Shown piece by piece: positions 1-36,638 of a stretch of 36,638 bases of DNA. This DNA comes from Nitrospinota bacterium (lineage in GTDB: Bacteria > UBA8248): assembly GCA_026706735.1 (NCBI GenBank), contig JAPOYD010000035.1, positions 1 through 36,638 on the forward strand, in the 5' to 3' direction. The notes beneath the pieces were generated by a model. That model was given only the letters and a program-made list of their open reading frames with translations. It was not told the DNA's origin and searched no databases. How positions within the stretch are numbered: position 1 is the first letter of the stretch; each line of letters begins with the position of its first letter. The position numbers and the translations under genes were made by a program.

Positions 1-117
1 GTGTTGCTACAACCCCGGCAGGGGGGGCTGGGCGTCGAAGGCGACCCGGGAGGGAGCGTTCGCTCCTTTGATAAAGACTTTTCAACAACCTCCAAACCCT
101 CCCCGCGACTGAGTTCT

Positions 118-540
118 TCACCGCGTCTTTCCCGTGAGCTTCTCCATCGTGCGAAGCGCGCCAAGGCCCAGCATCCCCAGGGTGAGTTCCAACAATCCCT
201 CCGCCGAGACGGGATAGGGCACGAGTTCGCCGCCCATCACCACCTGCCGCGTCCAGAGCCATGCGCCGAGCGCATACTGCGGGATGAAATAAAAGGCGAG
301 CGAGACGCCGCAGGTCCACAGGATGAACGGTCTCCCCCCGGCCACGAAGACGCTGCGGTGGGCGGCTTCGATTTTGTTGATCTCGTTCTGGGCTTCGGCG
401 GGCCGCATCATCAGCTTTTGCTTTATCGCCTCCGCCGCGCGCCGCTCGTCGGGCGTCTCGACGAACCTGTCGATTACGTTTGCGACGCCTTCCGCCGCCG
501 TCATGACGCCGCCGCCGATGAGCTTTTCCAGAAAGGCCAT
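118..540 (-). CDS. phage/GTA-type holin (3-TM holin family)
   Basis: Encodes 140 aa, predicted to form pores in the inner membrane so that the adjacent lysozyme can reach peptidoglycan. A charged amphipathic N-terminal part (residues 1-60, with an acidic/basic PDERRAAEAIKQK stretch) is followed by hydrophobic segments at about 71-95 (starting RPFILWTCG) and 114-130, then a basic tail. The RPF/W motif before the first long membrane segment resembles the GTA_holin_3TM family (recalled, not searched). The start ATG at 540 shares one base with the lysozyme stop (TGATG), so translation is probably coupled. A longer in-frame start upstream lies inside lysozyme and is unlikely. It is the last gene of a four-gene lysis cassette; no clear terminator follows before the window edge. 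Confidence 0.8.
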   Translation of the reverse strand: MAFLEKLIGGGVMTAAEGVANVIDRFVETPDERRAAEAIKQKLMMRPAEAQNEINKIEAAHRSVFVAGGRPFILWTCGVSLAFYFIPQYALGAWLWTRQVVMGGELVPYPVSAEGLLELTLGMLGLGALRTMEKLTGKTR

Positions 541-953
541 CACGCGCTCCTCATGCGCTCGGCGACCCTGCCCGCCCGGACGGGCAGTTCCCTCGCGTAA
601 ACCGAATCGAGCGCCTCCGATGCCGCGCGCGCGTAATCGCCCTCGGCGAGCGCGGCCCACATTTTCTGAAAGCCCAGGAGGTTCGGCACACCCATGTTGT
701 AGGCCATGTTCAAGACAGCGCGCTTTGCGCCGGGCTTCAGATTCTTATATGTCCCGCCGACGGGGGAGCGCTCCAGTTCCCCGGCCATCAGGCCCAGCCG
801 ATGCCGGAGGAGCAGTTCCGCTTCGGCTTCGGATATGCCGTCTTCGAGCAGCGTTCCGTAGCCGATGGTCTTCTTGCCCTTGACGTCCAGATACACTACC
901 GGCACGAAACCCTCCTCATGCTTGATATCCTCTACGAGTTCGTCCGTGAGCAT
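540..953 (-). CDS. T4-type lysozyme / endolysin (GH24)
   Basis: A 137-aa muramidase that cleaves the MurNAc-GlcNAc bond of peptidoglycan. The GH24 catalytic triad is intact with the spacing of phage T4 lysozyme: E14 (HEEGF), D23 (YLDVKG) and T29 (KTIGYGT). The later NMAYNMG motif and the short length also fit the family. There is no signal peptide, so release should depend on the holin encoded immediately downstream. A GGAG site precedes the ATG at 953. The start lies within the 3' end of the DUF1508-like gene (22-bp overlap) and the stop overlaps the holin start, as in a compact phage lysis operon. Confidence 0.93.
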   Translation of the reverse strand: MLTDELVEDIKHEEGFVPVVYLDVKGKKTIGYGTLLEDGISEAEAELLLRHRLGLMAGELERSPVGGTYKNLKPGAKRAVLNMAYNMGVPNLLGFQKMWAALAEGDYARAASEALDSVYARELPVRAGRVAERMRSA

Positions 954-1171
954 GATTTCTCCTCATTCACAAGCGAATCTCCGGCTTTGGCCACCTGTTG
1001 CAGGACGCGACAAAGCGCCGCCGCGCCCTTGCGCGCGCCCGAGCGGTCCGCATAGGCCTGGCTCGAGGCCAGCACCCGGCCGTTCCGCGCCCGCACGCGG
1101 AAGCGATGCCGCCCGGATTTGTCCCGGAAAATCTCGACGGGGCGATATTTCGAGTTCCTTACGGCCGGCAT
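932..1171 (-). CDS. DUF1508 (YegP-like) domain protein
   Basis: A 79-aa protein made almost entirely of one DUF1508-like unit: KYRPVEIFRDKSGRHRFRV, then RNGRVLASSQAYADRSGARKG. The pattern of a short beta-strand ending in FRVRARNG, followed by SQAY and a small helix, is characteristic of this small fold, whose molecular function is not established. I chose the ATG at 1171 because the domain begins eight residues later and the longer upstream reading overlaps the 49-aa membrane gene. It sits between the small membrane protein and the lysozyme, overlapping both, so it is translated as part of the lysis cassette. A role in lysis is inferred only from position. Confidence 0.8.
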   Translation of the reverse strand: MPAVRNSKYRPVEIFRDKSGRHRFRVRARNGRVLASSQAYADRSGARKGAAALCRVLQQVAKAGDSLVNEEKSCSRTNS

Positions 1172-1308
1172 AAATAACCCCCCAGGATAAAGCCCAACAG
1201 CACCAGACCTGCGCCCGCGACGATCAGGCGCAAGGCGGTATGCTTCTCCTTCGCCCAGCGCCACAAGGCGGCGTCCGTTCTTCTTTCGATTTCATTTTTC
1301 CCGCTCAT
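1159..1308 (-). CDS. small single-pass membrane protein of the lysis cassette (49 aa)
   Basis: This short gene reads MSGKNEIERRTDAALWRWAK at its N-terminus, then one hydrophobic segment (about residues 27-46, LRLIVAGAGLVLLGFILGGY) and ends LCRP. A strong ribosome site (GAGGAG, six bases before the ATG) precedes it and its stop overlaps the start of the DUF1508-like gene by 13 bp. The charged N-terminus plus one membrane helix resembles small phage holin-like or spanin-like accessory proteins, but I recognise no specific family. It is the first gene of the leftward cassette. The overlap and ribosome site are the main evidence that it is real. Confidence 0.65.
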   Translation of the reverse strand: MSGKNEIERRTDAALWRWAKEKHTALRLIVAGAGLVLLGFILGGYLCRP

Positions 1309-1530
1309 GTCTCTCCTCTCTTTCTATCCATGGAATCCCGCGCGCCGCTCCTGTGCGATGCGCCTCGATGCAGGAAAAGTTTATGTCTTGAAAGCGCGCG
1401 CGCTATGACGGAAAATGCGGGCAATTGCGCGGAGATACGCACCCTGCCCTCGATACGTGCGGAAAACCTCGAAAGCGGCCCTTCAAGCAGCGCGAATGTA
1501 GTGATAAAATGCGCATCCCCAGGGTCGTTT

Positions 1531-1539
1531 TGGTATAAT
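1531..1539 (+). promoter_or_regulatory. extended -10 promoter of the 17-kDa-type lipoprotein gene
   Basis: TGGTATAAT is a perfect extended -10 element (TGn plus TATAAT) 42 bp before the start codon. There is no good -35 at the right distance, as is common for extended -10 promoters. Transcription would start near 1546, giving a short leader that contains the AGGAG ribosome site at about 1570. Confidence 0.6.
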
Positions 1540-1581
1540 GCGCGCCGAACAGCGCATGCCGCCATACACAGGAGATGAACA

Positions 1582-2070
1582 ATGAAAAAACTGACCGCCA
1601 CCCTCCTCATAGCCGTATTCAGCCTGGGACTCGCCGGGTGCCGCACCGATGGAAGCATGGACAAACAGACCGGCGGAGCGATTCTCGGCGGAATCGCGGG
1701 CGGCCTGATCGGCTCGAAGATCGGAAAGGGCCGGGGGCGCCACGTGGCGACCATCGCAGGCGCAGTCCTCGGCAGCCTCGCGGGCAGCTCCATCGGGCGC
1801 CAACTCGACGAGCGCGACCGCCTGCTGATGTCGCGCAGCACGAAAAGAACGCTCGAGCGCGGCAAAACGAACGTGGCCGGTACATGGGTAAACCCGGACA
1901 CGGGCAACCGGGGCACCATCACGCCCAGGCGCACCTACCGGGTCAAAAGAGGCTCGACCACCCGGTATTGCCGCGAGTTCCAGCAGACCATCACCGTGGG
2001 CGGCAAGACCGAGCGCGCCTACGGCCGCGCCTGCCGGCAGCCCGACGGTAGCTGGCGGATCGTCAACTAG
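1582..2070 (+). CDS. 17-kDa surface-antigen-like glycine-zipper lipoprotein
   Basis: A 162-aa envelope lipoprotein. The signal peptide ends in a lipobox LAGC with acylated Cys20. Residues 31-72 form a glycine zipper (GGAILGGIAGGLIG and a second GAVLGSLAGSSIG segment), typical of the Rickettsia 17-kDa antigen / 2TM glycine-zipper family. The C-terminal half carries the usual small domain ending in YCREFQQTITVGGK and GRACRQPDGSW. It probably sits in the outer membrane or periplasm; its exact job is unknown in most bacteria. AGGAG lies seven bases upstream of the ATG and a perfect extended -10 promoter is close by. It starts a plus-strand pair with the next lipoprotein gene, divergent from the lysis cassette. 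Confidence 0.9.
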   Translation: MKKLTATLLIAVFSLGLAGCRTDGSMDKQTGGAILGGIAGGLIGSKIGKGRGRHVATIAGAVLGSLAGSSIGRQLDERDRLLMSRSTKRTLERGKTNVAGTWVNPDTGNRGTITPRRTYRVKRGSTTRYCREFQQTITVGGKTERAYGRACRQPDGSWRIVN

Positions 2071-2121
2071 GCGCACGCCGCTCGAGGGACATCATCCGGG
2101 GTCATCCATGAGGTGCGTCCC

Positions 2122-2517
2122 ATGAAGAGGCATATATGCGCAGGCGTGGCGTTCATGTTCTTCGTATCAGGGTGCGCGGGTTCGGGACCCATGCCGGTGG
2201 CGCGCTACTCGCCCGCCGATGAAAAACGCTCCTGCGCGTCGCTCAAGGCGGAGATCAGGGCCAACAAGAAGGAAATCGCCAAAAAGATCGAAGAGCGGAC
2301 AAACAAGACGCACGAGAACCTCATCCTCGGCGCTTCCGGCGTATTCCTCATCGTCCCGTGGTTCTTCATGGATTTGAAGGGCAAGGAGGCGGGCGAGACC
2401 GCAGCGCTCGAGCGGCGAAACGCCGCCCTGCGCCGCATCTCCGCCGTCAAGGGCTGCAACGCGCCGCTTCCCATCGTCATGCGTCAGAGAAAGCCGGGAA
2501 CCAAACAAACGAAATAG
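2122..2517 (+). CDS. small hypothetical lipoprotein with a membrane segment
   Basis: A 131-aa protein I do not recognise as a named family. The N-terminus is a lipoprotein signal (lipobox VSGC, Cys18). A Lys/Glu-rich helical stretch follows (residues 36-64, predicted coiled coil), then one hydrophobic segment at about 67-84 (LILGASGVFLIVPWFF), another charged helix, and a conserved-looking cysteine near the end. This layout resembles a broad group of small bacterial and prophage lipoproteins. The ATG at 2122 is preferred over the GTG at 2113 because it gives a proper signal peptide and has AGG upstream. It follows the glycine-zipper lipoprotein by 51 bp and may be cotranscribed. Confidence 0.75.
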   Translation: MKRHICAGVAFMFFVSGCAGSGPMPVARYSPADEKRSCASLKAEIRANKKEIAKKIEERTNKTHENLILGASGVFLIVPWFFMDLKGKEAGETAALERRNAALRRISAVKGCNAPLPIVMRQRKPGTKQTK

Positions 2518-2563
2518 ATGCAGGGGCGGTTCAAAAGCCCCGCATCGGTCGGGTTTGATCACC

Positions 2564-2590
2564 GTCATTCCGGCGCATGCCGGAATCCAG
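2564..2590 (+). repeat. 27-bp palindromic repeat, copy 1 (forward)
   Basis: Begins GTCATTCCGGCGCATGCCGG and contains the inverted pair ATTCCGGC/GCCGGAAT. It is one of six near-identical copies in the window (2564, 2696, 25197, 31121, 31453, 31568). Together with the inverted copy at 2696 it bounds a 159-bp segment. Confidence 0.9.
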
Positions 2591-2695
2591 AACCGATGAG
2601 ACGGGCATATTACGGCGTTCCGTTTCCTCGTTCATTCGCCCGGAACGACGACCCAGGAACGAAAAGCAAGGTGAAATGCCCCACGCGGGACATTT

Positions 2696-2722
2696 CTGGA
2701 TTCCGGCATGCGCCGGAATGAC
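2696..2722 (-). repeat. 27-bp palindromic repeat, copy 2 (inverted)
   Basis: Exact reverse complement of copy 1, starting CTGGATTCCGGCATGCGCCG on the plus strand. Pairing with copy 1 could form a long hairpin around the 105-bp spacer. Confidence 0.9.
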
Positions 2723-2748
2723 AAACAAAAACCACACCCCACGGGACC

Positions 2749-2776
2749 GCAGGGGCGGTTCGCGAACCGCCCCTGC
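2749..2776. repeat. 28-bp perfect palindrome
   Basis: GCAGGGGCGGTTCG is followed directly by its reverse complement, with no loop. A half copy (GCAGGGGCGGTTC) lies at 2520-2532, just after the small lipoprotein gene. Too perfect and loop-free for a standard terminator; likely a dispersed intergenic repeat. Confidence 0.85.
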
Positions 2777-2844
2777 TGCGAATCCAGGCGTTGGATGATG
2801 TATCATTGAAGCGCATCGCCCCGTCGCCGCGCAAAGGAAACGCC

Positions 2845-3696
2845 ATGCCGAAAAGGCGCACAAGAAACTCATTTCTCGCACCACTTCTCATCGGCGCTTT
2901 GCTGTCCTGTGCGATAAGCCTCACTCGCGCGGATGCCAGAGAATGCTCCTATGGCCCCTACACGGGGCGCTGCCGCGACATCGGGCTCATGCGCTCCATC
3001 AAGATGGACGGTGAAAAACGCGTCTCGGCGCGCTCGATTCTCTGGGCGGAGGCAGGCTATCTCTCAGAAGATGAAGCGAGCGCTCTGCACCAAAGAATCG
3101 ACGCCGGGATTAAGGCCGCCGAGAAGTTTCTGGGCCTTCCGTTTTCACGCAAAGCCTACGGGCAGGAGAAAATCGAGTTCTTCATCCACGGCCGCCGCGC
3201 GCCCTCCCACACCATCACGGCCTACAGCCCGCGAAAATACATGCACCCGGTGGTGTTCCTCTCCTACGCCAAGGGGAGGAGAACGCCCTATCTGCACGAG
3301 ACGGTCCACATCATCGCGTGGGACTGGAACGCCCTGTGGCTGAAAAAAGGCCTGGCCGTTCACCTGAACGACCGCCTGGGCGGCTACGCCGCCTTCCCCA
3401 ACTTCGGGGAATCGGTGGACGAATTCGCGGGCCGGGTGCTCAGGCGCGAGTTTCCGCCCGCAATGGAGGCGCTCGACCTGGTGGGCGAGAACGGGATTCC
3501 CAGATTCGAGAACAGGGCTGTTCGGCGCATGTTCTACGTCCTCGCCGGCTCCTACGCCGGCTATCTCCTGCGCGAGTGGGGGGTGAAGAAATTCATGCGC
3601 GTCTACGCCGCAAAAGACGCGGAGGCCGCGATTCTCAGGGAGACGGGAATACCCGCCTGGCAGTGGAAGGAGGCGTGGCTGGGCGGGGTGCGGTAG
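2845..3696 (+). CDS. secreted gluzincin-like HExxH protein, third zinc ligand missing
   Basis: A 283-aa exported protein. The basic N-terminus and hydrophobic core (residues 10-27) end in ADA near residue 31, a plausible signal-peptidase site. HETVH (151-155) matches the HExxH zinc motif. Peptidase-MA-like relatives then have WLxEGLA, whose Glu is the third ligand; here the segment is WLKKGLA (165-171), so that Glu is Lys. Either another residue binds zinc or the protein is a degenerate or non-catalytic member. The flanking helices and FAGSYAGYLL-like region (YVLAGSYAGYLLREWG, 231-246) fit this superfamily. The ATG at 2845 has AAAGGA upstream and gives the signal peptide; the earlier ATG does not. 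It is monocistronic, following a repeat island. Confidence 0.75.
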   Translation: MPKRRTRNSFLAPLLIGALLSCAISLTRADARECSYGPYTGRCRDIGLMRSIKMDGEKRVSARSILWAEAGYLSEDEASALHQRIDAGIKAAEKFLGLPFSRKAYGQEKIEFFIHGRRAPSHTITAYSPRKYMHPVVFLSYAKGRRTPYLHETVHIIAWDWNALWLKKGLAVHLNDRLGGYAAFPNFGESVDEFAGRVLRREFPPAMEALDLVGENGIPRFENRAVRRMFYVLAGSYAGYLLREWGVKKFMRVYAAKDAEAAILRETGIPAWQWKEAWLGGVR

Positions 3697-3756
3697 GGAG
3701 GTCCCGACCGAGGAGGGAGGAATCGCGACAAAGAAGGGAAAAGATTGCGCGTTTGC

Positions 3757-3791
3757 CAAAAGAAAAGCCCCCCGGTTTCCCCGAGGGGCTT
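3757..3791 (-). terminator. rho-independent terminator of the leftward membrane-protein pair
   Basis: On the minus strand AAGCCCC pairs with GGGGCTT across a short loop and is followed by TTTTCTTTT. It lies about 70 bp after the stop of the 193-aa membrane protein gene. Confidence 0.8.
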
Positions 3792-3858
3792 GGGTCGTTT
3801 CAGGCTCGTGCTAGAAGCCGGGATCCTCGTCGCGTGTAAGGTACATCGCTCGCTCTCC

Positions 3859-4440
3859 TTAGTATAGGTGATGGCCTCTCGCTTTCGCGGTGGCGAGTTC
3901 GACATTGAGCAGTTCTATTCTTTCTCTGGCCGCATCCCTGGCCGCACTCAAGCTCTTCATCATCTTGCACGCCCTCAGATAAATGGCGATTGCTGAGACG
4001 ACCGCTATCGTCATTGGAGAAATCAGAATCATGTGCGCCGCCATAATTTGCGAGATTTCATTTCTGAAAGCGTAAATCCTGTTTCTCGTCTCTTCGTTTT
4101 CGATGCGCTCGGTCTGCTCCTTCCATTCAATGTAGCCGTTCGCCATGTGCGAATTCCCGGAACGCGCGAGGCTGATCATGCTCATGACGATTCTCCAAAT
4201 CGTGACGCGGTGCCCGTAACGAATCAGCGCATTGATGGTCAGCCTGAGGTCCGTATATGCCGGATGAGTGAACTCCAAGTTTCCCGCGTTCGCATACTCG
4301 AACAATTCGTCCCTGAGCTTGAACAGCCTTTGCCTGAAATAATCTATTCTGTACGGAATCCAGAACTGATGCCAAATCAGCCACGCGATGAACAAAACGA
4401 GACAAAACCTCAAGACGTGAAGAGCATCTTCCCCAATCAT
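3859..4440 (-). CDS. hypothetical two-segment membrane protein
   Basis: A 193-aa protein I do not recognise. It has an N-terminal hydrophobic segment (about 9-28, LRFCLVLFIAWLIWHQFWI), a central hydrophilic helical region rich in Arg, Glu and Tyr (30-130), a second membrane segment (about 134-155, MILISPMTIAVVSAIAIYL) and a charged C-terminal helix. GGAGG lies nine bases before the ATG at 4440. The gene begins four bases after the stop of the upstream membrane-protein gene, so the two form a transcription unit closed by the terminator at 3757-3791. Codon use is visibly more AT-rich than in neighbouring genes, which suggests horizontal acquisition. Confidence 0.7.
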   Translation of the reverse strand: MIGEDALHVLRFCLVLFIAWLIWHQFWIPYRIDYFRQRLFKLRDELFEYANAGNLEFTHPAYTDLRLTINALIRYGHRVTIWRIVMSMISLARSGNSHMANGYIEWKEQTERIENEETRNRIYAFRNEISQIMAAHMILISPMTIAVVSAIAIYLRACKMMKSLSAARDAARERIELLNVELATAKARGHHLY

Positions 4441-4444
4441 TTGA

Positions 4445-4846
4445 CTAATCCTCCGGCCTGGAACGGCCTTGAGGGGTGAGGCGGCTGGAACTGCGGTTCG
4501 AGTCTATCAAATTCTCATACTTTTCACGGATTTCATGAAATTGCTCTATCGTTCTTCGTCTGAGGGACCTCTCGAACCACCACCCCATAAGAGCGATAAT
4601 CAACGCACCTACGAGGAAACTTTCCAACTTTCCGGAAACGACGCTAGCTATCGCCTTGATTCCGATATCAAGTATCGTCGATTTTCCCGCAATGGAGTCT
4701 ATCGCAAGGTAGGCAAACCAGACAATGATAGTTAAAAACACCCATTTTAGTTGGGATATCGCATGGTGCCATATATCGAGTTTTCGATTTTGGATGAGGA
4801 AATCTCGCTGTTCCAGACGCTCACGAGGTGCCGGCCGTTCACTCAT
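4445..4846 (-). CDS. hypothetical membrane protein, partner of the downstream gene
   Basis: From the ATG at 4846 the product is 133 aa: a charged N-terminus (MSERPAPRERLEQRD), a membrane segment at about 33-52 (LKWVFLTIIVWFAYLAI), a loop, a second segment at about 76-92 (LVGALIIALMGWWF) and a basic coiled-coil-like tail (RRRTIEQFHEIREKYENL). I recognise no family. A longer reading starts at 4999, but its extra residues look non-coding and overlap the neighbouring HTH gene. The start is uncertain because only GGGA is visible upstream. Its stop is four bases from the next start, so the two membrane proteins are probably made together and may interact. Confidence 0.6.
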   Translation of the reverse strand: MSERPAPRERLEQRDFLIQNRKLDIWHHAISQLKWVFLTIIVWFAYLAIDSIAGKSTILDIGIKAIASVVSGKLESFLVGALIIALMGWWFERSLRRRTIEQFHEIREKYENLIDSNRSSSRLTPQGRSRPED

Positions 4847-4971
4847 AAGTTTTCCCGGTGACGTGTTATCCTCGTGGCACTTCATTGATAGAGCATCCAA
4901 CGAATATATGCAACTCACTCTCGTATATAGCGATGCCTCCTCTCTAGAATCGAGATACGCAATCCTCTCCC

Positions 4972-5352
4972 CTACTCCCGCATGCCGCCAAATTTCCATT
5001 CCAGGTCGGGGGGGAAATCCTCCGTCATCTTCTCGACGTAGGCGAGCACGTCCTCGCGGCGAAAGCGCGCGCTCTTGAAGGAGGGGTGGTTCTCGGGCTG
5101 CCTCGCGCCCGCGCGCGGGGGCGGGCGGCGCAGGTAGACGGGCCGGAGGCAGGGCGCGTCGCTCGCGCAGTCCTCGGCGATGATGGCGTCTAGCGTGCGG
5201 TAGCTCTTATAACCCAGCACCCTGGCGAGCATGGGCTTGGTGAGAAACGCCTCTTCCTCGAGAATCCGGCGCGGGGTTCTCGGGTCCGGCGGAGCGTGGC
5301 TCCTGCTTTTCACGCGCCTCTTGCGACCCCGGGCATTCTTGCGCGGCGGCAT
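4972..5352 (-). CDS. helix-turn-helix (excisionase/AlpA-like) protein
   Basis: A 126-aa basic protein. The N-terminus is very basic (MPPRKNARGRKRRVKSR), then a helix-turn-helix-like segment near residues 37-55 (LTKPMLARVLGYKSYRTL). Later FKSARFRREDVLAYVEKM matches the end of winged MerR/excisionase-type HTH domains, in which the last helix follows a RF.R.DV motif. I therefore infer DNA binding, but the family is not certain. The ATG at 5352 overlaps the stop of the upstream 81-aa gene (TGATG), so the two are coupled. The setting (compact, leftward, AT-rich control region upstream) resembles a mobile-element regulatory operon. Confidence 0.6.
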   Translation of the reverse strand: MPPRKNARGRKRRVKSRSHAPPDPRTPRRILEEEAFLTKPMLARVLGYKSYRTLDAIIAEDCASDAPCLRPVYLRRPPPRAGARQPENHPSFKSARFRREDVLAYVEKMTEDFPPDLEWKFGGMRE

Positions 5353-5597
5353 CAGCGAAGCGCCTCGGTGAGCGGCGTGACGGAAACGTCGCGGCGGCGG
5401 GCTCTCCGCATCCTGACGAGGGCGTCGGCGCGGGCGCGGGCGGCTTCTGAACTCGGGAAGATGAGGCGCACGCTTCTTTCACGGGTGCGGTCGCGGTAGA
5501 CGAGCAGCGCAGCCTCTTCGGGGACGCCGAACCCCTCGTCCACGAGATCGGCCAGCGTGCGCTCATGGGTTCCGATGAAGGAGGCGGCCTCGATCAT
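5352..5597 (-). CDS. hypothetical small protein coupled to the HTH gene
   Basis: An 81-aa protein with no family I can name. The first half is acidic (THERTLADLVDEGFGVPEEAA) and contains YRDRTRERSVRLIFPSS; the second half is a very basic helix (ARARADALVRMRRARRRD). GGAGGGG lies nine bases before the ATG. The same frame stays open about 55 codons upstream of the ATG without an ATG, GTG or TTG, so a longer or frameshifted ancestral form is possible. The stop overlaps the HTH start by one base. Both sit downstream of the leftward promoter at 5937-5965. Confidence 0.55.
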   Translation of the reverse strand: MIEAASFIGTHERTLADLVDEGFGVPEEAALLVYRDRTRERSVRLIFPSSEAARARADALVRMRRARRRDVSVTPLTEALR

Positions 5598-5839
5598 GAC
5601 GACGCCCCTCCCGGGAACAGATGGGGCGCGCTCCCGATGCGGCGCAATAAAAACCCGGATGATCCGCGCGGTCTTGAAGGTGCGTTGCCATCGGAGGGGG
5701 GCGCCTCGCGGGCGGTTCGAGGCGCCGTGTTCGGTGGGGAAGATGGTGGGATATTGCGGGACGGATCATCCGGGCAAGGCGAATTTCCGTAAATATAGAT
5801 AAATTTGGATAAATTCACGGTGTTTTTCGGTAAATTCAT
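5594..5839 (-). CDS. doubtful small ORF heading the leftward HTH operon
   Basis: An 81-aa reading that begins MNLPKNTVNLSKFIYIYG. In favour: AAGGG eight bases before the ATG, a position just downstream of the strong leftward promoter, and a 4-base ATGA overlap with the next gene. Against: the C-terminal part is Ser/Pro/Arg-rich like a chance frame, and no domain is recognisable. It may be a leader peptide region or chance. Confidence 0.3.
   Translation of the reverse strand: MNLPKNTVNLSKFIYIYGNSPCPDDPSRNIPPSSPPNTAPRTAREAPPSDGNAPSRPRGSSGFLLRRIGSAPHLFPGGASS
5791..5836. repeat. AT-rich short direct repeats (GATAAATT-type)
   Basis: GATAAATT occurs twice 10 bp apart (5798 and 5808), followed by a related GTAAATTC at 5830. 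The 10-bp spacing would put them on one helix face. They lie between the leftward promoter and the small-gene operon, so operator sites are possible; no regulator has been matched. Confidence 0.35.
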
Positions 5840-5936
5840 GAGATTTCCCTTTTTCATCATAAAGTCAACAATATCAATTAAATATATGGCTCATCCGCCT
5901 GCGCGTGATATTCTTATTCACACATCAGACAAGGTG

Positions 5937-5965
5937 AATATATCTATATATAACTATATTGTCAA
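5937..5965 (-). promoter_or_regulatory. near-consensus leftward sigma70 promoter
   Basis: On the minus strand TTGACA (5965-5960) is separated by exactly 17 bases from TATATT (5942-5937), in a strongly AT-rich island. Transcription would begin near 5930 and run into the small coupled genes ending at 4972. Confidence 0.7.
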
Positions 5966-6045
5966 TAAAAATATTCAATAATAGGCATATTGTGGGTACG
6001 CCCGGCCAGGTGTTTGATTAGGAAGGGCTTACAGGAGGGATGCGG

Positions 6046-6930
6046 CTAGTCGAGTTCTCTGCCCAGAAGCTCGATGAAGCGCTTCACGCCGCCGTGGAGC
6101 GGCTTGTCGCGCCTGTAGATAAGGCCCAAGGGCCGGATGATACGCTCGCCCTCGAAGGGCAAAACCGCCAACGTGTTCATGGCCCGCTCATTATGAACCG
6201 CCGAGCCGGGCAGAATGCTCACCCAGGTGTCGATGAAGAGCGCTTCCTTGATGCTCTCCACGTTGTCGAACTCCATGACGACGTCCACCCTCACACCAGC
6301 CTTGCGCAAGACCCTGTCAATCGCGCTGCGAATGGGGAGGTCACCATCGAACGCCACGAAGGGCTCGCTCGCGAGGTCCGAGAGCTTCACCGCGTGGCGA
6401 AAGGCCAGTTGGTGCCCCGGATGCGAAACGAAGAACATGGGTTCTTCCTTGAAGGGCACGACACGGAGCGCCTTGTCTCTCGGGGGATACGAGAGGATTC
6501 CAATGTCCGCCGTATCGTCCAGAACGGATTGCACCACCTTCTCGGGGTGGAGGCACTCGAGGCGTACCCGCGCCTGGGGATACAGGGAGCGGAACCGCTG
6601 CATGTAGGCGCCCATCTGGTGAAGCCCCACAGAGTAGATGGCCGCTACGTGAACCTGGCCATGCACCTCGCCGATGCCGTGCGATATCTCCGTGCAGACC
6701 TGGTCGAATTCTCCCAGCATCTTTCGGCACGCTTCATAAAACCGGGCGCCTTCTTCGGTGATTCCGAAGGGGCGCTTGCTCCTGTCGAGCAACTCGACGC
6801 TCAATTCCCCCTCGAGCTGGCGAAGCGCCTGACTCGCCGCGGACTGGGTGACGCCGCTTTGAGCGGCTCCCTTGGAAAAGCTTTTCTCCTGGATGATGCG
6901 GCAATAAAGCCTCAAGGTTTCGATGTTCAT
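6046..6930 (-). CDS. LysR-family transcriptional regulator (possible gltBD regulator)
   Basis: A 294-aa LysR-type regulator of standard length. Residues 1-60 are the winged helix-turn-helix (SFSKGAAQSGVTQSAASQAL, then LRQLEGELSVELLDRSKRP). The remaining two-lobed effector domain is complete (VAAIYSVGLHQMGAYM, ADIGILSYP, PFVAFDGDLPIRSAIDR). It is divergent from gltB across 203 bp, the arrangement of gltC-gltAB in Bacillus, so control of glutamate synthase is a reasonable inference. Its effector is unknown. No obvious Shine-Dalgarno precedes the ATG, but the HTH starts immediately there, so the start is secure. Confidence 0.92.
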   Translation of the reverse strand: MNIETLRLYCRIIQEKSFSKGAAQSGVTQSAASQALRQLEGELSVELLDRSKRPFGITEEGARFYEACRKMLGEFDQVCTEISHGIGEVHGQVHVAAIYSVGLHQMGAYMQRFRSLYPQARVRLECLHPEKVVQSVLDDTADIGILSYPPRDKALRVVPFKEEPMFFVSHPGHQLAFRHAVKLSDLASEPFVAFDGDLPIRSAIDRVLRKAGVRVDVVMEFDNVESIKEALFIDTWVSILPGSAVHNERAMNTLAVLPFEGERIIRPLGLIYRRDKPLHGGVKRFIELLGRELD

Positions 6931-6957
6931 AAGAAAAGACTACAATATAAATAATCC

Positions 6958-6972
6958 TAATGCAATATATTA
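6958..6972. promoter_or_regulatory. candidate LysR operator between the regulator and gltB
   Basis: TAAT-N7-ATTA is a 15-bp interrupted dyad of the size bound by LysR-type proteins. It lies about 12 bp upstream of the gltB -35 box. The assignment rests on symmetry and position only. Confidence 0.35.
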
Positions 6973-6983
6973 AAAATTTTAGT

Positions 6984-7012
6984 TTGTCTTATTTTTCAGG
7001 GTATGTTATGCT
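6984..7012 (+). promoter_or_regulatory. gltB promoter
   Basis: TTGTCT (6984-6989), 17-base spacer, then TATGCT (7007-7012) preceded by TGT, giving an extended -10. Transcription would start near 7019, leaving a leader of about 115 nt. Match to consensus is moderate, consistent with an activator-dependent promoter. Confidence 0.5.
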
Positions 7013-7133
7013 TGAAATCCGTTTCATGGAAATCATCATGCGATGTCCATAAGACGCACCCAGGAGTTCCTCGTGAAATGGGCAAGCGGGGAGTTTTCCT
7101 GGAACTTCTCTCAGAAAGAAAGCTGGTGAAGCA

Positions 7134-10100
7134 ATGAGAAAACCCTCACAAAAACAGGGTCTGTATGATCCTGCCTTTGAACACGACGCATGCGGGGTGG
7201 CCTTCGTCGTGGACATCAAGGGGCGCAAGTCCCACGACATCATCGAAAAATCCCTCACCATCCTCCGCAACCTCGCCCACCGGGGCGCGACGGGCTCTGA
7301 AATCAACACGGGCGATGGTGCGGGGGTTTTGATGCAGATCCCCGACAAATTCCTGCGCAAGGCCTGTGAAGCCGAAAAAATCAAAGTCCCGGCGGAGGGC
7401 CGCTACGGGGTGGGTTCGGTGTTTCTCCCAAAATCCCCCAGCCAGGCGAACGAATGCGAGCAGATATTCGAGTCTATCGTCTACGAGGAAGGCGCCGACG
7501 TTCTCGGCTGGAGACCGGTGCCGAACGATCTCTCCTCGCTCGGCTCCACGGCCCGCGAAGCCGCGCCGCAATTGCGCCAGTTATTCATCGGTGGATTCGA
7601 TGAATCCCTCGACTCCATGGGGATAGAACGCAGGCTCTACGTGATCAGAAAGCGCGTGGAGCACGCGATTCGCGAGTCGGACATCCGTGACAGGGACGAG
7701 TTCTTCATCCCCTCGCTATCCGCACGCACGCTGGTTTACAAGGGGATGCTGACCGCGAAACAACTTGAGAACGTATATCCCGATCTCAAGGATCCGGACA
7801 TGGAATCGGGCATGGTGTTGATTCACTCGCGATTTTCCACCAACACGTTTCCCTCCTGGCCCCTGGCGCACCCGTATCGCTACCTCGCCCACAATGGCGA
7901 GATAAACACCCTGCGAGGCAACATCAACTGGATGCGCGCCCGCGAAGCGCTGTGCGAATCCCCGCACCTGTCCGACCTGGAGAAAATCCTGCCCATCATC
8001 GTCGAGGGCGGTAGCGATTCGGCGATCTTCGACAACGTGCTGGAGTTCCTCTACATGGCCGGCCGGGAAATGGCCCACGCTGTGTTGATGATGATCCCCG
8101 AGCCTTGGGAAGGCCATGAATCCATGAGCGAGGAGCGGAAAGCATTCTACGAGTTCCACGCCAGCCTGATGGAGCCCTGGGACGGGCCCGCCTGCATCGC
8201 ATTCACGGACGGCTCGGTCATCGGCGCCGCATTGGACAGAAACGGCCTGCGGCCCGCGAGATATTACGTCACGCACGACGATCTGCTCGTCATGGCGTCC
8301 GAGGTGGGCGTTCTTGACATCCCGCCAGAGAACGTGAAGATCAAGGAACGCCTCCATCCGGGGCGCATCCTGCTCGTGGACACCGAAGAGGGCCGCATCG
8401 TCGATGACGAGGAGATCAAATCGCGCTATGCGTCAGAACATCCATACCGCGAATGGCTGGACGCGCATCTGCTGCATCTCGACAAGCTGCCCGACGCTCC
8501 GCAGCTTCCCGAATCAGATCACCAGAACATTCTCGAAAGACAAAAGGTCTTCGGTTACACGCAGGAGGACCTGCGGTTTTTCATCGGCCCGATGGTGAAC
8601 CAGAAAAACGACCCCACGGGCTCGATGGGCAACGACGCCGCGCTCGCTGTTCTCTCGAACCGCCCGCGTATTCTCTACGATTACTTCAAACAACTCTTCG
8701 CCCAGGTGACGAACCCGCCCATCGACGCCATACGCGAAGAAATTATTACGCAGATATCGGCCACCATCGGGCCGGAGAAGAACCTGCTTGCCCCCGAGCC
8801 GGATTCCTGCCAGCAGGTGAGGCTCGACTCCCCCATCCTCAGCAACGAGGATTTCTACAAGCTAGCCCACATCCGGCAGCCGGGCCTGAAAGCCGTCACG
8901 CTGCCCATTCTCTTCCGGGCCGAGGACGGTCCGGCCGGCCTCAGGCAGGCGATGGACGATCTTTGCAGAAAAGCCAGCCGTGCCATCGAACAGGGCTACA
9001 GCTTTATCATCTTATCGGATCGCGGCGTTTCCAGGGATTACGCCCCCATCCCTGCGCTTCTGGCTACCGCCGGCGTCCATCACCATCTGGTACGGGAAGG
9101 AACGCGGACGCGCGTCGGGCTTCTCCTCGAAACGGGCGAAGCGCGCCAGGTGCATCACATGTGCCTGCTGCTCGGCTTCGGCGCCGAGGCCGTCAACCCG
9201 TATCTTGTCTTCGAGACCATCGACGACATGATAAGAAACGGGCTTCTCGAGAACATCGAGCCCGACGCGGCCAGAAAGAACTATATCACCGCGCTCAACA
9301 AGGGCATCCTCAAGGTGATGTCGAAGATGGGCATCTCCACCATCCAGTCGTATCGCGGTGCGCAGATATTCGAGGCCATCGGTTTGAAGCGGGACTTCGT
9401 GAAGAAGTACTTCACGTGGACGGCCTCGCGCATCGGCGGAATCGGCATCGATGTCGTGGCCGAGGAGACCCTGAAGCGACTCAGAAACGCCTTCCCCGAG
9501 AGGCCCGTGGGCTCCCAGGAACTCGAAGGCGGCGGAGACATCCAGTGGCGCAGGGACGGGGAATTCCACCTGTTCAACCCCGAGACCGTTTTCAAGCTCC
9601 AGCACTCCACGATGTCGGGGCGCTATGAGATTTTCAAGGAATACACCGACAAGGTAGACAACCAGAACAAGCACCTGGCCACGCTGCGCGGTCTCTTGGA
9701 TTTCCGGTGGGCGGAGACGCCTGTTCCTATCGAGGAGGTGGAGCCGGTCGAGGAGATCATGAAGCGCTTCAGCACGGGCGGCATGTCTTACGGCGCCTTG
9801 AGCTCGGAAGCCCATGAGGCCCTGGCCATTGCGTTAAACCGCATCGGCGGCAAGTCCAACTCGGGCGAAGGCGGGGAAGACGCGAACCGCTACACGCCCG
9901 ATGAGAACGGCGATTTCAGACGAAGCGCGGTCCACCAGGTGGCGTCGGGACGCTTTGGGGTGACGAGCGAGTATCTGGTCAACTGCACGGATCTGCAGAT
10001 CAAGATGGCCCAGGGCGCCAAGCCCGGAGAGGGGGGCCAGCTACCCGGCTACAAGGTCTACCCGTGGATAGCCAAGACGAGGCACTCCACCCCCGGGGTG

Positions 10101-11690
10101 GGTCTTATTTCACCGCCGCCACACCACGACATCTACTCGATCGAGGATCTGGCGCAGCTGATCTACGACCTCAAGAACTCGAATCCGCAGGCGGACGTGC
10201 ACGTGAAGCTCGTCTCCGAAGTCGGCGTCGGCACCGTGGCGGCGGGCGTCTCGAAAGCCCATGCCGACACCATCCTCATCTCGGGCCACGACGGCGGAAC
10301 GGGCGCCTCCCCTATCACGAGCATCCTGCACGCGGGCACGCCCTGGGAGCTGGGACTGGCCGAAACACAGCAGGTGCTCGTGCTCAACAGGCTGCGCGAC
10401 CGGGTGGCCGTCCAGGTGGACGGGCAGATGAAGACCGGGCGCGACGTGATCGTGGGCGCCCTTCTGGGGGCGGATGAATACGGATTTTCGACCGCGCCGC
10501 TCGTGGTGATGGGCTGCATCATGATGCGCGTGTGCCATCTCAACACCTGTCCGGTCGGCGTCGCCTCCCAGGACCCGAAACTCAGGGAGAAATTCGACGG
10601 CAAGCCCGAGTTCGTGGAGAATTTCTTCCGCTTCGTCGCAGATGAGGTGCGCGAATACATGTCCAGGCTCGGCTTCCGTACAATGGAGGAAATGATCGGG
10701 CACGTGGACAGACTCGACACCAAAAAGGCGGTGAACCACTGGAAGGCGAAGGGCCTTGATTTCTCGGCCATCCTCCATAAGCCCGACGTCGGCCCCGACG
10801 CAGCGATCCACCAAACCACCAAGCAGGACCACGGACTCGAGCGCTCGCTCGACATGCGGGAGTTACTGCCCCGGTGCAAGGAGGCGATTGAGAACAAAAC
10901 GCCGGTCGCCTTCGAACTGCCCATCCGCAATACCCACAGGACGGTGGGCACGATCACGGGTTCCGAGATAACGCGCAGACACGGCGGAGAGGGCCTGCCG
11001 GAAGACACCATCCGCATCCATTTCACCGGCTCGGCCGGGCAGAGCTTCGGCGCCTTCATCCCCAAGGGAATGACCCTCTCTCTCGAAGGCGACGCCAACG
11101 ACTATATGGGCAAGGGGCTATCGGGCGGAAAGCTCATCGCCTATCCCCCGAAGGGGGCGGGTTTTGCACCCGAGGAGAACATCATCACCGGAAACGTGGC
11201 GCTCTTCGGGGCCACCTCGGGCGAGGCGTATTTCCGGGGCGTAGCCGGCGAGCGGTTCTGCGTGAGAAACAGCGGCGCGCACACGGTAGTGGAGGGCGTG
11301 GGAGACCACGGGTGTGAGTACATGACGGGCGGCCGCGTCGTCATCCTCGGCAAGACAGGCAGGAACTTCGCCGCCGGCATGTCGGGAGGCGTCGCCTACG
11401 TGCTCGATGAGTCGGGCGATTTCGCCAGGCTCTGCAACATGGAGATGGTGGATATCGAGCCACTCCAGGCGCCCGACGACGTCGAGGAAGTGAAAGACCT
11501 CATCAAGAAACACGTCGAATATACCGACAGCGCACGGGCCAGAGAGATTCTCGACGCGTGGGAGGCGCACCAGACCCGCTTCGCCAAGGTGATGCCCCGC
11601 GACTACAAGCGCGCGCTCTTGGCGATTGAAGAGGCGAAAGAAAAAGGTATCCCGTGGGAGGAAGCCGTGATGGAGGGAGCCCATGGGTAA
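7134..11690 (+). CDS. gltB: glutamate synthase (NADPH) large subunit
   Basis: A 1518-aa alpha subunit that converts 2-oxoglutarate and glutamine to two glutamates with electrons from the small subunit. After a 19-residue propeptide comes the Ntn-type glutaminase nucleophile Cys20 (DACGVAF). The central and FMN synthase domains follow. The 3Fe-4S cluster cysteines are visible in [16 protein letters not shown] at C1128, C1134 and C1139. The C-terminal glycine-rich beta-helix (GxxxGxxGG motifs such as GKGLSGGKL and TGGRVVILG) is complete. Length is as expected. The gene overlaps gltD by 8 bp, so the two subunits are translationally coupled. A LysR gene is divergent upstream. Confidence 0.98.
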
Positions 11691-13134
11691 GCCGACGGGA
11701 TTTGTGGAATTCGGCAGGGAAGCGCCCAAGACGAGGCCCGTGGATGAGCGCGTCCATGACTGGGACGTGGTCTACCTCCCCACGCCGCACGAGACGCTAA
11801 AGCGCCAGGGCGCGCGGTGCATGGACTGCGGGATTCCCTTCTGCCATGAGGGATGCCCGCTGGGAAACCTGATTCCCGACTGGAACGATCTTGTCTACCG
11901 GGATTTGTGGAAAGACGCCATCGACAGGCTTCACGCGACGAACAATTTCCCCGAGTTCACCGGCTGGCTCTGTCCGGCGCCGTGCGAGGATTCCTGCGTT
12001 CTCACGATCAACGACTCTCCGGTCACGATCAAGGAGATCGAAAAATCCGTCATCGAGCACGCCTTCGAGCAGGGCTGGGTGAAGGCGACTCCTCCTGCGG
12101 TGCGCACCGGCAAGAAAGTCGCCGTCGTGGGTTCGGGGCCGGCGGGTCTGGCTGCGGCCCAGCAGCTCAACTGGGCGGGGCACGACGTCACCGTGTTCGA
12201 GCGCGACGACAAGCTCGGCGGGCTCATGCGCTACGGAATACCCGACTTCAAGATGGACAAGACCTACATCGACCGCCGCACGAAGCAGATGGAAGAAGAA
12301 GGGGTCGAGTTCCGCGTGAATGCGAACGTGGGCGTCGACCCCAAGGTCTCCGAGTTACAGGAAGAATTCGACGCCATCGTGCTGGCCGCAGGCGCTCTGC
12401 TGCACAGAGATCTGCAGATTCCGGGCCGAGATGTGGACGGCATCCACTTCGGCATGCGCTATCTCACCATGCAGAACCGGAGGCTCGCGGGCGAGGACAT
12501 ACCGGATGATGAGTTCATCACCGCGAAGGACAAGCACGTGGTCGTCATTGGCGGCGGCGATACGGGGGCGGACTGCGTGGGCACGGCGCACAGGCAGGGG
12601 GCGAAATCCGTGCGGCAGTTCCAGTACCACCCGCGCCCCCCGGACGAGCGGGACCCGCTGAACGATCCCTGGCCGAACTACGCGAACATCTTTCGCACAG
12701 CGCCCATGTACGAAGAGGGCGGGGAGCGCATCTTCCAGATTCAGACCCGCCGGTTCCTGGGCGAAAACGGCCGCGTCAGAAAAATCGACACCGTAAAGGT
12801 GAACGAATCCCACGACGAGAATGGAGGAATCGTCTTCACCGAGATTCCGGGCACGGAAGAGGAAATCGACGCGGACCTCGTTCCACTGGCGATCGGCTTC
12901 CAGGGGCCCGACTGCCACCCGCTGCTCGATGAACTGGCGCTCGAGCGCACCGGGCGCGGCGCGGTGAGCCGCGATGAAAGGTGGATGACCAGCGCGCCGG
13001 GCGTCTTCGTGGCGGGCGACATGATGCGCGGCGCATCCCTGGTGGTATGGGCGATTGCGGACGGCCGCTCCTGCGCCCGCGCCGTGGATGAATACCTGAT
13101 GGGAGAATCCCACCTGCCCGCTCCGCTGGACTAG
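11683..13134 (+). CDS. gltD: glutamate synthase (NADPH) small subunit
   Basis: A 483-aa beta subunit carrying FAD and an NADPH site; it passes electrons to the GltB FMN through 4Fe-4S clusters. The N-terminal cluster cysteines are C46, C49, C54 and C58 ([13 protein letters not shown]), with C97, C101 and C105 (CPAPCEDSC). The first Rossmann motif is GSGPAG at 150-155 (FAD) and the second is GGGDTG near 290 (NADPH). The C-terminal [19 protein letters not shown] is the conserved FAD-binding end. The start lies inside the gltB 3' end and a strong terminator follows, so the operon is gltBD only. Confidence 0.98.
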
Positions 13135-13167
13135 GGGGCACAGACGACTTCAGGCAGGCTCTTCACG

Positions 13168-13210
13168 CAACGAACCCGGCAAGGATGCGCTTTGCCGGGT
13201 TCGTTGTTTT
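13168..13210 (+). terminator. gltBD terminator
   Basis: A 15-bp perfect stem (CAACGAACCCGGCAA / TTGCCGGGTTCGTTG) with a 9-base loop, followed by TTTT. It lies 34 bp after gltD and separates it from the convergent metallophosphatase gene. Confidence 0.92.
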
Positions 13211-13235
13211 ACCGCTTTGCTGCTACAGAAACGCC

Positions 13236-14240
13236 CTAGTTCGCCAGCGCCTTGTTCATAACCGGGAGAATCGCGAAGACCCCCGACGTGCCGGTGTCCA
13301 CCATTACCTTGACGGCATGCATCTGCTTGGCGCCGAAGACCTGAAGCGCGAGCACGTTCGGCGCTTTCTTCGGGAGCGGACGCGTGATCTGGTATTTGTG
13401 GCTGTCGCCGTAGATCAGCAGGACCGGCTTTTTGAACGCGGCGGCTTTCTTGATCAGCGCGTCCCCGAACCGCTTGAAGCCCGACGCGCCCGAGAACGCC
13501 TCTTTTTTCGCTCTGAAAAACCCTGGCTTGAACATATCGGCGTGAATCGCGAGCACGAGCGCCCTGGCCTTGGCGGCGATGGCCTTCTCGAAGCCCGCGT
13601 TCAGCCAGGCGACGTTCGCCCTATCACGCCCGAAGAACTCCGCGATGGCGCGCCTGTCGCGCACCTCGAAGTTGTTGTTGGAGCCGACCACGTGCGCCGC
13701 CACGAAATGGACGCCCTCTTTCACGAACCGCGCGTTCTCGGGATAACCGGCGTATTCCTTCATCAGGTCGCTCTGGCGCTCGAGCTTCATGGGAGCCTTG
13801 CCGAGCGAACGCGGGCCGTGGGAATAGTAGTGTTTCCGCAAGAAGGCGAGTCTCTCGATGGGGTCGAAGCGGCCGGCAGTCCAGCGGTGGCAGTCCGTCC
13901 ATTCGTTGTCGCCGGGCGTGTAGACGAGCGGGGCGTCGAAGGAGTTCATGAACGCGAGTTGATCGAGCAGCATCTTGTCCGAGCACGGGGTGGAGCCCGA
14001 TTTCGTGTCCCCGACATGGATCGTGAAGGCGGGGTTCAGCGCGTTCACCTGGCCGATGAGCGCCTTGAACGGCGGGTAGACCTTCGCGGGCTTGCCATAG
14101 GGCATGTCGCCGAGCGCCACAAAGGTGAAAGGTTTGTCGGCCGAGGCGGCGCCCGCCGTCAGCGCGAGCAGCGCCACCGCACCGAGCAGCGCGCCCAAGC
14201 ATTTGTGCAGGAATGAAGCGAAATTTTTCATCGAGTCCAT
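13236..14240 (-). CDS. exported calcineurin-like metallophosphatase
   Basis: A 334-aa secreted phosphoesterase. A signal peptide (basic MDSMKNFASFLHK, hydrophobic core, AASA near residue 34) precedes the domain. Two-metal motifs are visible: GDMPYG (D45), VGDTKSG (D78), GDNEW (110-114, in place of GNHD), HADMF and the C-terminal GDSHKY replacing GHxH. The D-for-H change in the last motif and E in GDNE are typical of a bacterial subgroup whose substrate is unknown. I chose the ATG at 14240, nine bases after AGGAG; the ATG at 14249 abuts the ribosome site. It is transcribed alone, convergent with gltD. Confidence 0.85.
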   Translation of the reverse strand: MDSMKNFASFLHKCLGALLGAVALLALTAGAASADKPFTFVALGDMPYGKPAKVYPPFKALIGQVNALNPAFTIHVGDTKSGSTPCSDKMLLDQLAFMNSFDAPLVYTPGDNEWTDCHRWTAGRFDPIERLAFLRKHYYSHGPRSLGKAPMKLERQSDLMKEYAGYPENARFVKEGVHFVAAHVVGSNNNFEVRDRRAIAEFFGRDRANVAWLNAGFEKAIAAKARALVLAIHADMFKPGFFRAKKEAFSGASGFKRFGDALIKKAAAFKKPVLLIYGDSHKYQITRPLPKKAPNVLALQVFGAKQMHAVKVMVDTGTSGVFAILPVMNKALAN

Positions 14241-14482
14241 CCCATCCATCTCCTATGGATTGCAAGAAAGATTAGCATCTTTCGATACGAAAAAAGGCGC
14301 CCCCAACAACTGGAGAAAACATCCATTTCGAGGCTGGATTTACCTCTCGCAGCCCACTACAGGATGGAATATAGAGAAAATTTTCAGGGGAGGTGTTACA
14401 AACAGGTGGCGATTCCGTGTTTTTTTTCATAAATCGAGACAGGATGGACCGCGTCTGCGCTTGAGCGGCACGTCGGGAAAGC
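14241..14482. other. intergenic region without recognised content
   Basis: A relatively AT-rich 242-bp space between metF and the metallophosphatase gene. It should hold the leftward promoter of the phosphatase, but I could not pick convincing boxes. I see no ORF, repeat or RNA gene. Confidence 0.5.
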
Positions 14483-15361
14483 CTACCTGCGCCAGTCCAG
14501 CCTGTCCGCGATGCGCAGGATGATGTCCGCCCGGTTGAGCGCGTAGACGTGAAAATGTTTGACGCCCATCGCCATCAGCTCCTCAATCTGGGCCGCCGCC
14601 AGATCGGCCGCGCTTTCCTGAAAGGCCTCGGGGTCGTTCTCGTAGGGCGCTAACGCATCGACGACGCTTTTCGGCACGCTCGCCCCGCATTTTTTTGCAA
14701 AACGCTGGACCTGGCCCAGGTCGCGCACGGGCAGAATGCCGGGCGCCAGGGGTATCGCGACACCCCGACTCGCCATCTGCTCCATGAACCGCTCCCAGAC
14801 GTGCGCTTCGAAGAAGAACTGCGAAGCCGCGTAGTCGGCCCCTTCCTCGACCTTGCTGACGAAGTGATCCATGTCCGCGTTCTTGTCGGGCGTTTCGGGG
14901 TGGCCCTCGGGGTAGCAGGCCACGCCGATGGAGTGGAACCCGCCCAGGTTACAGAGCCAGCGCACGAGATCGGCGGCGTAGCGGAACCCGCCGGAGGCGG
15001 CTTCTTCGCGCGTCATGCCTTCCGGGATATCTCCACGAAGCGCGAGGATGTCGCGCACACCGTTATCCTGATAGATGGTCATCAGGCGCGAGATTTCCGC
15101 CTCGTTCGCGCCCACGCAGGTGAAGTGCGCCACGACGCGGTCCGGATAGCGGCGCGACAACTCAAGCACCAACTCGAGCGTGCCCTCCTGCGTGGAACCG
15201 CCCGCCCCGTAGGTCACCGAGGTGAAGGCGACGTCCATCTCGTCCTGAATCGCCACCACCTCGCGCAGGGCGCGCTCCACCGCCTTGCGCCCCTTGGGCG
15301 GATAGAGCTCGATGGAAACGCTGATATCCTTAGCGGTGATGCTTTCGATGATGGCGGACAA
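14483..15361 (-). CDS. metF: methylenetetrahydrofolate reductase
   Basis: A 292-aa FAD enzyme that reduces 5,10-methylene-THF to 5-methyl-THF for methionine synthesis. The catalytic Glu is in SIELYPPK (E18). Other family motifs are SVTYGAGGST, LRGDIPEG, GVACYPEGHPE, SQFFFEAHVWERFM and the C-terminal HFHVYALNRAD. Length fits the bacterial TIM-barrel form. The start is a TTG at 15361 with AAAGGGG eight bases upstream. It is preceded on the same strand by peroxiredoxin, but the terminator at 15415-15451 lies between them, so metF is likely expressed separately. No SAM riboswitch is evident upstream. Confidence 0.96.
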   Translation of the reverse strand: MSAIIESITAKDISVSIELYPPKGRKAVERALREVVAIQDEMDVAFTSVTYGAGGSTQEGTLELVLELSRRYPDRVVAHFTCVGANEAEISRLMTIYQDNGVRDILALRGDIPEGMTREEAASGGFRYAADLVRWLCNLGGFHSIGVACYPEGHPETPDKNADMDHFVSKVEEGADYAASQFFFEAHVWERFMEQMASRGVAIPLAPGILPVRDLGQVQRFAKKCGASVPKSVVDALAPYENDPEAFQESAADLAAAQIEELMAMGVKHFHVYALNRADIILRIADRLDWRR

Positions 15362-15414
15362 CCCGTTTACCCCTTTCTGACCCCTTCATCCGGACGCCGG
15401 GAGAATGAGAAACA

Positions 15415-15451
15415 CAAAAAAACGGGCGCGGGGCTTGCCCACCCCGCGCCC
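15415..15451 (-). terminator. terminator of the sod-peroxiredoxin operon
   Basis: On the minus strand GGGCGCGGGG pairs with CCCCGCGCCC (10 bp) and is followed by GTTTTTTTG. It lies 26 bp beyond the peroxiredoxin stop. Confidence 0.92.
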
Positions 15452-15476
15452 TCGAACACGATATCCTAAAACCAGC

Positions 15477-15941
15477 CTAGCCCAGACCCTCGATTGCCGC
15501 GAAGAGCTTATCGTCGTCGGGCTTCTCGGGCGGCGCCGCCGTTTCTTCCATGTAGGCGACGTTCCCGTCCTTGTTGACGAGAATCACCGCGCGGTTGCTG
15601 AAGCCCTTATCGTTCAGCAGGCCGTAGGCCGCGCACGTCCCCTTGCCGAAGAAATCGCTCAGCAGCGGGAATTCGATGCCGTATTGCTCCGCCCAGGCGG
15701 TGTGCGCGAACGGGCTGTCCACGCTGATGCCGATGACCTCGCAGTCGGCATTGTCGAATCTTGCCTTCTCCTGCTGGTAGGCGGGCAACTGCTCGCTGCA
15801 CACACCGGAGAAGTCGAACGGATAGAAGCAAAGCAGGACGTTCTTCTTTCCGCGGTAATCGCTCAACTTGATCGTATCGCCCTCGGCGAGGGTTCTCGGC
15901 AGCTCGAAGTCGGGAGCCGCGTCACCTACGTTCAAAGCCAT
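15477..15941 (-). CDS. peroxiredoxin (AhpC/TSA family, AhpE/BCP-like)
   Basis: A 154-aa thiol peroxidase that reduces hydrogen peroxide or organic peroxides. The peroxidatic Cys48 lies in [14 protein letters not shown], the PxxxS/TxxC active site with Ser in place of Thr. The thioredoxin fold is complete ([33 protein letters not shown]). Additional cysteines at C38, C67 and about C103 leave open whether a resolving Cys is used. It starts 12 bases after the superoxide dismutase stop with GGAGGG upstream, so the two form an oxidative-stress operon in which SOD produces the peroxide that this protein removes. Confidence 0.93.
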
Positions 15942-15953
15942 GGGAAAGCCCTC

Positions 15954-16541
<588 letters not shown>

Positions 16542-16781
16542 TTCGTTTTCTCCTTGATGGGAATGGAATGTTCCGATTCAGGTGATAACAATCAAACCAC
16601 CGAGGCCGCGGCCTCATGAATACTCAAATAACCGCAGGAAAAGCGATTTGAGACGCTGCGGATAAGTTTTCCGTTTAGTGTAAAATTGTATCTCTGCCCT
16701 GTTTCACAAGCGGGCGTATTCTACTTTCAGGGATTGGCCTGCGTCAAACCTCATCTTTGGCGAACAAAACCCGCTTTATGC

Positions 16782-17681
16782 CTATTCTGGCGGGTCCATC
16801 TTCTGAATCTGGTCGAAATCGCGGTAGAGGAGCGTCAAATCCTCCTCGATCATCCCGCGTTCGACGGCCTTCCTCAAGAACGAGAGCGTGTGCTCGGCGA
16901 GCTGGATGTCGGCGCCTCGCTTTCGCCCGATGCCCACTGCGAGGCCGACGTCTTTTTGGAGGTTGTAGATGCGGGCCTGCCCGTTCCACGTGCCCGAGAG
17001 GATGTTGTTCGGAAACCGGTGACGGCTCGCGTAGCTGTAGGCCGCCGATGCGTTGAAGACGTCGATCATATCCTCCACCCGCATCCCGAGGCGCTCGACC
17101 AGGCGCGCCCCCTCGCACGTCGCCAGGAAGGTCGTGTGGAGCACCATGTTGTGGATGAGCTTCATGGTGTGGCCCGAGCCCAGCGCGCCCAGATGGAATG
17201 TGTGATCCACGAAGGGTTTCAGGTATCGCCTCGTGCGCTTGAGGAGCGCCTCGTCTCCTCCGATGATGAGCGTGAGCTTGCCCTCCAGGATGTTGCCGGG
17301 CCCGCCGCTCATCCCGGCGTCGAGATAGCCCAGCCCCGCGCGCTCGGCGCGCCTGGCCAAGCGTTTCGTCTTCGCCGGGTCCGAAGTCGTGAGGTCGTAG
17401 ATGACGAGGCCTTTCCTCGGGTTTTTGAGCAGGCCGTCTTTCCCCCGGAAGCACGTCGCTATCTCACTTGAGGAGGGCACGACGAAGAAAACGACCGCGC
17501 AGGATTCGCCTATCTCACGCGGCGTGACAATAGTAACGCCCTCTGTGTCTTCAAACGGCCCCCGCCTTTCCTCTGATACGTCCCAGACCATCAAGGGCAT
17601 CTTCGCCCCGATAAACCTTTGCGCCACGGGATTGCCCATGCGGCCCAGGCCGATGACGCCCACGCAGTTTCTTTTCGCCAT
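16782..17681 (-). CDS. NAD(P)-dependent beta-hydroxyacid dehydrogenase (3-hydroxyisobutyrate dehydrogenase family)
   Basis: A 299-aa dehydrogenase. The N-terminal Rossmann motif is GVIGLGRMG (8-16); the substrate-binding segment is DAGMSGGPGNILEGKLT (120-136); the catalytic Lys is K173 in GSGHTMKLIHN. The C-terminal all-helical domain with NLQKDVGLA is complete. The family oxidises 3-hydroxyisobutyrate, tartronate semialdehyde and related acids, and the exact substrate cannot be read from the sequence. GAGGTG lies before the ATG. The gene stands alone, adjacent to tRNA-Thr. Confidence 0.9.
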   Translation of the reverse strand: MAKRNCVGVIGLGRMGNPVAQRFIGAKMPLMVWDVSEERRGPFEDTEGVTIVTPREIGESCAVVFFVVPSSSEIATCFRGKDGLLKNPRKGLVIYDLTTSDPAKTKRLARRAERAGLGYLDAGMSGGPGNILEGKLTLIIGGDEALLKRTRRYLKPFVDHTFHLGALGSGHTMKLIHNMVLHTTFLATCEGARLVERLGMRVEDMIDVFNASAAYSYASRHRFPNNILSGTWNGQARIYNLQKDVGLAVGIGRKRGADIQLAEHTLSFLRKAVERGMIEEDLTLLYRDFDQIQKMDPPE

Positions 17682-17719
17682 GAAACACCTCGGATGGAAT
17701 TATCGGAATTGGAATAAAT

Positions 17720-17796
17720 TGGAGCCGACGACCGGACTTGAACCGGTGACCTGCTGATTACGAATCAGCTGCTCTACCTGTCTGAGCTACGTCGGC
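17720..17796 (-). tRNA. tRNA-Thr (anticodon CGT), CCA encoded
   Basis: The minus-strand sequence folds as a cloverleaf: acceptor GCCGACG/CGTCGGC, D-stem GCTC/GAGC, anticodon stem GCTGA/TCAGC with loop TTCGTAA (anticodon CGT, reading ACG), 5-base variable loop, T-arm ACCGG TTCAAGT CCGGT. The discriminator is T followed by an encoded CCA. Confidence 0.95.
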
Positions 17797-17939
17797 TGGA
17801 AGGAGTTTGCAACCCTGATGAGGCTCGCGTTCCCCATGAGGGTGGTATTGAACACACCGCTCCCGCCTTCGTCAAGCCGAAAGCGGACCGTGAGGACTGA
17901 ATTCCGGGTTCAGCGCCGCCTGAGGTTTGTCAATCAGGC

Positions 17940-17968
17940 TTGACTTACGCGCCGACGCGTCGTAAATC
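17940..17968 (+). promoter_or_regulatory. candidate tRNA-Lys promoter
   Basis: TTGACT (17940-17945), a 17-base spacer, then TAAATC (17963-17968), placing the transcription start a few bases before the tRNA. The -35 is good and the -10 weak. Confidence 0.4.
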
Positions 17969-17980
17969 TCTTTTCTCTCT

Positions 17981-18053
<73 letters not shown>

Positions 18054-18100
18054 CTACAAATCACCCCGAATCCGTTCGGGTTTCATACGATTTTGACAGG

Positions 18101-18137
18101 AACGCCCGGTCGATGGCATGTGAAGCCGGGCGTTTTT
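18101..18137 (+). terminator. terminator downstream of tRNA-Lys
   Basis: AACGCCCGG pairs with CCGGGCGTT across a 16-base loop and runs into TTTTT. A weaker CCCGAA/TTCGGG hairpin lies just upstream at about 18064. Confidence 0.75.
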
Positions 18138-18226
18138 GCGGGCATGGTATCCGCCCGTAGAAGGCGAGGACGGTTCGAGTGCCTTTGAATCGCCCCGCTC
18201 CCGCATCACCACGATGGAGACCGAAG

Positions 18227-18610
18227 ATGGACGACGCCGAGAAGAAGGCCCTGATGGATCAGATGGTCGCCGATCGCGGCTGGATTTTACCGGAGCAGAA
18301 GTTCTACATCGAAAAGGACCCCGAATATCACGCCAGACAGAGCGCGGTGTACAACCACGTCATCAAGCGCGAGGGCGCGCTTTCAGAAAAGATGCGCGAG
18401 CTCATCATCATCACCGCCCTATGCGTGCGCCTGCCGGGCACGGAGGTGGAGACTTACGTGAAAAACCACATCCGCCGCGCGCTGGACCTGGGCGCCACCG
18501 AGGATGAGATATTCGAGGCCGTGCAATGCCTCATCTTCCCCGCCGGCGGCCCCTCGCTGATGATGGGCATCAAGTGCCTCCGCGCCGTCCTGGAGGAGCG
18601 CAAGGCCTAA
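18227..18610 (+). CDS. carboxymuconolactone decarboxylase / AhpD-like family protein without CxxC
   Basis: A 127-aa all-helical protein of the CMD/AhpD superfamily: LSEKMRELIIITALCVRLPG followed by NHIRRALDLGATEDEIFEAV, the typical two-helix unit and GAT.dEi motif. The redox CxxC is absent (ALCVRLPGTEVE), so a peroxidase role is unlikely and a decarboxylase-like or structural role is more plausible. GGAG lies seven bases before the ATG at 18227. It is the first gene of the nine-gene catabolic cluster, and a redox-active relative lies two genes downstream. Confidence 0.85.
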   Translation: MDDAEKKALMDQMVADRGWILPEQKFYIEKDPEYHARQSAVYNHVIKREGALSEKMRELIIITALCVRLPGTEVETYVKNHIRRALDLGATEDEIFEAVQCLIFPAGGPSLMMGIKCLRAVLEERKA

Positions 18611-18643
18611 TATCCATTTTTCGATACCCCTAGGGGAGACCAC

Positions 18644-19381
18644 ATGGACAGAAGCATCTGGGCGACTTGGTACGATCTGCCGAAAGAAGACGAGGCCGAA
18701 TACAACGACTGGCTCCACCACACCCACATCAAGGACGCGCTCAAGCGCCCCGGCTACATGTGGGCGGCCCACTATGAACACGTCGACAGGGAATCGCCCA
18801 AATCGAAGCGAAAAGACCATCTGGCCTACACGGACGACCCCTCGATTCCGGGCGGCACGGAGTTTCTGCTGCTCTTCGGCGCCGCGAGCGCAGAGGTTTT
18901 CCTGAGTCCCAACCCCGCCCAGCTCGCGGAGACCTATTCCGATGAGACAAAGGCGATGATCGCCAAGAGAATCGGCGAGCGCACCGGCATCTTCACCGAA
19001 GTCGACAGGGTGAACGGCCCCGCCGCCGCCACCCGCGCGGTGGGCGGCGTGCCCGCACCGATTATCCAAATGGGCACGTTCAACTGCTTCACGCCCGAGG
19101 ATGATTTCGACCTGAGTTCCTGGTACGCGCAGGACCGCCTGCCCGCGATGAAGTACATGCGCGGCTGCGTGGGCACGCGCAAGCTCGTCTCTGTGGCGGG
19201 ATGGGCGAAGCACAGCATTTTTTATGAGTTCTCATCGCTGGAGAAAGTGCATGAGCACTACCCGCGCGTGGACAAGCTCTTCCCCGGCGAGAACGACTGG
19301 TCGTATCACGTATGCCAGCGCCTGCTCCACGCCCCCGGCTCGCCCACGCGCGGCAAGCGCATCTGGCCCCCCGTAGAATGA
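18644..19381 (+). CDS. two-repeat dimeric alpha/beta-barrel (EthD-like) protein
   Basis: A 245-aa protein with two related ferredoxin-like halves. The first has YNDWLHHTHIKDALKRPGYM, matching the EthD/ABM pattern (WHxxHxxx...PG); the second has LSSWYAQDRLPAMKYMRGCVG at a similar place. Such barrels occur in small monooxygenases and in accessory proteins of degradation pathways. No cofactor site is evident and the reaction is unknown. It lies 33 bp after the AhpD-like gene and 16 bp before the selenoprotein gene, so it is part of the same operon. Confidence 0.7.
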   Translation: MDRSIWATWYDLPKEDEAEYNDWLHHTHIKDALKRPGYMWAAHYEHVDRESPKSKRKDHLAYTDDPSIPGGTEFLLLFGAASAEVFLSPNPAQLAETYSDETKAMIAKRIGERTGIFTEVDRVNGPAAATRAVGGVPAPIIQMGTFNCFTPEDDFDLSSWYAQDRLPAMKYMRGCVGTRKLVSVAGWAKHSIFYEFSSLEKVHEHYPRVDKLFPGENDWSYHVCQRLLHAPGSPTRGKRIWPPVE

Positions 19382-19397
19382 GCAAGGGCGCGCAATA

Positions 19398-20078
19398 ATG
19401 AGTTATATAAAACCCATACCCGTCGAGGAGGCGGAAGGCGAGGCCGCGAAGCTCTTCGAAGGCGTGACGAAGATGCTCGGCCGCGTGGCGAATTCCTTCG
19501 CCGTCATGGCCTATCAGCCCCATGTCGCCAAGGTCATCCTGCCGCTCACCGTCACCCTCATGCGCGAGGGGCTGGGCACGGTGCTGCCCACCAAGATCAA
19601 GGAAATCGCCGTCATCAAGACGAGCCACCTGAACGGGTGCGACTACTGACTCGGCCACAACACGGCGCTCGGTCGAGACGCCGGTGTCACCGAGGAGCAG
19701 GTGCAGGAAATCTGCTCGAACGCCTACACGGATTCAAAGACGCTGAGCGCGCGGGAGAAGGCCGCCGTCCTGTGGGCGGAGCACGTGACGCTGAATACCG
19801 CCAAGACGCGCGACGACGTGTTCTGCGAGGTGCGGCGGCACTTCGATGACACAGAATTCGTCGAACTCACCATGGTCATCACCTACTTCAACATGAGAAA
19901 CCGCTTTCAGGACGCCCTGCGCATCCCGCTCGATGACGCGAAGACAGTCTCCGGCATCACAATAGGACGCAGGCAGGACCCCGAGAACCTCAAGAACTAT
20001 CTGGCGGATGTGGTGGCGGCGTGGCCCGAGTCTTTCCCGGGGCCTGAGGATGACGATAATGGGGAGCAACCCGGATGA
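19398..20078 (+). CDS. AhpD-like selenoprotein with CxxU active site (in-frame UGA at 19647-19649)
   Basis: Reading through one TGA gives a 226-aa AhpD/CMD-superfamily protein. The active site is NGCDY-U-LGHN: Cys81, then UGA at codon 84 exactly where relatives have the second Cys of CxxC, with His87 and the usual TALGRDAGVTEEQV following. Both sides of the UGA are good family sequence in one frame (before: IKEIAVIKTSHLNGCDY; after: LSAREKAAVLWAEHVT). A hairpin lies downstream with apical loop GGTC. The family uses its CxxC in thiol redox chemistry, so Sec should raise reactivity. The stop overlaps the next start (ATGA). The alternative is a Cys-to-stop point mutation. tRNA-Sec, SelA, SelB and SelD genes are not in this window. 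Confidence 0.8.
19660..19687 (+). promoter_or_regulatory. candidate bacterial SECIS element
   Basis: ACA plus CGGCGCTC pairs with GAG(A)CGCCG(G)TGT, giving 11 base pairs with two single-base bulges on the 3' side. The apical loop is GGTC (19671-19674), 21 nt after the UGA. A short loop with G in its first two positions and a UGA-to-loop distance of roughly 16-37 nt are the accepted bacterial SECIS features. Confidence 0.7.
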
Positions 20079-20518
20079 GCGACAAGCCCGATTTCGTCTG
20101 GGAGAATCTCCAGGTCGGCATGACGGTCGGCGAGCGCAGCCTCACGGTGACGCAGGCGATGGTGGACGCGCACTGCGAGGCCTTGGGCGCGCGGCGGGAA
20201 TGGTATACGGGCGAATCCCCACTTGGGTGCCCCATCGCGCCGCCCATGATCTTCATCAACGACCTGCTCGCCATCTATGATGCGAACTACAAGCGCTTCG
20301 GCACCATCCACGCCAAGCTCGGCTACCGCTTCCACCGGCCCGTGCGGGTCGGCGAGAGGGTGCACCAGAAAGTCACGGTGACCGACCTCTACGTGAAGCG
20401 CGAGAAGGGCTGGATCGTGAGCGAGCTCGCCGTTACGGACGAGGCGGGAGAGTTGCTGCTCACCTCTGCGCACACTTCAGTCTTGAGCCTCACGAGAAAG
20501 CACGCAGATGATGACTGA
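20075..20518 (+). CDS. MaoC/FAS1-like hotdog protein, non-catalytic type
   Basis: A 147-aa single-hotdog protein related to the N-terminal half of MaoC-like dehydratases. IAPPMIFINDLL and KLGYRFHRPVRVGERVHQKVTVTDL are typical strand and helix segments. The catalytic Asp-x4-His is not present; the equivalent part reads LGARREWYTGESPLG. Such proteins commonly pair with a catalytic partner to form a heteromeric enoyl-CoA hydratase, as in ChsH1-ChsH2 of steroid catabolism. The partner is probably the next gene, which overlaps by 11 bp. Confidence 0.8.
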   Translation: MSDKPDFVWENLQVGMTVGERSLTVTQAMVDAHCEALGARREWYTGESPLGCPIAPPMIFINDLLAIYDANYKRFGTIHAKLGYRFHRPVRVGERVHQKVTVTDLYVKREKGWIVSELAVTDEAGELLLTSAHTSVLSLTRKHADDD

Positions 20519-20942
20519 TACCCCCCTCGAAAACTTAGAAATTGGAGACGCCCTCCCCGAGCGGACGCACAAGGTGGATTGGGAGGATATCCTCAAGTTC
20601 AACCGCTACGTCACCGGCGGCGTGGACACGAAGAACATCCACACGGACGATGAGGTGGCCAGAAAGGCGGGTCTCCCCCGCGCTGTGGCGACGGGCCGCC
20701 ACCCGGTGTCGTTCATCACCGAACTCATGGTCGATCACTTAGGCTTCGGCTTCATCACGGGCGGCGAGGTGGACGTTTCCTTCGTAAAACTGATTTTTCC
20801 GGGCGACGTTCTGACGCTTAAGGCTGTGCTCAAGGAGAAAACGCCCGGTGAGGGCGCAACGCGCTATCTCTTCGAGGTATCGCTCACGAACCAGGACGGC
20901 GCAGCCGTAACGGTCGGCACGGCCAGCGGCCGCCTGGCCTGA
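20508..20942 (+). CDS. MaoC-like (R)-enoyl-CoA hydratase subunit, catalytic type
   Basis: A 144-aa hotdog protein with the hydratase motif D40-TKNI-H45 followed by TDDEVARKAGLPRAVATGRH, the equivalent of the GDxNPIH...A...G...AHG pattern. It would add water to an enoyl-CoA. GGEVDVSFVKLIFPGDVLTL is the standard C-terminal strand. It overlaps the preceding non-catalytic hotdog gene and precedes the acyl-CoA synthetase by 10 bp. Confidence 0.85.
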   Translation: MMTDTPLENLEIGDALPERTHKVDWEDILKFNRYVTGGVDTKNIHTDDEVARKAGLPRAVATGRHPVSFITELMVDHLGFGFITGGEVDVSFVKLIFPGDVLTLKAVLKEKTPGEGATRYLFEVSLTNQDGAAVTVGTASGRLA

Positions 20943-20952
20943 TATCCGCTCG

Positions 20953-23064
20953 ATGACCGCGCACGAATCCCTCAAGAGCCTGTTTCACCCCGAATCCTTC
21001 GCGGTGGTGGGCGCGGCTTCGGACCTGAACCGCCTGGGCGGCATCCCCTTGCGGCTCACGATGCGCTACGGCTTTCCCGGCCCCATCTACCCTATCAACC
21101 CGAGGCGCGAGGAGATAGCAGGGCTGAAATGCTACCCCGACGTCGACTCCCTGCCCGAAGCGCCCGAGTTCGCCTTGATCTGCACCCCGCGTGAGGACGT
21201 GCTCCCCGCCCTCGTCCAGTGCGCGGAGCGCGGCGTCAAGGCAGCCGCCGTCATCACTTCGGGCTTCGCGGAAACGGGCCCAGAAGGCGCGGCGCTTCAG
21301 GAGAAAATCCTGGCGCTGCGCGATGAATCCGGCATGCGCGTGCTCGGCCCCAACTGCATGGGCGTGGTGCACGTGCGCTCTAAGCTGATGGCCACGTTCA
21401 CGATATCCATCCGGGACGACGACCCGCTTATTCCGGGGGCGGTGGCCATCGTCACCCAGAGCGGGGCGATGGGAGCCTGCATGCTCACGGGCTTTCAGGA
21501 GAGCGGCTCGGGAATCAGCAGCCTCGTGAGCTTAGGGAACGAGGTGGACGTGGATTTCGCGGAGTGCGTCGAATACTTCATCGACGACCCGCACACGCGC
21601 GTCATCTGCGGGTATCTCGAATCGGTGCGCGACGGCGAGCGCCTGAAGCGCGCCGCCCTGCGCGCGCTTGCGCGGGAAAAACCCATCGTGCTGCTCAAGG
21701 GCGGCAAGACCGAGGAGGGCGCGCGCGCCGCGCGCAGCCACACCGCCGCCCTCACGACCGAGAGCGACGTTTTTGACGCATTCGCCGCGCAATACGGCGT
21801 TCAGGTGCCGGATTCGATGGACGAGTTCATCGAGGTCGCGGATTTCCTGGCGCGCTCAAAGCCGATCCAGGGAAACGGGGTGGGCGTTTTGAGTTTCTCG
21901 GGCGGTCTGGGTTCGCTCGCGGCGGACTTATGCACCGAGGCAGGCCTGGCGCTGCCCATCCTCGCGGAAGGTACGCAAGCGAAACTCGCGGGCGTCCTGC
22001 CCGACTACGCGCCCAAGGACAACCCGGTCGACCTCGTATCCCTGATGGTCAGCAAACCCGAGAGCCAGCCGCTCAAGACGGCGGGGGAAGCGGTGGCGGG
22101 GGATGAGAGCGTGGACGCCCTGCTCTTCATGATGGGCGTCTACCACCACGTGGGCGAGCAGATAGCGGCGGAGGTGAAGGCGCTGTTCGAAAGCTCGCCC
22201 GTGCCCGTCGCCTTCGCCTGGCTCACCGGCCCGCGCGAGCAGATACAAGCGCTCAGGAAAGCCTCCGTGCCCGTATTCGGCGATTACGCCCGCGCGATCC
22301 GGGGACTCGAATCCCTCTTGTCCCTCAAAAACGCGCGCGAGGCGGCCGCATCCCGAACCCGTTCCATTGACCATGTTCGGGCGGAGAAGGCCAAGGGAAT
22401 CATTCGCGAAGCGCCCTCTTCGCCCGACGGCTTTCTGCCGCCCGAAGCCTGCGCGAAGGTTCTCGACCTCTACAAAATTCCGAGGCCGAGAGAAGCGCTC
22501 GTGAACACGGCGGAAGAAGCGCTCAAGGCCTGGGAGGAGTTTCAGGCCCCCGTCGCCCTCAAGGTCGTATCGGAACTCCTTTCGCACAAGACGGAAGCGG
22601 GCGGCGTCATTTTAGGTCTTAACACGCCTGATGAGGTGCTGAGCGCGGCTCAAAAACTGCTCGCCCTCGCGGACGACGCGCGCCTTCTGGTGCAGGAGAT
22701 GATAGAGGACGGCCTGGAACTCCTCGTCGGCATATCGAACGACCCGACGTTCGGCCCGTGCGTGACGGCGGGACTGGGCGGCGTGTACGTGGAGACGTTA
22801 GACGACGTGGCGCGTCTTCTGCCTCCTTTCGAGGCCGGGGAAGCCGCGCGCGCGCTGTCGGGGCTCCGCTCGCGCGTCATCTTCGACGGCTTCCGGAGCG
22901 GGCCGGCCGTTCAAATCCCGCACATATCCGATATAATGGTCAAAATCTCCGAACTGGCGACAGAACTGGAAGATACAGTCGCCGAGATGGATATCAACCC
23001 GCTCATCGCCACGGCGGAAGGCTGTCTTGCCGCCGACGTGCGGATAAAGATCAATTCCCGGTGA
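20953..23064 (+). CDS. ADP-forming acyl-CoA synthetase (fused alpha-beta)
   Basis: A 703-aa acyl-CoA/acetate-CoA ligase that makes acyl-CoA, ADP and Pi from acid, CoA and ATP or the reverse. The N-terminal CoA-binding domain (FAVVGAASDLNRLGGIPL) and succinyl-CoA-ligase-like domain (VAIVTQSGAMGACM) are followed by the phosphorylated His263 in RSHTAAL, then a flavodoxin-like domain (GVLSFSGGLGSLAADL). The C-terminal ATP-grasp half starts near residue 490 (FLPPEACAKVLDLYKIPRP) and contains VALKVVSELLSHKTEAGGV and EMDINPLI. All parts appear intact. In this cluster it probably activates the substrate acid. Confidence 0.93.
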   Translation: MTAHESLKSLFHPESFAVVGAASDLNRLGGIPLRLTMRYGFPGPIYPINPRREEIAGLKCYPDVDSLPEAPEFALICTPREDVLPALVQCAERGVKAAAVITSGFAETGPEGAALQEKILALRDESGMRVLGPNCMGVVHVRSKLMATFTISIRDDDPLIPGAVAIVTQSGAMGACMLTGFQESGSGISSLVSLGNEVDVDFAECVEYFIDDPHTRVICGYLESVRDGERLKRAALRALAREKPIVLLKGGKTEEGARAARSHTAALTTESDVFDAFAAQYGVQVPDSMDEFIEVADFLARSKPIQGNGVGVLSFSGGLGSLAADLCTEAGLALPILAEGTQAKLAGVLPDYAPKDNPVDLVSLMVSKPESQPLKTAGEAVAGDESVDALLFMMGVYHHVGEQIAAEVKALFESSPVPVAFAWLTGPREQIQALRKASVPVFGDYARAIRGLESLLSLKNAREAAASRTRSIDHVRAEKAKGIIREAPSSPDGFLPPEACAKVLDLYKIPRPREALVNTAEEALKAWEEFQAPVALKVVSELLSHKTEAGGVILGLNTPDEVLSAAQKLLALADDARLLVQEMIEDGLELLVGISNDPTFGPCVTAGLGGVYVETLDDVARLLPPFEAGEAARALSGLRSRVIFDGFRSGPAVQIPHISDIMVKISELATELEDTVAEMDINPLIATAEGCLAADVRIKINSR

Positions 23065-23074
23065 GAGGACCCGC

Positions 23075-23509
23075 ATGAGCCAAAGGATCACGCCCGAAAT
23101 ACGCGCCCTGGTGGGGCGAAAGCACGGCCCCTACCGCGTGCGGGTCGAGCAGGGGGCGATAGAGAAATTCGCGGACGCAATCGGCGACGACAACCCCGCC
23201 TACAGAGGAATTGACGCCATTGCGCCGCCGACGTTTCCGACCACCTTCCGGCCCGGGGACGCCTATCCGGATCTTCCGCCGGACTTCGGCGACGTGGGGC
23301 TTCACGCCTCCCAGGTCTATGAGGTCGAGCGGCCCATCCGCGCGGGCGATGAACTGGACGTATCCTTCACCATCGTCGACATCACCGAAAAATCGGGACG
23401 CACGGGCGACCTCGTCTTCGTCGAGCGCGAATACGAGTTTTTAGACGCGCGCGACGGCTCGCGCATCGGCGGCGGCAAGTGGGTGTCGCTCCGGCGTTTC
23501 AGGAACTGA
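23075..23509 (+). CDS. FAS1-like dehydratase (MaoC N-terminal type) subunit
   Basis: A 144-aa hotdog protein resembling the MaoC N-terminal dehydratase domain: KFADAIGDDNPAYRG, APPTFPTTF, GLHASQVYEVERPIRAGDEL and VFVEREYEF. The catalytic motif reads GDDNPAY, with Tyr in place of the His, so this is the non-catalytic partner. GAGAGG precedes the ATG. It starts 10 bp after the synthetase and 10 bp before the catalytic partner. Confidence 0.85.
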   Translation: MSQRITPEIRALVGRKHGPYRVRVEQGAIEKFADAIGDDNPAYRGIDAIAPPTFPTTFRPGDAYPDLPPDFGDVGLHASQVYEVERPIRAGDELDVSFTIVDITEKSGRTGDLVFVEREYEFLDARDGSRIGGGKWVSLRRFRN

Positions 23510-23519
23510 AGGAGAGAGG

Positions 23520-23921
23520 ATGAGCTACAAACAAGGCGACGCGCTCCCCGAACTCGTGAAGGCGCCCGTCTCGCGGACCCAGCTCGTGAAATACGCGGGC
23601 GCGAGCGGGGATTTCAACCCCATCCACTATGACGACGAAGCGGCGCGCTCGGGCGGCCTCGAGGGTGTCATCGCCCACGGGATGCTCTCGATGGGCTTTC
23701 TCGGGCAATTCGTCGAAACCGCCTTCGGCGCGGGCCGCTACAAGCGGCTGGAAGTCCGCTTTCAGGGCATGGTGAAGCTCGGCGAGGTCATCACCTGCCG
23801 GGGCGTCGTGACCGGTATCGCGCAAGAGAATGGCCGGGAATACGCCGCCTGCGAGATCGAGGCGGTAGATTCAGACGGCCGCGTCGTCACAGCGGGCAGC
23901 GCGCAAGCCTGGCTGGACTGA
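23520..23921 (+). CDS. MaoC-like enoyl-CoA hydratase, catalytic subunit
   Basis: A 133-aa catalytic MaoC domain. The hydratase-2 motif is intact: GASGDFNPIHYDDEAARSGG with D31 and H36, then VIAHGMLSMGF. AAGGAG precedes the ATG. With the preceding FAS1-like protein it should form a heteromeric hydratase or dehydratase acting on a CoA thioester. It is the second such pair in the cluster. Confidence 0.92.
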   Translation: MSYKQGDALPELVKAPVSRTQLVKYAGASGDFNPIHYDDEAARSGGLEGVIAHGMLSMGFLGQFVETAFGAGRYKRLEVRFQGMVKLGEVITCRGVVTGIAQENGREYAACEIEAVDSDGRVVTAGSAQAWLD

Positions 23922-23950
23922 AATCCACAGCACGGAAAGAGAGGAATTCC

Positions 23951-24694
23951 ATGAGACTGAAAGACAAGAACGCCCTCGTCACGGGCGCTGCGCAGGGCAT
24001 CGGACGCTCGGTTTGCCAGCGCTTCGCCGAGGAGGGCGCGAAGGTGCTCGTCGTCGACATGAACGAGGAAGGCGGCGAGGAGACGGCGCGCCTGATCAGG
24101 GAAGCCGGCGGCGAGGCGCTCTTCCACAAGGCCGACGTGAGCAGCCTCGCGGAAGTCGAGGGCGCGCTCGACGCTTCGGAGGCCGCGCACGGGCCGATCC
24201 ACGTCATGGTGAACAACGCCGGCATCGTGCGCGCGGCCATGCTGCACAAGATGAGCGAGGCGCAGTGGGACGAGGTGATCGCAGTGCATCTCAAGGGCAC
24301 GTGGACGGGCATCCACGCGGCGGCCAAGCGCATGATCCCCCGAAAAGAGGGCCGCATCATCAACGTCACCTCGGGCGCGGGGCTTCGCGGCACCATCGGG
24401 CAGATCAACTACTCCTCGGCCAAGATGGGCATCGTCGGTGCGACGCAGAGCGCGGCCCGTGAGCTCGGCCGCTACAACATCACCGTGAACTGCGTCTCGC
24501 CCGCGGCCATCACCCCCATGACGGAGACGATTCGCACGGACGAGCGATTCGAATCCAAATATCTTGAGCGCATCTGCCTGGGCCGGTGGGGAGAGCCCGA
24601 GGAGATGGCGGCGGGCTTCGTCTTCCTGGCGTCGGACGAGGCGAGCTACGTGACGGGCATCGTGTTACGAATTGATGGTGGTCTGGGGATGTAG
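23951..24694 (+). CDS. short-chain dehydrogenase/reductase (FabG-like)
   Basis: A 247-aa classical SDR. The cofactor motif is TGAAQGIG (11-18), with D36 suggesting NAD preference, then NNAG (88-91) and the catalytic S141, Y154 and K158 (YSSAK). The C-terminal DEASYVTGIVLRIDGGLGM is typical of FabG-like enzymes. After hydration it would oxidise the resulting 3-hydroxyacyl-CoA, completing a beta-oxidation-like round. AGAGGA precedes the ATG. It is the last gene of the cluster and is followed by a long repeat region. Confidence 0.93.
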   Translation: MRLKDKNALVTGAAQGIGRSVCQRFAEEGAKVLVVDMNEEGGEETARLIREAGGEALFHKADVSSLAEVEGALDASEAAHGPIHVMVNNAGIVRAAMLHKMSEAQWDEVIAVHLKGTWTGIHAAAKRMIPRKEGRIINVTSGAGLRGTIGQINYSSAKMGIVGATQSAARELGRYNITVNCVSPAAITPMTETIRTDERFESKYLERICLGRWGEPEEMAAGFVFLASDEASYVTGIVLRIDGGLGM

Positions 24695-24730
24695 GGGGGC
24701 CTTCTCATCCAACCGTGCGTAATCAACGAG

Positions 24731-24756
24731 TAGAGACAGGTCTCGACCTGTCCTCT
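24731..24756. repeat. ACAGGT-type palindromic repeat, copy A
   Basis: TAGAGACAGGTC-TC-GACCTGTCCTCT, an interrupted palindrome. Related copies lie at 27830, 27900, 31651 and 35726, always between genes. Confidence 0.8.
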
Positions 24757-24800
24757 GTGGTCGTCATTCGCCGGGACTCGTCAAAACCACCCCCCCCCCT

Positions 24801-25146
24801 ACCCCCCCTTGTCAGGGGGGCAAGAAAAAGCAAAGCCCCCTCTACCAGGTGAGGGGCATTGCCTTTTTATACCCCCCTGACAAGAGGCTGTTGAAAAACC
24901 CCCGGGAAGCAATTTTGAGTTGCGCACACGCTTTTGATTTCACTCCCCCCTTGAGGGGGAGTCGAAGAGGCCGAGCGGTTTGTGCGAAGGCCGATTCGGT
25001 GGGGGGAGCTTTTTCTGTGGCATGTCCCCCCACCAACTCGCCTGCGGGCTTCGCCCTTGCCTCGTTGACTCCCCCTCAAGGGGGGAGTGAAATTCAGTAC
25101 GCTCCTTTTGTGGGGTTTTTCAACAATCCTGACAAGGGGGGTTGCC
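24801..25146. repeat. nested inverted-repeat element (MITE-like)
   Basis: Inner arms at 24940-24971 (TCACTCCCCCCTTGAGGGGG...) and 25058-25089 match as reverse complements at about 30 of 32 positions. Middle arms pair GGCTGTTGAAAAACCCC (24887-24903) with GGGGTTTTTCAACA (25112-25125). Outer C-rich arms (ACCCCCCTTGTCAGGGGGG near 24803; CTGACAAGGGGGG near 25129) complete a cruciform-like structure of about 350 bp with no coding capacity. It fills most of the 543-bp space between the SDR and fumC. Confidence 0.8.
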
Positions 25147-25196
25147 TTTACGGGACCGCCCCACCATTCGCGAACGGCCCATCCAAAAACAAAACC

Positions 25197-25223
25197 CTGG
25201 ATTCCAGCATGCGCCGGAATGAC
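25197..25223 (-). repeat. 27-bp palindromic repeat, copy 3 (inverted)
   Basis: CTGGATTCCAGCATGCGCCG..., one base different from copy 2. It is solitary, between the nested repeat element and the fumC stop. Confidence 0.85.
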
Positions 25224-25237
25224 GTCGGCCGATTCCC

Positions 25238-26629
<1,392 letters not shown>

Positions 26630-26693
26630 GCTGCCTCCTGCGGATGCGTTGGTTGGTTGATACAGGTCGTATGATCTCATCAGGCCGGTCGCC

Positions 26694-27722
26694 TCACCAC
26701 GTGAGCACGATTCTTCCCACCGGGTCGCCCGCGCGCAGGGCGGCCAGCGCGTCGTTCGCGTCCGGCATCGGGGCCTCCTCGGTGATGACGGCGCGCACGC
26801 GGCCGTCGTTCACCAGGCTCGCGGCGTCGGCCACGTCGCGCACCGTGTGGTTGTGCGACGCGATGATCTGTATCCATTTCATGATGAGCTGCGCGGGTTC
26901 GATCTCCATCTTCTGGCCGAAGACGTAGCCCAGGATGACGAGGCGTCCGCCGGGCCGGAGCAGGTCGAGACACTGCTGGAGCACGGGCGGCACGGCGGCC
27001 CCGCCGACGATCTCGAGCGCGATGTCCGCCCCGAACCCGCTCGTCATATCCATCACGGCCTTCACGGGGTCGGTCTCCATCGCGTTCACGGTCTCGAACG
27101 CGCCGAGTTCGCGCGCCTTGGCGAGCTTCTCCTCCTTCACGTCAACGGCGATCACGTTCGCCCCCAGGTGGCGCAGGATCTGGAGGGCGTGCAGCCCGAG
27201 GCCTCCCACGCCGAAGATGACGGCGCACTCGCCGAGTTCGGGCCGCGCCATGCGGATGGCGTGGAGCGGGGAGCCGAGCGTCCCGCCGATGAGGGAAGCC
27301 GCCGCCAGCGATACGTTTTCGCCGACTTTGACGAGGTTCCGCTCCGAGGCCGCGACCAACTGCCCGAAACCGCCGTCTATCTCGATGCCAAGGCGTCCGG
27401 GCGAGTTCAGGCACATCTCCTCATGGCCCGCGCGGCACATGCGGCAGCGCCCGCAGGTCTGTTTGCTCACGACGACCACGCGGTCGCCCGGAACGACGGA
27501 TTCGACTTCCGCGCCCACTTCGAGCACGACGCCCGAGTTCTCGTGGCCGAGCATCAGGGGCGTGGGCGATGACTTGACGTTTCCGTCCACGATTTTGAGG
27601 TCGGTCGCGCAAAGCCCGTTCGCCTTCGATTCGACGAGCACCTGGCGCGGGCCGATCTCGGGCTCGGGCGCCTCCTCGTAGACGAGGGGTTTGCCGAATT
27701 CCTTGAGGATCATGGCCTTCAT
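26694..27722 (-). CDS. zinc-dependent alcohol dehydrogenase (MDR family)
   Basis: A 342-aa medium-chain dehydrogenase. Catalytic zinc ligands are C38, H60 and E61 (GLCATD, LGHENSG); the structural zinc cysteines are C90, C93, C96 and C104. The nucleotide motif is GVGGLG (171-176), followed by D193 ([11 protein letters not shown]), favouring NAD. The substrate is unknown; threonine/sorbitol-type and alicyclic alcohol dehydrogenases share this layout. GGAGG precedes the ATG. It probably forms a small operon with fumC. Confidence 0.93.
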
Positions 27723-27829
27723 GGGCGGTTCCTCCGTTTCTTTGGAATAGGAGCAAAGCCTGCGGCGATTCTAGCAGGGCCTCGGTGCGGATGCCAGACG
27801 GGGGAAACGGGGAGCGAGGGTTATTCCCG

Positions 27830-27855
27830 TAGGGACAGGTCGCGACCTGTCCCTA
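27830..27855. repeat. 26-bp perfect palindrome, ACAGGT type, copy B
   Basis: TAGGGACAGGTCG followed directly by its reverse complement CGACCTGTCCCTA. It lies in the 228-bp space between the dehydrogenase and the luciferase-like gene. Confidence 0.9.
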
Positions 27856-27899
27856 CAGATGCGTCCTGCCGATGTGGGAATTTAATCCCGCCGCGTGGC

Positions 27900-27921
27900 G
27901 GACAGGCACGGGGGCCTGTCC
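27900..27921. repeat. ACAGGC-type palindromic repeat, copy C
   Basis: GGACAGGC and GCCTGTCC arms around a 6-base loop, 44 bp from copy B. Confidence 0.75.
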
Positions 27922-27950
27922 CTAACCAAAAACGTCTCCACGCCCTCCCC

Positions 27951-28994
27951 CTACCTCTCCACGAACCCCTCAAACGCCACCGGGATCGTCTGGATGTCCC
28001 GAATCAGATCGGGCGGCAGGTCCCTGTCCGCCGTGGGGAGCATGCCCGCGTAGAGGGTGTCGACGCCGTTCCCGAAGCGCGCCCCAATCGCATCTTTGAT
28101 ATCCGCGTGCACGCCCACGGCGGCGAAAAGGCGGACCAGGTCGTCGGGAATCTCGCCCGCAAGTTCGCCCCATTTGCCCTCGCGCGTCATCTGCCTGAGC
28201 TTGCGCCCCAGATCGCCGTAGCCGTGCATTTCGAGCACCGGCCAGTAATCGGGCGTTGAGCCGTAAAAGCCGAGGCGCACCTTCACCTCGTCCATCCCGC
28301 GCCGTATGGCCTCCTCATCGCGCCCCGTAACGACGTAGCCCCCGCCGGTGATCTCGAACTGCTCGCGCGTGATTCCGTTCTCCCCAAAACCCTCTACAAG
28401 CCTCGGCAGGCAGAACTCCTCGAAATACCTGCTCGTGCAGAAAGGATGCAGACGCACGCCGTCGCAGCGGCTTCCGGCCACCTTGAGCATCCCCGGCCCC
28501 ACCGCCGCGATGGTGACGGGCGCCATCGGCTGGCCGCCAGAGGGCGGCGTGAAGGCGGGCGTCATGAGGCTGAACCGGTAGTGTTCGCCCTGGTAATCGA
28601 GTTTTTCCCCGTTCCGCCACGCGCGCCATATCGCGCGGAGCGATTCCACGTATTCGCGCATCCGCGCGGCGGGCGCGCTCCAGGGTACGCTGAAGCGCCG
28701 CACGTTGTGCGCCCTGATCTGCGGGCCGAGCCCCAGGACGAACCTCCCGCCCGAGGCGACCTGCAGGTCCCAGCTTGCGTTCGCGCACACCATGGGGCTT
28801 CTGGGGAAAGCGATGGCCACGGCGGTCAGAAGCTCCACGCGCTCGGTCTCCAACGCCGCCACCGCCAGGGGCAGGAACGGGTGGTGCGCGTTCTCCATGG
28901 TCATTACGCCGTCATAGCCCGCCGCCTCGATCTCTCGCGCTGCGGGACCCGCTTTTTTCAGGTCGTCCATCGGGAGGGTGGTCATGATGCGCAT
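27951..28994 (-). CDS. luciferase-like (LLM class) flavin/F420-dependent oxidoreductase
   Basis: A 347-aa TIM-barrel flavin monooxygenase or F420-dependent oxidoreductase. Family segments are EAAGYDGVMTMENAHHPFLP, VELLTAVAIAFPRSPMV, WDLQVASGGRFVLGLGPQ and FSVPWSAPAARMREYVESLR, closest in my recollection to the TIGR03617-type probable F420-dependent group. Whether FMN or F420 is used cannot be decided here. I chose the ATG at 28994 (MRIMTTLPMDDL), which has AGGAG seven bases upstream; the longer frame to 29117 runs past this ribosome site. It is divergent from the unknown gene at 29135. Confidence 0.88.
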   Translation of the reverse strand: MRIMTTLPMDDLKKAGPAAREIEAAGYDGVMTMENAHHPFLPLAVAALETERVELLTAVAIAFPRSPMVCANASWDLQVASGGRFVLGLGPQIRAHNVRRFSVPWSAPAARMREYVESLRAIWRAWRNGEKLDYQGEHYRFSLMTPAFTPPSGGQPMAPVTIAAVGPGMLKVAGSRCDGVRLHPFCTSRYFEEFCLPRLVEGFGENGITREQFEITGGGYVVTGRDEEAIRRGMDEVKVRLGFYGSTPDYWPVLEMHGYGDLGRKLRQMTREGKWGELAGEIPDDLVRLFAAVGVHADIKDAIGARFGNGVDTLYAGMLPTADRDLPPDLIRDIQTIPVAFEGFVER

Positions 28995-29134
28995 CTCGAA
29001 ACTCCTGTAGTCGATAAAGAAAACGCCGCCGGGCGGCGGAGCCGCTCCATGATACACGATCCATCCCGCACGCACATCGTGATATGATGGGCGCATCGAA
29101 CACACGCGCAAGCGCATCCGGTGGAGGAGCCTCC

Positions 29135-29881
29135 ATGACCCAGCCGTGCCGTCTCGAATACCGGGGCTTTCACCAGCTCGAACTCGTGCGCCACGGCGGT
29201 GCGGAAATCCGTATCGGCGGGCGCCTGCGCGCTCTGCAGGAACCTCCGCCCAACGTGGCCTCGCGGCCTCCCGTCGACACGGTGCAGTACGTCTACGCGA
29301 GGTGGGATGAGCGCAGAGAGCGCGTGAAGCTGAGCGCCTCCACTACCGGACATGAAACCCTGGAAGGCGAGGAGGTGATGCGCGGCGACCCGGCGGCGCT
29401 TCTCGTCGGCATGGGGAGACCCTATGAGAGCAGGCCCAGGCACTACCACTGGGCGGACAGGCCCGAGCACAGGACGCTCATCCTGAGCCGGCACAACCGA
29501 AAGCGGATCGAGTGGCAGCGGCGTTTGCGCGCGGATGCGGCGGTTTCTCCGGGCGAATGGAGCGAGGTATCGCCGGACTTCGCCGTCTCTTTTCTCGTGT
29601 GGGGAGAGGAGGAGGCGCATCTCGAAATCGAGGGCCGCGTGAGGAGCGATGCCGCATCACCGCTGCTTCTGGGCGTAGGCCTCGACGGCGCGCCGCCCGA
29701 ATCGGCAGACGATGAGATTACGCCGCAAGAGGCGTCGTCACAGGCCTTCAGTCTTAAATTCGAGAGGCGGTTCTCGCGCGATGAGGAGGGTTTTCACACC
29801 CTCTCTTTATTCGGAAAAACCGAAGACGCACCGTGGGCCCTCCTCGGAGGCGCGGCGCTGCGGTATTCCACCTTAGGCTAG
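29135..29881 (+). CDS. protein of unknown function
   Basis: A 248-aa protein I do not recognise. The N-terminal part is basic (CRLEYRGFHQLELVRHGGAE), the middle holds ETLEGEEVMRGDPAALLVG and SRPRHYHWADRPEHRTLIL, and the C-terminal half looks like beta-strands (FAVSFLVWGEEEAHLEIEG, PLLLGVGLDG). No signal peptide or membrane segment is seen. GGAGGAG lies before the ATG at 29135. Its end is directly followed by the SelA-like gene, so a shared pathway is likely. Confidence 0.7.
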   Translation: MTQPCRLEYRGFHQLELVRHGGAEIRIGGRLRALQEPPPNVASRPPVDTVQYVYARWDERRERVKLSASTTGHETLEGEEVMRGDPAALLVGMGRPYESRPRHYHWADRPEHRTLILSRHNRKRIEWQRRLRADAAVSPGEWSEVSPDFAVSFLVWGEEEAHLEIEGRVRSDAASPLLLGVGLDGAPPESADDEITPQEASSQAFSLKFERRFSRDEEGFHTLSLFGKTEDAPWALLGGAALRYSTLG

Positions 29882-31026
29882 GGAGCAAGGCGATCAACGA
29901 ATCCCCGCAAAACCCAAAATTCCTGAACGACCTCGGCATGCGCCGCGTCATCAGCGCGCGAACCCGCCAGACCGTCTTCGGCGGCTCGAAAATGAGGCCC
30001 GAGGTATGGGCCGCCATGCGGGAGGCGAACGCCGCCCAGGTGGACATGAACGAGTTGCACGCGAAGGCGGGCGCGCGCATCGCCGGGATGACGCAGAACG
30101 AGGCGGCCTACGTCACGAGCGGTTCCGCCGCCGGCCTCGTGCTGTGCGCGGCCGCCTGCATCACGGGCAGAAACCCGGCCCTCATGGACAGGCTCCCCTT
30201 CACCGACGGCTTGAAGAACGAGATCGTGATCCACCGCTTCCAGCGAAACCACTACGACATCAACATCCGCCAGGCGGGGGCGCGGCTCGTCGAGATCGGC
30301 TCGCACCGCCAGACCCACCCCTGGGAGCTCGAAGAGGCCATCGGCGAGAAGACAGCGGGCATCTTCTATTTCCCGGGCCGCTACGCGGGCGGGAACATCC
30401 TGAAGCTCGAGACCATCATCGAGATCGCGCACGAGAAAAACGTGCCCGTGGTCGTGGATGCCGCGGCGCAGCTTCCCCCGTCCTCGAATCTCTGGCGCTA
30501 CACCAGGGAGATGGGCGCCGACGCCGCCATCTTCAGCGGGGGAAAGAGCATCGGCGGACCGCAGAACACCGGGATCATCCTGGGGAGAAAGGAGATCGTC
30601 GAGGCCTGCGCCATGATGGGAAGCCCCAGATATTCGGTCGGTCGGCCGATGAAGGCGGGGCGCGACGACATCGTGGGCCTGCTCTGCGCGCTCGATCATT
30701 ATCTGGACGGCGGCGAGACAGACCAATACGCCCACAACGAGCGATGGTGCGAGTTCTACATGGAACGCATGAGCGGGATGAAGGGGCTCTCGCCCCGCGT
30801 GAGGCGCCCCAACTCCCTGGGGCAGGATTTGCCCGAAGTCGTGATCGAAATCGACCCAGAAACGCTCGGGAAATCGCGCGATGCGATTGTGGATGCGCTG
30901 TGGGCGTGCGAGGTGCGGGTGCAGGTCGGCATCTCCGGCGAGTCTGAAATCTTCCTCTCCCCCGACCCGCTCACGGATGCGGACGCGGAATACCTCTGGG
31001 CGAGGCTGGTGGAGGTTGTTTCGTGA
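29833..31026 (+). CDS. SelA-like PLP-dependent enzyme (start uncertain)
   Basis: A fold-type I PLP enzyme of the SelA/DgaE-like group: LGMRRVISARTRQTVFGGSK matches the family N-terminus (LGvrrVINa..T..GGS), VTSGSAAGL binds the cofactor phosphate, VVVDAAAQ holds the PLP Asp and FSGGKSIGGPQNTG the Schiff-base Lys (D209 and K238, counted from the GTG at 29833). Relatives include ammonia lyases and SelA; it is not evidently SelA itself, since it lacks the long SelA N-terminal domain. The start is a problem: the GTG at 29833 has no ribosome site and overlaps the upstream gene, the ATG at 29938 would cut the conserved N-terminus, and GGGAG stands eight bases before an ATC at 29894. Confidence 0.85.
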   Translation: MGPPRRRGAAVFHLRLGSKAINESPQNPKFLNDLGMRRVISARTRQTVFGGSKMRPEVWAAMREANAAQVDMNELHAKAGARIAGMTQNEAAYVTSGSAAGLVLCAAACITGRNPALMDRLPFTDGLKNEIVIHRFQRNHYDINIRQAGARLVEIGSHRQTHPWELEEAIGEKTAGIFYFPGRYAGGNILKLETIIEIAHEKNVPVVVDAAAQLPPSSNLWRYTREMGADAAIFSGGKSIGGPQNTGIILGRKEIVEACAMMGSPRYSVGRPMKAGRDDIVGLLCALDHYLDGGETDQYAHNERWCEFYMERMSGMKGLSPRVRRPNSLGQDLPEVVIEIDPETLGKSRDAIVDALWACEVRVQVGISGESEIFLSPDPLTDADAEYLWARLVEVVS

Positions 31027-31120
31027 GGGGTCAAACTCGACCGAAGAGGGAGAGTTTGCTGCGGATGAGAAAAACATCGGTACGCAACTTCTCACTCCTC
31101 ACTCGAATTTGACCACCGCC

Positions 31121-31147
31121 GTCATTCCGGCGCATGCCGGAATCCAG
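31121..31147 (+). repeat. 27-bp palindromic repeat, copy 4 (forward)
   Basis: Identical to copy 1. It lies 16 bp before the GIY-YIG start codon. Confidence 0.9.
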
Positions 31148-31163
31148 AAAGATTTTTTGAGCA

Positions 31164-31478
31164 ATGAAACAACCCTGCGTATACATTCTCGCCAGTAAGC
31201 GTAACGGCACACTATATATCGGTGTTACTTCAGACCTCATCCGGCGGGTCTGGAGACACAAAAATGATTTGGCAGAAGGCTTCACGAAGCGTTACGGCGT
31301 CCACGAGCTTGTCTGGTACGAGAGTCATGAAACAATGGAGAGTGCGATTACGCGCGAGAAGAGGCTCAAAAACTGGCCGCGAGCTGGAAAACTCGCGTTG
31401 ATTGAAGAAAGTAACCCGACATGGCGCGATTTATATGAAGACCTCATCGGCTCTGGATTCCGGCATTCGCCGGAATGA
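31164..31478 (+). CDS. GIY-YIG nuclease-superfamily protein
   Basis: A 104-aa single-domain protein of the UPF0213/YhbQ-like group. The GIY-YIG core is VYILASKRNGTLYIGVT (Y7, Y18), followed by DLIRRVWRHK with the catalytic-type Arg and AITREKRLKNW with Glu65. These small proteins are single-domain nuclease homologues without a clear DNA-recognition part. The last seven residues (GFRHSPE) and the stop are encoded by the inverted palindromic repeat, and a forward copy lies just before the start, so the gene and its repeats look like one unit. Codon use is more AT-rich than in neighbouring metabolic genes. Confidence 0.92.
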   Translation: MKQPCVYILASKRNGTLYIGVTSDLIRRVWRHKNDLAEGFTKRYGVHELVWYESHETMESAITREKRLKNWPRAGKLALIEESNPTWRDLYEDLIGSGFRHSPE

Positions 31479-31479
31479 C
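31453..31479 (-). repeat. 27-bp palindromic repeat, copy 5 (inverted)
   Basis: One-base variant (CGGCATTCGCCGG core). It supplies the 3' end and stop codon of the GIY-YIG gene. Confidence 0.88.
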
Positions 31480-31567
31480 GGTGGGTTTGCTTATCGGTAA
31501 CGAGAAGAATTCGAGGTGTGGCCGAATGGAAAAGCTCTTGAACCAGACGGAGCGTTGCGAAATTGTC

Positions 31568-31594
31568 GTCATTCCGGCGAATGCCGGAATCCAG
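31568..31594 (+). repeat. 27-bp palindromic repeat, copy 6 (forward)
   Basis: Carries the compensating variant of copy 5 (GGCGAATGCCGG core), so copies 5 and 6 are exact reverse complements 88 bp apart. Confidence 0.88.
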
Positions 31595-31650
31595 GACAGA
31601 GTAATTGTTCTCCAATTTTGGACATCTCGAATGTCAGGCATTTACGGTTG

Positions 31651-31678
31651 TAGAGACAGGCACGGAGGCCTGTCCCTA
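31651..31678. repeat. ACAGGC-type palindromic repeat, copy D
   Basis: TAGAGACAGGC and GCCTGTCCCTA arms around a 6-base loop, just beyond the acnA 3' end. Confidence 0.8.
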
Positions 31679-31706
31679 CGAAACCATCGAATGGGTCGCT
31701 CTGCCC

Positions 31707-34412
31707 CTAATCCTGGCCGCTCTTGAGGAGTTGCCGCAGGACGTACTGCAGGATGCCGCCGTGCTGGTAGTAGGCCACCTCGTTGGGGGTGTCGATGCGC
31801 ACGACCGCGTCGAATACGATGGCCTCGCCGCTGTCCTCGGGCGTGGCGGTCACCCGCACCTCTCTGGCTTCGCCCTGCTCCACACCCTCGATGTCGAAGG
31901 TCTCGCGGCCCGTGAGGCCCAGGCTCTCCGCCGAGTCGCCCGGCTTGAACTGGAGCGGCAGCACGCCCATCCCCACCAGGTTCGAGCGGTGGATGCGCTC
32001 GAAGCTCTCCGCGATGACGGCGCGGATGCCGAGCAGGCTCGACCCCTTGGCGGCCCAGTCGCGCGAGGAGCCCGTGCCGTACTCCTTGCCGCCCAGGACG
32101 ACGAGGGGGATTCCCGCCTCCTGGTACTGCATCGCCGCGTCGTAGATGGGCATGACCTCGTTCGTCGGGAAATAGGTGGTGAAGCCGCCCTCGGTGCCCG
32201 GCGCCGCCCGGTTGCGCAGGCGCACGTTCGAGAAGGTGCCGCGCATCATCACCTCGTGGTTCCCGCGCCGGGAGCCGTAGGAGTTGAAGTCGGCGGGCAG
32301 CACGTCGTTCAACACCAGGAACTGTCCGCCCGGGCTGTCTCGCTTGATGGAGCCCGCCGGCGAGATGTGGTCCGTCGTCACCGAATCGCCCAGAAGCGCG
32401 AGACAGCGCGCGCCCGCGATGTCCTCGACCGGCTCGGGTTCGGCCTTCATGCCGTCGAAATAGGGCGCCTTCCGGATGTAGGTGGACATGTCGTCCCAAT
32501 CGAACAGGCCGCCCTCGGGCGTCGGTATGCCCTGCCAGCGCAGGTCGCCCCGGAAGACGTCGCCGTAGCTTCTCTGGAACATGTCCGCCTTCACGTGGTT
32601 CATCACCACGTCCTGAAGCTCGCTCTGCGTGGGCCAGATGTCCCGGAGATAGACCGGATTTCCGTCCTGATCCTCGCCCAGGGGGTCTCTCGTGATGTCG
32701 AGGTCCATGCGCCCTGCGATGGCGTAGGCCACCACCAGGGGCGGCGAGGCGAGGAAGTTCATGCGCACCTCCGCGTGCACGCGGCCCTCGAAGTTCCGGT
32801 TGCCCGAGAGCACCGAGCAGGCGACGAGGTCACCCTCGGCCACGGCCTGGGAGATGTGCGCGGGCAGAGGGCCCGAGTTCCCGATGCAGGTGGTGCAGCC
32901 GTAGCCCACGTTGTGGAAGCCGAGCGCTTCGAGATAGGGCGTGAGGCCGGCGCTCTTCAGATACTCCGTCACCACCATCGAGCCCGGCGCGAGTGAGGTC
33001 TTGACCCAGGGCTTGGCCTTGAGGCCCCGCTCGGCGGCTTTTTTCGCCACGAGGCCCGCGCCCAGCATGACGGTGGGGTTCGAGGTGTTCGTGCAGCTCG
33101 TAATCGCCGCGATGACGACCGCCCCGTGCGTTATCTCGTACGTCTTCGTCCCGTCGCGCACGGTGACCGCCGCGGGCGCGGCGACCGCACCGCCCTCCCC
33201 GCCACCGAGTTCTGTCAGCATCTTGTCGAGCTCGCGCTCGAAGGTGGCGCTGGCGTCGGTGAGTTCGATGCGGTCCTGCGGCCGTTTGGGACCCGATATG
33301 CTCGGGACGACGTCGCCGAGCTCGAGTTCCAGCGTGTCGGTGTAGACGGCCTCGGGCGAATCCGCCTCGCGGAACATGCCCTGCGCCTTCGCGTAGGCTT
33401 CCACGAGTGCGATCTGCTCCGCCGGCCTGCTCGTAAGTTCCATGTACTTGAGGGTTTCGCCATCGATGGGAAAGATGCCGCAGGTGGCGCCGTATTCGGG
33501 CGCCATGTTGGCGAGCGTGGCGCGGTCGGCGAGCGGCAGGTTGTCCAGCCCCGGCCCGTAGAACTCGACGAACTTGCCCACGACGCCCTTTTCCCTCAGC
33601 ATCTGCACGACCACGAGCACGAGATCCGTTGCCGTGGCGCCCTCTCTCAAATCGCCGGAGAGCCGGAAGCCCACCACGTCGGGGATGAGCATCGAGTAGG
33701 GCTGGCCCAGCATGGCGGCTTCGGCCTCGATGCCGCCTACGCCCCAGCCCAGGACGCCGAGGCCGTTGATCATCGTGGTGTGGGAATCCGTGCCCACGAC
33801 GGTGTCCGGGAAGGCGCGCGCCACGCCTTCTTTTTCGTCCGTGCCCACAACGGGGGCGAGGAACTCCAGGTTCACCTGGTGGACGATGCCGGTGTCGGGC
33901 GGCACGGCGCGGAAGTTGTCAAAAGCGTTCTGCGCCCAGCGCAGGAAGGCGTAGCGCTCGGTGTTGCGATCGTATTCGAGTTGCGCGTTCGCCTCGAGCG
34001 CCGTCTCGGTGCCGAACTCATCCACCTGAACGGAGTGGTCGATCACCAGGTCGACGGGCTGTAAGGGATTGATGGAGTCGGGGTCGCCGCCCAGGTCCTT
34101 CATGGCGTCGCGCATGGCGGCGAGATCGACCACCACGGGAACGCCGGTATAATCCTGCAAGAGCACGCGGCTCGGCATGAAGCCTATCTCTTTCGCCTCG
34201 TTCTTCTTCGCGTCCCAGGAGGCGACCGCCTCGATGTCGGCGGCGCGCACGGAGCGCCCGTCCTCGTTCCTGAGGAGGTTCTCCAAGAGGACCTTCATGG
34301 CGAAGGGGAGCCGCGCGACGTCGCCTTTGTCCTTCAGCGCGTCTATCCGGTATATCTCATAGGTTTTCCCGCCGACTTCGAGTTGTGAGCGGGCGTTGAA
34401 GCTGTTGGTCAT
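31707..34412 (-). CDS. acnA: aconitate hydratase A
   Basis: A 901-aa 4Fe-4S enzyme that isomerises citrate to isocitrate. Cluster cysteines are C440 (SCTNTSNP), C506 and C509 ([10 protein letters not shown]). [20 protein letters not shown] and [13 protein letters not shown] are in domains 1-3, and the swivel domain carries [16 protein letters not shown] and [12 protein letters not shown]. The length and the linker of about residues 375-410 fit the AcnA/IRP1 type. GAGGTGAAAG precedes the ATG. It is transcribed leftward towards the repeat-rich region. With fumC it gives two TCA-cycle enzymes in the window. Confidence 0.98.
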
Positions 34413-34651
34413 CTTTCACCTCTTTCCGGACGGGAATCCCGCCTCCCGGAAAAACCACCGGGGAAACGGCCCCCACCCCGTCAAGCGCTCCTTGCGTCCG
34501 AAACCGGCCAAAGAGGCGGCCTCAGGCAAAAAGCTGTAACCAGTTGAATCATAATGGATAACGGAAATGCCGACTTCCTGCTTGCCAGATAATACCACAG
34601 ATGGGGGTCGAGGACGAGGGCAACCCGGAATTCAAGCGCAAATAGCGCCGC
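34413..34651. other. acnA upstream region
   Basis: A 239-bp space between the thioesterase stop and acnA. On the minus strand an extended -10 (TGGTATTAT, at 34597-34589) is the best promoter candidate, leaving a leader of about 170 nt; no good -35 is visible. No gene is supported here. Confidence 0.35.
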
Positions 34652-35077
34652 TTACGCCTCTTTTATGACCATATAAGTGGCCGAGGCGAAACAGATGAGC
34701 CTTTCCGCATCGTCGAGAATCCGTATCTCCCACACCGAGGTCTTGCGCCCCAGATGCAGGGCCTTCGCTTCGCCGACGAGTGTTCCCTCCTTCACGGGAC
34801 GGACGAAGTTGATTTTCATCTCCACCGTCACCAACTCCGTGCCGATCGGATGGCTCACGAAGCTGCCCACGCCGCCCACGGTGTCGGCCAGCGAGGCCAG
34901 CGCGCCGCCGTGGACGATCCCGAAGGGCTGGTGCAGTCTCGGCTCCACCGGCATCGCGACGCGGGCGAAGCCCTCCGCCGCTTCGAGCACCTCGAAACCC
35001 AGGAGGTCGTTAAAGTTCCCCTGCCAGCGGGCCTGGAATTCCCTTTTTACGTCTTCCCTGGTCCACAACCGCTCCAT
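34652..35077 (-). CDS. PaaI-family hotdog thioesterase
   Basis: A 141-aa acyl-CoA thioesterase of the PaaI/YbgC-like hotdog group. The signature HQPFGIVHGGALASLADTVG holds H56-G57-G58 and the acidic residue D65 of the active-site helix; VTVEMKINFVRPVKEGTLVGEA is the conserved strand pair. Preferred acyl-CoA is unknown. AAAGGA precedes the ATG. It is upstream of acnA on the same strand. Confidence 0.92.
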   Translation of the reverse strand: MERLWTREDVKREFQARWQGNFNDLLGFEVLEAAEGFARVAMPVEPRLHQPFGIVHGGALASLADTVGGVGSFVSHPIGTELVTVEMKINFVRPVKEGTLVGEAKALHLGRKTSVWEIRILDDAERLICFASATYMVIKEA

Positions 35078-35211
35078 GTCTATCCTTTCGGGCGCGCGCT
35101 TCCTCCTGAGGAAGATGAACGCGAGAAAAGCACTTCATCATTCACCGGAATACCAACGATGAAACGGAACCATCTCAAGAAGGTTAAAGAGCCTTCACGA
35201 AAAGCCGCAAC

Positions 35212-35586
35212 TTACGCTGATCTTTTGAGCAGAACCGCCAGGGCTTCGGTGGATTTCCCCAATGCTTCGTTCGATTTTTCCAGGCCCTCGTTTGTTTTAT
35301 CCAAGCCTTCCAGCGTCTTATCAAAGCCCTCAAGGGTTTTATCCAGAGTCACCATTGTTTTATCCAAACCCGCCATGGTTTTATCCAAGCTCTGCATGGT
35401 TTTCTGCAGCGCTTCCCTGCCTTCCCGGCCCTGGGCGATTATCTCATCGAGCGCCTTGTCCCTCTGCCTGGTGCCGGCGCGCATGGTGTAGAGGCCGTAC
35501 CAGATCAAGGCGCTTTGCGCGATGCCTATGGCGAATTGCGCGATGCTTATGAGGTCTCCCGTAGTGATCGGCTGTAAATCGATCAT
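35212..35586 (-). CDS. membrane-anchored heptad-repeat coiled-coil protein
   Basis: A 124-aa protein with one N-terminal membrane segment (about 13-34, ISIAQFAIGIAQSALIWYG) and a charged linker, then eight near-perfect 7-residue units from about residue 60: LDKTMAG, LDKTMVT, LDKTLEG, FDKTLEG, LDKTNEG, LEKSNEA, LGKSTEA. Leu and Met/Leu at fixed places give a regular coiled coil. At DNA level this is a 21-bp tandem repeat at about 35270-35405. Its function is unknown; similar phage and bacterial membrane-tethered coiled coils exist. AGAGGG precedes the ATG. Confidence 0.8.
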   Translation of the reverse strand: MIDLQPITTGDLISIAQFAIGIAQSALIWYGLYTMRAGTRQRDKALDEIIAQGREGREALQKTMQSLDKTMAGLDKTMVTLDKTLEGFDKTLEGLDKTNEGLEKSNEALGKSTEALAVLLKRSA

Positions 35587-35809
35587 CTTCTTACCCTCTC
35601 TCTTTCCGGGTCCTCATTCAGGTTATCTCAAGGTTATCTCGTGAACATTATAGAACCAAAACGCGGCATGCGCGCAAATGCCGATCTTCCACATCGCGAA
35701 ACCACCGAGCCGTATCATCACACCAACAGGGCTACGGCCCTGTCCCCACCATCGTATGCCCGGCAGCTATCCACGCGATACGGGCGAGAACGATGCTTCC
35801 GAAGGCCAA
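35587..35809. other. intergenic region with one palindrome
   Basis: Contains the palindrome at 35726-35743 and otherwise no recognised gene. Confidence 0.5.
35726..35743. repeat. ACAGGGC palindrome, copy E
   Basis: ACAGGGC and GCCCTGT arms around TACG. It resembles the other ACAGG-type intergenic palindromes. Confidence 0.7.
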
Positions 35810-36124
35810 TCAGCCGAAGATCTGCGTCGGCACGCGGCCCCATTCGGCGGGGTCGGTGACGATGTCGCCGCCCTCGCCCTCGTAGGAGAAGAAGAGGAGT
35901 TCGGTTTCCGTCTTTTTACCTTTTTTCTCGAGACGCCGCACGGTGATGGTCGGCACGTGGACGCCGAGTTCGAAGTTCTTGGCGTGGCTCACCGAGACGC
36001 TCGCGCCGAACTTGGCGGCGCAGCCCTCGAGTTGCTCCCTCGTCGTCTTCACCCGTCCGTCCGCGAGGACCTCCCCGCCGAAGTTCTCCGTGAGATCGAC
36101 CACAAAAATTTCAGGCTCCAGCAT
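35810..36124 (-). CDS. hypothetical protein
   Basis: A 104-aa cytoplasmic protein I do not recognise, starting MLEPEIFVVDLTENFGGEVL and containing REQLEGCAAKFGASVSVSHA, VHVPTITVRRLEKKGK and LLFFSYEGEGG. The pattern of strands and one helix suggests a small alpha/beta fold. GGGAG lies 11 bases before the ATG at 36124. The longer reading to 36412 overlaps other frames and looks non-coding. Its neighbours give no functional hint. Confidence 0.65.
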   Translation of the reverse strand: MLEPEIFVVDLTENFGGEVLADGRVKTTREQLEGCAAKFGASVSVSHAKNFELGVHVPTITVRRLEKKGKKTETELLFFSYEGEGGDIVTDPAEWGRVPTQIFG

Positions 36125-36234
36125 GATGGCGCATTCTCCCTTGAAACGTGATGAACGAAACCCCCTCCCGGGGGCCTGCGAAAGCGCGGAGTCTAGCAGA
36201 ATAGCGTGAAGAAGTCTTGCGATTCCGGGAATTC

Positions 36235-36507
36235 CTACCAGTCCCAGAACAGCGTATAGGCTCTGCCCGTGACGAGCTGGCTTTCGCGCCACTCCAGGCG
36301 GGTCTGGCCGGTTTCGTTCAGAAGGCGGGGATAGACGCGGCGCTTGTTGAAGCTGTTCGACGCCCCCTGGGATTCCTCGCGGCGCGCGCCCACCAGCTTG
36401 CGAGCGGCGCACCGAAAAAATTGGGAATGATGATGACGTGGCCAGCCGAGCTCGTTACCTTCTTCTTTTACGTGATTTCCTTGAGCGTCTTTTCCCTTTC
36501 GCCGCAA
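36235..36507 (-). CDS. doubtful small ORF, possibly truncated
   Basis: A 90-aa reading whose second half (NSFNKRRVYPRLLNETGQTR, then LEWRESQLVTGRAYTLFWDW) looks like real protein, while the first part overlaps the retropepsin-like gene and looks like chance sequence. A GTG start near 36390 would give about 52 aa. It could be a small gene or the remnant of a longer one. Confidence 0.35.
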   Translation of the reverse strand: MRRKGKDAQGNHVKEEGNELGWPRHHHSQFFRCAARKLVGARREESQGASNSFNKRRVYPRLLNETGQTRLEWRESQLVTGRAYTLFWDW

Positions 36508-36638
36508 TCTCTAGCTCTTTCACAAAATCAATCCTGCGATTGGATGGCACCTGGAAGCTCATGCAGGTCTCGCCCTGAAAATTCGTGACCGCGAAGTCAC
36601 CCCTTCCGATGATGTCCATTCCTATCAAGACGGAAGAA
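36455..36638 (-). CDS. retropepsin-like aspartic protease, C-terminal part (cut by the window edge)
   Basis: The last 60 codons of a leftward gene that enters from the right edge: SVLIGMDIIGRGDFAVTNFQ, then GETCMSFQVPSNRRIDFV, and a very basic tail ending RKSRKRRR. The LIGMDII..GDFAVTN segment is the conserved C-terminal part of bacterial retropepsin-like domains. The catalytic D[ST]G would lie outside the window. Confidence 0.7.
   Translation of the reverse strand, partial: SSVLIGMDIIGRGDFAVTNFQGETCMSFQVPSNRRIDFVKELEIAAKGKRRSRKSRKRRR

Follow-up and report, generated by a model that had tools for sequence, protein, structure and literature searches.

A candidate selenoprotein of the CMD/AhpD fold, from a predicted near-exclusively selenocysteine clade, in a Nitrospinota genome

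The window analyzed here (36,638 nucleotides, contig JAPOYD010000035.1 of the Nitrospinota bacterium assembly GCA_026706735.1) carries a CMD/AhpD-like gene whose reading frame begins with an ATG and runs for 226 sense codons if a TGA at codon 84 is counted among them (Table 1). The motif around this codon is N-G-C81-D-Y-U84-L-G-H87-N, which puts the TGA at the second position of the CxxC motif of CMD/AhpD proteins. The frame ends with a TGA at 20076 to 20078, which shares an ATGA with the start codon of the next gene (ATG at 20075). A Pfam CMD (PF02627) match spans the internal TGA (residues 60 to 128, 45.9 bits versus a gathering cut-off of 23), and GC content by codon position is alike on both sides of it (0.60/0.38/0.83 before, 0.63/0.41/0.81 after). 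An earlier, sequence-only reading had described a single in-frame TGA in an AhpD/CMD frame, its position on the second cysteine of the family motif, and good coding sequence continuing in the same frame up to the ATGA overlap; reading of the frame and the Pfam match across the TGA bear out all three. Nothing comparable was found when the coding runs of the whole window were checked for other in-frame TGAs. In-frame stops at 2068, 15954, and 18608 were considered as signs of further selenoproteins and rejected; since TAA or TAG divides these three other same-frame pairs, they are separate genes.

Table 1. Features of the candidate selenoprotein locus, in coordinates of the window
Feature	Position	Strand	Basis
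CMD-family gene without CxxC motif, conserved upstream partner (ATG start inferred)	18227..18610	+	Pfam CMD, 43 bits; adjoins Sec-CMD in five other-genus loci
245-aa protein, no Pfam family over cut-off (weak DUF4286 similarity)	18644..19381	+	Also adjoins two other Sec-CMD paralogues
Predicted Sec-containing CMD/AhpD-like gene (226 aa with U84)	19398..20078	+	ORF, Pfam match, congener orthologues, AlphaFold model, PDB fold matches
Cys81 codon, predicted resolving residue of CxxU	19638..19640	+	Invariant in alignment A2
Predicted UGA selenocysteine codon 84	19647..19649	+	ORF reading, conservation in clade
Predicted bacterial SECIS hairpin, loop GGUC at 19671-19674	19663..19683	+	Fold, codon bias, covariation
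FAS1_DH/MaoC-type dehydratase subunit	20075..20518	+	Pfam
MaoC-like dehydratase	20508..20942	+	Pfam
ADP-forming acyl-CoA synthetase (CoA-binding, Succ_CoA_lig, ATP-grasp)	20953..23064	+	
Second FAS1_DH/MaoC-type subunit	23075..23509	+	Pfam
Second MaoC-like dehydratase	23520..23921	+	Pfam
Short-chain dehydrogenase (SDR), FabG-like	23951..24694	+	

Throughout the genus, the selenocysteine-type CMD gene (Sec-CMD) sits in an operon of constant order: a CMD gene without CxxC, the 245-aa protein, Sec-CMD, FAS1_DH and MaoC, acyl-CoA synthetase, FAS1_DH and MaoC again, and SDR. Its placement in a MaoC/acyl-CoA synthetase cluster by the sequence-only reading thus holds within the genus, while in other genera the neighbors are different. 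In the closest relatives, Sec-CMD is preceded by a CMD gene lacking the cysteines, and at five loci from other genera this CMD gene is the only member of the operon that remains beside it; the surroundings there comprise TctA/TctC transporters, molybdopterin oxidoreductase, GFO/IDH oxidoreductases, or acyl-CoA dehydrogenase. Paralogues in the window's own genome lie near genes for M20 peptidase, amidohydrolase, nitroreductase, luciferase-like monooxygenase, and TctA. In the genus, Sec-CMD may serve the cluster together with the CxxC-less CMD protein, its putative interaction partner, and the enzymes of CoA-thioester hydration and oxidation. The cluster probably carries out the breakdown of an organic acid, and the neighborhoods as a whole suggest that Sec-CMD helps, as a catalyst or an accessory factor, in taking up and degrading organic compounds. 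Proteins of the 245-aa type adjoin three Sec-CMD genes in the genome (18644 to 19381 in the window, L100:6507-7232, and L104:7562-8302). Close to the operon, on the reverse strand at 15477 to 16577, are a superoxide dismutase-like and a peroxiredoxin-like gene in tandem, families that we named by eye from the translations.

Orthologues in five congeners (87 to 92% identical) keep the TGA and have no other stop, and orthologues in other genera keep it as well. Values of dN/dS after the TGA (0.09 to 0.23) indicate purifying selection on the downstream codons. A search of 18 genomes of the family with a clade profile gave 123 matches of at least 173 bits, counted by hand from the listing, and all except two of these (121/123) carry the TGA. 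Below the clade, profile scores drop to about 100 bits and less, and proteins with and without TGA are mixed there. Both TGA-free members are second domains of fusion proteins from one genome, with the arrangement CMD(CxxU)-CMD(SxxC), and the second domain has lost the histidine too. The fusion loci are L115:6548-7978 and L116:3023-4429, both on the reverse strand. The window's own genome holds nine clade members and three distant TGA-bearing CMD genes, or about nine to twelve Sec-CMDs, and one cysteine-containing CMD in it (C84) falls outside the clade. Further clade members, every one with TGA, occur in MAGs titled Nitrospinota, Tectomicrobia, Rhodospirillales, and Acidimicrobiales. No cysteine orthologue was found at an E value of 1e-40 among 290 genomes, 272 of them from other families, and in plasmids the cysteine-containing relatives among the records listed were distant (at most about 33% identity). 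By sequence, then, the gene is assigned to a clade of the CMD fold that is predicted to be near-exclusively selenocysteine containing. Extra stops in some paralogues (e.g., C79 and C76) were considered as second recoding sites and rejected; because they fall close to where the match ends at its C terminus and are absent from the profile alignment, we read them as terminal stops.

The least credible account of the TGA is a broken gene, in which a cysteine codon (TGC or TGT) was mutated or misread: TGA is a single base away from a cysteine codon, but five independently assembled congeners and divergent relatives have the same TGA, the sequence past it is under purifying selection, nearly all family members share it, and the hairpin that follows is conserved, so that this account is refuted by the conservation of the TGA. 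Sequencing error in particular is excluded because the independent assemblies of the five congeners and many other MAGs have TGA at this position. The sequence-only reading had named a misread TGC or TGT, and decay of the downstream region in relatives, as outcomes that would count against it; the assemblies and the dN/dS values show neither.

The predicted SECIS element, CGGCGCUC-GGUC-GAG-a-CGCCG, is an 8-bp hairpin with one bulged A and a free energy of -11.5 kcal/mol. It is spaced 21 nt from the UGA, and its loop begins 22 nt past that codon. A hairpin with a GGTC loop at this distance had been noticed from the sequence alone, and folding confirms it and fixes its limits. The GGUC loop is presumably also that of E. 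coli fdhF. Published rules for bacterial SECIS elements (PMC13188914) specify a loop of 3 to 9 nt with G in its first two positions, a stem of 4 to 16 bp, a distance of 16 to 37 nt from the UGA, and a free energy of at most -7.5 kcal/mol, and the hairpin agrees with every one of them. A search of positions 19600 to 19760 against Rfam at a permissive threshold matched no named element. The stability of the hairpin by itself is moderately unusual (z = -2.1); in GC-rich coding DNA this is a weak argument, and comparison across relatives is the strong one.

It is this comparative evidence, from codon bias and covariation, that makes the hairpin more than chance. The loop codon (codon 92) reads GGT in 57 of 66 related genes, compared with 8.7% of glycine codons elsewhere in those genes (binomial P = 5e-51, a value inflated by relatedness), and Gln93 is encoded by CAA in 40 of 41 cases against a background of 24%. 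Codon 91 has T or C at its wobble position, and this base covaries perfectly with the A or G at the second position of codon 93 (41:0:0:23, 64 counted). Cells of the hairpin changed on both sides number 50, versus 21 in shuffled alignments and fewer in slid controls; shuffled and slid controls are exceeded in the numbers of paired cells and of two-sided changes and in the covariation score, and the number of pair types shows no excess over either. Mapped on the tree, the two covarying traits show just five and six changes, so the P values for covariation and codon bias are inflated by the relatedness of the sequences; two supported independent pairs, both changing in step, are too few for a phylogenetic sign test. 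In some paralogues the lowest-energy hairpin under loose rules sits in another register. For bacterial SECIS elements with a GGUC loop, the clade supplies a natural alignment of good quality.

Conservation of this stretch also bears on whether the UGA might be a programmed stop, with the 83-residue product as the main one and the downstream frame a separate gene starting from the GTG at 19701. An ORF from that GTG (19701 to 20078) is indeed open, but within the 51 nt that separate UGA from GTG lie the codons of the invariant residues H87, N88, G92, and G96 along with the conserved hairpin, and both the domain and the fold span the two halves, which leaves programmed termination extremely improbable.

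The sequence-only reading had further proposed that lack of tRNA-Sec or SelB would overturn it; tRNA-Sec, SelA, SelB, and SelD were searched for in the genome and all were found. The tRNA-Sec has a UCA anticodon (75.8 bits) and a predicted fold with an 8+5 bp acceptor/T arm. SelA (578 bits) and SelB (382.9 bits) are encoded on one contig, and SelD scores 334 bits. The SelD gene carries an in-frame TGA near its N terminus, followed by a GGUCC-GGA-GGACC hairpin, and SelD is thus itself a predicted selenoprotein (L098:1472-1560). RF2 is also present in the genome, and UGA therefore keeps its stop function as well. Across the family, 16 of 18 genomes have a tRNA-Sec that exceeds the gathering score, the other two being 67% and 70% complete. 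The selA region (L112, contig C22) has a third-position GC content near 0.47, compared with about 0.8 for most of the genome. We considered contamination by the selAB contig on account of this low GC and rejected it: SelA is 87 to 94% identical in five congeners and was found in 11 of 11 good-quality genomes of the family, and for these reasons we regard it as native, although the region may have been acquired horizontally. Within the window, an aminotransferase class-V protein (29833 to 31026) has weak similarity to SelA (about 41 bits) and is not SelA.

UGA reassignment and odd tRNAs with a UCA anticodon occur in other bacteria, and distant homologues have cysteine at the aligned position. 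It is conceivable on these grounds that codon 84 is read as cysteine by a tRNA-Cys(UCA), or as tryptophan or glycine under a changed genetic code. Decoding as another residue is nevertheless very improbable here: the genome encodes canonical tRNA-Sec, SelA, SelB, and SelD along with RF2, the in-frame TGA occurs only at this place in the window, the gene itself terminates on TGA, and a SECIS-like hairpin lies downstream. Altogether, the UGA at codon 84 almost certainly directs insertion of selenocysteine, as had been proposed, a prediction supported by the selenocysteine machinery, the conserved TGA, the undecayed downstream region, and the covarying hairpin. SelB and tRNA-Sec would read the codon, directed by the hairpin, to give a full-length selenoprotein of the CMD/AhpD fold.

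The AlphaFold model is a single compact helical protein (mean pLDDT, 92.5). Its best PDB fold matches are AhpD-like proteins; 6k40, 3c1l, 2prr, and 6ohi (the debrominase Bmp8) are matched at E values below 1e-5, and the fold neighbors also include 2pfx (AhpD-like). These matches to CMD folds and the Pfam score place the protein in PF02627. With the AhpD-type structures 6k40, 3c1l, 2prr, and 2pfx it shares the fold over about 180 to 190 columns (TM score, 0.64 to 0.70 on the query) and the layout of the CxxC motif; it differs from these and from TIGR01926 proteins, which have Cys for Sec, and is longer by about 45 residues at its C terminus. In alignment A2, C81, U84, and H87 are invariant and E69 is conserved at 90% or more, so that the AhpD-type set of Glu, Cys-x-x-Cys/Sec, and His is retained. 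The histidine is at +3 from the second Cys/Sec, versus what we take to be +4 in Mycobacterium tuberculosis AhpD. The predicted C81-x-x-U84 pair, with E69 and H87, is arranged similarly to the active site of AhpD.

By analogy with the family, the selenol of U84 would attack a peroxide or another electrophilic substrate, Cys81 would resolve the U84 intermediate by forming a selenenylsulfide, and the enzyme would be recycled by a cellular thiol reductant, as in AhpD. Family, fold, and motif make a selenol-based AhpD-type peroxidase or oxidoreductase the most likely function, and we consider it probable. Alternatively, the selenol may act on a catabolic substrate. One example would be reductive dehalogenation of the kind carried out by Bmp8, a debrominase of the CMD fold; the active form could be a hetero-oligomer that includes the neighboring CMD protein without CxxC. 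Bmp8 (6ohi and 6ohj) is among both the sequence and the fold matches, and the mutant crystallized with tribromopyrrole is C82A, a change in a catalytic-site cysteine. The conserved CMD partner, and paralogues near transporter, nitroreductase, luciferase-like monooxygenase, and amidohydrolase genes, would also fit a nonperoxidase role. However, Bmp8 shares only about 20% identity with the protein and is outranked by AhpD-type proteins, and no halogen-related gene was seen in the operon; dehalogenation of the Bmp8 type is possible but unsupported, and we regard a nonperoxidase function as unlikely. A broader proposal, which we consider quite unlikely, is that the near-obligate selenocysteine branch, multiplied in this little-known, MAG-represented family and paired with or fused to CMD subunits without CxxC or CxxU, makes up hetero-oligomeric catabolic enzymes, each specific for its substrate. 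Sec would be the catalytic nucleophile of these enzymes, which would not act as general peroxidases.

AhpD-like CxxU selenoproteins (COG2128/pfam02627) were reported from the Sargasso Sea survey in 2005 (PMC1088965), so the kind itself is not new; they also appear in the GOS survey (PMC2398784) and, as AhpD-like/CMD proteins, in a review table (PMC13188914). The protein described here shares with the Sargasso and GOS sequences the CMD fold, Sec at the second CxxC position, an origin in environmental bacteria, and a downstream hairpin with a G-containing apical loop. In the GOS data, cysteine homologues outnumber Sec forms in both AhpD-like 1 (902 Cys versus 299 Sec) and AhpD-like 2 (207 versus 70), whereas the present clade, which may include some of the GOS sequences, is almost all Sec, with several paralogues per genome. 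None of the curated NCBIfam selenoprotein or subfamily models takes in the protein. The best-scoring one, NF053654 (GroundWater_YciW, YciW-related [seleno]protein), aligns over residues 1 to 178 at 79 bits against a cut-off of 310, and the protein is therefore not a member; TIGR01926 (peroxidase-related enzyme) gives 66 bits against 81.8. Within a limited literature search, the near-exclusive use of Sec, the expansion to about nine paralogues in one genome, and the conserved Cys-less CMD partner may be new.

We would expect standard gene calling to report such a selenoprotein gene in two parts or not at all, and a branch of more than 100 genes in 18 genomes could be lost likewise. Since Sec is kept almost without exception across divergent paralogues, the question of what it offers that Cys does not becomes directly testable within one fold. 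In Rhodospirillales MAGs (L077, L088, and L092 to L096), Sec-CMD genes occur as pairs of near neighbors, arranged either in tandem or on opposite strands; one of the genes at L088 contains, in addition, an in-frame TAA around residue 179, which may be a sign of decay.
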